64,000 nt of DNA from a virus, in IMG/VR virus record IMGVR_UViG_3300025647_000030, positions 1 to 64,000 of that record; one strand, 5' to 3'. Positions within the stretch are counted from its first letter, which is position 1. Every line of letters starts with the position of its first letter. Shown piece after piece: positions 1 through 64,000 of this stretch. Below the pieces are notes generated by a model. It searched no databases. It worked only from the letters and a program-made list of their open reading frames with translations, and had not been told where the DNA came from. Position numbers and translations under genes: made by a program.

Positions 1-90
1 AAATTCAACCCAATATCTATTTGGATTTGCTATTGAATTTGATTTTATTACTTGGTTGACAAAATTTTCAACTCCACTATTGTAAGCCAT
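1..90 (-). CDS. Tail tube / gp54-like protein, 5' end only
   Basis: Only the first 30 codons lie in the window; the gene reads leftwards and is cut by the window edge. The visible N-terminus begins MAYNSGVENFVNQV and continues to PNRYWVEF. That opening (a short helix, then an N-R-Y/F-W-V-E-F beta strand) resembles the start of T4-family tube-type proteins such as gp54, the tube initiator on the baseplate, or gp19. A good ribosome site (GGAG, about 8 nt upstream) fixes the start. Since gp19 itself is at 56018-56554, gp54 is the likelier identity, and it fits the gp48 gene nearby. The assignment rests on 30 residues and the neighbourhood. Confidence 0.5.
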   Translation of the reverse strand, partial: MAYNSGVENFVNQVIKSNSIANPNRYWVEF

Positions 91-99
91 TTCTTACTC

Positions 100-684
100 C
101 TAATAAGGTTTCTTACCTTCAAACCAGAATCCAATATCTTTAAATGTTTTACCTATAACATTTGGACCTATTGATTTGAGATATTTTGATTTACTATAAT
201 TATTTATATTGATAATATGCTCTGATTTTTTACACCAATTCTTTACACATTTAACAGATATATTATAATTATTTTTACAATTTACGACTTTACCCCAAGG
301 TGTGTGGTAATAACCAACAAAAGATGGATTTTTATCCCCTGATGTTGATTGTTGTTTTTTCCCTTTATTCCACGGTGTTTTTCCTTGTCTAGATTTTGAC
401 ATTTTTAATCTGGTTATTTTAGATGGCTTATGACCTTTTTTAAATTGAGTATCAGACATTTTTAAAAGATTACCCTCTTTAATATCACCTCTTAAACGAT
501 GTATTGAAGCATGGTCGTCTGGATGTAGTGCTATAAGATTTTTAGCATCATCCGAACCACCAGCACATCTAGGTACTATATGATGAACATGAAAGCCTTT
601 AGGAATCTCCCAGTTAGGTATAAATTGACGCCAATAATTAACAAGATTCTTCCGGTGGGGTTTTGTATAAATATTATTAGACAT
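100..684 (-). CDS. Free-standing HNH homing endonuclease with NUMOD3-type tail
   Basis: This 194-residue protein carries an HNH (beta-beta-alpha-metal) nuclease core: HHIVPRCAGGSDDAKNL at about residues 34-50, with H35, N49 and H58 as likely metal/catalytic residues. Residues 85-112 hold a lysine-rich segment (TRLKMSKSRQGKTPWNKGKK) typical of NUMOD3 DNA-binding motifs of phage homing endonucleases. A start codon at 684 follows an AGGAG ribosome site. It lies between two minus-strand virion genes, directly upstream of the gp54-like gene and downstream of a hairpin terminator. That is the usual situation of a selfish endonuclease inserted between essential genes in T4-like phages. The cleavage site cannot be read here. 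Function as a homing endonuclease is inferred from family and position. Confidence 0.85.
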   Translation of the reverse strand: MSNNIYTKPHRKNLVNYWRQFIPNWEIPKGFHVHHIVPRCAGGSDDAKNLIALHPDDHASIHRLRGDIKEGNLLKMSDTQFKKGHKPSKITRLKMSKSRQGKTPWNKGKKQQSTSGDKNPSFVGYYHTPWGKVVNCKNNYNISVKCVKNWCKKSEHIININNYSKSKYLKSIGPNVIGKTFKDIGFWFEGKKPY

Positions 685-715
685 AGTAAACTCCTGATTA
701 GTTTATTGTGTTTAG

Positions 716-750
716 AAAAGAGGTGTTATCTTGGCGGATCACCTCTTTTT
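716..750. terminator. Bidirectional-looking hairpin terminator
   Basis: A perfect 10-bp stem (AAAAGAGGTG at 716-725 with CACCTCTTTT at 740-749) encloses a 14-nt loop. It ends in a T run on both strands (five Ts on the plus strand, four on the minus). It lies between the minus-strand gene ending at 777 and the HNH gene starting at 684, so it probably limits minus-strand read-through into the endonuclease. Confidence 0.65.
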
Positions 751-776
751 GTTTTCTATTATTTATCATTTTAAAT

Positions 777-1295
777 TTAATAAGGCTTTTTTCCAACCCA
801 ACGGGCTGCCGGCAAGTGAATAATATTTGAATAATCATCATCTAGTTCTATAACGTTATATTTTGTTTTGATATGTTTTGTCAAATATCTATGCAATGTT
901 GGTTCGTATAATTTGGTTTTCGCAACAGCTTGTAAAATTTTATATGATAATTTAAATCTAGTATTTTTATTTCTTGTTGTTTTTTTAACTTTTTCCAATG
1001 CCTTTAATAATTGCATTCTTTCCCGCAATGGTAGATAATGTAAATTTATTCCTAACCAACCGTCATTATAGAATTCAATAGGAATAGATATTGGAAAAGC
1101 ATCCCATGTTGGTAGTTTATCTTTGTGCTTCGCGTCATATACAAAATTATGAATGACTCCTATTTCAGGTGTTGTGGTTGTTTTATATTCAGACTTACCC
1201 TTGATTGTTTTATCAATCATTTTATTAAACCAAGCAGTAGCATTTTTAGCTTTTGCTTTTGATGTGTTAATAATTTTTTTAAGTTGATTTTCCAC
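777..1295 (-). CDS. Conserved T4-superfamily phage protein, function unknown
   Basis: This 172-residue protein has a basic N-terminal third, then a well-ordered core with FYNDGWLGINLHYLP at about residues 75-89. I recognise this pattern (YDGWLG-N-HYL-P followed by an R-x3-L helix) as recurring in marine T4-like phages, but cannot attach a proven function. It starts inside the 3' end of the gp4 gene (17-nt overlap), so the two are translationally coupled. In T4, gene 4 is preceded by gene 2, the DNA end protector that seals the packaged genome, so a gp2-like role is possible from context only. No catalytic motif, signal peptide or membrane segment is visible. Confidence 0.75.
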   Translation of the reverse strand: MENQLKKIINTSKAKAKNATAWFNKMIDKTIKGKSEYKTTTTPEIGVIHNFVYDAKHKDKLPTWDAFPISIPIEFYNDGWLGINLHYLPLRERMQLLKALEKVKKTTRNKNTRFKLSYKILQAVAKTKLYEPTLHRYLTKHIKTKYNVIELDDDYSNIIHLPAARWVGKKPY

Positions 1296-1755
1296 GTTTT
1301 TTTATTCCTAGTTCGTATTCGGTCATTATTTTAAATTGCATATTATGTTTTATAGCAAATTCTCTTGCTGCCTTCCACTTATCTTGATTCCTCTCATAAG
1401 TTATTCTTTCATTAATATATTTAGCTTGACTTTTCTTAGTGATTTTCTTTGGTGATGTTGGTGGTAATGTTTCTTTATATGGTTTAACTTCAATTATTAT
1501 TTTCTGTTCTATACCTTCAGTATTTCTAATCAATAGCCAGAAATCTGGAAAATATCTACGTACTTTGTTATCTATTGATGAATAATATGGTATTGGATGT
1601 ATTTCAGAACCCCATTTTAAAACTGAAGCATTTTTATCACACCAATTCATCATTTTTAATTCCCAAGATGATCTAAATACTATATTAGATTTATCTCCAA
1701 TATATTTAGATTCATTGATTAATTTATATTTTCCTTGTGTATATTGTAAAGTCAT
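1279..1755 (-). CDS. gp4: Head completion nuclease-like protein gp4
   Basis: At 158 residues it is close to T4 gp4 (150), which completes DNA-filled heads before tail joining. The sequence shows a PD-(D/E)xK nuclease arrangement: PD at 70-71 (RYFPDF) and EVK at 89-91 (IIIEVKPY). It is preceded by the family opening KYIGDKSNIVFRSSWE and followed by a helix with NQDKWKAAREFA. The catalytic residues D71, E89 and K91 are all present, so the nuclease site looks intact. The gene is divergent from gp48; only 33 nt separate the two start codons, so promoters for both directions must be very compact. The ribosome site for this start is weak. Confidence 0.88.
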   Translation of the reverse strand: MTLQYTQGKYKLINESKYIGDKSNIVFRSSWELKMMNWCDKNASVLKWGSEIHPIPYYSSIDNKVRRYFPDFWLLIRNTEGIEQKIIIEVKPYKETLPPTSPKKITKKSQAKYINERITYERNQDKWKAAREFAIKHNMQFKIMTEYELGIKKRGKST

Positions 1756-1788
1756 AAATATATTTAGTTATTTTTCATAGGAATAAAA

Positions 1789-2613
1789 ATGTCTGATAAA
1801 AAAATATTAGCTTATCCTTCATATATGAGGGGCGATGCAAGACCAAAAAGTTCTACCGATCCAAATTCACCGCATACTGTTAGAAATGATATGCTAACTT
1901 GTGTACACTTTAAATTTTTTGAGAGATTATCTGAAGAACAAACAAACGATGATTCCGAAATATATTTATATATGCCGTCAACATTAAGAAATCCAGGTAA
2001 AGTTGAGTGGGAACAGAAAGGTATTGGTAAAATTGGAAATACAATGACTACCTTTGCTCAAGAAGGATTTTTGGATACTTTATCTAGTGCATATAATGAA
2101 ATTTCTTTTGGTGATATTATGGACATTGGCAAAACAATGGCACAACAATCTATTTTGGGTGATGCTGGTGCATTTAATTCTGGTAAAGCAGAAAACCCAT
2201 ACTTAAAGATGTTCTTTAAGGGTGTCGGTATGAGAACATTCGAATACACATTTAAATTTACACCAAAATCTTCAGATGAATCTAGAATAATATATCAAAT
2301 TATACAAGAATTCCGCAGGGCTTCTTTACCTGAAAAGATACCATTTAACTTCTATTTAAATTATCCAAAGGAAATTGAAATTAAATACCTACAATCAAAT
2401 GGCGGTGGTAGATTTGAAGAATTAGTTTGGATGAATAAATTTAGACGTTGTGTTATAACGAGTATTGATGTTGATTATGCATCTGCTGGATTTTATGTTC
2501 CTATGCGAGATGGATTTCCATCAGAAACAACATTGACATTACAATTCACCGAAACGGATATTATAACTAGAGGTGACGTTGATAGTGACGTTACAAATGG
2601 AGCATCATTCTAA
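1789..2613 (+). CDS. gp48: Baseplate tail-tube cap gp48
   Basis: This 274-residue protein matches gp48, the baseplate protein that caps the hub and forms the platform for tube polymerisation. Supporting features are the central segment NPYLKMFFKGVGMRTFEYTF, the following FTPKSSDESRIIYQII helix, and the tube-like C-terminal half (MNKFRRCVITSIDVDY, then SETTLTLQFTETDIITR). All are typical of the gp48/gp54 tube-fold pair. It is the first gene of the long plus-strand baseplate operon. Its ribosome site (ATAGGAA, about 10 nt upstream) decides the start. The stop overlaps the gp53 start as TAATG. Confidence 0.85.
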   Translation: MSDKKILAYPSYMRGDARPKSSTDPNSPHTVRNDMLTCVHFKFFERLSEEQTNDDSEIYLYMPSTLRNPGKVEWEQKGIGKIGNTMTTFAQEGFLDTLSSAYNEISFGDIMDIGKTMAQQSILGDAGAFNSGKAENPYLKMFFKGVGMRTFEYTFKFTPKSSDESRIIYQIIQEFRRASLPEKIPFNFYLNYPKEIEIKYLQSNGGGRFEELVWMNKFRRCVITSIDVDYASAGFYVPMRDGFPSETTLTLQFTETDIITRGDVDSDVTNGASF

Positions 2614-3179
2614 TGGCTTATTTCGATAAATTTAGTAAAATTAATTACCAAGATCAATTGGTTGTTAATATATTTGATTCTATTATAATGAAATATCGTG
2701 AATTAGATTATACAAATATATATTTTAAATATAACTTAAAACCGGGAGAAAAGCCCGAGCATGTAGCATATGATTTTTACGGTAGTGAAACGCTACATTG
2801 GATTTTACTATTAACAAATAAAATTGTTGATCCTATGTTTGATTGGTATCTATCGTATAATGAATTGGTTGATAACGCAAAAACAAAATATAATAATATT
2901 TACGAAACACATCATTATGAGGTTATCGAAGCATTTGATAGATTTAAAGTTGGAGATTGGACTGATAGTTGGTATGACGAAGTTGAATTACCCGATTATA
3001 TTGCTATTAATGGAGAATTACCACATAATATAACTCCAATATCAAACTTAATGTATGAGGAGCAATTGAACGAGGAAAAAAGGATTATTAACGTTATTTC
3101 AGAAGAACATATACAAACTATTGTTAGAGATTTTGAATTAATGTTAAGTGATGATTACATTTATCTTACAGAAATTTAA
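2613..3179 (+). CDS. gp53: Baseplate wedge protein gp53
   Basis: At 188 residues it is close to T4 gp53 (196), which clamps the wedges around the hub. The N-terminal pattern F-x-Y-YDF-G-S-E-LHWILLLTN (residues 52-71), followed by DPMFDWYLSYNEL, is characteristic of the gp53 family. This short wedge domain also occurs fused to a LysM-type domain in T4; here the C-terminal part (residues 110-188) is acidic and specific to this phage. Its start codon overlaps the gp48 stop, indicating coupled translation, and it is followed 2 nt later by the hub gene. Confidence 0.88.
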   Translation: MAYFDKFSKINYQDQLVVNIFDSIIMKYRELDYTNIYFKYNLKPGEKPEHVAYDFYGSETLHWILLLTNKIVDPMFDWYLSYNELVDNAKTKYNNIYETHHYEVIEAFDRFKVGDWTDSWYDEVELPDYIAINGELPHNITPISNLMYEEQLNEEKRIINVISEEHIQTIVRDFELMLSDDYIYLTEI

Positions 3180-3181
3180 AT

Positions 3182-4471
3182 ATGGCTAATAATAAAAATT
3201 ATACATTCGGCGGTGATTTTAAATCACATAGAGTACTAATAGAAGGTTCTGATTTATCTACGATAGTATCTGAAATAGAAATATATCAAGATATTACTAC
3301 GCCATTTTGGACTGCTTCAGTTTCATTTTTTGATACACAAAATAGATTAATGCAGGATGCTATAATTCAGGGTAGTAAGGTTACTATTCAAATAGAAGAT
3401 TCTACAAATAAACAAACATTCAAATTTATGGTCTATGAAATTTCAGATAGAGAAATGATAGGACAGCAAAAATATGTTTATAGAATTAAATGTATAGATG
3501 AAGCATTTTTTAAAGACCAAAAGCAGAGAATTAATAAACATTATGATGATAAAAAAGCATCAGATATATTTAAGGAAGTTATTAATAAAATAGGTGGTTC
3601 TGGTAAAGTTGATGAAACAAAAGATAAATTTTCTATTATAGTTCCAAATTTATCACCGATGGCGACAGCCGAATGGTTAGCTACATGGGCTACTAAAAAG
3701 GTACAGGAATTTACAGGACTAACCGATGACTATGGACTAGAATATACGCGTGAAGGTGCTAACGCCGAACAAGCCGATTATATTGTTTTTCAGCAAGATC
3801 ATGGTAAGTGGAGTTTTCGACCATTGGAGAAAATGTTCATAGATAAAAGTGGTAAACTACCTAATTTAGTTCAAAGACCCGCAAACCTTAAGGAAGATGA
3901 AGCAGGAGAAAAAGAACCGGAAGATTTTAAATATTCTATGCAGGGTTATAGATTTATTAGTCACTTCAATGCTATTACTAATTCTATTAGTGGTGGTTTT
4001 GGTTCAACTGCTATTGTACATGATATTAAGAATAAAAATGCAAAACTTCATACATATACATATTCACAAGATAATAAAAAAGATTATAGTAAAAAACCAT
4101 TTACTAATATTGATGGTATGTCAAAAACAAATATCGTTTATCAACCATATTTGGATTATTCAATCGAATCTGGTAAGGATACCATATCAACAAAGTATTA
4201 TAAGTGGAGAGGTTCTAGAAGATCAAATTTATTAAAATTAGATACTAATAGATTAATTGTATCTATTGCAGGTCGTATAGATATATATGATCAATTAGGT
4301 AAAATGGTAACTGTAGATTTACCAAAGAATAATGATGAAGATGATGGTAAATATTATGATACACATTATAAATTTGCTTGGGTTATTTTGGCTATGAGAC
4401 ATGTTTGGACACAAAAATCTTTTATGACATATATTGAACTTGGTAAGAAACGATTGGATAAATCAATATGA
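3182..4471 (+). CDS. Baseplate hub protein, gp27/GpD-like
   Basis: This 429-residue protein (T4 gp27 is 391) starts with a hub-type beta domain: HRVLIEGSDLSTIVSEIEIYQD, then a strand ending in SFFDTQNRL and GSKVTIQIED. This is the layout of gp27 and P2 GpD type proteins that form the trimeric tube-shaped hub. A later segment (residues 120-170, KASDIFKEVINKIGG then FSIIVPNLSPMATAEWLA) fits the second domain of late-control/hub proteins. It lies immediately upstream of the gp5-like spike and overlaps it by ATGA, the expected pairing of hub and spike. Exact homology to gp27 cannot be proved by eye. Confidence 0.75.
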   Translation: MANNKNYTFGGDFKSHRVLIEGSDLSTIVSEIEIYQDITTPFWTASVSFFDTQNRLMQDAIIQGSKVTIQIEDSTNKQTFKFMVYEISDREMIGQQKYVYRIKCIDEAFFKDQKQRINKHYDDKKASDIFKEVINKIGGSGKVDETKDKFSIIVPNLSPMATAEWLATWATKKVQEFTGLTDDYGLEYTREGANAEQADYIVFQQDHGKWSFRPLEKMFIDKSGKLPNLVQRPANLKEDEAGEKEPEDFKYSMQGYRFISHFNAITNSISGGFGSTAIVHDIKNKNAKLHTYTYSQDNKKDYSKKPFTNIDGMSKTNIVYQPYLDYSIESGKDTISTKYYKWRGSRRSNLLKLDTNRLIVSIAGRIDIYDQLGKMVTVDLPKNNDEDDGKYYDTHYKFAWVILAMRHVWTQKSFMTYIELGKKRLDKSI

Positions 4472-5766
4472 TAGATAATCAAATAGAGAATGGTGGATTT
4501 TCATTCGGTAATTTTAATTGGTGGTTTGGTGTAGTTGAAAAACGAGATGATCCTGAAAAATTAGGTAGACTTCGCGTAAGAATTCTAGGATATAATTCAC
4601 CTGATACATCCGATATAAAATCTGAAAAGCTAATATGGGCTTATCCAATTCAACCAATTATATCATCTGCTATGAACGGAATTGGTTTATCGCCAACGGG
4701 TATTGTAGAAGGTACTTGGGTATTTGGATTTTATCGTGATGGCCATTTCGCGCAAGACCCAGTTATACTTGGAACAGCAGGTGGTATTCCTTCCGATAAG
4801 AAACAATTTAAGGGTGGTGATGGATTTATTGATCCTCTGGGTACTTATCCTAGAGATGACTTCATTGGTGAATCTGATACAAATAGATTGGCTAGAAATG
4901 ATCCACCAGACGATTCTGGTGATAAGCCACAAACTATATTAGAAAAACAGAAAAGCGGTGAATCTCAAAAAGTACCTATTGCATTAGAGGGTTTGTCAAA
5001 GCAAGTCGCTCAAGCTAAACAACATAAGCAGGATGTTGAAGAAAAGAAAAATTGGACTGAGAAAGTCACTACATACAATGCACTCTATCCATTCAATCAT
5101 GTTAAAGAAACCGAATCTGGTCATATTGAAGAATGGGATGATACTAGGGATGCTGAACGATTTAAACGTTGGCATCGGTGTGGTACCTTTATTGAAGAAC
5201 ATAATGATGGAGATGTTGTACGTAGAGTTAAAAGAAATAATTATGAATTGATTATGGGTGAGAATTTTGTTCAGGTTATTGGCGACTGTTCAATTACTAT
5301 TGGTGCTGGTGATGATTTTGGTACTATAGAATCTGATGAAATGGATTGGACAAAAGAAGATTCTAATCCAAATATTGAACGCGGTGAAGAACCACATCTA
5401 AAAGATGTTCCTGAAATGTGGGATGAAGAATTGGATGATGACGCATATGTTGATCCGGACTTAGATGTTAAGAAATATAAAAAAGCATGGAAAAATGAGA
5501 GAAATATTGGTAAATCATCTTTGAATCTATTGGTTAAGGGGGATGTAAACCTTGAAGTTGAAGGTGATAGATATGAGAAGGTTCATGGTAAAATGGAATT
5601 ATATGTTGAGAAAGATTTGCATATAAAGAGTGGTGGAACTATTTACGCCGATGGTGGACCCGATATACATCTGAATAAACCCGGACCCACTCTTGATGTT
5701 GAATCTATTGCTTCTCCTGATTGGAGTTCAAATAAAAAAGGTAGAATAGATCCAGATGAGCAATGA
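4468..5766 (+). CDS. gp5: Central spike gp5-like protein lacking the lysozyme domain
   Basis: Residues 15-115 form the gp5 OB-fold domain (WWFGVVEKRDDPEKLGRLRV near the start, then TGIVEGTWVFGFYRDG and DPVILGTAGGIPS). Residues 340-415 form the C-terminal beta-helix with repeated short strands (NLLVKGDVNLEVEGDRYEKV, ending in GGTIYADGGPDIHLN). T4 gp5 has a GH24 lysozyme between these parts. Here the middle (about 120-330) is a charged linker plus a WHRCGTFIEEHNDGD strand block, with no E-8x-D-5x-T lysozyme signature. The protein is 432 residues against 575 in T4. It forms the spike beneath the hub and should carry the PAAR tip encoded at 11986-12282. Confidence 0.85.
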   Translation: MIDNQIENGGFSFGNFNWWFGVVEKRDDPEKLGRLRVRILGYNSPDTSDIKSEKLIWAYPIQPIISSAMNGIGLSPTGIVEGTWVFGFYRDGHFAQDPVILGTAGGIPSDKKQFKGGDGFIDPLGTYPRDDFIGESDTNRLARNDPPDDSGDKPQTILEKQKSGESQKVPIALEGLSKQVAQAKQHKQDVEEKKNWTEKVTTYNALYPFNHVKETESGHIEEWDDTRDAERFKRWHRCGTFIEEHNDGDVVRRVKRNNYELIMGENFVQVIGDCSITIGAGDDFGTIESDEMDWTKEDSNPNIERGEEPHLKDVPEMWDEELDDDAYVDPDLDVKKYKKAWKNERNIGKSSLNLLVKGDVNLEVEGDRYEKVHGKMELYVEKDLHIKSGGTIYADGGPDIHLNKPGPTLDVESIASPDWSSNKKGRIDPDEQ

Positions 5767-8700
5767 ATTAGTTCTACGAAATCAAGGTGAGTGGGAATTT
5801 CCCTATTATGATCCAAGCTATCAAAAAACCGATAGAATTATCGAAATGGCGATTAACTCAAAATATATCGCCTACTCCTTTAGTGGTTATAGAGAAGATT
5901 TACTTGATTATTATGAATACATAGAAATACGTGATTTGGAAACTAATGATCTAGTTACCACATTATATACAACTCTTATGTATGATGAAACATTTGGTGG
6001 CGCTATGGCCATGAATGAAAATTATCTTGCTGTAGGTACAGGGGGCATATTTGCTGATTATGGATATCCCAATACTAGCAGAATTGAAGTCTTTAATTTA
6101 AATACGTTTGAATTTGAATATGAAATTACTGAACCAACATTACAGCAAGTAGAAAATCATTTATCAAGCTATACTAGTAATACATTAAATGTTTATGATG
6201 GCTATATTGGATCGTTTAATTCAACCAATGGCATGAAACTACAACTAACAAATGATGATAATTTAATATCGCTTACTGATATTAGTGTTTCTTGCATTAT
6301 TGATGCACCCGTACAAATTTATACATTTAATGAGTATGGTCCACAAAATGGTTATGCAAATGTGGGTGTTACTCAGAAAAATACAGTAACAATAGATGGT
6401 CGGGATCCAGATAATTATGATAATATTTTAGAAAATTATGCTGAATATACACCATTCATAGAAACAGATTATCAATTAGTTTTTGATGGATACTATGATG
6501 ATAGAGCATTTAATTTAAATTGTCCTTTTCCAGTTGTATATTTAAATGTAGAATATGCCGCAAATGAAACATGGTTAAATGCTAACTCAATAATAACATT
6601 TGGTGATTCGACTTTTGAATATAATTTTGATTATTCTTATCCTGAACTTCCAAAAATATTTATAGATTATAGTGATGGATCCATACATAAAATATATGAA
6701 AAAACTATCGGTGATATTGGAAATAGAACACATCATGTCGTACCACATTTTTCGTTTGAACGTGATGAATATGGTAATATTGATTTAATATATGAAATTA
6801 TTTTTCATGAAGCAGAACCTTGGCGTATTGATATTTTAATTCATCATAGAGAACCGAATCCACAGTTTTATAATAACATGAACGGTTATGATTTGAATGT
6901 GGGTGATGAACTGATTTCACTTAATTTATTATATAGTTATGACTTAAAGAATAATAATTTTATAGATTTCTATAGAATATTTGATGCAAATATAAATTAT
7001 TTAAACGAGATGGTTAGAATCTCCGGAGAAAGCTTCGCGCAGGCTTTTGGTTCCGAATTTGCTATTGAAAATGATGGTACTGTTGCTTTATCATATTTTA
7101 GATCCTATGATACAATACCACCTACTTGGGTGGATGAATCAAATGTGGGTGCTTTAATATTTGACACATATAGTCATGAATTGATTAGCGATAATATTAT
7201 GATTGGTGAAAACTCAATTGAAGTTGATAGTAATTACGTTTATACCGTTGGCACAAACATTGTTAATGCTAATGATTCCACTCCATTACAACCTATAACT
7301 GGAAAATACGCATATAGGTTTGATGTTAATGCACAATTTAAAGTATATACATCATTAACTATAGATACATATAATGATAATTTTCTGAAATATTCCAGAA
7401 TATATGTTGATAAATTTTATTCAGTTAATACACAAAATATAAATGGTTCTTATGTACAACATGGAGAAATAACACCAGTAGTTGATGAAAATCATCCAGA
7501 TTATAATGGGTTTGATGATACATTCGGACAAGATGTATTTTTATTGGATGATAAAATTTATATTACATCATCAAAATATCAATCAATATATGTTTTTAAT
7601 GCGGAAACTTTACAATTAATAACCGAATTTAAAAATCCAATAAGCACCAATTTATATTTCGGTGAATATGTTTCTTTTAGTGATTCTACAATTGCTTGTT
7701 CGGTTTTTGATTCCGTAGCAAATACTAATTCTGTATTGATATATGACATTAATACATTTGATCTACTTCTGACAATTAACGATCCTAATAATTATACGGG
7801 TAGTATGTTTGGTCGTTTATATGATACGTATTCAAAAACTATTGCTATGACTGATACGAGAATTATAATATCGGATCCAGCATATTTAAATGATGTTGGA
7901 AATGGAATAGTTTATGTTTTTAATATTATCTATGGAAATCTAATACATCAAACAGAAAACATACATAGTGGCACAATTGATTTTGGTTTTGCCGTTGATT
8001 TGGATTCACAATATTATTATGTTTGCTGTCCAAATATAACTTCAATATTTTCATTAGAAACGGGCAATACCATTAATTCAATATCTAATTCTGGGTATTC
8101 AATAGACGTTAGCGATAGTTATATTTATTTAATAGACAGTCCGACAGTTGATTCTATACAAACAATTACAGTTTTGGATAAAAATGATTTTTCAGTTTTT
8201 GCATTGGCACCAACAACAATTAGAGTAAATGCATCTGAAGGTTTTAAAAGAATAAAAGAATTTTCCGATAAAATTTATTTAAGTATTCCGGAGAGAAATC
8301 TATTAGATGAAAAAATATTCGATGAGCAACATGACTATAGTAAAATACTTTCATTTCCAACAAATCATTTAATTCAAGAATTTGGTTCTATTGTTGATTT
8401 TGAATTATTATCCGGAAGATCGTCGATTATTTCAAATTATATAACATATAGTTCCGATTCTAGACTTAATGATAATTTTGGACATGATATTGCATTATCT
8501 CCAGATGGTAAAACACTCTACGCATACGGTAGAACAAATGATACTTTTAATGAAGATAAAGTTTATGTAATTGATACCGAAACAAAATTAGTTAAGCATA
8601 TTATAGAGAATCCAAATTTGGGTACAGCCTATGGTGATTTAGCTGATCTTTTTGGAAGAAGAAGTTTTAGTCAGGATCCCGGTACTACTATCGCGGCTGT

Positions 8701-11700
8701 TGATAATTATATTATCATTGGCGCAATGTCCGAAGATTCAAATATTAATGGCGTTGATGTTTCTAATACAGGTATAGTATATGTTTTTGATGCTACAACA
8801 TATGAATTGTTATATACGTGGGAAACAGATGATTACTATTGGAGTAATTTTTTTGGTAGTAAAATAAGGGCATATGGTGACCATGTATTATGTTCTGGTA
8901 TAGTATCCGCTAAATTATATAGTTTATCTACTGGTTTAGAATTGTGGGATGGCTATTCTACTTATCAAAATTCATATCTGGGTTATGATATTGCTATCTC
9001 CGATAAGTACTTTGCTATTGGTGGTGCAGAAGGCGCTACTAAATTTGTAGATGTTTATGATATTTTAACGAAAACGTTGTTAACTAGATATACGCTTCAG
9101 ATTGATCGTGGTGCAGTAGATATAATTGGTGATACATTACTTGTAGATAAAGAAAACTCAACAAATATCTATACTATTGATATTTTAACGGAAGTAATAT
9201 CTGAAGTTACAATTGATCCGGCAAAAAACACAAGCAGGATTAGAATAGAGCATAATGATTCTTATATTTTTGTAGTTGATTATGATCATAATGAACATTA
9301 TGCTGTCAGCGTATTGACTCATAATTTTGCAATTGTCAACCAGTATATTGACACATCATTAGCACGTCCGGATTTTATTCAAGATAATTTTCAAGTAGGA
9401 TCTTTTGCCGGATCATTAGCATTTGCAAATGATAATAAAATATATTTCGGTTGGCCAAATTATTGGAGTATTTATGGTGAAGAATCTGGTAGAATTGAAA
9501 TATTTTCTTTTGATAATGATTTACTTGAATTTACATGGAATGATTGGATTGAAGCAATTGAGGATTCTAATGGAACAATACCGGCTGTTGATACGAATGT
9601 AAATTATTCAATAAGTGGTTTAAAGTCAAATGATAGATGGGAAATTATTGGACATGTTAGTGGTCCTCATGTACCTGAACCTACTGTAAATAATGCTGAT
9701 TGGACTGTTGAGGTTATCGACAAGTATTATGAAACAACTTTTCCTAATATAAGATTGAGGAGATATACATCACCATCATTATACTATCGTGATGATGGTT
9801 TTGGTAAAGTTGTTGAGATTTCAGATAATGGTATAATGGCTATTTCGGCTCCAGATCACTGGGATGGTTCATTAATACCTTATGCCGGTATTGTTTATTT
9901 ATTTGATTTAACATCAAATCAGATGACCTATACTAATTGGATTGAAGAACCAACTACCGCATCAAATCATTATTTTGGTTCAATTTCATCAATATCACCA
10001 AATGGCAGATATTTATCTATTGGAAATACAGTTGGTAATGTTTACGTTTATGATTTAATTTCGACTCCAACATTAGTAGCCACTTTAGATAGTACAACAG
10101 GAAATTTACAGTTTGGTCGAGGTATAGCATCATCAAACGATTATGTTGCTATTGTGGATAATAAATTTGTTGAAATATTTTCATTAGTTGATTTTAGTCT
10201 ATTAGCAACGATTGATCCATCAATCGATGCTCCTTTAGGTGTAAACTTTAACAGAATATTTGAAAAATATATTAAAATTCAAGGTAATAAATTATTTATT
10301 CCAATTGATCAAAATTCAAAATATATTTTAATATATGATTTAACAGATATAAACTCGGTATCTTTTATTAAATATATTGATGTTCAAACTACTAGTTATT
10401 TTTCTTATGATGTTTGTGGTGCTTATTTGGCTGTAGGTACTAATAAAGTATTGGTGTATGATAATCAAGATAATGCATATCCTCTAATTAAAGAATATTC
10501 AAGTTATGCATATGCTAATCTAATGGTTTATGATACATTCGCTATTTCCAATGATGGTAGAATATTGCACCAATATAATGACTCAACAATTATTAGTTTA
10601 GATGATATAATATTTGACATGTTTGATTATTATGAAAGAATAGGTAAGAATATACGTGATCTGAAATCAGAAAATGAAATGTTGGAAATTAAAGTATATG
10701 ATAAAAATAATGGAGATTTTTTAGATTCAAATACAATAGGTGGTTCTCAAGTTTATCAAAATAATTTTAATAGTTCCGCTGGTGGTTTTTACACTACAAG
10801 GCTGGATGTTGAAGATTATGATATTAGAAACACATATTCAGTTGAAATGAAAGGAGCATGTTTGGTTATTTCTAATCCATATGAAGTTTATTATGATAAC
10901 AATGGAAATTTAGTTGAAGGTGCAATTCGCGTTGTCAAAAAGAGTACATTAAATGAAATATTCTATTATAGAGAAAAAAATCTTTTTGAATCTGGATATA
11001 CGAATAATATAGATCAATCAATAACTAAAAATAGATTTGTTAGTTGGACTGGAGATGAGGTTTTTAATCTTTATGATAGAGTTATAATCAACAGTAATAA
11101 AATTGTATCTTTAACAGATACATCATATGACGATATTGATACTCAAGGACCAAATTTTTTCTGGGGTGTTTGGGATTATTCATGTGGATGTAAAATAACT
11201 TATATAACTTCATCCACACTATACAATGATTATCTACCATTAACTGAAACCGAACATAATGATGATTATCCTGAAGTAGCCATGGAAAATTATGAATTCT
11301 ATAAAAAGATAGAATATACTGCTGATTCAGAACCAGAAATATTTGAAATTGTTTCGGGTGAACTACCGAATGGATTGGATATTGATTTACATACACTTGA
11401 AATTACTGGTATACCAACACTTGGCTGTAATATAGAGAATGGAAATATTCCGTTTAATCAATGGCATATTAATGAGGATTCATATAGACAGGCGACACCA
11501 TCTTTTGAATATACAATTATTATTAAAGCAGATTGTGATGAAGATTCTTTTCCATATACGATACCTGTTTATCCAAACTGGACTCCGTATAAAGATGCAC
11601 TTAATAATTCTGAGCAATATTTTGAAAGACCAATTAAAAATAAAATAATTACTGAATATGAATATACATATGAAAAAACAATCGGTTCGGAATTATGCCC

Positions 11701-11929
11701 ATGCGGTACTGAATTAACAACCGAAATAAAAACTTCTACTATTATTGAAAATAAGTATAAATACCAACATAACGATTTAATTGAACATTTCGAAACAGAA
11801 TCTACATGTACGCCATTTAGGTTAACTGAAAATAACGAACAATTAATTATAACAGAAGAAAAAATAAAACCCAAAGTAACATCAAAATTAAAACCTATAG
11901 ATAAAACGGGTTTATGTTGTGAGGAATAA
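5756..11929 (+). CDS. Giant beta-propeller-type tail protein (2057 residues), putative adhesin
   Basis: Most of this protein is a succession of FG-GAP/kelch-like blades of the form FG..v.l.d..i.i.....g.v.vfd..t.e.l; examples lie at residues about 600-680, 900-1000 and 1370-1450. These imply one or more beta-propellers. Residues about 1860-1900 contain a putative Ig (He_PIG-like) motif, SGELPNGLDIDLHTLEITG. The last 150 residues are cysteine-rich (CPCG, ending GLCCEE). There is no signal peptide, membrane segment or enzyme motif. The start overlaps the gp5 stop by 11 nt, placing it in the baseplate operon between spike and spike tip. Propellers in such positions usually bind glycans or proteins, so a receptor-binding or baseplate-appendage role is inferred. 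Confidence 0.75.
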   Translation: MSNELVLRNQGEWEFPYYDPSYQKTDRIIEMAINSKYIAYSFSGYREDLLDYYEYIEIRDLETNDLVTTLYTTLMYDETFGGAMAMNENYLAVGTGGIFADYGYPNTSRIEVFNLNTFEFEYEITEPTLQQVENHLSSYTSNTLNVYDGYIGSFNSTNGMKLQLTNDDNLISLTDISVSCIIDAPVQIYTFNEYGPQNGYANVGVTQKNTVTIDGRDPDNYDNILENYAEYTPFIETDYQLVFDGYYDDRAFNLNCPFPVVYLNVEYAANETWLNANSIITFGDSTFEYNFDYSYPELPKIFIDYSDGSIHKIYEKTIGDIGNRTHHVVPHFSFERDEYGNIDLIYEIIFHEAEPWRIDILIHHREPNPQFYNNMNGYDLNVGDELISLNLLYSYDLKNNNFIDFYRIFDANINYLNEMVRISGESFAQAFGSEFAIENDGTVALSYFRSYDTIPPTWVDESNVGALIFDTYSHELISDNIMIGENSIEVDSNYVYTVGTNIVNANDSTPLQPITGKYAYRFDVNAQFKVYTSLTIDTYNDNFLKYSRIYVDKFYSVNTQNINGSYVQHGEITPVVDENHPDYNGFDDTFGQDVFLLDDKIYITSSKYQSIYVFNAETLQLITEFKNPISTNLYFGEYVSFSDSTIACSVFDSVANTNSVLIYDINTFDLLLTINDPNNYTGSMFGRLYDTYSKTIAMTDTRIIISDPAYLNDVGNGIVYVFNIIYGNLIHQTENIHSGTIDFGFAVDLDSQYYYVCCPNITSIFSLETGNTINSISNSGYSIDVSDSYIYLIDSPTVDSIQTITVLDKNDFSVFALAPTTIRVNASEGFKRIKEFSDKIYLSIPERNLLDEKIFDEQHDYSKILSFPTNHLIQEFGSIVDFELLSGRSSIISNYITYSSDSRLNDNFGHDIALSPDGKTLYAYGRTNDTFNEDKVYVIDTETKLVKHIIENPNLGTAYGDLADLFGRRSFSQDPGTTIAAVDNYIIIGAMSEDSNINGVDVSNTGIVYVFDATTYELLYTWETDDYYWSNFFGSKIRAYGDHVLCSGIVSAKLYSLSTGLELWDGYSTYQNSYLGYDIAISDKYFAIGGAEGATKFVDVYDILTKTLLTRYTLQIDRGAVDIIGDTLLVDKENSTNIYTIDILTEVISEVTIDPAKNTSRIRIEHNDSYIFVVDYDHNEHYAVSVLTHNFAIVNQYIDTSLARPDFIQDNFQVGSFAGSLAFANDNKIYFGWPNYWSIYGEESGRIEIFSFDNDLLEFTWNDWIEAIEDSNGTIPAVDTNVNYSISGLKSNDRWEIIGHVSGPHVPEPTVNNADWTVEVIDKYYETTFPNIRLRRYTSPSLYYRDDGFGKVVEISDNGIMAISAPDHWDGSLIPYAGIVYLFDLTSNQMTYTNWIEEPTTASNHYFGSISSISPNGRYLSIGNTVGNVYVYDLISTPTLVATLDSTTGNLQFGRGIASSNDYVAIVDNKFVEIFSLVDFSLLATIDPSIDAPLGVNFNRIFEKYIKIQGNKLFIPIDQNSKYILIYDLTDINSVSFIKYIDVQTTSYFSYDVCGAYLAVGTNKVLVYDNQDNAYPLIKEYSSYAYANLMVYDTFAISNDGRILHQYNDSTIISLDDIIFDMFDYYERIGKNIRDLKSENEMLEIKVYDKNNGDFLDSNTIGGSQVYQNNFNSSAGGFYTTRLDVEDYDIRNTYSVEMKGACLVISNPYEVYYDNNGNLVEGAIRVVKKSTLNEIFYYREKNLFESGYTNNIDQSITKNRFVSWTGDEVFNLYDRVIINSNKIVSLTDTSYDDIDTQGPNFFWGVWDYSCGCKITYITSSTLYNDYLPLTETEHNDDYPEVAMENYEFYKKIEYTADSEPEIFEIVSGELPNGLDIDLHTLEITGIPTLGCNIENGNIPFNQWHINEDSYRQATPSFEYTIIIKADCDEDSFPYTIPVYPNWTPYKDALNNSEQYFERPIKNKIITEYEYTYEKTIGSELCPCGTELTTEIKTSTIIENKYKYQHNDLIEHFETESTCTPFRLTENNEQLIITEEKIKPKVTSKLKPIDKTGLCCEE
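11756..11763 (+). promoter_or_regulatory. Possible T4-type late promoter box inside the giant gene
   Basis: An exact TATAAATA lies about 220 nt upstream of the PAAR gene, inside the 3' end of the preceding gene. It could give extra transcription of the PAAR-gp25-gp6 group. This octamer is expected by chance several times in a genome this AT-rich, so support is weak. Confidence 0.25.
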
Positions 11930-11985
11930 TAAATTTAACAGAGCATATCATATGAATAATTTAGAAAAATTAATAGGAGAATATC

Positions 11986-12027
11986 ATGCCCAGTGTACAC
12001 CGATTAGGTGATTTTTGCACTGGGCAT
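11986..12027 (+). promoter_or_regulatory. mRNA stem-loop from start codon to bypass take-off site
   Basis: ATGCCCAGTG (11986-11995) is perfectly complementary to CACTGGGCAT (12018-12027). A nested 4-bp stem CACC/GGTG lies inside (11998-12001 with 12007-12010). The stem starts at the AUG and ends on the base before the GGT take-off codon. It uses CCC and GGG, codons that look rare in this AT-rich phage, which suggests selection on RNA structure. It could stimulate bypassing, control initiation, or both. Confidence 0.75.
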
Positions 12028-12282
12028 GGTTAACTAGGTTGTTTCCCAACTAGAATGAATGATGAAGCAAGTGATGATGTTTTTGTCAATGACATAGGTT
12101 GGCATCGTGAAGATGATCATTGGGTTAACCATTGCTGTGCTATATCTTGTCATGATTCATATTTGCTAGCCGGTTCTTCTACTGTTTTTGTCAATGACAA
12201 ACAGGCGGCTAGAGTTAATGATCCAGTTGCTTGTGGTAGTTTCTGCTTAGATGGATCGGAAAATGTATTCGCCGGAGGATAA
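11986..12282 (+). CDS. gp5.4: PAAR spike-tip protein (gp5.4-like) with in-frame TAA, probable translational bypass
   Basis: The start at 11986 has a strong AGGAG ribosome site (11975-11979). The first 15 codons read MPSVHRLGDFCTGHG, then TAA (12031-12033), CTA, GGT, and the frame continues CFPTRMNDEASDDVFVN to a double stop. If ribosomes move from GGT 12028-12030 to the identical GGT at 12037-12039, the product is a normal 95-residue PAAR protein (T4 gp5.4 has 97). It would contain GHGCFPTR and VFVND twice (residues 28-32 and about 63-67), as well as CCAISCHD. PAAR tips coordinate zinc with three His and one Cys; the first candidate, H14, lies before the stop, so a protein started at ATG 12055 would lack it. 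That ATG has no good ribosome site. The protein sharpens the gp5 spike. Stop read-through (three extra residues) or a broken gene are the alternatives. Confidence 0.8.
12028..12053 (+). other. Candidate bypass site: GGT-TAA-CTA-GGT and downstream hairpin
   Basis: The take-off GGT (12028-12030) is followed by the stop TAA and CTA, then the matching landing GGT (12037-12039). The landing codon lies in a second hairpin: CTAG, bulged G, TTG (12034-12041) with CAACTAG (12047-12053). The 9-nt skip stays in frame. The arrangement of matched glycine codons with a stop right after take-off parallels T4 gene 60 (GGA to GGA over 50 nt). Confidence 0.6.
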
Positions 12283-12285
12283 TAA

Positions 12286-12666
12286 ATGTCATTTTACGCT
12301 GACTTAGATTTGGATTTTTTAATGCATCCAATGAATTCAGATATTTCTAGGAAATATGATGAACAAGCAATTGCTAGATCGATAAAAAATCTAATATTAA
12401 CCAATAAATATGAAAGATTATTTAATGTGGATGTTTATGGTGGAATTTCTGCTTTACTATTTGAGCCGGCTGATATTGTTACATTACATACACTTGAAGG
12501 TAAAATTAAAAGCGTAATAAACAGATATGAACCTAGGGTTAAAGATGTTTCCGTTGAATGTTATATAAATTCAAGTGGTGATGGTGTTGATACTACTATA
12601 TTTTTTACACCCATAAATAATAGAATACCCACACAAATAACACTTTATCTAAAACGAGTAAGGTAA
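12286..12666 (+). CDS. gp25: Baseplate wedge protein gp25
   Basis: This 126-residue protein belongs to the gpW/gp25 family (T4 gp25 is 132), which links the wedge to the sheath and helps nucleate sheath assembly. The family hallmarks are present: DEQAIARSIKNLILTNKYERLFN (residues 24-46) and the glycine-containing turn that follows. An EPADIVTLHTLEGKIKSVI helix leads to the conserved RYEPRVKDVSVECY strand (about residues 83-97). The ribosome site GGAGG lies in the last codons of the PAAR gene, 3 nt upstream in spacing terms, so the two are coupled. Confidence 0.93.
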   Translation: MSFYADLDLDFLMHPMNSDISRKYDEQAIARSIKNLILTNKYERLFNVDVYGGISALLFEPADIVTLHTLEGKIKSVINRYEPRVKDVSVECYINSSGDGVDTTIFFTPINNRIPTQITLYLKRVR

Positions 12667-12672
12667 AAACAA

Positions 12673-14436
12673 ATGGCTAACACATTAATAAAACAAGATT
12701 TAGATTTTAAATCAATTAAGAAAAACTTAATTGAATATCTAAAAACCCAAGATGAATTTAAAGATTACGAATATCTTGGTTCTGCTATGAATATCTTAAC
12801 CGATCTTCTTGCTTATAATACTCATTATATGGGGTATTATGCTCATATGTTAGCTAATGAATCTATGATTGAATCGATTCTTAGAAAAGAAAATATGAAT
12901 TCGAAAGCTAAATTCTTTAATTATTTACCTAAATCTAAGAAAGCATCTAAAGCATTAGTTACAATAACTGTACCGAATCCATCTCCAAACACAAGTGTAA
13001 AAATTGATAGAGGTGAATCTTTTAACGCAAAAAGAGATAATCCAACACTATCAGATATTAGAACATTTATACTTACAGATGATTTATATATCTATTATAA
13101 CGCCGAAACTGGAGACTATACTTCAACTGAAGTTTTATTATATGAAGGTGAATTCATAACACAATTATTTAAATCTGGTCCGGAAAAACGATATGTTATT
13201 AATGATAATGATATTGATACTGACACATTAAAGGTAGTTGTTAAAGAAAATGAAAATTCTACAGTATCAACAACATATACATTGGCTGATGATTTTACAA
13301 ATATTAATGGTGAATCTCAGGTTTATTTTTTAAACTTGAACGAAAATGATCAGTATGAAATATCATTTGGTAATGATGTTTATGGAAAATCTGTTAATGA
13401 CTATTCATATATTGAAGTAACTTTCGTATCAACTAATGGATCATTAGGTAATAGTGTAACTGCTTTTAGTGCGCCAGAAGGAATTACTTCCGTCAATGTT
13501 ATTGAAAATTCAACAGATGGAACCGATGCTGAAACGCTAGAAGATTTACGACACAATATAAAACATCATTACCGCAGACAAAACCGTTTGGTTACAGTAG
13601 ATGATTTTAAAAATATAGTATTGTCTGAATATAAAAATATTAATTCGGTGAATGTTTGGGGTGGTGAAGATAACATACCAAAAGCATATGGTAAAGTATT
13701 TGTTTCAATTAAACCACTGTTCGGTGAAGTTTTGTCAAATGAAACAAATAAACAAATATTGAATAAACTTAAAAAATACACAATGGCAACAATTGAACCT
13801 GTTATTGTTGATCCAGAATATACCTATATTAATTTAGATGTTTATGTTAAGAATAACACGTTATTAACAAGTTTACGTCAGGGTGAACTGAAGAAATTAA
13901 TAATCGATGAAATAAATTATTATAATACAGAAATTTTAAATAAGTTTGATTCTTATTATTCCGATGTTAAATTAAATACAAGAATCATGTCGCTATCTAC
14001 TAGTTTCATGTCAACTTATAATAAGATAGTATTGGAAAAAAGATTCATACCAAATTTATTATCCAGTGAAACTTATTTTATATATTTTTTGAATAAAATT
14101 GATGAAACCACTGTTACATCAAATAACTTCTATTTTAGAAATAAAATTACAAAAATTGCCGATGATGGTTTAGGAAATGTAATAGCATTTTTCTATGATG
14201 AAAATAAAAAGGAATTTATTAAGTATTCAAATGAAACATTTGGTACTGTTGATTACGAACAGGGTATTGTGAAAATTTCTGATATTGTTTTCTCAAAACT
14301 TATTGAGGATGATATTAAGGTTTTTGCAAATCCAATCAATCCTTTATTCTTTGCTAAACTGAACAATATTATTTCAATAGATAATGTTCAGATTTTCATT
14401 GAAGATTATCATGGTAGAGAAAGCGAAAAATCATGA
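12673..14436 (+). CDS. gp6: Baseplate wedge protein gp6
   Basis: At 587 residues it is near T4 gp6 (660), the gpJ-type wedge protein that forms the inner ring of the baseplate. The N-terminus shows the gp6 signature: LDFKSIKKNLIEYLKTQDEF, then YLGSAMNILTDLLAYNTHYM and a helix ending in RKENMNSKAKFFNYLPKSKK. A gpJ-like segment near residues 280-310 reads EDLRHNIKHHYRRQNRLVTV. It follows gp25 with a 6-nt gap and overlaps the next gene by ATGA, as expected for an inner-wedge operon. Confidence 0.92.
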   Translation: MANTLIKQDLDFKSIKKNLIEYLKTQDEFKDYEYLGSAMNILTDLLAYNTHYMGYYAHMLANESMIESILRKENMNSKAKFFNYLPKSKKASKALVTITVPNPSPNTSVKIDRGESFNAKRDNPTLSDIRTFILTDDLYIYYNAETGDYTSTEVLLYEGEFITQLFKSGPEKRYVINDNDIDTDTLKVVVKENENSTVSTTYTLADDFTNINGESQVYFLNLNENDQYEISFGNDVYGKSVNDYSYIEVTFVSTNGSLGNSVTAFSAPEGITSVNVIENSTDGTDAETLEDLRHNIKHHYRRQNRLVTVDDFKNIVLSEYKNINSVNVWGGEDNIPKAYGKVFVSIKPLFGEVLSNETNKQILNKLKKYTMATIEPVIVDPEYTYINLDVYVKNNTLLTSLRQGELKKLIIDEINYYNTEILNKFDSYYSDVKLNTRIMSLSTSFMSTYNKIVLEKRFIPNLLSSETYFIYFLNKIDETTVTSNNFYFRNKITKIADDGLGNVIAFFYDENKKEFIKYSNETFGTVDYEQGIVKISDIVFSKLIEDDIKVFANPINPLFFAKLNNIISIDNVQIFIEDYHGRESEKS

Positions 14437-16082
14437 ATAGTCTTTCTTCACTAATTAATTACCAGTTACCTCAATTTATAGTTGAAGATCATCAATTATT
14501 TGTTGCTTTTGTTCAGACTTATTTTGATAACTTGGAAATGGATGAAAATTTCATCCATTTCTTTAGAGATTTCCAAGAATCTTTGAATATTGATAACGCA
14601 AGTGATAAATTTGTTGAAGAATACTATAAAGAATTTTGCGAAACTTTCCCCGTTTCTCAATATGTAGATAAAAAAACAATTATAAAACATATAAAAGAAT
14701 TTTACATATCGAAAGGTTCTGAATCATCGTTTAAGTTTATTTTCACCATTCTTTTTAATTCTGATATTGAAATTATATATCCTAGAATATTCATGCAAGA
14801 AGCATCCGGTGGACAATATATACAAGAGAAATATTTCTATTGTACGGCAAATAATAAAAGCGCAATTAATATACAAACAATGGTTGACGCATCGTTATCG
14901 GTATATGGTATTATCACTGGAGCAACCGCGATAATTGATATTATAGATTCATTTACTTATTTCGGTAATGATTATTTTAAAATTAAACTTTCTTCCTATG
15001 ATAAAGATTTTTCATCCGAAGAAATTATTAAAATATACATTAACGATACTGTAATAACCGAACAAATTATTGATTCGATTAATTCAATTCAAATTCTTGA
15101 TGGTGGTAAAGACTATACTATTTACGATACAATAAGCATACGTGATGATATTGGTAACGGTAGAAATACGCAAGCAAGAATAACAAAAGTATCTAAAGGT
15201 GGATATAACGAATATGATATTGTTGATGGTGGAACTAATTATGCTATTGGTGATATTGTATCCGCTATACCCGTATCTAATTCATCGGGACATAGTTTTT
15301 CCGGAGAAGTATCTGCTGTTGATGAAACAACAGGAGCGATTAATGGTATAAGAATATTTGATTCTGGTTATAATTACCCAAGAAGTACATTTGCATTAAT
15401 AGAATCAGTAAATGGTTCTAATGCTATTATTAGTTTAACAGGCGATGTTGGAGCAATACAAGCAATTGATGTTATCGATTCTGGTTATTTATATGATACT
15501 CCTATTCTCGATATTAATACGTCAACCGGTACTGGTTTTGATTATAGTGTTATTTTTAATCCAATATATGAACAACCAAAAAGATATATAAATGATGACG
15601 ATTGGCTATCTTCTACATCAAAAATACAAGATAGTTATTATTACCAACAATTTTCATATGCAATAAAATCAAAAATATCTCCAGATAAATGGATAGATAT
15701 TATAAAAACAAATATTCATCCTGTTGGTTCCGAGGCTTTTGCTATATTTTTAAGGGAAGATGAACGGGATGTTTCTGTTATTTTACCGGAAAATTATAAA
15801 GAATTAATAAAGATAGAAAATTTAAATTATCCGGTCACAAGTATAAATACTGAAATAGAATCGGTAGATTTATATTTTACAACAAGAAAAGATTTTTACA
15901 CACCAATATCATACAGTATGGGTTTAACATATTTTGATATTGATCAAATTAAGTTTTGGGATAATTTTGACCATACACTTAATGAATTTAAAAATGTAAC
16001 ATTTAATCAATTTACTTTTCCTCAAAGTAGAATATTTACGCATGAGGAAAAACAAGAATCAACAGAAATAACTATTATATAG
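14433..16082 (+). CDS. Baseplate wedge initiator gp7-like protein with GxGY repeats
   Basis: The N-terminal 110 residues (PQFIVEDHQLFVAFVQTYFD, then KFVEEYYKEFCETFP, IKHIKEFYISKGSE and FKFIFTILF) form a helical domain found at the gp7 position in exo-T-even and marine phages. In T4, gp7 is a 1032-residue wedge scaffold, so this 549-residue form is reduced. Residues about 219-370 contain four to five copies of a short beta repeat (ILDGGKDYTIYDTI, IVDGGTNYAIGDIV, IFDSGYNYPRST, VIDSGYLYDTPI). Similar repeats occur in gp8, the sheath and other virion proteins here. The position between gp6 and gp8 supports the call; direct homology to T4 gp7 is unproven. Confidence 0.65.
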   Translation: MNSLSSLINYQLPQFIVEDHQLFVAFVQTYFDNLEMDENFIHFFRDFQESLNIDNASDKFVEEYYKEFCETFPVSQYVDKKTIIKHIKEFYISKGSESSFKFIFTILFNSDIEIIYPRIFMQEASGGQYIQEKYFYCTANNKSAINIQTMVDASLSVYGIITGATAIIDIIDSFTYFGNDYFKIKLSSYDKDFSSEEIIKIYINDTVITEQIIDSINSIQILDGGKDYTIYDTISIRDDIGNGRNTQARITKVSKGGYNEYDIVDGGTNYAIGDIVSAIPVSNSSGHSFSGEVSAVDETTGAINGIRIFDSGYNYPRSTFALIESVNGSNAIISLTGDVGAIQAIDVIDSGYLYDTPILDINTSTGTGFDYSVIFNPIYEQPKRYINDDDWLSSTSKIQDSYYYQQFSYAIKSKISPDKWIDIIKTNIHPVGSEAFAIFLREDERDVSVILPENYKELIKIENLNYPVTSINTEIESVDLYFTTRKDFYTPISYSMGLTYFDIDQIKFWDNFDHTLNEFKNVTFNQFTFPQSRIFTHEEKQESTEITII

Positions 16083-16092
16083 AGAGTTTAAT

Positions 16093-17856
16093 ATGCCAGC
16101 AAAAATCACAAATAATTTAAGAATCTTAAACGCAAATCAGTTTTTGAACTTATTTTCGGTTTATCCTTATAATGAATGGGCTTCAGGGGTAGCATATGCA
16201 GAAGGTCAAGTTGTTAAGTATGAGACAAATAAGTATATAGCTTTGGGTTCTGGTACTTCAGGAAATTCACCACCGACACATTCTACAGGTACGGCATCAG
16301 ATGATAATATTGATTGGTTGTTTATTGAAAAAAACTTTGGTCTTAATTTCTTTAAGAATAAAATATATATTGGTATAGGTAAAACACAAGAATGGAGACC
16401 ATTTCTTGTTGTATCACCACCTAACTGGGTTTCTGCGGCGTATTCTATAAATGATGTTGTAATTGACGCAACAGACTCCAATTATTATATTGCTATCACA
16501 GATCATTCCGGTGAAATTACAGTACCATCAGCCGATTCTACAAATTGGGCATTAATGAGTTGGGTTTCCGAAGGTTCTTACATTGAAGGCGATATTATCG
16601 AATATAGTACAAACTATTATATTGCTTTACAGACACACGATACTAGAGTGGATACACCAGATATTGATACAGATTATTGGCTTGAAATTAACTCAGAAAC
16701 ACCTTTAATTCCGGAAAACGATTTTGAAAATATGTATCGTTACCTTGATAATTTGGTTACAGTTAAGAAACTCTCCGGTAATGATGTTGAATATGGTATT
16801 GTACGACATGATTGGGTGTCTGGTGATGTTTATGATGCATTTGATCCGGCTATCGATGACTTTAATTATAACAATTCTTTCTATACAATTACGGATGATT
16901 TTGGTACTAAAAGAATTTATAAATGTCTTGATAATGCGGGAGGTGCTTCTTCTACAATAATGCCAACAAGTGAATCATCAAATACAATTAGAACTGCTGA
17001 TGGTTACTTATGGAAATATATGGGTCGCGCCGGTAACGATGCATTGGAATCATTTATTTCATCTAATTATTTTCCAGTAGTATATAAAACTTTTGATGAT
17101 GGCTCCGGTCAATGGTTAGCACAACAGAACGCTAAGAAAAATTCAATCAGTAATATTAAGGTTGTAAATGGCGGTACTGGTTATGATGGTTCAACCACTA
17201 TAACAATTAGCGCACCCGATATTGGTACCGATCAAGCAACAGCATCTATAGTATTAGATAACGATTCTATTAATTATATTGAATTGTCAAACATTGGTTC
17301 TGGATATATCAATCCACCAACCGTAACAATTGGTGGAAATATAGGTAATGAAGATGCTGTATTGGAAGTTGTTATGGCACCTAAAGATGGAAACGGTTCA
17401 AATATTCTCAAGGAACTTAATGCTAGATATGTAATTATACAGACAGAATTCCAGTCAGATGAAGGTTCATTTCCAGCCGGTGATAATTACTTCCCAATTA
17501 CTGGTGAAAATGATTTCAGACAGATTTCTATTATGATTGATCCATATGATTGGAATAGCGAAGTGTGTAACAATACATATTACATTGGATATGAACATAA
17601 TGATTTTGTTGATCCAACATTATTTACAACATTTAATAGTGTTTCGTCATATGTTGTTGGTGATTATGTGATTTATGATAATCTTCATTGGGTTTGCTCA
17701 ACTAACCATAGTGGTGTTTGGAATAGTTCAAATTTCACACAATTAAAAGAGCAATTAGAAACTGGTTCAGGAACATTGCTATATATTGATAACTCAGATG
17801 TAGTTACAAGGGCTTCTGGACAAACAGAAGATATTAAAATCATTTTAAAATTCTAA
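16093..17856 (+). CDS. gp8: Baseplate wedge protein gp8, expanded
   Basis: At 587 residues it is much longer than T4 gp8 (334). The gp8 framework is clear: an N-terminus NNLRILNANQFLNLFS, the strand KNKIYIGIGKTQEWR, then ENMYRYLDNLVTVKKLSGND, IVRHDWVSGDVYDAFD, RIYKCLDN and DGYLWKYMGRA. The extra length comes from inserted modules resembling carbohydrate-binding family 5/12 units (W-x-V-A-Y-A-E-G-Q-V-V-K-Y-x-Y-I-A at residues 27-55, two more near 115-195, one near 515-545). A GxGY beta repeat lies at about 356-425. The insertions may decorate the baseplate rim with glycan-binding surfaces (inference). Confidence 0.88.
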   Translation: MPAKITNNLRILNANQFLNLFSVYPYNEWASGVAYAEGQVVKYETNKYIALGSGTSGNSPPTHSTGTASDDNIDWLFIEKNFGLNFFKNKIYIGIGKTQEWRPFLVVSPPNWVSAAYSINDVVIDATDSNYYIAITDHSGEITVPSADSTNWALMSWVSEGSYIEGDIIEYSTNYYIALQTHDTRVDTPDIDTDYWLEINSETPLIPENDFENMYRYLDNLVTVKKLSGNDVEYGIVRHDWVSGDVYDAFDPAIDDFNYNNSFYTITDDFGTKRIYKCLDNAGGASSTIMPTSESSNTIRTADGYLWKYMGRAGNDALESFISSNYFPVVYKTFDDGSGQWLAQQNAKKNSISNIKVVNGGTGYDGSTTITISAPDIGTDQATASIVLDNDSINYIELSNIGSGYINPPTVTIGGNIGNEDAVLEVVMAPKDGNGSNILKELNARYVIIQTEFQSDEGSFPAGDNYFPITGENDFRQISIMIDPYDWNSEVCNNTYYIGYEHNDFVDPTLFTTFNSVSSYVVGDYVIYDNLHWVCSTNHSGVWNSSNFTQLKEQLETGSGTLLYIDNSDVVTRASGQTEDIKIILKF

Positions 17857-17862
17857 TAGCAT

Positions 17863-20800
17863 ATGGCAAAAATAAAATTTAGTAGTGGACCGTACTATGA
17901 TGATTTCGATTCAACTAAAAATTATCAGAGGGTTCTTTTTAAACCGAAAAATTCAATTCAGGTTAGAGAATTAAACCAGTTACAATCTATTTTCTCCAAC
18001 CAGATTGAAACTTTTGCAGATCATATATTTAAATTTGGATCTAGGGTTGATGCTGGTTCTGTTAAATATTTTGATTCAGTTGATTACGTTTCTTTAGAGG
18101 AAAGTGATATTGATTTTACCAATATGATTGGTAGAAAATTTAAAGGACTTTCAACAGGTTTAACTGCTATTGTTTTGACATATGCACCTGAAGAAGAAAT
18201 TGATAAAGTAAATAATATAATTGAAAATAATACTCTGTATATATCATATGTTGGTGGTGGTGATACATTAGAAGTTAAATTCCGCGATGGTGAAATAATA
18301 GAATCTATCGATGACTATAAAGATACATATACAATTTCTTCCGTAGGTAAGGGTACAACCTTTGCCGTATCAGAAGCAACTTATTATGTTTATGGTCATT
18401 TCGTAACTTGCTTACCTCAAACAATCGTACTTAGTAAATTCGATAAGAATCCAACTTATAAAATTGGTTTACTTATTAATCAATCTATTGTCACCAGTAA
18501 AGATGATAAAACACTACTTGATAATGCTATAGGTACATCAAATTATGGCGCTCCGGGTGCTGATCGCTATAAGATAGAATTAACACTAACTAAAAAGAAT
18601 ATTGATGCTGTCACCGATGAAAACTTTATTGAATTGGCAAAAGTCAGAGATGGTAAATTAACAGAAGTATTGAATAAACCACAATATTCAGAAATTTCAA
18701 AAATGATCGCCAAAAGAACATACGATGAATCTGGCGATTATACTGTAAAACCATTTACTCTTTCATTTGAAGAAAATGAAACTGACTCAACAAAATATAA
18801 TATTACAATTTCTCCCGGAAAGGCATATGTTAAGGGCTATGAAATTGAAAAACAAACCAACACACATCTAATTGCCGATAAGTCATATGGTTCTGAAGGT
18901 ATAACTAAAAACGTTAATATTGATTACAATAATAGAGTTTTATATACTTTAAATCCAATGGCAAATTTACCTAATTTTACGCCGAATGTTGATAATACAT
19001 ATGTTTCTACGACAAAACATGAAGTTGATATTAATACTTATATAAATCATGTATATGATTTAACTAGTACTTACACAGATTACACACATAAAGCTTTAAC
19101 CAGTAGTACTATCGGTTATATAGGAGATTTAAATGGTGACATTTTTGTTACCGGAGATCCATTAACCGAAGAGCCGTATTTTGCTACTAGTACTAGTACG
19201 TATTATGATAGCGGATATATAAATTATGGAGCAGTACAAATAAAGGATATTAATACCGGAGAAAACCGTATTATATACAATCCAGAAATTGAAAATGGAA
19301 ATTCAACAAAAAATATTGTCTGGCTTTTTGAACCAACTGGATCCGATCTCAGTACTAACCTACAAGATAGATACTTCCATTTTTCATTAGAAGGAGCGTC
19401 TTGGATATATGGAGAATATTGGAATCGACCAAAAGATTCATATTCCTATACTGTTATTGAAGGACATACTTATTATATTAATGATGTTTTTAATAATAAA
19501 TTTTATAAATTAGTATTCACGACATATGATTTAGATCCTAATGGTTATGGTACTGTAGAATATACAAGACAAGAAATTCATAGAACAACAGGACAATTAA
19601 TTGGAACACCAATTAATGTTGTTATGAATGATACAAATCAATTTGTAGATGAAATAGGCACAAATGTATCTCTCGCTATAAATTGGAATACGGCATATGG
19701 TATTCAAATGATTGGATTTATCAATCCAATTTATAACACTGAAGTCACAAACAGTTCTCTAAATATTGATCCATATAATTATTATGAAGATGCTGTTAAG
19801 TACCAACCAAATTTTGGTTTTGATGTTTCACATAATAATAATTATTTATTCGTTTCAGCAAACAAACCCTTCGATCAAGAAACGTCATATTATTCATATC
19901 AATATTATGGAAATGTAAATAATGTTGAAGGTGATAAAGTTTACATATTTGATAAAAATAATAATTATGAATTAATACATGAAATAATTTCAGATTCACC
20001 AGTAAATGATTGGAATTCTGGCACTATATATTCAAATTTTGGTTATAGATTAGCATCATCGGATGATTATCTTGTGGTTGTTGAATTTGTAAATGTTGAA
20101 AGTGCTTACTATAATTATAGATATGATGTTCACTTCAATGTTAAGGTTTATTCAACGGTTGATTGGAGTAAAATACATGATTTCACACTACCAAATTCTT
20201 TATTAACATCACATTATTCGTTTTTTCCATCCAAATGGTCTAGAGACTATTTTGATGGTCCATTAATTAATATACATATCGATAAAAGTGATGGTAAAAC
20301 TCTAGTCATTGCAATGGAGCATGGTGAACAAATAGCTTTGTTGAATTATCCAGCTGAAAAAAATTCAAGTGTAATGGCTTTTGATTTATCAACAACAATA
20401 AACACCGACACAGTACTTGATTTAGAACAATCAGCTATTTTTTTAATTGATAGAAATTATACCGATGATAATTATATAGGTGTCCATGGTGATAGAATAT
20501 CAACTTTTGGTGTTGGTTCTAATGTTTTGGTTAATAATACAACTCCAACAAGTGATTTAATAAACAATAATTATTATGATGTAAAATTTGAATTTTTAGC
20601 AAGTAGAGAAACAACTGCGATAAATGGTGATTATATATTAATAGGTGAACCTGGTTATGATGCCGAGTATAATGGAAGTTATTATAAATCTTCAGGTGCC
20701 GCATATCTTTATGATAGAAGTGGTACATTACTACATACATTTACACATCCAGAAGATTATAATGAACCAGACGTATTACAACTTTTTGGTTTTTCTGTAG

Positions 20801-23800
20801 CATTAAATGACAATTTCATATATATTTCTACAATATCCGATCATGATTGGAATCATCCGGCTGCAAATAATTATACAATTAGTCCAACGGGTGCTATTTA
20901 TGTTTTTTCTTTACATACATATGAACTATTAGATGTTATAAGAAGTGATCCATATACTCAGAATTACGATAATTATATGTATAAAAATTTTTATGGTGAT
21001 GCTGATCAGTTCAATACTTATATGAATAACATTGATTTCCTAGGAAATTCAATTTATTTAAATAATAATCATTTTATTGCATCGGCAAATAATTCAGCAG
21101 ACGTTAATTCCATATACAATTATCATAATAATCAACAGCCCTATGATAATATAGAATTAAATTATGGTAGATATAGTGTTTGGTCTGTAACCGACACATC
21201 AACCGGTAATGTTTGGGAAGGCGTACCCTATTTTGGTAATCCAGAAGATAATAAGTTTACAACTATTGATGCAACCGGAACTTATCCACTTGATGGTACA
21301 TTTATGTTCAAATCATATGAGAAGGTTGATGATGAAACATACTATCTAAACTATTTTGACTTTAATGGTACTATTAATGAAAACTTTACAACACCATTCT
21401 ATTACTTACACGATACAGCAACAGAAAATACACTTATAAATTCATTAGGATCCGATGTTAGCACTATTTCAAACATTGTCTTTATTGAAGGTGGAGTTGA
21501 AGTCAATGCAATATTGAAAACAAAGACATTAAAAGAAAAAACAATAACACATACAACCAGTATATCCGATGAAACTATTAGTCTACTTCAGGCTGATTGT
21601 GTTAGAATTGTTTCAATTACAAATGTAACGCAAAGTAAAGATTACACAAACAATTATAAGTTGAATATTAATTCTAGTGGTAATTATTATGAATATTCAT
21701 CAATAGACGTTAGAAGTACATACTATGAATGGCCAACTGCTGGTGATGTTTTATCCATTACTTTTGAATATTATGAATGGGGTAATACAGCAACCGGTCA
21801 TTGTTTTGTGAAAGATTCATATATTGGTGTTGACTATATTAATTTCCCATCATTTGAATCCTATAATTTAAGAGATTGCATTGATTTTAGACCTCTTAAA
21901 TTACCTACTGGTGAAATACTCTATGCCAATGGTACGCCAGATGATATGTCAATTATTTCATTTGATGCTGAATATTATAGATCAAGAATCGATGTATTAT
22001 CATTGACGGACACAGGTAGATTTATTATCACAACAGGTCAATATTCTGATAACCCTAAAGCACCTAAGATACCTGATAATGCAATGCCAATTTATACTAT
22101 TGATTATCTTCCAAATACCTTAAACCTGTATAATGATATTTTTCCAAAATTCATTGAGAATAAACGTTATACAATGTCGGATATTTACCAATTAGAAAAA
22201 AATATCGAAAATCTAGAAACATATGTAACACTAAATTTACTTGAGAGAGATTTGGATACTATGGAGATTTTTGATGCTAATGGTAATAAACGCTATAAAA
22301 ATGGTTATATCACAGATAATTTTGATAGTTTAAAAAGTGCGAATGTAACATCTAAAGATTATCAGGCTGGTGTTGATGTTATTCGTAAAGAATTAAGACC
22401 ATCATTCAAAAAACGCGATGTTAAATTAGCATTTGATGAAAGTAAATCCGATCATTATCAGGTAACGGGTGATGTTGTTACCTTACCCTATGCCGATGTC
22501 GAATATGTTAAACAACCATATAATACTAAAACTATTTCTATAAATCCATATTTTGTTTTCGCATCAAAAGGAAATATGGATTTATCACCATCGAATGATG
22601 TGTGGACAGATACAGTTAATGATCCGCCTGTAAAAGTCAATATTGATACTGGTGTTGATATGGCTAGAACTTTGGCATCTGAAGTTGGATTGACTGGAAC
22701 ATTCTGGAATGAACCAAAGATAACAAAGGAAGTTATTTCTAGCAGTCAGTCTGAATCTACTTCATCTGCATCAAGAACGCGCACAGTCGCGACCGCAGGT
22801 CGTTCGCAAAATGGACAGCTTGTTAGGAGAACAACCACAACTACAACAGTGACAACTACACAAACGGATAGAATTAGAGAAACTAGAGATTTTACCGGCG
22901 ATAAAGTTACTTTAGAGGGCGAAATAAATGATTATTCTGTTGGTAATGTTGTTAACAATGTGGAATTATTAACATATACACGTTCAACGGATGTATATTT
23001 CTCTGCGGCTGGATTAAAAGGAAATACACAAGTTTATTTCTTCTTTGAAGGTGTTGATGTAACGGAAGATGTTAGACCTGTTAGCGGTGTTTTTGGTACT
23101 CCGATGATAACATCCGAGACTGGTTCTATTTCCGGAATATTCAGAATACCCAATCGTGAAGGTAAAAGATTTTATGTTGGTACCGGTACATTTAGAATCA
23201 CAAATTCAAAAACAAACAGTGATGATCAGGATGAATTATTATGTTTTGCTGAAGCGCAATATCATTCCGGTGGTTTAGTTCAGGATAAAAATGATAGAAT
23301 ATTAAGTGTTACTTCTCCTGTATTTGTGCATACACCTGTAACAAAAACACTAACAAGTACATATAACGAAAGTAGAGTTGTTGGATCAACAAGTTCTGCA
23401 AGCACAAGAGATGTGGCTTTGCCGCTGCGGCCGCGGGTCGTTGTGAATAGGTTCGGTCGGGATCCAGTTGCACAATCATTTAAAATTGAAAATGAAGAAA
23501 ATGGTGTATTCTTAACTAAGATCGATACATATTTCTCGGAAGTCGGAACTAAAGGAATGCCTTGTTGGCTTGAAGTGCGAGAAATGGTTAATGGTTATCC
23601 GGGACCTAAATTAATTCCATATGGTAGAATATATAAAAACGCAGATGCAATTTCGGTTTCAGAAGATGGTTCTATACCCACAACATGGACATTTGAATCA
23701 CCATTATATTTGAGTTCACAAGTTGAATATTGTTTTGTTATTGGTGGAAATGATCCTGATTATAGAATACATATATGTAAACTTGGTGACACCGATGTTT

Positions 23801-25290
23801 TAACCAATACTGTAGTTGAAGAACAGCCGCATATGGGTTCTATGTTTAAAGGACAAAACAACCGTACTTGGAATGCTTCACAATATGAAGATATTAAGTT
23901 TATACTATATAAAGCCAAATTTGATATATCTTCTCAAATGAAAGTTTCATTTGTGCGTGATGATATTGGAACAAAAGAACCAATGTCAACAAATGCCTTT
24001 GAAACCGTAACTGATAGCTATGATATTAGAGTGCGTCATTTAAATCATGGATTTAGTGTTGGTGATAAAGTTACTATTAATTTGTTGGAAGATAATACTT
24101 TTGATTTACTTATTGTTTCTGGTGATATTACTGAAGGTCAGACTATTACTGGTGCAAATGGACAATTTAAAGTAAAAGAAGCAACCTATGTCGGTACTGA
24201 TGAATTAACTGGTTATGAAAAATATTCAATACAGCCAGAAGATTTATTTGGTTATTTTTCTGATAATGAAACAGTTAATGGATTACCTTATTATCCAAAA
24301 ATACCACCAAAATTAAACATTTATAGCATTGATGATATACCAACAACAATAGATCCACTTGTTGCTATATTGCCAGATGGTATTGATAATACATTTAACG
24401 GTATATCACTTTCTGCATTATCTAAGAAAGCACACACCATTACTGGAGTTGATTCTTTAGATACATTCACAATTACACTGAATGAGAAAGCAAGCGAAAC
24501 TGGTAAAATAGGTGGACTTGGTAATTATCTATATCCTAATATTGTTTTTGACGCAATGAATTTAAGTGTATCTGATATTGACTTTGCTGGTACCGGCACA
24601 TGGTACTATGATAGTGTTAGATATTCTGGTATAGGTTCTATTCTACAGAATAATCTTGCTATTACAGGACAATATTTTGTGAAGAATAACTTTACTGAAT
24701 TGGAAATGCCAATAAAAATGAATACTGCAACAAATGATAAATTAAAATATATTGATGGTAGTAAATCATTTTACGCGATAGGGCAGTATGAATCTTTGGA
24801 TGAAAATGTTTCACCCATTATAAATACATCAAATTGTGTTATTAAAACATTTGGTAATAGAATTGAATGGAATGATGCCGATACACATTTAGATTGGATA
24901 GAAGAAACAAATTCTTTAGGTGAAGGTAGCGAAAAAGCAAAATACTGTACTTTACCTGTTAGAATGACAGATTCGGCAAATGATATTAGGATTATTTGTG
25001 ATATAAATTGTCAAGATGAAGGTGATGTAATATTCTATTATAGAACATTAGATGAACAGTCTTATGATGATATACTAGATGAAGATTGGATAAAAATTGA
25101 CCCATCATCTTTTATTTTAACTAAGGTTGATGATAGAACTACTTTTATTGAGCATGAGATAAATATACCGGATGTTGCTGGTTTAGAATTACCTAATTTT
25201 AAAGCATACCAGATCAAAATAGTATTAAAAACAAGAAATACATCTAAGCCACCTAGAATAAAGAAATTGAGATGTATAGCAACCACATAG
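17863..25290 (+). CDS. Giant DUF4815 baseplate/tail protein A (2475 residues) with propeller insertion
   Basis: The N-terminal 340 residues are a DUF4815-type module: YYDDFDSTKNYQRVLFKPKN, IQVRELNQLQSIFSNQIE, FADHIFKFGSRVDAG, then SPGKAYVKGYEIEK. It is paralogous along its flanks to the next gene. Residues about 560-1130 are an insertion absent from that paralogue, made of FG-GAP/propeller-like repeats resembling those of the 2057-residue protein. The conserved block resumes near 1330 (LRDCIDFRPLK) and runs through MVNGYPGPKL and a GSMFKGQNNRTWNASQYED segment (residues about 1990-2010) to a C-terminal beta region. The position after gp8 matches T4 gp9-gp10, so it probably forms the baseplate periphery that anchors fibres. 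No enzyme motif was seen. Confidence 0.8.
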   Translation: MAKIKFSSGPYYDDFDSTKNYQRVLFKPKNSIQVRELNQLQSIFSNQIETFADHIFKFGSRVDAGSVKYFDSVDYVSLEESDIDFTNMIGRKFKGLSTGLTAIVLTYAPEEEIDKVNNIIENNTLYISYVGGGDTLEVKFRDGEIIESIDDYKDTYTISSVGKGTTFAVSEATYYVYGHFVTCLPQTIVLSKFDKNPTYKIGLLINQSIVTSKDDKTLLDNAIGTSNYGAPGADRYKIELTLTKKNIDAVTDENFIELAKVRDGKLTEVLNKPQYSEISKMIAKRTYDESGDYTVKPFTLSFEENETDSTKYNITISPGKAYVKGYEIEKQTNTHLIADKSYGSEGITKNVNIDYNNRVLYTLNPMANLPNFTPNVDNTYVSTTKHEVDINTYINHVYDLTSTYTDYTHKALTSSTIGYIGDLNGDIFVTGDPLTEEPYFATSTSTYYDSGYINYGAVQIKDINTGENRIIYNPEIENGNSTKNIVWLFEPTGSDLSTNLQDRYFHFSLEGASWIYGEYWNRPKDSYSYTVIEGHTYYINDVFNNKFYKLVFTTYDLDPNGYGTVEYTRQEIHRTTGQLIGTPINVVMNDTNQFVDEIGTNVSLAINWNTAYGIQMIGFINPIYNTEVTNSSLNIDPYNYYEDAVKYQPNFGFDVSHNNNYLFVSANKPFDQETSYYSYQYYGNVNNVEGDKVYIFDKNNNYELIHEIISDSPVNDWNSGTIYSNFGYRLASSDDYLVVVEFVNVESAYYNYRYDVHFNVKVYSTVDWSKIHDFTLPNSLLTSHYSFFPSKWSRDYFDGPLINIHIDKSDGKTLVIAMEHGEQIALLNYPAEKNSSVMAFDLSTTINTDTVLDLEQSAIFLIDRNYTDDNYIGVHGDRISTFGVGSNVLVNNTTPTSDLINNNYYDVKFEFLASRETTAINGDYILIGEPGYDAEYNGSYYKSSGAAYLYDRSGTLLHTFTHPEDYNEPDVLQLFGFSVALNDNFIYISTISDHDWNHPAANNYTISPTGAIYVFSLHTYELLDVIRSDPYTQNYDNYMYKNFYGDADQFNTYMNNIDFLGNSIYLNNNHFIASANNSADVNSIYNYHNNQQPYDNIELNYGRYSVWSVTDTSTGNVWEGVPYFGNPEDNKFTTIDATGTYPLDGTFMFKSYEKVDDETYYLNYFDFNGTINENFTTPFYYLHDTATENTLINSLGSDVSTISNIVFIEGGVEVNAILKTKTLKEKTITHTTSISDETISLLQADCVRIVSITNVTQSKDYTNNYKLNINSSGNYYEYSSIDVRSTYYEWPTAGDVLSITFEYYEWGNTATGHCFVKDSYIGVDYINFPSFESYNLRDCIDFRPLKLPTGEILYANGTPDDMSIISFDAEYYRSRIDVLSLTDTGRFIITTGQYSDNPKAPKIPDNAMPIYTIDYLPNTLNLYNDIFPKFIENKRYTMSDIYQLEKNIENLETYVTLNLLERDLDTMEIFDANGNKRYKNGYITDNFDSLKSANVTSKDYQAGVDVIRKELRPSFKKRDVKLAFDESKSDHYQVTGDVVTLPYADVEYVKQPYNTKTISINPYFVFASKGNMDLSPSNDVWTDTVNDPPVKVNIDTGVDMARTLASEVGLTGTFWNEPKITKEVISSSQSESTSSASRTRTVATAGRSQNGQLVRRTTTTTTVTTTQTDRIRETRDFTGDKVTLEGEINDYSVGNVVNNVELLTYTRSTDVYFSAAGLKGNTQVYFFFEGVDVTEDVRPVSGVFGTPMITSETGSISGIFRIPNREGKRFYVGTGTFRITNSKTNSDDQDELLCFAEAQYHSGGLVQDKNDRILSVTSPVFVHTPVTKTLTSTYNESRVVGSTSSASTRDVALPLRPRVVVNRFGRDPVAQSFKIENEENGVFLTKIDTYFSEVGTKGMPCWLEVREMVNGYPGPKLIPYGRIYKNADAISVSEDGSIPTTWTFESPLYLSSQVEYCFVIGGNDPDYRIHICKLGDTDVLTNTVVEEQPHMGSMFKGQNNRTWNASQYEDIKFILYKAKFDISSQMKVSFVRDDIGTKEPMSTNAFETVTDSYDIRVRHLNHGFSVGDKVTINLLEDNTFDLLIVSGDITEGQTITGANGQFKVKEATYVGTDELTGYEKYSIQPEDLFGYFSDNETVNGLPYYPKIPPKLNIYSIDDIPTTIDPLVAILPDGIDNTFNGISLSALSKKAHTITGVDSLDTFTITLNEKASETGKIGGLGNYLYPNIVFDAMNLSVSDIDFAGTGTWYYDSVRYSGIGSILQNNLAITGQYFVKNNFTELEMPIKMNTATNDKLKYIDGSKSFYAIGQYESLDENVSPIINTSNCVIKTFGNRIEWNDADTHLDWIEETNSLGEGSEKAKYCTLPVRMTDSANDIRIICDINCQDEGDVIFYYRTLDEQSYDDILDEDWIKIDPSSFILTKVDDRTTFIEHEINIPDVAGLELPNFKAYQIKIVLKTRNTSKPPRIKKLRCIATT

Positions 25291-25300
25291 GATAACTTAA

Positions 25301-28300
25301 ATGCCAAAACAAACGTTTTCTAAACAACCTTATTTTGATGATTTTAATATTCAAAAGAACTTCATGCGGGTTCTTTTTCAACCGAATAGATCAATTCAGG
25401 TTCGTGAGTTAAATCAAATTCAATCTATTTTTAATAATCAGATTGAACAGTTTGCCGATCATATATTTAAATTTGGTTCTAGGGTTGATGCTGGTTCTGT
25501 ACGTTATGAACAATATTCTGACTATGTTAGATTAAAGGATTTAGATACGCTTGGTGAAAAAGTTAATATTGGATATTTACATAATAAAACCATTAAAGGT
25601 AGAAATTCTGGTGTTAAAGCAGTAGTAAAACATGTTGAAGATAAAACACAAGATGATCCATATACATTATATGTTAATTATATCGGTGCTGGTACTGATG
25701 GTGAAACTTTTGTTTTTCTTGATGGTGAAACTCTTGATATTTTAGATGAAAATAATAATACAGTTTATAGTGTAATTGTTCGCTGTATCACTTGCGATAC
25801 AAACTCAGATGAAGATGTTATTAATCCAACAGGTAAAGGTTCTTTATTCCATGTCGGTGAAGCCACTTATTATGTTTATGGATATTTTGTTGAATGTCCA
25901 CAGCAAGTTATAGTATTAAGTAAATATACCACAACAGCAACAATAAAAGTTGGTCTTAATGTAGATCAGAGAATTGTAACCGAAGTTATGGATGAAACTC
26001 TGTTTGACAATGCTCTTGGTCAGGCAAACTATGCATCAGCCGGTGCAGATAGATACCAGATTAATTTAGATTTAGTTACTATAGGTTTTGATGAAGATAT
26101 TGGAGAAAACTTCATTAAACTTGGTTCAATTCAAAGTGGTGTTCTACAAGAAATTGTAAATAAGCCACAATATGCTGATATAATGGATATGATTGCCAGA
26201 AGAACATACGATGAATCTGGAAATTATACTGTAACACCTTTCCTAATTACACCAGTTGAACATTTAAAAGAATCTGCGACAGATACAAGTGGTTTCTTAA
26301 CAGCAGAAGAGGGCGGCCGTGAAGATATGATAGCGGCGTATATCTCAGCAGGTAAGGCATATGTTAAAGGTTATGAAGTTGAGAAAATAGAAACTTTTGT
26401 TCTGCCTATTGAAAAGGCTAGAGATACAGCAAAGAAAACTGGTGCTATAACCAGAAAGGAATATGGAAACTTTATATTAGTACAACTAAATGCTGTTTCT
26501 AATTTTATTCCTTCTGGTTCAGCAACTACAGGTTCAGGTAGAAAACGCAGAGTATTTGATTTCACTGAAGTTGATTTATATGATGCTCCAGTTGATAATC
26601 TATCATCGGCTGGTAATGTTATAGGAACAATGAAAGTTAAAGGTATGCAGTTGTTTGATTCGGCTACACCCTTTACCGATTCCGTTTGGAAATTAAATGT
26701 CTTTGATATGCAATTAGATCCAGGATCTTCATTTACTGATGTTCAGGGACTTTTAGCCACTGGTATGGATGGTGGAACTTCATTTGGTGCAAATGTTGTT
26801 GCTGATACGTATATTTTTAATGATTCATTAACTAGAATATATAACACCGTTGAAAATTCTTTGCTTTTTCAATTGCCCTATGAATTCATTAAATCAACTA
26901 GGGATATATACAATCCAACAGAATCCAGAACAACATATTCAACGCCTATTAAATATTATGCTCAAGCAGACGACACAGGTACGGCTACTTTTGTTACAAG
27001 AGGCGATGAGTCAATAACAACATACAACCAAGCCACATGGTTCATGGGTAAATATGATGGATCCGCCAATTTCACACCATTTGAAATTGTTTCCACCGAT
27101 ATAACTGTAAGTGATACTTCAATTACTGTTGCTAATTTAACAGCATTTAATGATTATTTTATTGTTGCTGAATGTTCTATTTCAAGTAGACCAGAAAAAA
27201 CAAAACAATTAACAAATTTAGATTTGGATGTTGCGGCTGATTCTTCAACAATAGATTTAACTAAAGCAGATGTTTTTGAAATATTTACAATTGAACAGTG
27301 GAGTGATTCATACACCACATATGAAAATGCATTGTCAAATAATGCCGTGACAGATGTTACAGCAAATTATACATTACAGAGAAATATAAAAGACAACTTT
27401 TATGGTATTTCATATTTACAGTTGAACGTGGGTGTAACTACTCCATCGGCTGGTGAAATGATCAGAATTAATTTTGATTATTTCGAACATGGTAACACAA
27501 CAAATGGTTCTTATTTTTCTGTTGATTCTTATACACCAACTATTAATGATCCGGACAGAACATTCACATATGAAAATATTCCATCTTATAGAACAAAAGA
27601 TGGCGCAGGTTATAACTTAACAGACTGTCTTGATTTTAGACCTATTAAACAGTCCGATGGTACATTTATCGGAACAGAATATATTCCTTCAGAAAATAAA
27701 AATATTTTTGTTGATATTGAATATTATTTACCTAGACGAGATTTATTATGTGTAACAGATAATGGTGACTTCATTCAAGTAAAGGGGAAATCTTCATTAG
27801 AACCAAAATATCCAAAACAACCAGAAAATTCAATGTCGATTTATTCAATTGACATGAAACCATATACTTTTGATCCATTAAAAGATGCTAGATTTAAGTA
27901 TCTTGAAAATAGACGTTATACTATGCGAGATATTGGTGAATTCGAAAAGAGACTTGAAAAACTTAGATATTATATTTCATTAAACTTACTAGATCAAGAA
28001 CTTGAAACAATGCAGGTTGTTGATGGCGCAGGTAATGACCGATATAAAAATGGTTTCTTAACTGATGGATTTAATAATTTAAGAGGTGGTGATGTATCCT
28101 CTAAAGAATATCGTTGTGCTATTGATCCAGAGAAGGGAGAATTAAGACCACAATTCTTTAAGAAAGTTATTGATCTTGAGATTGATGAGAATGCTTGTGA
28201 TCATTATAGTTTACAGGCTGATATGATTACATTACCATACGAACATGAATTACTTGTTGAACAGCCATATGCATCAAAAACAATTTCTGCGGCTCCTTTT

Positions 28301-31045
28301 TTCTTTATTAGTACAGTTGGTAGAATGACATTAAATCCGGCTAATGACGTTTGGAACGACACAGAAATGTTACCGGATTTGATTGTTGATATTGATACAG
28401 GTTTTGATGCACTAAAAGAAATTGCCGATGCGGCTGGAGTTAGTGGTACAGTTTGGACTAATGTGAGTAGTTCTGAACAATTAATTTCTTCTAGAATCGA
28501 AAGAACGACTATTGGGGGTGGCTTCAGTGCATTTTTAACTAATGGAGCAAACAACACTGTTGCGGGTGTTGACGCTCAGGATGGATCAACCGTTACTTCG
28601 CGGGTTGATACAGTTAGAGTAACAACCGATCAAACTGGAGTAAAAACTACATTAGAAAAAGATATATCAAATAATAGTCTTGGCACTTCTGTAACGGATG
28701 TTCAATTACTAACTTATATGAGACCAGCTTCAACAAAAGTTGTTATTGATGGTCTACCAGCAAATATGCCATTATATTTCTTCTTTGATGGTGTTGATGT
28801 AACGGAAGATGTTAGATATTTAAATGAACCAAGTACAGAAATAAAAGGTAGTCTTAGAACAGATGATGCCGGTGTTTTTGTGGGTGTTTTTACTATACCC
28901 AATACACCTACAAAAAGATTTTATGTTGGCACTAAAAAACTTGTTGTAACAAATTCAAAAACAAATTCTATGGATCCAGATGAAATCATAGGAACAGCAA
29001 ATTGTGATTATCATGCCGGTGGTCTAAAGCAAACAAAACAAGAAACCGTTATTTCTACTGCTATACCCGAAGTTAAAAAAGAAAATGTAGAACGTACAAT
29101 TACAACAACAGAAACAAGAAGAACGGTAGTGAGTATTGCTCCACCGGTCGATACTGGTGGTGGTGGTGGTGAGCCACTTGCACAATCATTTTTTGTGCAA
29201 GAACAGGAAGGTATTTTCTTATCTAAGATTGATCTTTATTTCCAATCTAGAGGTACATTTGATGGTATATGGCTTGAAGTTAGAGAAATGGTTAATGGAT
29301 ATCCGGGTCCAAACTTAATGCCATATTCTAGAATTGTTAAAAAACCCGAAAGTCTGAATTTATCCGAAGATGGTTCTATACCAACTACTTTTGAATTCGA
29401 AGCACCAGTTTACTTACAAGGAGCTACAGAATATTGTTTTGTTTTCGGTACTGATGATACAGCCAATAGAACATTCATATCAAAATTGGGTGGTAAAGAT
29501 ATATTGACTGGTTCTGTAATTGCAGTACAGCCGCATATGGGTTCTATGTTTAAAGGACAAAACAACCGTACTTGGAATGCTTCTCAGTATGAAGATATTA
29601 AGTTTAAATTATACAGAGCAAAATTTGACATATCACAAAATTTAACCTTTATTGCTAATTCAAATCAAAATAATTTATTGAAGTATCTTGGTACAAATCC
29701 TTTGGAAACAGAAATAGGTTCAACTTCTGTACGTGTACACCATAGAGATCATGCATTTTCTGCCGGTGATAAAGTTAAATTGAATATGCTTGCCGATAAC
29801 TCATTTGTATTTTTATTACAATCCGGCGATTTGGTTGAGGGGCAAACCTTAACCTCAGCCAACGGCTCTGGTATAATTAAAAAAGTTACATCGAAGGGTA
29901 TTGATACTTCAACTGGCTATAAGAAATATGAAATTAAATTATTAGATATTACAGGATACTTTGCTGATGGTGAGTCTGTAACTGGTCAAATATTCTATGA
30001 ACAAATTGACCAATATCTATTAGACAAATATGATATTACTATTGATCAAACTGGTAAATTAGCACCGGTTGGATATTTTCCAGATGGTATTGATAATACA
30101 TTCAATGGAATTCCATTAGTTGATTTAAGTAAAGAAATTGTAATTGATTATGTAGACACAATGGACTCATACATTATTACAGTTGATACCCCAGCAACAG
30201 AAAAAGGAAGAATAGGTGGTTCTGGAATATATGCTTATTCACACGCTCAAATAGATGCATTTAATGTTATATGTAATTATATTGATTTTGATGGAACTGC
30301 AACTTGGGAATATGATGGTATAAGACATCAAACAATAGGTTCATCATTTACTAATTATGCAACAGTACCAAACATACCAACAAATGTAAATAAAGTTATT
30401 GAATTAACCGCACCACTTAAAATAGGTAATGACATAAATAAAGCACTGAACAATGGTGGTAATGAATTCTTCACTATTACTGGTACATTGAATTCATACA
30501 TCGATACACTATCTCCGGTTATTAACTATAAAACATTTAGTTTAGAAACTTTTGCTAATAGAATAGATTGGAATGATTGTACAAATGCTTCTGTTTCTCC
30601 AAACGCAACCATAGATGGATTAACATTAGTTTGTGGCACAAATGGTAGATTCTATACAGAAGATCATCCAGTATTTGGTTCACAAAATGCAAAATATATT
30701 ACTAATGTTGCTAATTTAACCAATCCAGCCAATCTATTAACCATTATGGCTGATGTTGTTGATTATGATCATTCTGAAATTGTTTTCTATTATAGAATAG
30801 TTGAAACTGGTTCTGAAACACTAATTGGTGATGTTGCATGGACTGAATTATCATATACAAAAACAATTTCAGAAACTTCAACAGATTTCAAAGAAATTGA
30901 GATAAATATACCTACAAACAATCCATTAACTCCACAAGATGAGTTACCAGATTTCAGCGCATTTCAGGTTAAGATTGTAATGCGATCAAAGAATTCTGCC
31001 GGAATACCTAAGGTCAGTCGTTTGCGCTGTATGGCAACAACATAA
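25301..31045 (+). CDS. Giant DUF4815 baseplate/tail protein B (1914 residues), paralogue of A
   Basis: This protein shares its whole framework with the upstream gene: YFDDFNIQKNFMRVLFQPNR, IQVRELNQIQSIFNNQIE, SAGKAYVKGYEVEK, LTDCLDFRPIK, REMVNGYPGPNL, GSMFKGQNNRTWNASQYED, and a C-terminus ending in RLRCMATT versus RLRCIATT. It lacks the propeller insertion of protein A. Some DNA patches are nearly or fully identical to gene A, including about 57 bases at 29527-29583, so recent conversion or tandem duplication is likely. A proline-valine-glycine linker (PPVDTGGGGGEPLAQSF) lies near residue 1283. It presumably forms part of the outer baseplate, perhaps as a heteromer with A (inference). Confidence 0.8.
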   Translation: MPKQTFSKQPYFDDFNIQKNFMRVLFQPNRSIQVRELNQIQSIFNNQIEQFADHIFKFGSRVDAGSVRYEQYSDYVRLKDLDTLGEKVNIGYLHNKTIKGRNSGVKAVVKHVEDKTQDDPYTLYVNYIGAGTDGETFVFLDGETLDILDENNNTVYSVIVRCITCDTNSDEDVINPTGKGSLFHVGEATYYVYGYFVECPQQVIVLSKYTTTATIKVGLNVDQRIVTEVMDETLFDNALGQANYASAGADRYQINLDLVTIGFDEDIGENFIKLGSIQSGVLQEIVNKPQYADIMDMIARRTYDESGNYTVTPFLITPVEHLKESATDTSGFLTAEEGGREDMIAAYISAGKAYVKGYEVEKIETFVLPIEKARDTAKKTGAITRKEYGNFILVQLNAVSNFIPSGSATTGSGRKRRVFDFTEVDLYDAPVDNLSSAGNVIGTMKVKGMQLFDSATPFTDSVWKLNVFDMQLDPGSSFTDVQGLLATGMDGGTSFGANVVADTYIFNDSLTRIYNTVENSLLFQLPYEFIKSTRDIYNPTESRTTYSTPIKYYAQADDTGTATFVTRGDESITTYNQATWFMGKYDGSANFTPFEIVSTDITVSDTSITVANLTAFNDYFIVAECSISSRPEKTKQLTNLDLDVAADSSTIDLTKADVFEIFTIEQWSDSYTTYENALSNNAVTDVTANYTLQRNIKDNFYGISYLQLNVGVTTPSAGEMIRINFDYFEHGNTTNGSYFSVDSYTPTINDPDRTFTYENIPSYRTKDGAGYNLTDCLDFRPIKQSDGTFIGTEYIPSENKNIFVDIEYYLPRRDLLCVTDNGDFIQVKGKSSLEPKYPKQPENSMSIYSIDMKPYTFDPLKDARFKYLENRRYTMRDIGEFEKRLEKLRYYISLNLLDQELETMQVVDGAGNDRYKNGFLTDGFNNLRGGDVSSKEYRCAIDPEKGELRPQFFKKVIDLEIDENACDHYSLQADMITLPYEHELLVEQPYASKTISAAPFFFISTVGRMTLNPANDVWNDTEMLPDLIVDIDTGFDALKEIADAAGVSGTVWTNVSSSEQLISSRIERTTIGGGFSAFLTNGANNTVAGVDAQDGSTVTSRVDTVRVTTDQTGVKTTLEKDISNNSLGTSVTDVQLLTYMRPASTKVVIDGLPANMPLYFFFDGVDVTEDVRYLNEPSTEIKGSLRTDDAGVFVGVFTIPNTPTKRFYVGTKKLVVTNSKTNSMDPDEIIGTANCDYHAGGLKQTKQETVISTAIPEVKKENVERTITTTETRRTVVSIAPPVDTGGGGGEPLAQSFFVQEQEGIFLSKIDLYFQSRGTFDGIWLEVREMVNGYPGPNLMPYSRIVKKPESLNLSEDGSIPTTFEFEAPVYLQGATEYCFVFGTDDTANRTFISKLGGKDILTGSVIAVQPHMGSMFKGQNNRTWNASQYEDIKFKLYRAKFDISQNLTFIANSNQNNLLKYLGTNPLETEIGSTSVRVHHRDHAFSAGDKVKLNMLADNSFVFLLQSGDLVEGQTLTSANGSGIIKKVTSKGIDTSTGYKKYEIKLLDITGYFADGESVTGQIFYEQIDQYLLDKYDITIDQTGKLAPVGYFPDGIDNTFNGIPLVDLSKEIVIDYVDTMDSYIITVDTPATEKGRIGGSGIYAYSHAQIDAFNVICNYIDFDGTATWEYDGIRHQTIGSSFTNYATVPNIPTNVNKVIELTAPLKIGNDINKALNNGGNEFFTITGTLNSYIDTLSPVINYKTFSLETFANRIDWNDCTNASVSPNATIDGLTLVCGTNGRFYTEDHPVFGSQNAKYITNVANLTNPANLLTIMADVVDYDHSEIVFYYRIVETGSETLIGDVAWTELSYTKTISETSTDFKEIEINIPTNNPLTPQDELPDFSAFQVKIVMRSKNSAGIPKVSRLRCMATT

Positions 31046-31055
31046 GGAATATAAT

Positions 31056-31259
31056 ATGTCATTTCAAAAAGTAAAAGAAAATAAAGATTTAATTAAAAAC
31101 CCAAATACAAACATCGTTATAAATACGAATAAAGCAAATTATATTGCCAGAAGGGCTAAGAAATCTAGAGAGAAAATGAAGGATCAAGAAATTCAAAATC
31201 TTAGATCGGAATTAGATGAAATGAAAAATTTAGTACAACAACTATTAAAAGAGAAATAA
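31056..31259 (+). CDS. Small coiled-coil protein in the fibre operon
   Basis: This 67-residue, highly charged protein has a basic middle (ARRAKKSREKMKDQ) and a C-terminal heptad segment (IQNLRSELDEMKNLVQQLLK) that should form a short coiled coil. It has no membrane or enzyme signal. It lies between the giant baseplate protein and the first fibre-type gene and is separated from the latter only by a double stop. Similar short coiled-coil genes occur among tail genes of marine myophages, possibly as assembly chaperones. That role is a guess here. Confidence 0.7.
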   Translation: MSFQKVKENKDLIKNPNTNIVINTNKANYIARRAKKSREKMKDQEIQNLRSELDEMKNLVQQLLKEK

Positions 31260-31262
31260 TAA

Positions 31263-32273
31263 ATGGCTATAAACAATGTAACATTATCAACTAAATTTTT
31301 ACAATGGAAAGATATAACAAATGATATTATTACTTCTGTTGGTGATACCGATTTATTAACAACAACAGCTACCGATCTAACCAGTGGTATTAACGAACTT
31401 GATGCTTTACAGGGTAACGATTCATTTGTTGGTTTAACGTCAACAACATTAACCGGTGCCGTTAATGAACTTAGAGCGGAATTGGGTGATATTACTGCAT
31501 TAACTTCTCCGGTAACAACAGATTCCGTATTAGCGATTAATAGTGTTGATGATCTACTGGATAATGTAATTTCAGGTACACAAGATATTACATACGATAA
31601 TGCTACATCTGGATTAACCTCAATTACAGTACAGGATGCTATAGATGAAGTATCAGATAGCGCAAATATAGCATATGATAATGTAGCATCCGGTTTAACA
31701 GCCACCACAGTACAGGATGCTATAGATGAAGTTGAAGGTAGAGTTGATACTTCAGAAACGGGTCTGACGGATTTAGTTAATGGTACCACAAGTATTACAT
31801 ATGATAATGTAGCATCCGGTTTAACAGCCACAACAATACAGGATGCTATAGATGAAGTTGAAGGTAGAGTTGATACTTTAGAAATTGATACACATTCACA
31901 CGCAAATTTAACAAATCTGGACACTATAGATCAGAATCTAGCAACAACAGATACAGTATCGTTTAATTTTGTTCTTGAAAGTGTAACAACAGGTATAACT
32001 GCGTTTGATACTGGTGGACAAACCAATGCTACTGCATTAACAACATCGATCAATGAAATATCAACCGTTGGAACAGCAGGCGATAGTGTAAAATTACCCA
32101 CTGCATCAGCCGGTTTAAAAATTTACATAATAAATAATGGTGCTAATGCTTGTGATGTTTTTCCTGATGTTAGTGATGATTTGGGTGTCGGTGTTGATAC
32201 TGCTATATCACTATTAGCCGGCGAAACAGTTACATATATTGCTTATGATGATACAAATTGGAGAGCATTTTAA
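31263..32273 (+). CDS. Tail fibre-type protein with QDAIDEV repeats
   Basis: At 336 residues it contains three copies of a motif ITYDN-ASGLT-TT-QDAIDEV (residues about 105-130, 136-160 and 178-203), a pattern common in phage fibres. This is followed by an HSHANLTNLDTIDQNLATTD segment typical of trimeric fibre shafts and a beta C-terminal domain with AGDSVKLPTASAGLKIYIIN. Two copies are near-identical at the DNA level (see the repeat at 31672-31878). The stop overlaps the next start as TAATG. A structural tail or fibre role is likely; the receptor is unknown. Confidence 0.75.
   Translation: MAINNVTLSTKFLQWKDITNDIITSVGDTDLLTTTATDLTSGINELDALQGNDSFVGLTSTTLTGAVNELRAELGDITALTSPVTTDSVLAINSVDDLLDNVISGTQDITYDNATSGLTSITVQDAIDEVSDSANIAYDNVASGLTATTVQDAIDEVEGRVDTSETGLTDLVNGTTSITYDNVASGLTATTIQDAIDEVEGRVDTLEIDTHSHANLTNLDTIDQNLATTDTVSFNFVLESVTTGITAFDTGGQTNATALTTSINEISTVGTAGDSVKLPTASAGLKIYIINNGANACDVFPDVSDDLGVGVDTAISLLAGETVTYIAYDDTNWRAF
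31672..31878 (+). repeat. Two near-identical 81-nt direct repeats in fibre gene
   Basis: 31672-31752 and 31798-31878 match base for base except for about two positions. They encode the second and third QDAIDEVEGRVDT units. This indicates a recent unit duplication within the fibre shaft. Confidence 0.85.
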
Positions 32274-32614
32274 TGGCATCATATTCTAATATAAAAATAG
32301 AACAAGGAACATCATTTGATGTTGTCATAGATGTTATCAATGATGATAATACAGCATACGATTTAACAGATTATGATGCAAAATCACAAATGAAGAAATC
32401 ACATTACACATCATCATTTCATGAAATAACTGCATCGATATATGGTGATCCTGTAAATGGTCAAGTAAAACTTGCAATGACACCGGCTCAATCCAATGCT
32501 ATAAAAGCTGGTAGATACGTATATGATGTTGTTATTTACAATAATATAACAGGTAATGTAGAACGTGTGGTGGAAGGTATAATTAATTTAACACCAGCAA
32601 CAACAACCATATAA
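32273..32614 (+). CDS. Small virion protein, BppU-like N-terminal beta domain
   Basis: The start at 32273 (MASYSNIKIEQG) overlaps the upstream stop as TAATG; a longer start at 32258 would lie inside the upstream gene. The 113-residue protein reads IKIEQGTSFDVVIDVINDDN, then YDLTDYDAKSQMKKSHYTSS and a C-terminal half with AGRYVYDVVIYNN. This is a beta-sandwich pattern seen in phage baseplate-upper-protein N-termini and in small adaptor proteins of T4-like marine phages. A fibre adaptor or baseplate decoration role is inferred from sequence type and neighbours. Confidence 0.7.
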   Translation: MASYSNIKIEQGTSFDVVIDVINDDNTAYDLTDYDAKSQMKKSHYTSSFHEITASIYGDPVNGQVKLAMTPAQSNAIKAGRYVYDVVIYNNITGNVERVVEGIINLTPATTTI

Positions 32615-32617
32615 GCA

Positions 32618-33292
32618 ATGAAAGCAAAAATAACACCGCAGAAGGTAGTAGGAAAATTACAAAATTTAAATTATCCTGTTGCTAAACAAGTTGGTATACA
32701 AGGACCCGAAGGACCCGAAGGACCCATTGGTCCTAAAGGCGATGATGGAATAAATTGGCTTGGTGATTATTCAGCAATTACTACATACAATACCGATGAT
32801 GCTGTTCAATTTGGTGGTAGTTCATATATAGCAATTCAAGATAATTTTTCAGATATAGCACCAACAAATGTATTATATTGGAATCTATTGGCTTCGGCCG
32901 GTGATGACGCTGTATCTGAAAATACAATAAGTGCCATAGCAGGTGAAAATATTTCAATATATAGAGTTGTATATATTGAAAATGATAAAGTATATCTAGC
33001 AGATAAAAATACGTTGACATCAAGACATAAAATACTAGGTATCACTATAGAAACACAAAGTATAAATAATTTGATAGATATAAAAATTGCTGGTTCTGTA
33101 ACGAATGCTTCTTGGAATTGGAATCCTGGTAATGTTTATGTTGGCTCCAATGGTGCTTTAACGCAAGTGGAGCCAACTAGTGGTTATATTGTTCAAATTG
33201 GGATAGCATTAAACCAAACAACAGTTTTAATAGACATAGACAAAGCAGATTATCTTGAAGATAACGATTTAATTAACGGGGGAACCTTTTAA
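32618..33292 (+). CDS. Fibre protein with collagen-like segment and CBM5/12-like module
   Basis: This 224-residue protein has a short Gly-X-Y collagen-type run (GIQGPEGPEGPIGPKGDDG, residues about 27-45), which should trimerise. It is followed by a carbohydrate-binding-like module (YSAITTYNTDDAVQFGGSSY, about 50-70). The C-terminal half (IYRVVYIENDKVYLADKNTL, later VYVGSNGALTQVEPTSGY) is the DUF2190-like beta fold often seen in fibre-associated proteins. It lies in a chain of fibre genes; the stop is followed directly by the next ATG, so translation is coupled. Confidence 0.75.
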   Translation: MKAKITPQKVVGKLQNLNYPVAKQVGIQGPEGPEGPIGPKGDDGINWLGDYSAITTYNTDDAVQFGGSSYIAIQDNFSDIAPTNVLYWNLLASAGDDAVSENTISAIAGENISIYRVVYIENDKVYLADKNTLTSRHKILGITIETQSINNLIDIKIAGSVTNASWNWNPGNVYVGSNGALTQVEPTSGYIVQIGIALNQTTVLIDIDKADYLEDNDLINGGTF

Positions 33293-34945
33293 ATGGCAAA
33301 TAAAATTCAATTTCTAAGAGGCCTGGAAGCTAATAGGTTAAGTGTAACACCTGCCGCAGGTGAACCTTTATGGACTACAGATGAAAAAATATTATACGTT
33401 GGCGACGGATCAACCGCTGGTGGTATTCCAGTAGGTGGTTTTACAGTTTCCGACGGCTCAAACAATACATATATTGTTGGTGGTGGTACTGTTACATTCT
33501 CGGATGATAATAGTTTCTTACGTGTATCTGAAAGTTCGGGTACTGTTACATCAACATTATTCATTGAAACCGGTGCAACAGCTACTTCTGAAGCATTAAC
33601 CGCAACAGATGAAATGATTATTAAAGATGTTTCTGATACAACTCAGGATGCATCAGGTACTATGAAATCCACAACAATGTCTGAAATATCGACTTTTGTT
33701 CTTAGTGGTGTAACTGATAACTTTAATAGATTTCAAACAATTGCCGGTGATTCTGGTACAGATATTGTTGCCGCAAATAATAATGAAACAGTAACATTTA
33801 CTGGTGGTACAGGTATTAGTGTTGCTACAGATGATATAACAAATACCGTAACAATTACTGGTCATAATATCTATTCTTGGGATATTTCAGATGGTACTAA
33901 TACCGAAACTATCGCAACCGGTGATCAAGTAGTATTTGCTGGTACTAATACAGGTACAAATGCCGTTACAGCATTAACAGCCACATATAATACAAGTAAT
34001 AATACATTAACATATGATTTAGATTTCGATCAACTTGATACTGTTTATATGCCAATTGGTCAAGATAACTGGGTAGATACAACCGGTGACACAATGACCG
34101 GCGCTCTTACAATGTCCACAGGTTCAAGTATTGTATTAAATGACAATATTGTACTGAACATTGGTTCCGGTAATGACGTTAAACATCATTTTAATGGCAC
34201 TTCATATATAACAGAACTTGATGGTGTAAACTGGATAGTAAGAAATATCGATGATGAAGCATTAGTAACAATTACACATAATGCTGATCCTGCATTATCA
34301 CAGGTTGATATTGCCGGTAATACAATCATCGCCGGTAACTTAACTGTACAGGGAACAACAACTACTGTTGAATCAACCGTTGTAACAATTTCTGATCCTG
34401 TTTTCTCATTAGCAAATCAAGATCCTCTTGCTACAGTTGATGATGGTAAAGATCGCGGTATTGAATTCCAGTATTACGATCCAGCGGATGTTGGCAATGA
34501 AAATAAAATTGGCTTCTTTGGTTGGGACAATTCAACAGAAAAATATGTTCTGTTACTTAACGCAACCAATACAGCAGAAGTTTTCACAGGTACTAAAGCA
34601 GAACTTGATGCTAGTGTCGATGCAACAAACATACTCAATGCTCCATGGCTTGAAACTGAAACACAGACATTACAGGATGTAACTGATCTTGGCGCCACTA
34701 CTTCAAACGCAATTAGTATCACTAACGCAACAGAAGCCGATGGTGCCGGTACAGCATCATTTATTGTTTCTGGTGGTGCCGAATTTGCTAAGAAAGTATA
34801 TGTTAATAGTACAACATCCGCTTCTTCATCAACAACAGGTGCATTAGTTATTGCTGGTGGTATCGGTGTTGCTGAAAATGTAGTTGGTGCTGGCGCAGGA
34901 ACATCTTCTTTGGATGGATTCACCATTGATGCAGGTACTTTCTAA
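33293..34945 (+). CDS. Tail fibre protein with Mtd-like N-terminal domain
   Basis: At 550 residues it begins with the widespread fibre N-terminal module IQFLRGLEANRLSVTPAAGE, then EKILYVGDGSTAGGIPVGG (major tropism determinant / phage fibre N-domain). The shaft contains DMTGALTMSTGSSIVLND-type beta segments. A motif ETQTLQDVTDLGATT is shared with the 854-residue fibre at 41082. The C-terminal part reads VSGGAEFAKKVYVNSTTS. It ends without a recognisable intramolecular chaperone. Its N-module is nearly repeated in the next gene. Confidence 0.78.
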   Translation: MANKIQFLRGLEANRLSVTPAAGEPLWTTDEKILYVGDGSTAGGIPVGGFTVSDGSNNTYIVGGGTVTFSDDNSFLRVSESSGTVTSTLFIETGATATSEALTATDEMIIKDVSDTTQDASGTMKSTTMSEISTFVLSGVTDNFNRFQTIAGDSGTDIVAANNNETVTFTGGTGISVATDDITNTVTITGHNIYSWDISDGTNTETIATGDQVVFAGTNTGTNAVTALTATYNTSNNTLTYDLDFDQLDTVYMPIGQDNWVDTTGDTMTGALTMSTGSSIVLNDNIVLNIGSGNDVKHHFNGTSYITELDGVNWIVRNIDDEALVTITHNADPALSQVDIAGNTIIAGNLTVQGTTTTVESTVVTISDPVFSLANQDPLATVDDGKDRGIEFQYYDPADVGNENKIGFFGWDNSTEKYVLLLNATNTAEVFTGTKAELDASVDATNILNAPWLETETQTLQDVTDLGATTSNAISITNATEADGAGTASFIVSGGAEFAKKVYVNSTTSASSSTTGALVIAGGIGVAENVVGAGAGTSSLDGFTIDAGTF

Positions 34946-34947
34946 GA

Positions 34948-34964
34948 TTTGACATTATGTCAAA
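34948..34964 (+). promoter_or_regulatory. Small palindrome covering a fibre start codon
   Basis: TTTGACA, TTA, TGTCAAA forms a 7-bp stem with a 3-nt loop spanning the ATG at 34957. There is no evident ribosome site upstream, so this start may depend on coupling with the gene ending at 34945. Confidence 0.35.
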
Positions 34965-35550
34965 TGAACTTCGCATAAAAAGAGGACTTGAGGCCAACCG
35001 CAGTGGGATAACCCCTGCGGCTGGCGAATTAATATACACGACAGATAATAAACGTGTATTTATTGGTGATGGATCAACCGCCGGTGGTATTCCAGTAGGT
35101 GGTTTTGTAACAATATCGGATACTGCACCTGTATCACCATCAGTAGGAGATTTATGGTGGGATTCTGAATATGGTACTTTAAACATCTTTTATCAAGATG
35201 TTGATTCTTCGCAATGGGTTGAAATTAGTGCTACGGGTGGAACAATAGAAACACCAGCAACGGCCGGCGGTGAAGCATATACGGTTATAACTACAACGTA
35301 TACCGCAGTTGCCGGCGATTATATCTTAGCAAACACAACCGGCGGTGCTTTTACGATTACATTACCTGCTTCACCAACAGCAGGCGATACTATTAATATA
35401 ATAGATGGTTTCACTCAATTTTCAGCAAATAACTTAACACTAGCACGTAATGGAAGCACAATTGAAGGATTGTCATCGGATATAATAGTCGATGTTAACG
35501 ATGCTAAATTAAAAATAATTTATAACGGTACTACTTGGAGAATAATGTAA
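34957..35550 (+). CDS. Short tail fibre protein, second Mtd-like N-terminal module
   Basis: At 197 residues, the first 50 nearly repeat the N-terminus of the upstream gene (LRIKRGLEANRSGITPAAGE, then DGSTAGGIPVGGF). A DLWWDSEYGTLNIFYQD-QWVEI strand block follows, and the C-terminal 80 residues form a beta domain (GGAFTITLPASPTAGDTINI, ending in YNGTTWRIM) found at many fibre tips. The start codon sits in a small palindrome (34948-34964) with no clear Shine-Dalgarno sequence. The stop overlaps the next start as TAATG. Confidence 0.75.
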   Translation: MSNELRIKRGLEANRSGITPAAGELIYTTDNKRVFIGDGSTAGGIPVGGFVTISDTAPVSPSVGDLWWDSEYGTLNIFYQDVDSSQWVEISATGGTIETPATAGGEAYTVITTTYTAVAGDYILANTTGGAFTITLPASPTAGDTINIIDGFTQFSANNLTLARNGSTIEGLSSDIIVDVNDAKLKIIYNGTTWRIM

Positions 35551-37922
35551 TGGCAATAAAATTATCAACTCTTAACGTACAGGATGTACGTTGTAAATTT
35601 GAAAATATTGCTATCGGATATAATTCTTTACCACAGGGTTCATTCGCCGGTACACCAACAATAACAAATGGTGGTTCTGGCTATACTGATGGAACATATA
35701 ACAATATAACACCAATTATTATTTCTGGTGAAGAACCAAGAATTTATCCAACATATAATGTTACTGTATCGGGTGGTGTTGTAACTGGATTAACTCTTGT
35801 TAGATTAGGCTCAGAGTTAAATGAATCAACAGTTTATTCATTTACAAATACCGATATAGGCGGTACTGGTAGTGGCGTAACATTTACAACTACAATAACT
35901 ATTATAGCTGAACCAGGTTATAGCAATACAGCATTTGGTACTTGCACACTTTATGGTAATACTTATGGTAGCCGCAATACAGCACTAGGTTATGGTTCAC
36001 TTAAATGTAATACTACGGGTTGTAATAATACAGCAGTAGGTTCTCATTCACTTTATGGTAGTACTACAGGTTATGGCAATACAGCAGTGGGTTATGGTTC
36101 ACTTAAATGTAATACTACGGGTTGTAATAATATAGCAGTAGGTAATAATTCACTTAGAGTTAATACTACAGGTTATGGTAATACAGCAGTTGGTTCTTGT
36201 TCACTTTATGGTAGTACTACTGGTTATGGTAATACAGCAGTAGGTTATAATTCACTTCGTTGTAACACTACAGGTTATGATAATACAGCACTAGGTTCTT
36301 ATTCACTTAAATGTAATACTACAGGTTATGATAATACAGCAGTGGGTTATGGTTCACTTTATGGTAATACTACAGGTTATGGTAATACAGCAGTGGGTTA
36401 TTTTTCACTTTATGGTAATATTACAGGTAATAATAATATAGCAGTAGGTATGTGTTCACTTTATGGTAATACTACAGGTTTTAGTAATACAGCACTAGGT
36501 TATGGTTCACTTCGTTGTAACACTACAGGTAGTGGTAATATAGCAGTAGGTTATAGTTCACTTTATGGTAATACTACAGGTTACGCTAATACAGCAGTAG
36601 GTTATAATTCACTTCGTTGTAACACTACAGGTTACGCTAATACAGCAATAGGTTATAGTTCACTTTATGGTAATACTTACGGTTATGGTAATACAGCAGT
36701 AGGATTAATGTCACTTCGTTGTAATACTACAGGTGCTCTTAACACAGCAGTAGGATATGGTTCACTTTACGGTAATACTACAGGTTTTAGAAATACATCA
36801 CTAGGTTATGGTTCACTTCATTATAATACTACAGGTTTTAGAAATACAGCAGTGGGTTATAATTCACTTCGTGCTAATACTACAGGTACTAGAATTACAG
36901 CACTAGGTTATAATTCACTTCGTGCTAATACTATAGGCATTAATAATACAGCATTAGGTACTTGTTCACTTTATGGTAATACTACAGGTAATAATAATAC
37001 AGCAGTGGGTTATGGTTCACTTTATGGTAATACCACAGGCATTAATAATACAGCAGTGGGTTATTTTTCACTTAAAGCTAATACTATAGGCATTAATAAT
37101 ACAGCATTAGGTGCTTGTTCACTTTGTAATAATACAGGTAATAATAATACAGCAGTAGGTATGTGTTCACTTTATGGTAATACTACAGGTTTTAGTAATA
37201 CAGCACTAGGTTATGGTTCACTTAAAGCTAATACTATAGGCATTAATAATACAGCAGTAGGATTAATGTCACTTTGTAATAATACAGGTAATAATAATAC
37301 AGCACTAGGTATGTATTCACTTCGTGCTAATACTACAGGTTTTAGAAATACAGCACTAGGTTTTAATTCAAATAAAGCTAATACTACAGGTAGTTATAAT
37401 ACAGCACTAGGTTATGGTTCACTTTGTAATAATACTACAGGTGCTAATAATACAGCAGTGGGTTATCAAGCAGGTGATATTACTACTACTGGAACTAATA
37501 ACACAAGTATTGGCTATCAAGCTGATCCATCTACAAATACAGTATCTAATGAATTCACGTTAGGTAATGCCAGTGTTACCAATCTACGCTGTAATGATAC
37601 TACAATATCCACACTATCGGATGAACGTGATAAAGATGAAATTGAAGATATTCAATATGGTTTAGAATTCATTGAAGATTTACGACCAGTTAGTTTTAAG
37701 TGGAATAGGCGTGATGGTTCAATGAAAGATAAATACGATTTAGGATTTATTGCTCAAGAATTAGACGCAATTGAAGCCAAGTATTCTTCATATAAATACA
37801 CAAGATTGGTTCATAAAGATAATCCAGAGAAATGGGAAGCCGATCCCATGAAAACATATCCAATTCTTGTCAAGGCTGTACAAGAATTGGCAAAACGAAT
37901 AACTGACTTAGAGAACAAATAG
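35550..37922 (+). CDS. Repeat-rich tail fibre with C-terminal S74 intramolecular chaperone
   Basis: The start is taken at 35550 (MAIKLSTLNVQDVR), overlapping the upstream stop, giving 790 residues. Residues about 30-105 contain a GxGY beta module (TNGGSGYTDGTYNN). Residues 126-650 are 31 tandem 16-17-residue units of the type NTAVGYGSLYGNTTGYG, like the left-handed beta-roll repeats of YadA/Hep_Hag adhesins. The last 110 residues are a peptidase S74 chaperone domain: LSDERDKDEIEDIQYGLEFI, DLRPVSFKWNRRDG, LGFIAQELDAIE. It trimerises the fibre and cleaves itself off. This is a strong receptor-binding fibre candidate. Confidence 0.88.
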   Translation: MAIKLSTLNVQDVRCKFENIAIGYNSLPQGSFAGTPTITNGGSGYTDGTYNNITPIIISGEEPRIYPTYNVTVSGGVVTGLTLVRLGSELNESTVYSFTNTDIGGTGSGVTFTTTITIIAEPGYSNTAFGTCTLYGNTYGSRNTALGYGSLKCNTTGCNNTAVGSHSLYGSTTGYGNTAVGYGSLKCNTTGCNNIAVGNNSLRVNTTGYGNTAVGSCSLYGSTTGYGNTAVGYNSLRCNTTGYDNTALGSYSLKCNTTGYDNTAVGYGSLYGNTTGYGNTAVGYFSLYGNITGNNNIAVGMCSLYGNTTGFSNTALGYGSLRCNTTGSGNIAVGYSSLYGNTTGYANTAVGYNSLRCNTTGYANTAIGYSSLYGNTYGYGNTAVGLMSLRCNTTGALNTAVGYGSLYGNTTGFRNTSLGYGSLHYNTTGFRNTAVGYNSLRANTTGTRITALGYNSLRANTIGINNTALGTCSLYGNTTGNNNTAVGYGSLYGNTTGINNTAVGYFSLKANTIGINNTALGACSLCNNTGNNNTAVGMCSLYGNTTGFSNTALGYGSLKANTIGINNTAVGLMSLCNNTGNNNTALGMYSLRANTTGFRNTALGFNSNKANTTGSYNTALGYGSLCNNTTGANNTAVGYQAGDITTTGTNNTSIGYQADPSTNTVSNEFTLGNASVTNLRCNDTTISTLSDERDKDEIEDIQYGLEFIEDLRPVSFKWNRRDGSMKDKYDLGFIAQELDAIEAKYSSYKYTRLVHKDNPEKWEADPMKTYPILVKAVQELAKRITDLENK
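35925..37499 (+). repeat. 31 tandem 51-nt (two of 48-nt) coding repeats
   Basis: The unit encodes N-T-A-V/L-G-x-x-S-L-x-x-N-T-T-G-x-x. I count 29 units of 17 codons and two of 16. Recurrent sub-cassettes (SLYGN, SLRCN, SLKAN, SLCNN) recur in mixed order, and many bases are identical between units, as expected from slippage or recombination. Confidence 0.9.
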
Positions 37923-37932
37923 GAGTTTTAAA

Positions 37933-38241
37933 ATGGCTACACATCCATATACGATAGTTTTGAAAAAAGCTACCCCAACAGTTCGATTGACTGATGGTGT
38001 TGTAAAAGAGTGGGAAATTGAAGTTCTTTGTACTTCAACCGAAAACGGTTGGAAGAAAACTTTTAATGAACGTGAAGAAGTAGAATACTTGAACAAAGTT
38101 GCTACCGATTTCACAAAATCAGAATTGATAGCAATGGTCAACGTTAATGATCATGTCTTTGATGCTCATTGGGAAGCACACAATACCGCACCAACAACTG
38201 ATCGCGTAGGTGATTTCTCTATTACTAATCTCGCCGATTAA
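37933..38241 (+). CDS. Small protein of the fibre region, function unknown
   Basis: This 102-residue protein has a good AGGAG ribosome site. The first half is beta-rich (PYTIVLKKATPTVRLTDGVV, then WEIEVLCTSTENGWKK). A charged helix EREEVEYLNKVATDFTKSEL follows, and the tail contains HVFDAHWEAHNTAP. There is no signal peptide or membrane segment. It lies directly after the S74 fibre and before the glycosyltransferase cassette, so it could be a fibre chaperone or a head-fibre-type accessory. I do not recognise the family with certainty. Confidence 0.6.
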   Translation: MATHPYTIVLKKATPTVRLTDGVVKEWEIEVLCTSTENGWKKTFNEREEVEYLNKVATDFTKSELIAMVNVNDHVFDAHWEAHNTAPTTDRVGDFSITNLAD

Positions 38242-38259
38242 TTAAAATAGATTTATATT

Positions 38260-38955
38260 ATGAGAAATATTATGGTCGCGGCTCCGGCGCATGATGGAGC
38301 CAATAATGTGTGGCATACTTGTGCTTTGGTAAATACAGCAAAACAGGCTATCATGCGGGATATAAACATTATTCCGATTTATATGTCATATGATAGTCTT
38401 GTTCAAAGAGCAAGAAATGATATTGTCAAACTTGCCCTTCAGATGGAAGTTGATGATTTAGTATTCATTGACACAGATCAGGATTGGGAAGTTGATGATT
38501 TCTTTAAACTCATTGAGCATGATGTTGATGTTGTTGGTGTTCCTATCCGTAAAAAATCCGACGAAGAAACATATAATGTTAAACTATTAAGAGAATATAA
38601 AGTTCTTGAAAATGGTTTGGTCGATGTTGATTCTGTTGGAACAGGTATGCTACGTCTAACAAGAAAAGCACTATTAGCAGTATGGAATGATTCCGAAGAA
38701 TACTTAGAACAAGGTAAAGGCATGGGGCGCATGGTGTTTAGCGTAGAGATTGTTGGTGGTGTTCTATGGAGTGAAGATGTAGTTCTATGTAAAAAGCTAA
38801 ATGACAATGGTATTAGAGTATATATTGACCCAACATTAAATGCCGCACATTCTGGACATAAGCGTTGGATTGGAGACTTTGATACTTGGATTGGGCTTGT
38901 TACAACAGAACCAAAACCAACTTTACAAGAAATGAAGTCTATGAAGGAGTTTTGA
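38260..38955 (+). CDS. GT-A fold glycosyltransferase
   Basis: This 231-residue protein shows a Rossmann-like start (NIMVAAPAHDGAN), a helix with SLVQRARNDIVKLAL, and the metal/nucleotide-sugar DxD motif in DDLVFIDTDQDW (D71-T72-D73). A GVPIRKK strand and an acceptor-side ..WSEDVVLCKKLNDNGIRVYI segment typical of family-2-like phage glycosyltransferases follow, and the C-terminus has an H-SGHKRW motif. It begins a four-gene cassette with a sulfotransferase, a GT9-like enzyme and a DUF6165 protein placed inside the tail-fibre region. Its substrate may be host surface glycans or the phage's own virion proteins; the sequence does not decide. Confidence 0.8.
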   Translation: MRNIMVAAPAHDGANNVWHTCALVNTAKQAIMRDINIIPIYMSYDSLVQRARNDIVKLALQMEVDDLVFIDTDQDWEVDDFFKLIEHDVDVVGVPIRKKSDEETYNVKLLREYKVLENGLVDVDSVGTGMLRLTRKALLAVWNDSEEYLEQGKGMGRMVFSVEIVGGVLWSEDVVLCKKLNDNGIRVYIDPTLNAAHSGHKRWIGDFDTWIGLVTTEPKPTLQEMKSMKEF

Positions 38956-38956
38956 T

Positions 38957-39775
38957 ATGAAGAAATACAATTTCATATCAGGATTACCCAGAGCAGGTTC
39001 TACACTTTTAAGCAGTATACTCAATCAAAATCCACACTTTTCTGCGGGTATTAGTGATTGTTTACATTCTTACACACATTCAATCATACAAGATACTGAC
39101 CAATCTGTAGGTATTGGTACACTTATTCCTATTGAGAAACGAAAGGAAATTATTAGAGGTATATTTGATTCATACTATTCAGATAAAAATGAAGTATGTT
39201 TCAATACTAATAGAGCGTGGACAGCAGATACGTACCTACTCAAAAGTTTATTTCCAGATTTTAGAATGATTGTTATGATACGCAATATTGAGTGGATATT
39301 AAACTCATTTGAACACTTACATCAGAAGAACCCATATACTATTAAGCCACTATATCACCATAAAGATTTACCTAATTCCATGACAAGATGTGCTATGCTT
39401 ATGGGTGAATTAGGTGATGCGGGCTATGTTAAAGGTCCACTTGATTGTGTTATGTCAAGTGTTAATTCAGCAGAAGCACCGCAGATTGTATATGTTACTT
39501 ACGGTAGTTTAGTCAAACAGCCAGAAAAAACTATGAGGTCAATATATGATTTTATTGGTGAAGAATATTTCGAACATGATTTTAAAAATGTGGATTGTCA
39601 ATATGATGATTTTGACAATCAAGCTAAAATAGATGGGCTACACACAGTTAGAAAAGAAGTATCGTATAAAGAGCAAAAGGTTATTATACCAGATAATCTA
39701 TTCGAACATTACAGTCAATTTAACGTGCTAAATAATATTGATACAAATTTAATTAACTTGATAAACTATAGGTAA
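38957..39775 (+). CDS. PAPS-dependent sulfotransferase-like protein
   Basis: At 272 residues it opens with the 5'-phosphosulfate-binding loop SGLPRAGSTLLSSIL (residues 8-22), including the basic R12 and S15-T16. A strand MIVMIRNIEWILNSF follows (R109 and S117 in the 3'-phosphate-binding positions). These are the two hallmarks of sulfotransferases that move sulfate from PAPS to sugars or tyrosines. An EEYFEHDF-KNVDCQYDDFDNQAKIDGLH segment matches the C-terminal part of the family. It begins one base after the preceding gene's stop and is followed 4 nt later by a GT9-like gene, so the three are co-translated. It is probably cytoplasmic, acting on a sugar acceptor made by its neighbours. Confidence 0.82.
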   Translation: MKKYNFISGLPRAGSTLLSSILNQNPHFSAGISDCLHSYTHSIIQDTDQSVGIGTLIPIEKRKEIIRGIFDSYYSDKNEVCFNTNRAWTADTYLLKSLFPDFRMIVMIRNIEWILNSFEHLHQKNPYTIKPLYHHKDLPNSMTRCAMLMGELGDAGYVKGPLDCVMSSVNSAEAPQIVYVTYGSLVKQPEKTMRSIYDFIGEEYFEHDFKNVDCQYDDFDNQAKIDGLHTVRKEVSYKEQKVIIPDNLFEHYSQFNVLNNIDTNLINLINYR

Positions 39776-39779
39776 TATA

Positions 39780-40688
39780 ATGAGTTTGAATACTTACATA
39801 ATTGAAGGTGGGCTTGGTAAGCACATCATGTTTACGGCGTTGATTGATCAATTGGTTGAGAAAACAGGAGAACCAATTCAGGTACACACACCATATGTAC
39901 AGGTGTTTGCGGGTAATCCGAAAGTTAAAATGGCATTTGATTCAGTATCAATACCTTTAGATGACCCAAGAATTCTTGTATCAGATGAAATTATTTACTG
40001 TGAACCATATAAATCGAATTTCGTAAAGGGTGATGAACACTTGCTTGAGTCATACTGTAAGCACTTGGGTATTGAATATAACCCAAAGGTTAAACCAGAA
40101 ATCTTCACAGATTTTGCGAAAGCAGATGCTAAAAAATGGCTAGAGCAATTTAATATTACGGGTAAGTTCATTCTTATTCAAATGACAGGTGGGCAATCAC
40201 CAATTGGCACCGATTTATCTGGACAGTATGTTTCAAGTAATGCAGGAAGAAACTATCCACCATATTTTACAAATGGTCTATGTGAAATGATCAAGCAGAA
40301 GTACCCAGATTATACAATAATCGATTGTACATTATCAAACGAACCTGCTTATCCATTTGCTATTAAATGTGATGCACCTTGGCAAGTTGTTAATGAACTA
40401 CTGAAAATGAGTGAAGGTTTCATTGCTATTGATAGTTGCTTGCAACATATGGGTGCGGCTGAAGCAGTTCCGGGAGTTGTTGTATGGGGCAATACACGTT
40501 GGAATCAATTTGGTTGGGAACAGAATAAAAACGTATCGTTTAATATGAAGGAAATTAATGATAGAATTAAAATAGACATTAATGATCCTCGTAATATAAT
40601 GGTAGGTCCTGAATTTCTATTTAACGTATATGAAATTATGAAACGTGATAAAAATGAATTTGAAACGGTGGAGTGCGCCCATTTATGA
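39780..40688 (+). CDS. Family 9 (heptosyltransferase-like) glycosyltransferase
   Basis: At 302 residues the fold reads as GT-B. The N-terminus has GGLGKHIMFTALIDQL, the typical heptosyltransferase/ADP-sugar start. The C-terminal half has KFILIQMTGGQSP, TIIDCTLSNEP and the family-9 signature MSEGFIAIDSCLQHMGAAEAVPG-VVVWG (split here by description: FIAIDSCLQHMGAA at about residues 216-229, then VVVWGNTRWNQFGW). Such enzymes transfer heptose or related sugars in LPS core or surface-glycan synthesis. It overlaps the DUF6165 gene by ATGA. The acceptor is unknown. Confidence 0.82.
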   Translation: MSLNTYIIEGGLGKHIMFTALIDQLVEKTGEPIQVHTPYVQVFAGNPKVKMAFDSVSIPLDDPRILVSDEIIYCEPYKSNFVKGDEHLLESYCKHLGIEYNPKVKPEIFTDFAKADAKKWLEQFNITGKFILIQMTGGQSPIGTDLSGQYVSSNAGRNYPPYFTNGLCEMIKQKYPDYTIIDCTLSNEPAYPFAIKCDAPWQVVNELLKMSEGFIAIDSCLQHMGAAEAVPGVVVWGNTRWNQFGWEQNKNVSFNMKEINDRIKIDINDPRNIMVGPEFLFNVYEIMKRDKNEFETVECAHL

Positions 40689-41050
40689 AACTTGAAATAC
40701 CCGTAAGTATTGGCGAGTTGTGGGATAAAATAACTATTCTTGAGATAAAAAAGAATAATGCTAAGGGTGAAAAACTATTTAACATTATGAAAGAATATAA
40801 TGAGTTGATTAGAATAGCACCGGAGATTAAAGAAGAGTATTTGTTTGAGTTGAGATATGTGAATTCTCGGCTATGGGATATTGAAGATGCTATAAGAGAA
40901 AAAGAACATAATGATGAATTTGATAGTGAATTCATAGCACTAGCACGAAATGTTTATAAAACTAATGACTTGAGATTTGAAATTAAGAAGAAAATTAATA
41001 TTGAAAGTGGTTCGTATATGATTGAAGAAAAATTACATAAATATAAATAA
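40685..41050 (+). CDS. DUF6165-like protein of the glycan cassette
   Basis: The start at 40685 (MKLEIPVSIGELWDKITILE) overlaps the GT9 stop, giving 121 residues. The N-terminal pattern of a strand, then S-I-G-E-L-W-D-K-I-T-I-L-E-I-K, and a helical remainder fits DUF6165, a family of unknown function that I recall as often being found beside glycosyltransferases. It is fully helical after residue 15, with no catalytic motif. It may be a regulatory or scaffolding partner of the neighbouring transferases. The gene ends in a late promoter box. Confidence 0.7.
   Translation: MKLEIPVSIGELWDKITILEIKKNNAKGEKLFNIMKEYNELIRIAPEIKEEYLFELRYVNSRLWDIEDAIREKEHNDEFDSEFIALARNVYKTNDLRFEIKKKINIESGSYMIEEKLHKYK
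41042..41049 (+). promoter_or_regulatory. T4-type late promoter box
   Basis: An exact TATAAATA lies 33 nt upstream of the fibre start at 41082, at the end of the glycan cassette. The spacing suits a late promoter for the second block of adhesin genes. Confidence 0.55.
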
Positions 41051-41081
41051 ACCGAGTTAAACACCATAGGCGAATAGAAAA

Positions 41082-43646
41082 ATGGCAATTTTTAATTTTC
41101 CATCAGCACCAAATGATTTAGATGAATATACGTTAAATAGTGTCACATATGTATATAACGCAACTAAAACTCGTTGGGAACCAAAAGATATTACTAATTC
41201 TCTGCTTGATCATATAGCATTTGATACAACAGCAGGATACAGTGTCGGTGAAGGTGAATTAGCATGGAACGCTGATGAAGGTACTGTAGATATTGGGATA
41301 CTAAATGGCTCTGTCCTTCAAGTTGGACAGGAGGTTGTTTATCTGGTTAAGAATCAGACAGGCTCTACCATACCAAATGGAACTCCTGTCATGGCTACCG
41401 GTACACTTGGTGCTAGTGGTAGGATTACAGTTGCGCCAATGGTTTCCGATGGATCTGTTGAGCCAAGATTTTTCTTAGGTGTTACAACCAACGAAATATT
41501 AGATGGTGAAGATGGTTATGTAACACATCTTGGTAAAGTAAGAGGTGTTGATTTAACTGCTTTTGCAAATGGCGATGTTTTGTGGCTAGATCCTACAGTT
41601 GTGGGTGGTTTAACATCGACAGAACCAACAACAGCAGGTGCTTTGAAAATAGCCGTAGCTTTTGTTATTTATGATGGCAATGGCAATGCTTCGCAAGGCG
41701 TAATGCAAGTGCGATTCACAGATGGTACACATCTGCATGAAGCACATGATGTTTCAATTACAGCACCATCCAACGGGGATGTTCTAAGTTATGATTCGGT
41801 TTCTGGTTTGTGGATTAATTCAACTGAAACCGATCCTATCTTTAGTGCATCCGCTGCATTTGGTATCACAGAAACACAGGTGACTAACTGGGACACAGCA
41901 TTTGCTTGGGGAGATCATGGTGAAGCAGGATATTTAACTGCTGAAACTGATACACTTGGCTCTGTAACTACTAGAGGTGCAGTGACTACAAATAGTATAG
42001 AAACTTCCGGGTTTGTAACAACCGGCGGTACTTCAAGTGATTTTGTGAAAGGTGATGGGTCTTTAGATAGCACAACTTACCTAAATTCCTATACAGAAAC
42101 ACAGACTCTACAGGATGTCACAGACCTTGGTGCTACAACAACTGCTGATGTCACTGTAGGTACATTACATAGTGATGTCTATACCTATAAAACCGACCAC
42201 CCATTATTAAGCAAGCCTTCTTATGCAGAGGGTAAAGTATTTTACGATCCAGAATACAAAACTCTAACGCTGTATAATGAAGAGCCAGATATGGCTCTTC
42301 AATTAGGACAAGAGTTCGTTGTCAGAGTTTATAATAGCACCGGGTCGACTATTCCCATTGGAACACCCTGTAGAGCATCTGGAACATCTGGAGAATTACA
42401 GACAGTCGAGCCTGCTGATGCAACCACACAGGGTTTAGCTAGGGTTTTTGGTGTTGCTACACATGATATACCGAGCGGCAGTACAGGTTATTTAACAAAG
42501 CACGGCTTTGTTTCGGGTATAAACACAAGCGGATTAACTCAGGGTAAGCCTGTTTTTTTAGCTCCTGATGGCTCATTAACCTCGCAAGCGGCGACGTATC
42601 CATATTACCCTACCCAAATTGGTGGGTGTGTTGTATCGGATGCGACTGATGGTTATCTTTATGTTGAGCCTGTTTATTTTACCCAAGATCAATTGCGTGT
42701 TATTTATAATGGTCATATTGATGGTAATCTTACTGTTAACGGCGACCTTGTTATAAATGGTACACAGTCAATCACCAATCAGCAAAATCTTGCCATCAAT
42801 GACTCGTTTATCTACCTGAACTCCGGGGATAATATTGGTGAAGCAGGGACTACATTTACTGGTTCTGGATTAGATGATGCCTATTTTACGGGTTATTACG
42901 AAGGTACAAGCAACCAAACTTATTATGTGAGGATAGATAGTGTTGGTGGTGGCACTGGTGGGGTGGATACGTTTGAGTGGTCGTTAGATAATTTCTCTAC
43001 AACTGAAGCTACTGGCGTAGATATTACTGGTGACAATCAGGCACTTGTTGACAACATCAATATTTATTTTAACGCTACAACTGGACATACTCTAAATGAT
43101 GTGTGGTCTGGAACCGCAGTCCCGGTAAATATTGATACTGGATGGGTAACAAATAGAAATACTGGTACGTCTGGTATCGGTCATACTCATTTGGGTGTGT
43201 TTTATGATGTATCTGACGAGAAGTTTAGAATCTTTGATGAATATGCCCCAGAACCTAATGGTGGTAATATTGATGTAAATGATGCTAGTTATAATACTGG
43301 TACTATTGTTGCCAACATAGAAGGTAACGTTACTGGTGATGTTACTGGTAATGCTGACACAGCAACGGCACTAGCAACAGCGCAAAATATAACTCTAATG
43401 GGTGATGTTACTGGTACTGCTTCATTTGACGGAACAGCAACCGCCTCAATAACAACTTCACTTTCTGCTACATACCTTACAGATATAACAGGACAACCGC
43501 TCGGTGATTTGAGTAATGTTTCGTTGACATCACCTACAAACGGACAAGTTTTGAAATATAACGGTACAAACTGGGTCAATGCAACTGAAGCAGGCGGCGG
43601 AATTACAACTGGTAAAGCAATTGCAATGGCAATGATTTTTGGATAA
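41082..43646 (+). CDS. Long tail fibre protein (854 residues) with internal duplication
   Basis: The N-terminus (FNFPSAPNDLDEYTLNSVTY, then VYNATKTRWEPKD) is a common fibre attachment module. Residues about 75-215 and 405-540 are diverged copies of one domain: VLQVGQEVVYLVKNQTGSTI/NGTPV versus ALQLGQEFVVRVYNSTGSTI/IGTPC, each ending in a GY-T-H/K-G-V-G segment. Residues 250-300 hold a FGITETQVTNWDTAFAWGDH repeat of fibre shafts. A DLVINGTQSITNQQNLAI segment starts the distal part. The last 60 residues (LSATYLTDITGQPLGDLSNV) form another shaft motif. No chaperone domain is visible. Its ETQTLQDVTDLGATT motif also occurs in the fibre at 33293. Confidence 0.82.
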   Translation: MAIFNFPSAPNDLDEYTLNSVTYVYNATKTRWEPKDITNSLLDHIAFDTTAGYSVGEGELAWNADEGTVDIGILNGSVLQVGQEVVYLVKNQTGSTIPNGTPVMATGTLGASGRITVAPMVSDGSVEPRFFLGVTTNEILDGEDGYVTHLGKVRGVDLTAFANGDVLWLDPTVVGGLTSTEPTTAGALKIAVAFVIYDGNGNASQGVMQVRFTDGTHLHEAHDVSITAPSNGDVLSYDSVSGLWINSTETDPIFSASAAFGITETQVTNWDTAFAWGDHGEAGYLTAETDTLGSVTTRGAVTTNSIETSGFVTTGGTSSDFVKGDGSLDSTTYLNSYTETQTLQDVTDLGATTTADVTVGTLHSDVYTYKTDHPLLSKPSYAEGKVFYDPEYKTLTLYNEEPDMALQLGQEFVVRVYNSTGSTIPIGTPCRASGTSGELQTVEPADATTQGLARVFGVATHDIPSGSTGYLTKHGFVSGINTSGLTQGKPVFLAPDGSLTSQAATYPYYPTQIGGCVVSDATDGYLYVEPVYFTQDQLRVIYNGHIDGNLTVNGDLVINGTQSITNQQNLAINDSFIYLNSGDNIGEAGTTFTGSGLDDAYFTGYYEGTSNQTYYVRIDSVGGGTGGVDTFEWSLDNFSTTEATGVDITGDNQALVDNINIYFNATTGHTLNDVWSGTAVPVNIDTGWVTNRNTGTSGIGHTHLGVFYDVSDEKFRIFDEYAPEPNGGNIDVNDASYNTGTIVANIEGNVTGDVTGNADTATALATAQNITLMGDVTGTASFDGTATASITTSLSATYLTDITGQPLGDLSNVSLTSPTNGQVLKYNGTNWVNATEAGGGITTGKAIAMAMIFG

Positions 43647-43660
43647 GAGGATATAGATAA

Positions 43661-44026
43661 ATGGCAGCACCAAATATAGTAGGCGTAACAACGATTACAG
43701 GAAAAACCGATGTAACGTCAATTGACGTTACAGCAACCGCAATTACTACAAACTCCGCGGCATCAAACCAAGTATATAAAATCAACTCATTGATTATTTC
43801 AAATATTGATGGAACAAATGATGCTGATGTTACTGTGGAGTTTGTGCGCGGTGGTACTGGATATGCACTTGCAAGTGTTATTACTGTTCCAGCGGCGGCC
43901 ACTCTCGTCATCGTTTCAAAAGACAACGGCATTTATATGGAAGAAGGCGATTCAATTGAATGCACTGCTTCTGCCGCTGGTGACTTGCAAGCAATTTTAT
44001 CTTACGATATTATAACTGATCAATAA
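43661..44026 (+). CDS. Small conserved virion protein of marine T4-like phages
   Basis: At 121 residues it starts AAPNIVGVTTITGKTDVTSI, then shows NQVYKINSLIISNIDGTNDA, VPAAATLVIVSKDNGIYMEE, and GDSIECTASAAGDLQAILSY. I recognise this all-beta pattern as a recurrent small structural protein in cyanophage-like genomes, but its position in the particle is not known to me. Its stop overlaps the glycine-rich adhesin start as TAATG. A ribosome site (AGAGGAT) precedes it. Confidence 0.7.
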   Translation: MAAPNIVGVTTITGKTDVTSIDVTATAITTNSAASNQVYKINSLIISNIDGTNDADVTVEFVRGGTGYALASVITVPAAATLVIVSKDNGIYMEEGDSIECTASAAGDLQAILSYDIITDQ

Positions 44027-45849
44027 TGTTTGAGTTTAGTAAAAATGGCGGTATGATCGGAGCGACTCTAGATTATACCGATACGGACACTTACTTCATT
44101 TCAACTGGAGGAATTCCTCTTGGTGAAGTTGAATTCACAACTGCTGGCGCAACTACTTGGACTGTTCCAACTGATGTATCACTGATTTACGTTCTCTGTG
44201 TTGGTGGAGGCGGAGGTGGAGGCGGTTGTAATGGAGTAAACAACACTGGTCCAGGTGGGGGCGGTGGCGGCGCGCTACGATACGTCAATGCTATTCCTGT
44301 AACTTCTGGAGAAACTCTAGATGTTGTAGTTGGTGCTGGTGGTACAGGCGGTAGCGTGACTCCCACGGCCGGCACCGCCGGCGGCACAAGCTCACTAGCA
44401 AGAGGCGGTACAATACTTTGCAGTGCCGCCGGTGGTCAAGGTGGTGATGCGGGTGTTGCAAACGCACAAGGCGGTGCAGGCGGTTCAACGGGAACTGGTA
44501 CTGGTGGAAACGGTGGTGCTGGCGGAGTTGGTGGTGCTAACGCCGCAGGCGGTGCTGGCGGTGGAGCAGGCGGTTATTCAGGCAATGGCGGAGTTGGTAG
44601 TGCAGGGAATAGTTCTGGCACAAGTACCGCAGGAACTGGTGGCGCTGGGGGTGGTGGTGGTTCAGTCACAGCAGGTTCAGCAGGCGGTGGTGGTGTAGGA
44701 CTTCAAGGCGAAGGCGCATCTGGTCTTTCTGTTGGAGGTTCACCCGCAGGTGGTCAAGGCGGATCAGGCGGTACAAGCGCAATATCTTCACCCAACACTT
44801 CAGGTGGATTATATGGCGGCGGTGGTGGTACTATCGAAGATGATACTACTGGCGCAGGTTCAAATGGCGGTGTTGGCGCAGTAAGAATTATTTGGGGCGG
44901 TGATAGAGCATATCCTGCAACTAATACTGCCGATGGTCAAGGAACTGGAACTGGTTTAACTCCGGGAAATAAAAAGAATTCAGGCGTATGGGATATTGTT
45001 GCACACGATGATGCAACTTATATTTCTGCTGTTGCCGCTCTTCCTGGACAAGTTGCATTCACAACACCCACAACCGGAAGTTGGACTGTTCCTTCAAATG
45101 TTACATCTATCTCTGTTGTCTGTATAGGCGGTGGGGGTGGTGCTTCTGGATGTGACGGTTCTGGCACCGCGTCCGGCGGTGGTGGCGGTGGTGGCGGCCT
45201 TGGGTATGCTACTGTAGCAGTGACTTCAGGTGAATCTCTTTCTTATACTGTTGGTGCCGGTGGAACGGGTGGCGCTGGAACCGCAAACGGTGGAAATGGC
45301 GGTGACACAACACTATCAAGAGGCGCTACTGTTCTTGTTTCAGGTCTTGGTGGAACTGGTGGTCAGTCACTTGGTGATAATTCAACAACATTTGCAGGCG
45401 GTTCTTTCACTGGAGATGGTGGCGGTAATGGCGGCTCAGGCGGTGCATCGAATAACAACCAAGGCGGCGGCGGTGGTGGCGGTGCAGGTGGTTACTCAGG
45501 AATCGGTGGTAATGGTGGTACAACAAACACAGGTGTCGGCGCAGACGGTGCTGGAGGCGCCGGCGGCGGTGGTGGTGGTCAATCGACTGGTGGTACACAA
45601 AACAATGGCGGGGGCGGTGTCGGAATTTTAGGCGAAGGTGCATCTGGAACTGGCGGTGGAGTAAACAATCCCGGAACTGGCGGTTCTGGCGGAACAACGG
45701 GTTCTACTAACGGTGGTGTTTATGGAGCTGGTGGTGGCGGAGCAGAAGATGATACTAACGCTTCTGGTGGTAACGGTGGCGATGGCGCAATAAGAATCAT
45801 TTGGGGTGATGTTAGATCATATCCTTCAACTAATACGGCAGATGTATAA
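44026..45849 (+). CDS. Glycine-rich adhesin with two tandem polyglycine domains
   Basis: At 607 residues it consists of a short N-terminal attachment region (MFEFSKNGGMIGATLDYTDT) and two copies of a domain at about 33-300 and 340-605. Each begins with a beta strand (VEFTTAGATTWTVP or VAFTTPTTGSWTVP), then V/CIGGGGG. Long Gly-Gly-x runs follow, and each ends in RIIWGG/DxR-YP-TNTAD. Such glycine-rich runs form polyglycine-II helix bundles in the receptor-binding gp38 adhesins of T-even-type phages. The GC content and GGC/GGT use are visibly higher than in neighbouring genes because of the glycines. A tip adhesin for host recognition is the likely role. Confidence 0.8.
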   Translation: MFEFSKNGGMIGATLDYTDTDTYFISTGGIPLGEVEFTTAGATTWTVPTDVSLIYVLCVGGGGGGGGCNGVNNTGPGGGGGGALRYVNAIPVTSGETLDVVVGAGGTGGSVTPTAGTAGGTSSLARGGTILCSAAGGQGGDAGVANAQGGAGGSTGTGTGGNGGAGGVGGANAAGGAGGGAGGYSGNGGVGSAGNSSGTSTAGTGGAGGGGGSVTAGSAGGGGVGLQGEGASGLSVGGSPAGGQGGSGGTSAISSPNTSGGLYGGGGGTIEDDTTGAGSNGGVGAVRIIWGGDRAYPATNTADGQGTGTGLTPGNKKNSGVWDIVAHDDATYISAVAALPGQVAFTTPTTGSWTVPSNVTSISVVCIGGGGGASGCDGSGTASGGGGGGGGLGYATVAVTSGESLSYTVGAGGTGGAGTANGGNGGDTTLSRGATVLVSGLGGTGGQSLGDNSTTFAGGSFTGDGGGNGGSGGASNNNQGGGGGGGAGGYSGIGGNGGTTNTGVGADGAGGAGGGGGGQSTGGTQNNGGGGVGILGEGASGTGGGVNNPGTGGSGGTTGSTNGGVYGAGGGGAEDDTNASGGNGGDGAIRIIWGDVRSYPSTNTADV

Positions 45850-46586
45850 TGACAGTAAAAAGTAGATTTGGTAGTTATTTAAGAGGTAGATATTTCATTT
45901 ATGCACTTTGGAATAATATTAAGTCTCCATCATCTGTTGTGACAAGTGGATATTCTGATATTACAACATTTGATTACGGACAGGCACAAGGTCAATACGA
46001 TTTGACTTCCACAACACAATTTCCACACACGAAATATGTTCCGCCCGTTTACAATCTAGGATTCACTCCTTCATTGTTAAATGTATCGGGACAACTAGAT
46101 GCTTGGACTCAGCAAACTGTGGATATTTCTGGTTATGCAGGTGCGACTGTGCAATTAGTATTTCATTATGTGAACACTGGCGGAGCATATACAAGTGACA
46201 TGCAACTAGATCAGATTGATTTGGATGGAAATATATATTCATTTGAAAATACCACACACAATTTTGAAACAAGCGTTACTGGAGATAATCAGTCAGTATA
46301 TGCAAACGTTACTTGGGAACCTGTGGCAATACAACAAGATTCGAGATCACAGTGGCAAGTAGATAGTGGCGGAACACCATCTGGTGGTACTGGAAGAACT
46401 GATGCCGCAGCCGGAACATGGTACATTTACACAGAAATGTCCGGAGAAGGTGCTACTGTAAACTTTAATACTTGGTTGCGAAGTCCACAAGTAACATTGT
46501 CATCAAATCCAACACTAACATTCTTTGAAGCAAGATTAGGCGCTTCAATTGGTTCATTAAATATTCATTTAGATGTAATTGCGTAA
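45849..46586 (+). CDS. Putative virion protein with MAM/jelly-roll-like domain
   Basis: At 245 residues the N-terminus (KSRFGSYLRGRYFIYALWNN) is a short attachment-type segment. The remainder is beta-rich, with WTQQTVDISGYAGATVQLVF and WQVDSGGTPSGGTGRTDAAAG, then TWYIYTEMSG and TLTFFEARLGASIGSL. That order resembles MAM-type or lectin-like jelly-roll domains. It overlaps the glycine-rich adhesin by TAATG and is followed by a probable fibre-associated gene, so a second glycan-binding module of the same adhesin complex is plausible. I cannot identify a ligand. Confidence 0.65.
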   Translation: MTVKSRFGSYLRGRYFIYALWNNIKSPSSVVTSGYSDITTFDYGQAQGQYDLTSTTQFPHTKYVPPVYNLGFTPSLLNVSGQLDAWTQQTVDISGYAGATVQLVFHYVNTGGAYTSDMQLDQIDLDGNIYSFENTTHNFETSVTGDNQSVYANVTWEPVAIQQDSRSQWQVDSGGTPSGGTGRTDAAAGTWYIYTEMSGEGATVNFNTWLRSPQVTLSSNPTLTFFEARLGASIGSLNIHLDVIA

Positions 46587-46596
46587 AGAGGATAAT

Positions 46597-47406
46597 ATGT
46601 TATATTCATTTAAGGGTGCTTACCCAACACAATTGCCAAATAAAATTACTTTGAGTAATGGCAAAACAAGAACAGACAATACGACATTCACTGATGAAGA
46701 AATTGCTGACGCAGGATGGATTGTTGTTTCAAATCCTCCTACTTTTTCATATCCGAATAAACTTGATTGGGATGGAACTGATTGGGTGGTTCGGTCACCA
46801 AACTCTTCTGAAACTGCAATAAAAATTCAACAGGTACGAGATTGGTGCGGTAGAGAACTTACAAGAACTGACTATAAGATCATTAAGTCAGTCGAAACTG
46901 GTTACGTTATAGATGATGCATATCACATATTCAGAGAAGAAGTAAGAACATTATATGATCAAGCAATGCAATTAAACTTTGATCCTTGGAATGTTTCTTT
47001 TCCTAAACTTTTGATAGATGATGAAAATGAAGTCAACATGGCAATTAAACAAGTTATTGCTGATCGTTATCAGAAAGAAATCTCTGGAACAGAATGGGTG
47101 GATACAAATAACGGATATACTCTATTGCTTGATACAGACCGTGATAGTCAGAATAAATATTCAGCAATACTATCAGCAATTCAATCTGGCCTTAGAACAA
47201 CTGACGAAACTTGGAAATGTAGAAAGGTTTCCGGAAATGTAACTGAAGTTTTATATCGAAACACAACAAACGCAGAGTTGATTGAGTGGTCGGGATACGT
47301 TTTGTCACATGTTCAAAGGTGTTTTGATGCAGAAGCAAATGCTATTACTAAGATTGAAGCTGGAGATTTGACTGCTACGTTTGAAACTGAATTTGCTCTG
47401 TTATAA
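46597..47406 (+). CDS. Fibre-associated protein, possibly assembly factor
   Basis: The start is placed at the ATG at 46597, which has an AGAGGA ribosome site; an earlier TTG at 46579 would overlap the upstream gene and has none. The first 60 residues (SFKGAYPTQLPNKITLSNGK, then DEEIADAGWIVVSNPP) match the N-terminal module of tail-fibre assembly and capping proteins seen downstream of adhesins. The rest (about 200 residues) is helical with RDWCGRELTRTDYKIIKSVE, typical of C-terminal domains in such proteins. It is the last gene of the adhesin block. Confidence 0.65.
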   Translation: MLYSFKGAYPTQLPNKITLSNGKTRTDNTTFTDEEIADAGWIVVSNPPTFSYPNKLDWDGTDWVVRSPNSSETAIKIQQVRDWCGRELTRTDYKIIKSVETGYVIDDAYHIFREEVRTLYDQAMQLNFDPWNVSFPKLLIDDENEVNMAIKQVIADRYQKEISGTEWVDTNNGYTLLLDTDRDSQNKYSAILSAIQSGLRTTDETWKCRKVSGNVTEVLYRNTTNAELIEWSGYVLSHVQRCFDAEANAITKIEAGDLTATFETEFALL

Positions 47407-47409
47407 ATA
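47402..47409 (+). promoter_or_regulatory. T4-type late promoter box
   Basis: An exact TATAAATA overlaps the stop of the preceding gene, 31-38 nt before the small gene at 47440. Followed by a strong AGGAG, this is a well-placed late promoter. Confidence 0.55.
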
Positions 47410-47439
47410 CATAAATAATAGTTGAAAAGGAGATATATT

Positions 47440-47592
47440 ATGAACTTAAAATTAGAGCTTTCTGTTGAAAATATTAATATTATTTTAACTTCTTTGGGCA
47501 ATATGCCATATAACAAAGTAGCGGAATTAATAAATAATATAACTGTTCAATCAAAAAATCAGATTGAAAATGAAGAAAAAGTAAAAAAATAA
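47440..47592 (+). CDS. Small conserved phage protein (50 residues)
   Basis: It reads MNLKLELSVENINIILTSLG, then NMPYNKVAELINNITVQSKN and a lysine-rich end. The pattern of a short strand followed by an N-I-I-L-x-x-L-G-x-x-P-Y-x-x-V-A-x-L-I helix pair is a familiar small phage protein of unknown function. It has an AGGAG ribosome site 8 nt upstream and a late promoter box, so it is probably well expressed. It may bind another virion or host protein through the helix pair (guess). Confidence 0.7.
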   Translation: MNLKLELSVENINIILTSLGNMPYNKVAELINNITVQSKNQIENEEKVKK

Positions 47593-47631
47593 ATACTTAT
47601 TAGAGACTCTTCTTCATTTTTAGTCTATAAA

Positions 47632-48003
47632 ATGAGATTAGAAATGCAAGAAGAAGAAAATAAAAATACATTGATATTGGGTAAACCAATGGGTGATTGG
47701 ATCTATTGGTTTATTGCTTGTATGATAGCATTCTCAACTTATTATGTGAGTAGTCAGGTTAGCCCACTTGCATCTGATATAGAAAAAATTGAGAAAAATA
47801 TTTTAAGTATTGAGTCTAAAATACAAGAAGATAAAATTAATATGGAAAGATTATTGCAAAAAATTATTGCTATTACCAATGAACATGAACGGATTAAGTC
47901 GGAATTGAAAACTAAAGTTACTAAAGAAAGATTGGAAATAGAATTACAACATATAAACCGAGATATTGATTATGTTAAATCCGAGCATCATATACAAAAA
48001 TAA
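47632..48003 (+). CDS. Membrane-anchored coiled-coil protein, possible lysis accessory
   Basis: At 123 residues it has one clear transmembrane segment at about 22-42 (DWIYWFIACMIAFSTYYVSS) followed by a long charged coiled coil (residues 48-118). The topology is probably N-in with the coiled coil outside the inner membrane. It resembles an inner-membrane spanin or a membrane partner of a holin, but has no diagnostic motif. The start is uncertain: the ATG at 47644 would remove four residues, and neither has a good ribosome site. The next gene, also membrane-bound, starts 2 nt after its stop. Confidence 0.6.
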   Translation: MRLEMQEEENKNTLILGKPMGDWIYWFIACMIAFSTYYVSSQVSPLASDIEKIEKNILSIESKIQEDKINMERLLQKIIAITNEHERIKSELKTKVTKERLEIELQHINRDIDYVKSEHHIQK

Positions 48004-48004
48004 T

Positions 48005-48424
48005 ATGTTTAAGCAGTGTAATATACATATATCAAATAAGTTAGCATATACACTTATGCTAATTGTTTTTTCTATTTTTATGGGAGAAGCATTCCATGAT
48101 ATAGAAAGGGCTTCTATGTTATCCGGACAATTAGTTACAATTGTTTCATTAATAATAGGACCGAAGATTTTATGGACCGCATATAAACAAAAACAACTTA
48201 TACTTGGTCTAACTGTAATCTTCATTTGGATAGCAAATATAGCATTCTCACTACAATTAACTTTAGAACCTATTGAAGATATGTTATTTGATATTGCAAC
48301 ATTTCTAACTATGATCGTTTTACTTAGATATTCAACGGAAATAGTCGATCCAAAAACAAGAAAAATAAATAGAAGAAAAAATGAAGGTAATATTTACTGT
48401 CAAAAATGCGGTAAAAAAAATTAA
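48005..48424 (+). CDS. Four-helix membrane protein with C-terminal CxxC, possible holin
   Basis: The start is set at 48005 so that it follows the upstream stop; an ATG at 47966 would overlap that gene by 38 nt. The 139-residue protein has four predicted membrane segments (about 14-30, 38-56, 66-84, 92-108) and a short basic tail ending in YCQKCGKKN, a half zinc-ribbon-like CxxC. Size and topology would suit a holin, and with the coiled-coil protein upstream it could form a lysis pair, but no family signature confirms this. Confidence 0.55.
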   Translation: MFKQCNIHISNKLAYTLMLIVFSIFMGEAFHDIERASMLSGQLVTIVSLIIGPKILWTAYKQKQLILGLTVIFIWIANIAFSLQLTLEPIEDMLFDIATFLTMIVLLRYSTEIVDPKTRKINRRKNEGNIYCQKCGKKN

Positions 48425-48439
48425 ACAGGATTAAATAAA

Positions 48440-49237
48440 ATGCCAGTATCAAGTAGAAATGAGTTAATAGAATATTGTTTAAGAAAACTTGGACACCCTG
48501 TTACAGAAATAAACGTTGATGTTGATCAAATAGAAGATAGAATTGACGATGCATTTGAATTTTATCAAGATTACCATTATGACGCAACAGAGCATAATTT
48601 TTATGCACATCTATTAACAGCACAAAATATACAAGATAAATATATTACTGTACCGGAAGAATTAATTTTTGTTAAACAAGTATTAGCAATTGAGGGCTTC
48701 AATAATATATATAAATCAATGGGCGATAATGTCGCATTGATGAATAACCCATTTGCAGTAATCAATACAAGTGCTAAACCTGTTGGATTTGCTGGTAATA
48801 ATGAACAACTTGGTAGGAATAATAGTATTTCTGATTATTTTCTAACAATGTCATCATTAGAGCAAATGCGAAATGTATTAGGTTCAACATCCGAGATACC
48901 AATAAGATTTAACAGACATACAAATAGAATATATTTTGATAGTGAAGTTCAAGATGTAATTTCAGAAGGTCAATATATATTATTTGAAGGATGGATTATC
49001 GTTGATCCAGAAACATTTAATGATGTATATAATGATAGATGGTTAAAAAGATACGCAACATCATTAATAAAACAACAATGGGGTATTAATTTATCCAAAT
49101 ATTCTGGAATACAATTGCCGGGTGGTGTTACATTGGATGGCGATAAAATTTATGAACAAGCATCAACAGAAATAGAAAAACTTGAGGAAGAAATGCAACT
49201 CAAATATGAACTACCAGTTAATTTTATTTCTGGATAA
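48440..49237 (+). CDS. gp13: Neck protein gp13
   Basis: At 265 residues (T4 gp13 is 309) the N-terminus reads SRNELIEYCLRKLGHPVTEI, then NVDVDQIEDRIDDAFEFYQD. The C-terminal half has RFNRHTNRIYFD and a WLKRYATSLIKQQWGINLSK helix, followed by GIQLPGGVTLDGDKI and a helix of glutamates. These are the conserved blocks of gp13-type neck proteins in exo-T-even phages. It sits between portal and gp14 in the neck and helps join head to tail. A 165-residue virion gene separates it from gp14. Confidence 0.85.
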   Translation: MPVSSRNELIEYCLRKLGHPVTEINVDVDQIEDRIDDAFEFYQDYHYDATEHNFYAHLLTAQNIQDKYITVPEELIFVKQVLAIEGFNNIYKSMGDNVALMNNPFAVINTSAKPVGFAGNNEQLGRNNSISDYFLTMSSLEQMRNVLGSTSEIPIRFNRHTNRIYFDSEVQDVISEGQYILFEGWIIVDPETFNDVYNDRWLKRYATSLIKQQWGINLSKYSGIQLPGGVTLDGDKIYEQASTEIEKLEEEMQLKYELPVNFISG

Positions 49238-49267
49238 ATAATTAAAATAAACTATTAGGAGAAAAAA

Positions 49268-49765
49268 ATGGCAACAAATTTCTTAAATGCTACTGGTGTT
49301 GATCAGTGGGTTAATGAATTAAAAACAATTATGGCAACAGAGCCAGCCGATGATACTGCGCTTCTTGCCGCAATGGATACCTATTTTGATGGTATTTCAT
49401 TCAGAAAGAAAATCTATCAGCAGGTATTGGGTTCTTTTAAAAGAGAAGTCGGTCTTGGTGGCGGTAAAATTGGCGGCACCATTACAATTACAGACGGTGG
49501 TACCGGCTATTCAGTAGGCGATATTATGTCTGTTTCTGGTGCTACTAGCGGTGTTGGTGGTACTGTTAAAGTAACTTCCGTAACAGGTGGTGTTATTGAT
49601 GGTATTGAAGTTTTAACTGCCGGTAACAATTATGTTGGTGCATTGACAATTAATGTTGGTGATGCTGGTAATGCTGACGCCGTTCTTGTTATGGATGATG
49701 CAGCCACTTATGAAGATGAATCTGTTGTTGATGCTACTATTGCTACAGTAAACGCATTAGCGTAA
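49268..49765 (+). CDS. Putative virion protein with GxGY beta module
   Basis: At 165 residues it begins with a helical domain (TGVDQWVNELKTIMATEPAD, then YFDGISFRKKIYQQVLGSFK). Residues about 68-140 hold GxGY-type beta repeats (TITITDGGTGYSVGDIMSVS, later IEVLTAGNNYVGALTI). The strong AGGAG ribosome site and the place between gp13 and gp14 suggest an abundant neck- or tail-associated structural protein. The beta module is shared with gp7-like, gp8, sheath and fibre proteins of this phage. I do not recognise a T4 counterpart. Confidence 0.65.
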   Translation: MATNFLNATGVDQWVNELKTIMATEPADDTALLAAMDTYFDGISFRKKIYQQVLGSFKREVGLGGGKIGGTITITDGGTGYSVGDIMSVSGATSGVGGTVKVTSVTGGVIDGIEVLTAGNNYVGALTINVGDAGNADAVLVMDDAATYEDESVVDATIATVNALA

Positions 49766-49771
49766 AAATAA

Positions 49772-50392
49772 ATGGCCGTTAATCTATATTTTGATCATAA
49801 CTACAATAAATCTGAACAAAGTTTAATAGAAGATTTAACCATAGAAGCCATAAAAATGCATGGCATGGATGTAGTTTATATTCCTAGAAGTTCAATTTCT
49901 AGGGATGATATTCTTGGTGAAGATATTATTGCAAAGTTTGAAAACTCGGAAATGATTGAAATGTATTTAGAAACGGTCGATGGCTTTGAAAATCAAGGTG
50001 ATTTATTAGCCAAATTTGGACTACAAATAAAAGATAATGCTACATTTGTAGTTTCTAAAAAAAGATATGAGGAAGTTATGATCGGATCATCAAGACCTTA
50101 TGAAGGCGATCTGATCTACTTCCCATTATCTTCCTCTTTATTTGAGATTAATTTTGTTGAACATGAAAATCCTTTTTATAATTTAGGTAAATTACATACG
50201 TATAAATTAACGTGTGAATTATTTACATATAATAATGAAGAATTTAATACCGGTCATGTGGATATAGATCGCGTAGAGGATGATCATTCCAATGATGTAA
50301 TACTATCTATTAATGATAATGATATTATGGAACAAGAAGCAACCAATACTGTTGTTGATTATACGGAATCCAATCCCTTTGGTGAATTTTAA
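49772..50392 (+). CDS. gp14: Neck protein gp14
   Basis: At 206 residues (T4 gp14 is 256) it shows the gp14 opening NLYFDHNYNKSEQSLIEDLT, then HGMDVVYIPRS, EMYLETVDGFENQGDLLAKF and YEGDLIYFPLSSSLFEINFV. The C-terminal strand has NPFYNLGKLHTYKLTCELF, which is typical of the family. gp14 with gp13 closes the portal after packaging and receives the tail. Its stop overlaps the gp15 start as TAATG. Confidence 0.9.
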   Translation: MAVNLYFDHNYNKSEQSLIEDLTIEAIKMHGMDVVYIPRSSISRDDILGEDIIAKFENSEMIEMYLETVDGFENQGDLLAKFGLQIKDNATFVVSKKRYEEVMIGSSRPYEGDLIYFPLSSSLFEINFVEHENPFYNLGKLHTYKLTCELFTYNNEEFNTGHVDIDRVEDDHSNDVILSINDNDIMEQEATNTVVDYTESNPFGEF

Positions 50393-51114
50393 TGTTAGTA
50401 ACATCTCCATTTTATTATAATACTTTACGAAATACCAGTGTTGCGTTTGGTAATCTTTTCAATGAAATTTATATTGAACAGAATGGTGTTAATATAAAAG
50501 TACCACTACAATATCTTTCCAAAGAAAAATTTGTTACTAGAACTCTATATAGACCAGACTTGTCTGATGAATCTGTTAAGGTTGAAACAACATTACCTGC
50601 TATGGGATTCGAATTAACCGATATACAATATGATTCACAAAGAAAATTAAACAAAATGAATAAAATCCAAAATGAAGAAAATTCAATGTTTAATCGGGTT
50701 CCATATGTTGCTAATTTTGTACTATATATTGCTACAAGGAAAATGGATGAATCATTTAGAATTGTTGAACAGATATTACCTTATTTTACACCGGAGTTAA
50801 TTGTTAAAGTTAAGGATAAATCCGATTTCAATATTTCCAGTAATATTCCTTTTACATTAAGTGGTACTGATATGGAAGTTATTTCTGATGGTGATTTTGA
50901 AGAAAGAAGAAGTATATTATGGACATTAAGTTTTAATTGTAAAATATACTTCTATCCAGATATAAAGAATTCCAGTGTTATTAGAAGAACCGATGTAACC
51001 ATACTAAATGGAAATACCGATACTCCATTAGAACAGGTATTAACGGAAGTTGATCCTTTTGATTCTTTATCAACAGATGATTATGGTATAAATACACAAA
51101 TAAATGATTTATAA
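50392..51114 (+). CDS. gp15: Tail terminator / proximal sheath stabiliser gp15
   Basis: At 240 residues (T4 gp15 is 272) it shows TSPFYYNTLRNTSVAFGNLF near the start, then VPLQYLSKEKFVTRTL, a TTLPAMGFELTDIQYDSQRK block, and NRVPYVANFVLYIATRKMDE followed by VEQILPYFTPEL. This is the gp15 pattern. The protein forms the hexameric ring that caps the contracted tail end and contacts the neck. Two hairpins and a late promoter follow directly after its stop. Confidence 0.9.
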   Translation: MLVTSPFYYNTLRNTSVAFGNLFNEIYIEQNGVNIKVPLQYLSKEKFVTRTLYRPDLSDESVKVETTLPAMGFELTDIQYDSQRKLNKMNKIQNEENSMFNRVPYVANFVLYIATRKMDESFRIVEQILPYFTPELIVKVKDKSDFNISSNIPFTLSGTDMEVISDGDFEERRSILWTLSFNCKIYFYPDIKNSSVIRRTDVTILNGNTDTPLEQVLTEVDPFDSLSTDDYGINTQINDL

Positions 51115-51180
51115 ATTCTTGCGAAGCAAGAATACTCCGTGTTCCACTCCGTTCCTAATTTATTAAGTTCCTAATAAATT
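51115..51180. other. Two perfect palindromes in the gp15-gp16 intergenic region
   Basis: ATTCTTGC-GAA-GCAAGAAT (51115-51133) starts on the base after the gp15 stop. AATTTATTA-AGTTCC-TAATAAATT (51157-51180) follows. GTTCC occurs four times between 51141 and 51210. No run of Ts follows the first hairpin, so simple termination is doubtful. It may be an RNA processing site or a DNA signal near the terminase genes. Confidence 0.6.
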
Positions 51181-51216
51181 GGATTTATTATACCATATTT
51201 TTATCGTTCCGTCAAG

Positions 51217-51224
51217 TATAAATA
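51217..51224 (+). promoter_or_regulatory. T4-type late promoter box for terminase operon
   Basis: An exact TATAAATA lies 22 nt before the gp16 start at 51246, in a true intergenic stretch. It is the best-placed late promoter for gp16, lysozyme and gp17. Confidence 0.6.
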
Positions 51225-51245
51225 TACATAAAAAGTGATAATATT

Positions 51246-51674
51246 ATGGATACAGAAAAACAACTTGACCCAATTTCAGAATTTGTAGGAACCGAAACTG
51301 GTTTTGAACATTCAATTATTCCAGTAAAGAATAATACACCAATTATTCATTCCGATCAAGTAGCCGAAAACGCTAAATCCGACTACGAGCAAGCTAGAGA
51401 ATCGATGAAACACACAATTGATATTGGCACCAATATTTTGGAGAATTTGGCTAAGGTTGCTGAAGAATCTGAATCACCTAGAGCATACGAGGTTCTAGCA
51501 AATACACTTAAAACAATTACTGATATGAATAAATCACTTATGGATTTACATCGTGACGCTCAAGATATAATGAACCAGAAACCTAAAGATTCTCCGGAGA
51601 CCGTCAATAATACACAATTTATATTTAATGGTTCTACTGAAGAATTACAAAAATTATTAATGGAGAAAAAATGA
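51246..51674 (+). CDS. gp16: Small terminase subunit gp16
   Basis: At 142 residues (T4 gp16 is 164) the core is a long two-helix coiled coil: SDYEQARESMKHTIDIGTNI, then ENLAKVAEESESPRAYEVLA, NTLKTITDMNKSLMDLHRDA. That is the central oligomerisation domain of gp16-type small terminases, which bind DNA and stimulate gp17. The N-terminus is short and acidic, and the C-terminus (NTQFIFNGSTEELQKLLMEK) matches the gp17-binding tail of exo-T-even relatives. It overlaps the lysozyme start by ATGA. Confidence 0.85.
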   Translation: MDTEKQLDPISEFVGTETGFEHSIIPVKNNTPIIHSDQVAENAKSDYEQARESMKHTIDIGTNILENLAKVAEESESPRAYEVLANTLKTITDMNKSLMDLHRDAQDIMNQKPKDSPETVNNTQFIFNGSTEELQKLLMEKK

Positions 51675-52087
51675 ATAAAGAAGATTTTATTGAAATGTTA
51701 AAACGACATGAGGGAGTTGAATTTAAAGTGTATAAGGATTCATTAGGAATTGAAACGATTGGTGTTGGTAGAAATCTAGTTGATCGTGGTTTATCTATGG
51801 ATGAGGTTGAATATCTTTTAAATAACGATATTGAATATTTTTCTTCAGTTTTAATTAATAAATTTCCTATTGCAAATGAACTCTCATCCGAAAGATATTA
51901 TGTACTTTTGAACATGATTTTTAATATGGGTCCTAGTAGACTTTCTGGTTTTAAAAAGATGTGGTCTGCTATAGAACAGCATGATTATACAAAAGCATCA
52001 ATTGAAATGCTTGATTCGAAATGGGCTAAACAGGTAGGTCGTCGTGCTATTGAGTTAAGCGATATTATGAGAACCGGTAAAAAATAA
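51671..52087 (+). CDS. T4-type lysozyme (GH24)
   Basis: At 138 residues it shows the T4 lysozyme active site: LKRHEGVEFKVYKD...ETIGVGRNL, with E14, D23 and T29 corresponding to the catalytic triad E11, D20, T26 of T4 gpe. The helical C-terminal lobe (LLNMIFNMGPSRLSGFKKMW, later WAKQVGRRAIELSDIMRTGK) is complete, compared with 164 residues in T4. There is no signal peptide, so it would need a holin. It hydrolyses peptidoglycan for lysis or, since the gp5 spike lacks lysozyme, perhaps during entry. Its place between the two terminase genes (overlapping gp16, 1 nt before gp17) is unusual. Confidence 0.92.
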   Translation: MNKEDFIEMLKRHEGVEFKVYKDSLGIETIGVGRNLVDRGLSMDEVEYLLNNDIEYFSSVLINKFPIANELSSERYYVLLNMIFNMGPSRLSGFKKMWSAIEQHDYTKASIEMLDSKWAKQVGRRAIELSDIMRTGKK

Positions 52088-52088
52088 T

Positions 52089-53678
52089 ATGGTTGATTTT
52101 TATAATGGTAATACCAATATTAAAAAAGCTGGTATAAAAACAGGTTTTACATCTGATGAAATTAAAGAATATATTAAATGTAGGGATGATATTTTATATT
52201 TCACAAAGAACTATGTGAAAATAATTACACTTGATTATGGATTGCAATTATTTCATCCATATGAATATCAAGAAAGAATGCTTGACGCATTTAATAATCA
52301 TAGATTTGTTATCAATCTACTTCCAAGGCAGACCGGTAAATCAACCATTGTAGCCGCTTATATTCTACACTATGCTATCTTCACTCCTGAAAAATCTATC
52401 GGTATCCTTGCAAACAAAGAAGCCACTGCTATTGAAATTCTTGATCGTATTAAAAGAATGTTTGAGAACTTGCCGCATTTTCTACAACCCGGAGTTAAAG
52501 AATACAACAAGAAAAATGTCAAGCTCGGAAATGATTCAAATATTATGTCATTCGCAACAGGTTCCGATGCTGTACGTGGTAGATCATTTAACTTTGTTTA
52601 TTTGGATGAATTTGCTTTTGTTGATAACGCCGATGAATTCTTTACATCAACCTATCCGGTAATTTCTTCGGGTAAATCTACAAAGGTTATTATTACTTCA
52701 ACACCAAATGGAATGAATTTATTTTATAAAATATGGAGTGATGCTAAAAAGGAAAGAAATTCATTTTTTCCACTAGAAGTTAAATGGAATGAACATCCCG
52801 ACAGGGATGAGGAGTGGAGAGAAGAAACTATTAATAATATTGGATTAAAAAAATTTAATCAAGAATTTAAATGTCAATTTCATGGCTCATCGGACACTTT
52901 ATTGGATGGTAATGTTTTAACCTCATTAGTTTGGGAAGATCCAATATTTCAAGATAATAATTTTTCAGTATATAGAAATATCGATAAAACACATAATTAT
53001 ATAATGACGGTTGATGTGTCCGAGGGAGTAGGTTTAGATTATACTGTTATTAATATTACTGATGTTTCGGTTAATCCTTATGAACAGGTTGCTGTTTGGA
53101 GAAGTAATCAAATTGAACCGGTTATATTACCGGAAATATTAAATAATATTGCATATAAATATAATCAAGCATTTGTGTTAATAGAGACAAATTCCGTTGG
53201 TTCTCAGGTTGCCAATTTATTATATTCTGAATATGAATATGAAAATGTCATTATAACTAAAATTGATAAATCCGATAATTTAGTTTCAGGTGGTTTTTCA
53301 AATAGAATTGATTATGGTTTAAGAATGACGAAAAAAACCAAAAATATTGGTTGCACAAATATTAAATCACTGATTGAGAACAATCTTTATAAAGTAAATG
53401 ATTTTAATACTATAGAAGAATTACAATCATTCTCCAGAAAAAATAATTCTTTTCAGGCCGAAACCGGTAAACATGATGATATTGTTATGACTTTGGTTTC
53501 TTTTGGTTGGTTATCAACTCAGGACTATTTTTCGGAACTTACACAGAATGATACTATAAAAATGCTAATTGAAAAAAGAAAGGAAGATATAGAAAATGAA
53601 TTATTACCTGTTGGTTTTTATGATGATTCTATAGATTCATTAGAAGATCGTGGATATCCTACAAATTTCATTTCTTAA
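52089..53678 (+). CDS. gp17: Large terminase subunit gp17
   Basis: At 529 residues (T4 gp17 is 610) it has all parts of the packaging motor. The Walker A variant is PRQTGKST (79-86), Walker B is FVYLDE (169-174), and the coupling motif is TSTPNG (203-208). The RNase-H-type nuclease has D309 (MTVDVSEG), E366 (LIETNSVG) and D463/D464 (KHDDIVMT). The ATPase pumps DNA into the prohead and the nuclease cuts concatemers. It begins one base after the lysozyme stop and ends before a late promoter box for the sheath gene. Confidence 0.95.
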   Translation: MVDFYNGNTNIKKAGIKTGFTSDEIKEYIKCRDDILYFTKNYVKIITLDYGLQLFHPYEYQERMLDAFNNHRFVINLLPRQTGKSTIVAAYILHYAIFTPEKSIGILANKEATAIEILDRIKRMFENLPHFLQPGVKEYNKKNVKLGNDSNIMSFATGSDAVRGRSFNFVYLDEFAFVDNADEFFTSTYPVISSGKSTKVIITSTPNGMNLFYKIWSDAKKERNSFFPLEVKWNEHPDRDEEWREETINNIGLKKFNQEFKCQFHGSSDTLLDGNVLTSLVWEDPIFQDNNFSVYRNIDKTHNYIMTVDVSEGVGLDYTVINITDVSVNPYEQVAVWRSNQIEPVILPEILNNIAYKYNQAFVLIETNSVGSQVANLLYSEYEYENVIITKIDKSDNLVSGGFSNRIDYGLRMTKKTKNIGCTNIKSLIENNLYKVNDFNTIEELQSFSRKNNSFQAETGKHDDIVMTLVSFGWLSTQDYFSELTQNDTIKMLIEKRKEDIENELLPVGFYDDSIDSLEDRGYPTNFIS

Positions 53679-53689
53679 AATTATTTATT

Positions 53690-53697
53690 TATAAATA
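53690..53697 (+). promoter_or_regulatory. T4-type late promoter box for tail sheath
   Basis: An exact TATAAATA in the 55-nt gap between gp17 and gp18, 37 nt before the start, followed by AGGAG. It is well placed for strong late expression of the sheath. Confidence 0.65.
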
Positions 53698-53733
53698 TAT
53701 GTAAAAATATACTACTATATAGGAGAAAAACAA

Positions 53734-55935
53734 ATGGGTTCAAAATTTCAACTGAGTCCGGGAGTAAATGTTTCTGAGGTAGATTTAACTGGTTACATTC
53801 CTTCTGTAGCAACAACCGGCGGTGCTGTTGTTGGTGCTTATGAATGGGGTCCTGTTTTAGACTACACAATTGTTTCCGACTCAAAAAAATTAGAAGAAAT
53901 TTTCGGAAAACCAACTGAAGATACTTATGTTGATTGGTTTACTGCTTACAACTTTTTAGCATATTCCAATAACTGTAATGTTATTCGCGTTGTTGGTACT
54001 GGCGCATTGAATTCAAGTGACGATGGCGCTGGTGTTTTAATTAAAAATGAAACACATTATACATCTGTTTTTGAATCAAACACTACCGTTAAATTTGCCG
54101 CAAAATATGCCGGCGAAAAAGGTGATTCTATAGAAGTTCACATTGCTGATTCTGCAACATTTACTGGATGGACTTATGAAAATCTTTTCGACGGCGCTCC
54201 GGGCACTTCAACATTCACCAGTGGAGTTGGTGGTTCAAATGATGAAATTCATGTTGTTGTAGTTGATGCCGGTGGTAAATTCACAGGTGTACCAAATACA
54301 GTACTTGAGAAATTTTCTTATCTGTCTAAAGCAAACGATGGTAAATCAGAAGATGGCGGTCCTAACTTCTATGGTTCTGTTCTTAACAAAGAATCAAGTT
54401 ATGTTTGGTGGTTGGATACTCCTGCTGAAACCGACTATGCTTCAAATGGTGCAATTACTGCTATTGCTGTTGATTTGGCTGGTTCTGGTTATGAAACAGC
54501 TCCAACTGTAACTATTACTGGTGATGGTGCCGATGCTACTGCTACTGCTGTTTTATCTTCAACCGGTTCTGCCGTTGATATTACTGTAGATGCGGCTGGT
54601 ACTGGATATGCAACGGGTGATAGTGTTAGTATTACTGGAAATGGCGGTACTGTTACTGGTACTGTTACAGACGATGGTGCTGGCGGTATACAGAGTATTT
54701 CAATTGATGATGCCGGTTCAGGTTTTACTGGTGATTTAACTGGTGCAACAGTTACGGCTGTTACTGGAACTGGTAATGATGATGCAACTGCTGATGTAAC
54801 TATTGGTTATTCTGTTTCTTCAATAACTGTTGATACTGATGGTGCTAACTACGTTTCAGGTACTACAACAGTAACAATTGATGATACAACATATGGTTCT
54901 GGTGCTACTGCTACTGCTACTGTTGAAGCGGATACTGGTGTTGAATGGAACAATGTTTCATTGAATAATACATTCAAATCCTTATCAAGTGATATTACAT
55001 ATTCATTAACTGGTGGTGATAACGGTGGTACTTTAGTTGCCGGTGATATTACAGCTGGATGGGATATGTTTAAAAACGCAGAAGTTGTTGATGTATCTTT
55101 ACTCATTCTGGGTAATGCGGGTGGTGATACACTATTAGAAACTGTTATTGAACATGTTATTTCAAATGTTGCCGAAACTCGTAAAGATTGTGTTGCATTC
55201 TTCTCACCAAAACGTTCCGATGTTGTTAATGTTGAAGAATCGCAGGCGGCTGAAAATGCAATTACAACTAAAAATAATATTGCTCTTTCAACTTCATATG
55301 CATTTATGGATTCTGGTTGGAAATATCAGTATGATGCTTATAATGATAAGTATCGTTGGTTGCCATTAAATGCTGATGTTGCAGGCGCAACTGCTAGATC
55401 GGACTATATGGCTGATCCTTGGTGGTCACCTGCTGGATATACCAGAGGTCAGATCAAAAATGTTATTAAGTTGGCTATTAATCCATCTAAAACTTACCGT
55501 GATGAACTTTATAAAAACAATATCAACCCAATCGTTTCATTTAAGGGTGAAGGTGTTGTATTGTACGGTGATAGAACATTATTGGCTAAACCATCTGCAT
55601 TCCAGAAATTGAATGTTCGTAGATTGTTTATTGTTCTTGAGAAAGCAATTGCTAAAGCATCAAAATATCTGTTGTTCGAATTCAATGATGCATTCACAAG
55701 AGCGCAGTTTGTAAATATGACAGAACCATACTTACGCGAAGTAAAAGGTCGTCGCGGTATATACGACTTCAGAGTTATTTGTGATGAATCAAATAACACC
55801 GGAGAAGTTATTGATCGTTCCGAATTTGTTGGTGATATTTACATCAAACCTGCACAATCAATCAACTTCATACAACTTAACTTTGTTGCTGTTCGAACAG
55901 GTGTGGAATTTGAAGAAGTGGTTGGTCGTTTTTAA
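53734..55935 (+). CDS. gp18: Tail sheath protein gp18 with inserted GxGY beta repeats
   Basis: At 733 residues (T4 gp18 is 659) the N-terminus (KFQLSPGVNVSEVDLTGYIP, then GAVVGAYEWGPV and FGKPTEDTYVDWFTAYNFLA) and C-terminus (ADPWWSPAGYTRGQIKNVIK, INPIVSFKGEGVVLYGDRTL, LNVRRLFIVLEKAIAKASKY) are standard contractile-sheath domains. Residues about 237-405 are an insertion of Thr/Gly-rich repeats (LAGSGYETAPTVTITGDGAD, AGTGYATGDSVSITGNGG). These resemble the module in gp7-like, gp8 and other proteins here. They should project from the sheath surface as a decoration. A strong AGGAG ribosome site precedes the gene. Confidence 0.92.
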   Translation: MGSKFQLSPGVNVSEVDLTGYIPSVATTGGAVVGAYEWGPVLDYTIVSDSKKLEEIFGKPTEDTYVDWFTAYNFLAYSNNCNVIRVVGTGALNSSDDGAGVLIKNETHYTSVFESNTTVKFAAKYAGEKGDSIEVHIADSATFTGWTYENLFDGAPGTSTFTSGVGGSNDEIHVVVVDAGGKFTGVPNTVLEKFSYLSKANDGKSEDGGPNFYGSVLNKESSYVWWLDTPAETDYASNGAITAIAVDLAGSGYETAPTVTITGDGADATATAVLSSTGSAVDITVDAAGTGYATGDSVSITGNGGTVTGTVTDDGAGGIQSISIDDAGSGFTGDLTGATVTAVTGTGNDDATADVTIGYSVSSITVDTDGANYVSGTTTVTIDDTTYGSGATATATVEADTGVEWNNVSLNNTFKSLSSDITYSLTGGDNGGTLVAGDITAGWDMFKNAEVVDVSLLILGNAGGDTLLETVIEHVISNVAETRKDCVAFFSPKRSDVVNVEESQAAENAITTKNNIALSTSYAFMDSGWKYQYDAYNDKYRWLPLNADVAGATARSDYMADPWWSPAGYTRGQIKNVIKLAINPSKTYRDELYKNNINPIVSFKGEGVVLYGDRTLLAKPSAFQKLNVRRLFIVLEKAIAKASKYLLFEFNDAFTRAQFVNMTEPYLREVKGRRGIYDFRVICDESNNTGEVIDRSEFVGDIYIKPAQSINFIQLNFVAVRTGVEFEEVVGRF

Positions 55936-55963
55936 TAAATAAATAGAAATTTTAAAAAATAAT

Positions 55964-55991
55964 TTTAGTGGAGTGTAAAAACTCCACTAAA
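55964..55991 (+). other. Strong hairpin between gp18 and gp19
   Basis: TTTAGTGGAGT (55964-55974) pairs perfectly with ACTCCACTAAA (55981-55991) around a 6-nt loop. Purine-rich sequence rather than a T run follows on the plus strand. It may stabilise or process the mRNA and set the sheath-to-tube ratio, rather than end transcription. Confidence 0.6.
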
Positions 55992-56017
55992 TAAAAATAA
56001 AAGATTAGGAGAAAAAA

Positions 56018-56554
56018 ATGGCAGAAATAGTCAACGTAGATAGTTTTGTAGCGCAGTTTAATGGCGGCGGCGCAAGACCTAATCTCTATAAAGTTGAATT
56101 GTTTTTCCCTCTAGGAATTGACGCAGGTGATAACTTAAAACGCTCAATGCTTTGCAAAGCAGCCTCTTTACCTGAATCAACAATGGGTCAAACAATCGTA
56201 CCATTCATGGGTAGACAGATCAAGATTGCGGGTGATAAAACATTTGCTGATTGGACTGTAACCATGATAAATGATACCGACTTTTCAACTCGTAGAGCAT
56301 TTGAACAGTGGCACCATGCAATTAACACATTTGAGGGTAATGAGGGTTTAACTAATCCATCTGATTATTATTCCGATATTGTTGTTAAACAGTTAAATCG
56401 TAATGGTGATGTTATATACAAATATAAGTTATATAACTGTTTCCCTGTTTCGGTTGGTGATATAACTTTAGGTTATGATCAGAATGATACTGTAGAAGAA
56501 TTTACAGTTACATTCTCAATGAACTATTTCACTTCAGACGGCGCGCCGGATTAA
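56018..56554 (+). CDS. gp19: Tail tube protein gp19
   Basis: At 178 residues (T4 gp19 is 163) it shows the tube pattern: RPNLYKVELFFPLGI near the start, then MLCKAASLPESTMGQ, GRQIKIAGDKTFADWTVTMI and a C-terminal YNCFPVSVGDITLGYDQNDT with EEFTVTFSMNYF. It forms the inner tube through which DNA passes. A strong AGGAG ribosome site and its own downstream terminator suggest high expression, as needed for a tube of many subunits. Confidence 0.95.
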   Translation: MAEIVNVDSFVAQFNGGGARPNLYKVELFFPLGIDAGDNLKRSMLCKAASLPESTMGQTIVPFMGRQIKIAGDKTFADWTVTMINDTDFSTRRAFEQWHHAINTFEGNEGLTNPSDYYSDIVVKQLNRNGDVIYKYKLYNCFPVSVGDITLGYDQNDTVEEFTVTFSMNYFTSDGAPD

Positions 56555-56557
56555 GTG

Positions 56558-56565
56558 TATAAATA
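56558..56565 (+). promoter_or_regulatory. Late promoter box overlapping a terminator
   Basis: An exact TATAAATA begins 3 nt after the gp19 stop. Its last bases are the first bases of the terminator stem at 56563. A transcript from it would start in or near the hairpin, and the portal gene begins 66 nt downstream of the box. Confidence 0.45.
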
Positions 56566-56594
56566 CTTCCATTGAAAGATGGAAGTATTTTTTC
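56563..56594 (+). terminator. Rho-independent terminator after gp19
   Basis: ATACTTCCAT (56563-56572) pairs with ATGGAAGTAT (56579-56588) around a 6-nt loop, followed by six Ts. The perfect 10-bp stem with a T run directly after the tube gene is a convincing terminator. Confidence 0.85.
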
Positions 56595-56630
56595 TTTTAT
56601 ATTATTAATTTTACTGTCAGGAAACACTGA

Positions 56631-58247
56631 ATGGATATTTTTAGCATTTTTAAATCGAAAGACAAAAAAGATGGTGGTATAACTTTTGTTAAACCAAGTA
56701 GTGATGATGGAGCTATTGACATTGATGTTGGTGGTTTTGATCATGCTGCTCAAATTTTACATTCTTTTGATTTAGATAGAATACCAACGAATGAATACGA
56801 ATTGCTTTCTATTTATAGAAATATGTCCTTACATCAAGAAATTGATCAGGCTATTCAGGAAATTTGTAATGATGCTATCATATCCGATAATGGTGTTTCA
56901 GTAGAAATAAGTTTATATGATGTGGACTTATCCGATAATATAAAAGAAAAAATAATTGATGAATTTAATTATATTTTAAAATTGTTGAAATTTAAATCAA
57001 AGGGTTATAATATATTTACTCGCTGGTATATTGATGGTAAAATTATATATCATAAGGTTATTGATAAATCCGGTAAAGGTATTGTAGATTTACTTCCTAT
57101 TGATCCATTGTATATTAAACTTATTAGAGAACATATTGTACAGAAAAATTCTAGTATGTTTGAATTGGAACTTTACGATACAACTAAATCAAAAGAATAT
57201 TTTATCTATTCAAAGGTTCCTTTAAATAGTAAAGATATGAGTGGTAATGAGCAATTGGTTAAAAATGGTGTTAAAATACCAAGGGATGCTATTGCTTATG
57301 TTACATCTGGAGTTACCGATGAAACCGGTAAGGCAGTATTATCATATCTTTATAAATCAATTAAGCCTTGGAATAATTTAAAATTAATGGAAGATTCGGT
57401 TGTTATCTATAGGGTAACAAGGGCACCTGAACGTAGAGCATTTTATATTGATGTTGGTAACTTACCAAAAGGTAAGGCTGAACAATATCTTAAAGATATT
57501 ATGAATAGATTTAAGAATAAAATTGTTTATGATGCATCAACTGGTACAGTAAATCAACAAAAGAAATTTCAGGCAATGATTGAAGATTATTGGTTGCCTC
57601 GTAGGGAAGGTGGCCGCGGTACTGAAATAGATTTACTTCAGGGCGGACAACAGCTGGGTGAAATTGATGATGTTAACTATTTTAAGGATAAACTATATCG
57701 TTCTTTGAATGTTCCATTATCACGTTTCCAACAAGATTCTTCTTCTTTCAATTTAGGTAGAACTTCTGAAATTACTAGGGATGAAGTTAAGTTTTCTAAA
57801 TTTATTAATAGATTAAGAGTGCGTTTTTCTCAATTGTTTGAAGATATATTGAAAACACAACTTATACTCAAGAAAATAATTACAGAAGATGAATGGAATG
57901 AAATACGTGATGAAATTTCTTTTGATTTTACCGAAGATAATTATTTCTCAGAATTTAAAGAAATTGAAATTTTAAGAGAAAGAATAGAAACCTTTTCGTT
58001 AATGCAACAAGCTGATATGATTGGTACATATTATTCAAATGAATATATTAAACGAGAAATTCTTAAATTAAGTGAAGGGGAAATTGAAAAGTTAAGGGAT
58101 GAAATCGACAATGAGCGCGAAGAAGATCCAGAAGGAGAATATTTGCCGCAAAATGTGGACTCTAATCAAGAACCACCTAAAGTCGAAGAACCTGAAGTTG
58201 AAACACCAAAACCTGAAAATAAAGATAGTGAGGAAGAAAATGAGTGA
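56631..58247 (+). CDS. gp20: Portal protein gp20
   Basis: At 538 residues (T4 gp20 is 524) it carries the portal signatures: YRNMSLHQEIDQAIQEICND (residues 62-82), GYNIFTRWYIDGKIIYHKVI, the VIYRVTRAPERRAFYIDVGN strand-turn, ENYWLPR-REGGRGTEIDLLQ type block (here DYWLPRREGGRGTEIDLLQG), and YRSLNVPLSRFQQDSSS. It forms the dodecameric ring through which DNA is packaged. The C-terminus is very acidic and proline-rich. Its stop overlaps the next start. Confidence 0.95.
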   Translation: MDIFSIFKSKDKKDGGITFVKPSSDDGAIDIDVGGFDHAAQILHSFDLDRIPTNEYELLSIYRNMSLHQEIDQAIQEICNDAIISDNGVSVEISLYDVDLSDNIKEKIIDEFNYILKLLKFKSKGYNIFTRWYIDGKIIYHKVIDKSGKGIVDLLPIDPLYIKLIREHIVQKNSSMFELELYDTTKSKEYFIYSKVPLNSKDMSGNEQLVKNGVKIPRDAIAYVTSGVTDETGKAVLSYLYKSIKPWNNLKLMEDSVVIYRVTRAPERRAFYIDVGNLPKGKAEQYLKDIMNRFKNKIVYDASTGTVNQQKKFQAMIEDYWLPRREGGRGTEIDLLQGGQQLGEIDDVNYFKDKLYRSLNVPLSRFQQDSSSFNLGRTSEITRDEVKFSKFINRLRVRFSQLFEDILKTQLILKKIITEDEWNEIRDEISFDFTEDNYFSEFKEIEILRERIETFSLMQQADMIGTYYSNEYIKREILKLSEGEIEKLRDEIDNEREEDPEGEYLPQNVDSNQEPPKVEEPEVETPKPENKDSEEENE

Positions 58248-58422
58248 TGATAAAGAATATACTGATGTTGAAAATATTATAAGAAATTCTATTGAAGAAA
58301 ATCCAAGTGCGGTTGCTGATTCATTTAAATCTGTTATTGGAGTTAAAACTATGGAATTTATAAATAATAAAAGAGATGAAATTTCTTCAAATTATTTCAC
58401 TAATACTGAAAGTGAGGAATAA
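58240..58422 (+). CDS. gp67: Prohead core protein, gp67-like
   Basis: This 60-residue protein (T4 gp67 is 80) starts at 58240 and overlaps the end of the portal gene by 8 nt. The sequence (SDDKEYTDVENIIRNSIEEN, then FKSVIGVKTMEFINNKRDEI) is acidic and helical with the I-I-R-N-S-I-E-E-N-P helix pattern of small core proteins. It sits exactly where gp67 does in T4, between portal and gp68. Such proteins fill the prohead core and are digested by the protease. The call rests mainly on position, size and composition. Confidence 0.65.
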   Translation: MSDDKEYTDVENIIRNSIEENPSAVADSFKSVIGVKTMEFINNKRDEISSNYFTNTESEE

Positions 58423-59099
58423 TGAAATTTAATAAATTCAAAGAAGATACTTTAGAAAAATTAAATACTAAAGTAATTGAAAAAATTTTAGAGATTAGAA
58501 GTATTATAATGGAAGATTATTATGATCTTCCGGAAGATTTTTTTGAAATGATGGGTGCAATTGATTTTAATGATTTTGATGATCATTTATCTGTTGTTTT
58601 TGATAATAAAGAATCATTGGATTTATGTATTAGAAACTTACCTGATGATATTGATTATGATGTTTTTTTCTATGATGGAAACGATGAAACCGAGTATGAA
58701 GATGTAGAACAATTTGAAAATGATCCAATAGATATTAATAATATTGATTTTAATGAAGATGATTGGTATGAACTGGTTATTTATTTTGAAGATGAGGAAG
58801 AAGAACTTGATGAAGCTAATCAAAGTGAAAAGGGTTCTGGATTAAAAAGACGAGTTTCCTTTTCAAAATATAAAAAAGGTGGAAAATTAGTTTCAAAAAG
58901 GCAAAGACGGCGCGCTGGTAAAATATCAAAAGGTGTCGGCAAAGGATATAAAGCAAAAGGTGCCGGTTGGAAAATTAAACAGCAACTTGCATCAAGAAAA
59001 AGAAAAATTTCTAAACGTCAAAATGTAAGAGCGCAAAATATTGGTAAACGTTTAGCTAAAAAATCAAAACTAATAAGAAAAAGACTTGGATATAAGTAG
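58422..59099 (+). CDS. Prohead core protein, gp68-like, acidic N-part and basic C-part
   Basis: At 225 residues it has two opposite halves. Residues 1-140 are rich in Asp/Glu (for example a block DGNDETEYEDVEQFEND), and residues 145-225 are rich in Lys/Arg (KKGGKLVSKRQRRRAGKISK and onward to KRLGYK). T4 gp68 is 141 residues and occupies this place between gp67 and gp21. The basic tail could bind DNA or scaffold within the core; the acidic part is unusual and may be cut off by the gp21 protease. It overlaps gp67 by TAATG. Confidence 0.6.
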   Translation: MKFNKFKEDTLEKLNTKVIEKILEIRSIIMEDYYDLPEDFFEMMGAIDFNDFDDHLSVVFDNKESLDLCIRNLPDDIDYDVFFYDGNDETEYEDVEQFENDPIDINNIDFNEDDWYELVIYFEDEEEELDEANQSEKGSGLKRRVSFSKYKKGGKLVSKRQRRRAGKISKGVGKGYKAKGAGWKIKQQLASRKRKISKRQNVRAQNIGKRLAKKSKLIRKRLGYK

Positions 59100-59113
59100 A
59101 TAGGAGATAACCA

Positions 59114-59761
59114 ATGATATTCATTACAGAACAAGTGGAACAGGTTGCTTCCATTATAGAAGAAGATACTAATGGTAAAAAGCAGATGTTCATTGAAGGT
59201 ATCTTTTTACAGGATTCAGTTAAAAATAGAAATGGTAGAATTTATCCTAAAGATGTTATGTCTGAAGCGGTATCTAGATATAAAACAGAATTTATAGATA
59301 CAAAAAGATCAATTTCAGAATTAAATCATCCAACCACACCGCAGGTTAATCCAGAACGTGCAAGTCATATGATTACTGGACTTAAAGAAAGTGGTTCTGA
59401 TTGGATAGGTAAAGCAAAGATTTTAAATACACCTATGGGTTCAATTGTTAGAAATTTAATTGAAGATGGAGTTTCAATGGGAGTTTCTTCTAGAGGTTTA
59501 GGTGCTGTTAAAGAATCAAATGGCGCTAATGTAGTTCAAAATGGTTTCTATATTACGGCTATTGATGTTGTTTCTGATCCTTCTGCACCAGATGCATTTA
59601 TAAATGGCATCATGGAAAATAAAGAATGGATTTTTGAAAACGGTATTCTCGTTGAACGTGAAATTGAACAGGTACAAGAAATAGTTAATAAGGGTTCAAT
59701 GGGTATGGATAATTCGGAACTACATAAAAAACTGTTTGAATGTATCTTAAAAAACATTTAA
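59114..59761 (+). CDS. gp21: Prohead protease gp21
   Basis: At 215 residues (T4 gp21 is 212) it has the herpes-protease-like arrangement: IFLQDSVKNRNGRIYPKDVM, the catalytic histidine in ELNHPTTPQVNPERASHMIT (H72), and the serine in DGVSMGVSSRGLG (S125/S126). A VSDPSAPDAFINGIMENKEW end follows. It cleaves core and capsid proteins after assembly. The ribosome site is AGGAG. It follows gp68-like by 14 nt and precedes the gp22 scaffold. Confidence 0.93.
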   Translation: MIFITEQVEQVASIIEEDTNGKKQMFIEGIFLQDSVKNRNGRIYPKDVMSEAVSRYKTEFIDTKRSISELNHPTTPQVNPERASHMITGLKESGSDWIGKAKILNTPMGSIVRNLIEDGVSMGVSSRGLGAVKESNGANVVQNGFYITAIDVVSDPSAPDAFINGIMENKEWIFENGILVEREIEQVQEIVNKGSMGMDNSELHKKLFECILKNI

Positions 59762-59780
59762 CTTGATGAATTTATAATTT

Positions 59781-59788
59781 TATAAATA
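59781..59788 (+). promoter_or_regulatory. T4-type late promoter box for scaffold gp22
   Basis: An exact TATAAATA in the 53-nt gap between gp21 and gp22, 27 nt before the start codon and followed by AGGAG, in agreement with strong late expression of scaffold. Confidence 0.65.
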
Positions 59789-59814
59789 TACAAAAATATA
59801 TTAGGAGAAAAAAA

Positions 59815-60504
59815 ATGTCTGAACTTTTAGAAGAAATTTCCGTTTTGTTTGAGGGAATGGAAGTTAGCGATGAACAAAAAGAAAAATTCCAGACTAATTT
59901 GGAAGCCGTGATTTCAGAAAAAGTTTCTGCTTATAAAGCCGAAATTAGTGCTGAAAACGAAGCGGTAATTGCCGAAGCAGTTGAGGAAAAAACTAAAGAA
60001 CTTACTGAGAAAGTTGATGATTATCTGTCATATGTTGTTGAAGAATGGGCGGAAGAAAATCGTCTGGCTATCGAATTTGGTATCAAGATGGAACTGATGG
60101 AATCATTCATGGAAAGCATGAAAAACGTATTTGTTGAGCATTACGTTGAAGTACCCGAAGGTAAAGAAGATGTTGTTTCTGCCGCTGAAACAAAGGTTGC
60201 TGAACTTACTGGCGATCTCAATGAAGCGATTGAAGAAAACATTAAGCTGAAGAAACAGATCCGTGAAAGCAAGAAAAATCAGATTATTGCTGATGCAACT
60301 TCCGATTTAACCGAATCTCAGAAAGAAAAATTTGCTGGTTTAGTTGAAGATTTAGATGCAAGCGATATTGGTGTTTTTGAAAAGAAAGTCAAAACCATCC
60401 GTGAATCATTTTTCAAGTCTGAAAAGTCCAATGAAGTAAATGATGAAGAAAAGAGCGTAGAAAGTAAAAGCACTAAAATGTCTGCTTACTTAGATGCGTT
60501 ATAA
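59815..60504 (+). CDS. gp22: Prohead core scaffold gp22
   Basis: At 229 residues (T4 gp22 is 269) it is strongly acidic and almost all helical. ELLEEISVLFEGMEVSDEQK opens the gene, followed by a TNLEAVISEKVSAYKAEISA coiled coil and LTEKVDDYLSYVVEEWAEEN. Next come AIEFGIKMELMESFMESMKN and FVEHYVEVPEGKEDVVSAAE, then a coiled coil ending in a charged tail with NEEKSVESKS-type residues and MSAYLDAL. This is the gp22 pattern of major scaffold proteins degraded by gp21. It has its own late promoter box and is followed by another before gp23. Confidence 0.92.
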   Translation: MSELLEEISVLFEGMEVSDEQKEKFQTNLEAVISEKVSAYKAEISAENEAVIAEAVEEKTKELTEKVDDYLSYVVEEWAEENRLAIEFGIKMELMESFMESMKNVFVEHYVEVPEGKEDVVSAAETKVAELTGDLNEAIEENIKLKKQIRESKKNQIIADATSDLTESQKEKFAGLVEDLDASDIGVFEKKVKTIRESFFKSEKSNEVNDEEKSVESKSTKMSAYLDAL

Positions 60505-60515
60505 AAACCAATTTT

Positions 60516-60523
60516 TATAAATA
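60516..60523 (+). promoter_or_regulatory. T4-type late promoter box for major capsid protein
   Basis: An exact TATAAATA in the 47-nt gap between gp22 and gp23, 29 nt before the start, followed by AGGAG. It is well placed for very strong capsid expression. Confidence 0.65.
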
Positions 60524-60551
60524 TACATAAAAATATAATAGGAGAATTAAA

Positions 60552-61787
60552 ATGAGTCAAACATTAGATGTTCTACTTGAAAAATGGGATGCTGTTTTGG
60601 AATCCGAAAAAGTAGAAAAAATTTCTGATCACTATAAGAAGAAAGTAACCGCACAGTTACTTGAAAACCAGGAAAAATTCCTGAAAGAAGCCGGCGAACC
60701 ATCTACATCCGTTACTGCTGGTGGTGTTGATAACTACGATCCGATCCTGATTTCTCTGGTTCGTCGTATGGCACCTAAAATGATCGCTTATGATGTATGT
60801 GGCGTACAGCCTATGTCAGGTCCTACCGGTCTGGTATTCGCAATGCGTTCTAAGTACAATGATAATGCCGATCCTAAGTTAGCTACAGAAGCACTTCTGG
60901 CCGCTAACGCCACTGGTGAAAACAACGTTGATACTGCTTACTCCGGTACTGGCACTCACACATCAACCGATCCGTTTGATGTTGCTTTCTCAACTGGTCT
61001 TGGTCTTGATACTGCCGATGCAGAAGGTACAACCAACTGGAATGAAATGACATTCACAATTGATCGTACTGATGTTTCTGCTAAAGCCCGTCAGCTTAAA
61101 GCATCCTACTCAATGGAAATCGCACAGGACATGAAGGCAATTCATGGTCTGGATGCTGAACAGGAACTTACTACTATCCTTTCAACTGAAATCATGACTG
61201 AAATCAACCGCGAAGTTGTTCGTAAAATCTACTCATCTGCTAAAGCAGGTGCTGCTTTTGCTACGAATGCGGGTGTTTTCGATCTTACTGCTGATGCTGA
61301 TGGTCGTTGGTCTGTTGAAAAGTTCAAAGGTCTGATTTTTGCCATTGAACGTGATGCAAACGCAATTGCTCTGGATACAAAACGTGGTAAAGGCAACTTC
61401 ATCATCTGTTCTTCAGATGTTGCTTCCGCTCTGTCTCTGGCTGGTAAACTTGATTCTGCGGCTGCATTGCAGAATAACGTTGATGTTGATCCTGCTGGTG
61501 CTACCTTTGCTGGTTCTATGATGAATGGTCGCGTAAAAGTATATGTTGATCCATATGTAACTGTAGATTTCTACACTGTTGGTTACAAAGGTCAAAACGC
61601 ATATGACGCCGGCTTCTTCTACTGCCCATACGTTCCATTGCAGTTAGTTAAAGCTGTTAATCAGGATACCTTCCAGCCAATTATCGGTTTCAAAACCCGT
61701 TATGGTATGGTTGCTAATCCATTCACTTCACTGAATGACCGTGCGAATTCTTACTACCGCATTGTTAATGTTCAGAACCTTCAGTAA
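60552..61787 (+). CDS. gp23: Major capsid protein gp23
   Basis: At 411 residues (T4 precursor is 521) it is the HK97-fold capsid subunit. Evidence includes PILISLVRRMAPKMIAYDVC, GVQPMSGPTGLVFAMRSKYN, WNEMTFTIDRTDVSAKARQL, YSMEIAQDMKAIHGLDAEQE, LTTILSTEIMTEINREVVRK, and FIICSSDVASALSLAGKLD. The first about 50 residues should be removed by the gp21 protease. Codon use (CTG, CGT, ACC, TCC) is clearly more GC-rich than in neighbouring genes, fitting very high expression. A terminator follows. Confidence 0.96.
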   Translation: MSQTLDVLLEKWDAVLESEKVEKISDHYKKKVTAQLLENQEKFLKEAGEPSTSVTAGGVDNYDPILISLVRRMAPKMIAYDVCGVQPMSGPTGLVFAMRSKYNDNADPKLATEALLAANATGENNVDTAYSGTGTHTSTDPFDVAFSTGLGLDTADAEGTTNWNEMTFTIDRTDVSAKARQLKASYSMEIAQDMKAIHGLDAEQELTTILSTEIMTEINREVVRKIYSSAKAGAAFATNAGVFDLTADADGRWSVEKFKGLIFAIERDANAIALDTKRGKGNFIICSSDVASALSLAGKLDSAAALQNNVDVDPAGATFAGSMMNGRVKVYVDPYVTVDFYTVGYKGQNAYDAGFFYCPYVPLQLVKAVNQDTFQPIIGFKTRYGMVANPFTSLNDRANSYYRIVNVQNLQ

Positions 61788-61819
61788 TAATTATAATAAT
61801 AATTAACTGAAAATTAATT

Positions 61820-61846
61820 GGGGACTCTTCGGAGTCCCCTTTTTTT
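61820..61846 (+). terminator. UUCG-tetraloop terminator after gp23
   Basis: GGGGACTC-TTCG-GAGTCCCC (61820-61839) is a perfect 8-bp stem with a C(UUCG)G tetraloop, followed by seven Ts. It is a classic strong terminator insulating the capsid gene. Confidence 0.92.
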
Positions 61847-61881
61847 ATGGGTGATAAATAATATTATGGAGGTATATCAAT

Positions 61882-62418
61882 ATGTCAACACCAACAAATC
61901 TTAATACTTTATCTACGGTACAATATAAATTTGATATTGCTAGATTACCTAATACTACATTTTTTATGCAAACTGCTATGATTCCCGGTGTAGATATTGA
62001 TCAACCCATGCACGACCAACCAAGAAGAAATAATCAATTCACAGGTTCAAAAATAACTTTTGATCCAATGATAGTTACATTTTTAATTGATGAAGATATG
62101 ACAAACTATCTGGAAATCTATAGATGGATCATGGAAATAATGAGAACCGATGATGAGAGAAGAAACAAAACAGATGCTACATTACATATTTTATCGGGAC
62201 AAATGAACGCTAAAATGATTGCTAGATTTGTTGGTATATTTCCAACTTCACTTAGCGAACTTTCATTTGGTACTAATGATGATGACAATGTTATAGTTAC
62301 AGCCACAGCCACATTTAATTATGCATATTTTGACTTCCCACAACAATCCACTATTATGGGTACTGATGACCTTACGCAATTAAACATCAATGGAAATACA
62401 ATAACATTTGACATATGA
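61882..62418 (+). CDS. gp3: Tail completion protein, gp3-like
   Basis: At 178 residues (T4 gp3 is 176) it has a tube-type beta pattern: NLNTLSTVQYKFDIARLPNT, MIPGVDIDQP, GSKITFDPMIVTFLIDEDMT, NYLEIYRWIMEIM, then LHILSGQMNAKMIARFVGIF-PTSLSELSFGT and VTATATFNYAYFDF. In exo-T-even and cyanophages the gene between gp23 and uvsY is annotated as the tail completion and sheath stabiliser gp3, and the pattern agrees. It caps the tail tube end. A GGAGG ribosome site precedes it. Confidence 0.75.
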   Translation: MSTPTNLNTLSTVQYKFDIARLPNTTFFMQTAMIPGVDIDQPMHDQPRRNNQFTGSKITFDPMIVTFLIDEDMTNYLEIYRWIMEIMRTDDERRNKTDATLHILSGQMNAKMIARFVGIFPTSLSELSFGTNDDDNVIVTATATFNYAYFDFPQQSTIMGTDDLTQLNINGNTITFDI

Positions 62419-62469
62419 TTAAATTTTTAGTATAATTAATAATATTTAATTAAATACTAGGATTTTTAT

Positions 62470-62895
62470 ATGAAATTACGCGAATTGCAGGAAATGATAG
62501 AAATTGATGGTGAGTTACGTATTGATGTACTTGACGCACAATCAATAGAAACCGCCAAATTACAATCTAAATATTTTGTATTATATTCGAATATTATGGG
62601 TGAAAAGAAAAATCTGGAATATGAATTATCAGATTTATTAATGTTTAAATATAAATATTATAAAGGTCAATGTGATCCCGAAGTATATAAACAGAAACCA
62701 TTTCATGAAAAATTAACAAATTCTGGTGTAGAAGCACACGTTAATGCTGATGAAGAAGTTTTAAAAATAAAAAAGAAAATTGATCTATGCGATATTAAAT
62801 TAGTTTTAGTTGATGATATGAAAAAATCATTAGCTAGTAGAAACTGGAATATTAGAAATGCTATAGACTTTTTAAGGTTTAAAAATGGTATGTGA
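62470..62895 (+). CDS. uvsY: Recombination mediator UvsY
   Basis: At 141 residues (T4 UvsY is 137) it reads LRELQEMIEIDGELRIDVLD, then AQSIETAKLQSKYFVLYSNI, YELSDLLMFKYKYYKGQCDP and a C-terminal NIRNAIDFLRFKNGM. This is the UvsY pattern, including the Lys/Arg-rich KYKYYKGQ segment that binds single-stranded DNA in T4. It loads the UvsX recombinase onto gp32-covered DNA. Its stop overlaps the uvsW start by TGATG, so the two are coupled. Confidence 0.93.
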   Translation: MKLRELQEMIEIDGELRIDVLDAQSIETAKLQSKYFVLYSNIMGEKKNLEYELSDLLMFKYKYYKGQCDPEVYKQKPFHEKLTNSGVEAHVNADEEVLKIKKKIDLCDIKLVLVDDMKKSLASRNWNIRNAIDFLRFKNGM

Positions 62896-64000
62896 TGAGT
62901 GATATAGAAATAAAAAGAATAAATGAAAGTTTTGTTTATGTAAATTGTGAAGATGTTGGAATTTATTATGAGTTAAATGATTCTTTCTCTTTTTATGTCG
63001 ATGGATATAAATTCATGCCAAAGTATAGAAATGGACTTTGGTCGGGTAAAGTATATTTATTTAACATGAATAATAAAACAACCTATTATGGATTGATAGG
63101 CCAGTTAATTAAGTTTGCAAAATATAATGGATATTCAATATCATTTTGTGATGATATAAATAAAAACTTTGATGAAGTCCAATATGATTTTTCTGATTTA
63201 AATTTACCATTTGAACCATATGGTTATCAAGTTAATGCTATTAATAAAATTTTAAATAATAAAAAGAGATTGATAGTATCACCAACCGGTTCAGGTAAAT
63301 CATTAATAATATATTGTTCCGTTAGGAAGATTATGGAACAAGGTAAAAAGATTTTAATTGTTGTGCCAACTGTATCATTGGTTGAGCAATTATATAAAGA
63401 CTTTGTTGATTATGGTTGGAACTCATTGGATGAACACGTACATAAGATTTATTCCGGTAAAGAAAAAAATAATTCTTATGATGTAACACTGACAACGTGG
63501 CAAAGTATTTTTAAATTAAATAAAAATTGGTTTGAAGATTTTGATGCTGTTTTTATAGATGAAGCACATTTGGCTTCCGCAAATTCATTGAAAGGAATAA
63601 TGGAGAAATCTGTAAATGCTCAATATAGAGTTGGTTTAACTGGCACCGTACAAGATGCTAAAGCAAATAAATTAACATTAATTGGGTTATTTGGTGAACC
63701 ATATGACACCATTAAGTCTAAAAAATTAATGGATGATGGTGTATTATCCGATCTTAAAATTAATGCGCTTATTCTGAATCACATAGATGTTGATAAGAAA
63801 GCAGTTTCTAAAATGAAATATCAGGAAGAATTAAATGTTATTGTTGAGGATCGTAAAAGAAACAATCTTATTCTTAACTTAGCAGTAGATCAAGAATATA
63901 ATACATTAATATTATTTAATTATGTGGAAAGACATGGTGAAAAACTCTATAGCATATTATTAGAGAAATGTCAAGATAAAAAGATATTTTTTATTCATGG
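62895..64000 (+). CDS. uvsW: Recombination/branch-migration helicase UvsW, 3' end outside window
   Basis: The first 368 codons are visible (T4 UvsW is 587 overall). The N-terminal domain is the UvsW-type double-stranded DNA-binding unit (VYVNCEDVGIYYELNDSFSF, then YRNGLWSGKVYLFNMNNKT). The helicase core has the Q-type start PYGYQVNAINK, Walker A SPTGSGKS (129-136), the VPTVSLVEQL motif, DEAH (222-225) and the GLTGT motif III (about 243-247). UvsW unwinds R-loops and recombination branches, switching T4 from origin- to recombination-dependent replication. The gene runs off the window end. Confidence 0.95.
   Translation, partial: MSDIEIKRINESFVYVNCEDVGIYYELNDSFSFYVDGYKFMPKYRNGLWSGKVYLFNMNNKTTYYGLIGQLIKFAKYNGYSISFCDDINKNFDEVQYDFSDLNLPFEPYGYQVNAINKILNNKKRLIVSPTGSGKSLIIYCSVRKIMEQGKKILIVVPTVSLVEQLYKDFVDYGWNSLDEHVHKIYSGKEKNNSYDVTLTTWQSIFKLNKNWFEDFDAVFIDEAHLASANSLKGIMEKSVNAQYRVGLTGTVQDAKANKLTLIGLFGEPYDTIKSKKLMDDGVLSDLKINALILNHIDVDKKAVSKMKYQEELNVIVEDRKRNNLILNLAVDQEYNTLILFNYVERHGEKLYSILLEKCQDKKIFFIH

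Follow-up and report, generated by a model that had tools for sequence, protein, structure and literature searches.

An interrupted PAAR spike-tip gene in a T4-like phage, with a strong predicted hairpin and a possible in-frame ribosomal bypass

Very few genes are known to use programmed bypass. In gene 60 of bacteriophage T4, the top of a 5' stem-loop is paired in advance outside the exit channel, and completion of this structure serves as a motor (PMC5009743); sparse ribosome loading would favour refolding of this kind (PMC11194080). Stable upstream hairpins also cause forward (+1) slippage by 70S ribosomes in vitro if RF2 is left out (PMC6321510). Hops over a stop codon that keep the reading frame have been engineered in E. 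coli, and according to a 2016 review no natural in-frame stop-hop was known (PMC5009743).

The gene considered here encodes a PAAR protein, the counterpart of T4 gp5.4, which stands to gp5C as 1 to 3 (gp5C:gp5.4 = 3:1; PMC7600766). In T6SS effectors, a prePAAR segment (residues 1-16 in Tse6) completes the PAAR fold and its zinc site across transmembrane helices (PMC7773334). The T4 gp5.4 and PAAR tips are uninterrupted, whereas the gene described below shares their fold, zinc-ligand positions and PAAR-gp25-gp6 order but carries a stop codon and nine nucleotides at the prePAAR/PAAR boundary.

The interrupted gene and its relatives

The window analysed, 64,000 nucleotides with a G+C content of 33%, covers most of a viral record of 67,940 bases (IMG/VR IMGVR_UViG_3300025647_000030). 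The phage is a T4-like myovirus, in which gp48/gp53-like, gp5-like, gp25, gp6, terminase, sheath, tube, portal and major capsid genes were recognised; apart from the PAAR gene these recognised structural genes are intact. No DNA relative was found among deposited phages, and no second PAAR gene in the 68-kb contig. The PAAR gene, on the plus strand like all features of the locus given here, sits between a 2057-codon ORF and a gp25-like baseplate wedge gene (12286..12666; Pfam GPW_gp25, 3.4e-9), which is followed by a gp6-like wedge gene (12673..14436; Pfam Gp6-like_1st, 1.5e-16), a syntenic arrangement.

A first-pass annotation had described the PAAR frame as interrupted, and its coordinates proved exact. 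From the ATG at 11986, the first part of the ORF (11986..12030) encodes MPSVHRLGDFCTGHG, a prePAAR-like segment (R..D...H; PMC7773334) with H14 at a zinc-ligand position, at which a single mutant is tolerated in one T6SS PAAR (PMC10715212). Its final codon, GGT (Gly15, 12028..12030), the proposed take-off codon, is followed immediately by an in-frame TAA (12031..12033), a CTA (12034-12036) and a second GGT (12037..12039), the proposed landing codon. The second part is then open from the TGT at 12040 to a TAA at 12280-12282 (12040..12282), forming a PAAR body that begins at C16 in bypass numbering and matches Pfam PAAR_motif at 7e-16. The profile match, the conserved H14, H46, H53 and C80, and a fold match all identify a PAAR/gp5.4 protein; with TAA as codon 16, the gene is not an uninterrupted orphan PAAR ORF.

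Homologue comparison and a pattern scan gave no counterpart for the nine nucleotides TAA CTA GGT (12031..12039). Their removal yields GHGCFPTR, as had been predicted, and the homologues inspected have a junction of the same type, reading GHG-CFPPR or similar without the insert; the closest, among the matches listed, is 69% identical. A hop between matched codons, the first of which abuts the stop, restores this family junction exactly. The strong ribosome site claimed for 11986 is also borne out: the Shine-Dalgarno AGGAG (11975..11979) forms a duplex of -7.3 kcal/mol with the anti-SD, and just 5 of 39 genes have a stronger one. The site at 12055 (M21), the only in-frame internal start near the beginning of the second part, had been called absent. 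It is indeed low in strength, with 23 of the 39 genes stronger, yet at -3.1 kcal/mol it is therefore weak rather than absent.

The same nine nucleotides, TAA included, occur in two further IMG/VR contigs. Against the window, one has 5 SNPs in 12.9 kb; the other has 12 SNPs, all at 786-810, and lacks about 660 bp that hold an endonuclease. By these differences there are three separate genotypes, and the identity of the insert in genotypes that can be told apart makes sequencing error so unlikely that we regard an error of sequencing or assembly as ruled out. The three are near-clonal, too close to separate selection from recent origin. The endonuclease is an HNH homing enzyme (100-684, minus strand), encoded far from the PAAR gene and absent from a contig otherwise near-identical over about 13 kb (L035:1294-1430). 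The SNPs of that contig are confined to the edge of the insertion, beside the 660-bp stretch, a pattern that a co-conversion tract would leave after recent homing.

The check suggested at first pass, whether gap and stem are kept in the PAAR genes of related phages, found the gap, among the matches listed, in the near-clones only. Degenerate scans of viral contigs returned neither a TAA at the equivalent place in other PAAR genes nor a TAG with an RLGD-type pattern at the junction, and a pattern scan of viral contigs for nine extra bases before C-x-P gave no further PAAR. Diverged relatives with the gap were sought in viral contigs by two degenerate patterns, by TAA or TGA after DxCTGHG, and by homology (among the matches listed), and also among the genome-contig loci returned; none was found.

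An upstream hairpin and the proposed hop

The best supporting feature for bypass was absent from the first-pass annotation. RNA folding and an inverted-repeat search both point to a strong hairpin of 48 nt (11983..12030), predicted to comprise a lower stem (11983-11997 with 12016-12030), a 5-nt bulge (12011-12015) and a top stem of 4 bp (11998-12001 with 12007-12010). Within it lies a perfect 11-bp inverted repeat (11985-11995/12018-12028), which weak pairs extend to 11983/12030; the last nucleotide of the repeat's 3' arm is the initial G of the take-off GGT.

This structure is far from what the peptide or the genome would lead one to expect. The folding energy of 11960-12030 is -29.6 kcal/mol, and among 20,000 synonymous versions of the same peptide sampled from the phage's own codon usage (mean -11.1 kcal/mol, sd 2.4) not one was as stable. 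Other gene starts have a median of -6.9 kcal/mol and reach -16.4 at most, T4-like PAAR homologues in the same gene context lack the hairpin and fold weakly over the equivalent stretch (about -6 to -13 kcal/mol), and the shuffle z-score over 11960-12054 is -5.25. The hairpin employs rare codons, GGG (2.3% of Gly) and CCC (8.4% of Pro). Its region matches no known RNA family. Besides it, the strongest local folds of the window cluster in a tail-fibre-like gene (44300-45540). The stem expected at first pass in or after the gap is not significant (12031-12070, -3.3 kcal/mol, z 0.23).

Folding in steps, with the ribosome assumed to cover the 15 nt before the P codon, gives -7.8 kcal/mol at take-off, -13.6 at landing and -23.1 three nucleotides beyond. 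The top stem is predicted to be formed while GGT 12028 occupies the P site, the lower stem closing as the ribosome advances, an arrangement like that reported for gene 60 (PMC5009743). The start codon, too, is predicted to be paired within the hairpin (probability 1.0), so the structure may act on initiation, instead or additionally. A 19-codon ORF in another frame, MNNLEKLIGEYHAQCTPIR (11952-12011), has a weak ribosome site, overlaps the PAAR start and ends within the hairpin; it may be a chance frame, or may serve to open the hairpin.

On these grounds, a short in-frame ribosomal bypass that makes the PAAR spike-tip protein seems to us the single most likely reading, and one to be held tentatively. 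Ribosomes starting at 11986 would read 15 codons to GGT 12028, bringing UAA into the A site, by which time the top 4 bp of the hairpin could already form outside the ribosome. The peptidyl-tRNA-Gly would then release its codon, the lower stem would refold behind the ribosome and draw the mRNA in the 5' direction, and the tRNA would pair again at the next cognate codon, GGU 12037, 9 nt downstream. Decoding would restart at UGU and produce an uninterrupted GHGCFPTR. Since a T4 spike carries one gp5.4 at its top, hopping at low efficiency could be enough.

The elements of this reading carry unequal weight. Its support comes from the matched codons, the adjacent stop, the intact body and the hairpin; against the short programmed bypass, as the first-pass annotation had framed it, stand a gap seen in no diverged relative and the lack of the other gene 60 signals. 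By arithmetic, about one random 9-nt insertion in 64 would restore a hop between matched codons, and the landing codon is the first GGY after take-off in any frame, which supports bypass. That said, a 4-nt microhomology such as the GGTT repeat that brackets the insert (12028-12031/12037-12040) is also left around small insertions by ordinary mutation. Insertions at such microhomology match codons far more often, and the codon match alone is therefore weak evidence, the hairpin being the stronger.

A further proposal concerns origin, and we advance it with more reserve than the hop itself: a natural, hairpin-driven in-frame stop-hop would make the single-copy needle tip by means of a spring-like 5' hairpin, not a nascent peptide and take-off hairpin, and would possibly be kept because the insert shields 5.4 from homing endonucleases. 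Protection from a homing nuclease may have been a role of the gene 60 insert (PMC5009743), and by analogy nine bases placed where 5.4 is most conserved could act likewise. In T4, 5.4 is located in the "segC-gp6 intergenic region". In a Campylobacter phage, the end of a gene for a Hef homing endonuclease (Hef34; L226:1-1788) runs into 5.4. That endonuclease genes adjoin 5.4 in both T4 (segC) and Campylobacter phages suggests that the region is perhaps a recurrent homing target.

Other readings of the interruption

The plainest alternative to bypass, which we judge unlikely while taking it seriously, is a dead gene: PAAR would have been inactivated recently by a microhomology-mediated 9-nt insertion, the tip being dispensable or encoded outside the 68-kb fragment and the hairpin unrelated (a device for initiation control, or a quasi-palindrome). 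The bracketing GGTT repeat is what such an event would leave, a young null allele fits the near-clonal state of the three genotypes, and, the contig being incomplete, there is room for a second PAAR outside it. Yet the PAAR body shows no further decay, and the strength and position of the hairpin would have to be coincidence. Nor do homologues carry the scattered stops of simple decay: apart from three cases of TGA at Cys, none of the 156 others with a readable start is truncated. PAAR is moreover required for T6SS function (PMC10715212). A literature search found no test of the need for a phage gp5.4, and the first-pass description of this tip as essential is an inference.

An improbable reading is that the protein is made as two chains, a 15-residue prePAAR peptide and a body produced by termination-reinitiation at ATG 12055, which would assemble like the halves of split-PAAR effectors. 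It is thinkable because the R..D...H segment ends where the stop stands, which is also the prePAAR/PAAR boundary that transmembrane insertions occupy in effectors (PMC7773334); for the solved effector PAARs Tas1 and Tre23 the profile match begins as late as residues 24 and 20, and ATG 12055 is just 24 nt beyond the first base of the stop. Weighing against it, the SD at 12055 is weak, an ATG at 12026 (M V N stop) lies closer to the stop and would compete, the body would lack residues C16-R20, of which R20 is invariant, and the hairpin is left without a role. We know of no free prePAAR peptide. The split-PAAR effectors themselves share the position of the break, just after the DxxxH segment, but keep both halves in one chain with transmembrane helices between, whereas only stop-Leu-Gly separates the halves here. 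If the two-chain reading were true, a stop codon could create the prePAAR/PAAR split.

Read-through of the UAA, which would give GHG-X-LG-CFPTR with one residue plus Leu-Gly inserted, is more doubtful still. A three-residue insert is possible because the junction tolerates long ones in effectors of the PAAR family (PMC7773334), and the predicted protein has a mean pLDDT of 95 and TM scores of 0.84-0.90 against T4 gp5.4 and c1882. Against this, homologue comparison and a pattern scan found no homologue with a three-residue insert there, and a downstream stimulator structure is absent. UAA is usually the tightest stop, and in this phage it is the dominant one (23 of 34 genes); this usage, and the lack of any tRNA found in the window, suppressor tRNAs included, also make a reassigned TAA or suppressor tRNA unlikely.

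Two mutational origins were set aside, a repeated element (no other good copy of the insert or of a hairpin arm occurs in the window) and a single template switch creating both hairpin and insert (by eye, the insert is unlike the reverse complement of either arm's flank).

Selenocysteine is ruled out at this stop, which is TAA with the Cys codon kept. A likely case for it emerged elsewhere, in eight PAAR genes with an in-frame TGA at the conserved Cys after GHG (L134 at 1501-1782, L208, L211, L214, L218, L220, L222 and L223). They resemble the window gene in having a stop directly after GHG, but without inserted bases, so that TGA simply replaces the Cys codon and selenocysteine is likely, in contrast to the TAA, nine nucleotides and retained Cys of the window gene. 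L211 has a second TGA, likewise at a Cys position, several of the genes show a stem-loop just downstream of the TGA, and the L134 genome encodes a full-length SelB (421.9 bits, cut-off 242). A full-text literature search for PAAR and selenocysteine gave nothing on topic. From their sequences, the eight are good candidates for selenocysteine-tipped spikes.

Comparison with known recoding systems

The preferred reading, a stop-hop, invites comparison with gene 60, likewise an element of a T4-like phage. The two have in common matched Gly codons (here GGT 12028 and GGT 12037), a stop directly 3' of take-off (here TAA 12031) and a 5' stem-loop that can fold again behind the ribosome, in the present case a predicted structure. 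They differ in that gene 60 bypasses 50 nt out of frame, whereas the PAAR gene, a different gene, would bypass 9 nt in frame. Gene 60 also places its take-off codon and stop in a stem-loop, for which there is no sign here (z 0.47 over 12020-12070 and 0.23 over 12031-12070). Its nascent chain counts 46 residues before take-off and bears a KKYK signal about 30 residues back, while the PAAR peptide has 15 residues and no Lys. An SD-like motif stands about 6 nt before the gene 60 landing site; GGTTAACTA precedes the one in the window. The element is therefore not of the gene 60 type, and is anatomically like a stop-hop with a 5' spring.

If the hop is real, it would be the first natural one across an in-frame stop, and would place recoding in a virion part of which each particle needs a single copy. 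Whether refolding of mRNA alone can drive ribosomes forward could then be tested in a minimal system of one stop, two GGU codons and a 48-nt hairpin. The nearest anatomical parallel is with the synthetic E. coli stop-hops (Weiss 1987), as far as these are summarised in a review (PMC5009743): matched codons flank the stop, the frame is kept and the whole stretch specifies one amino acid, as it would in the PAAR gene only if the hop occurs. Equivalent positions of the matched codons are 9 nt apart here, and against those constructs, as summarised there, the PAAR gene is natural, has a strong 5' hairpin and would spend 12 nt rather than 9 on a single residue.
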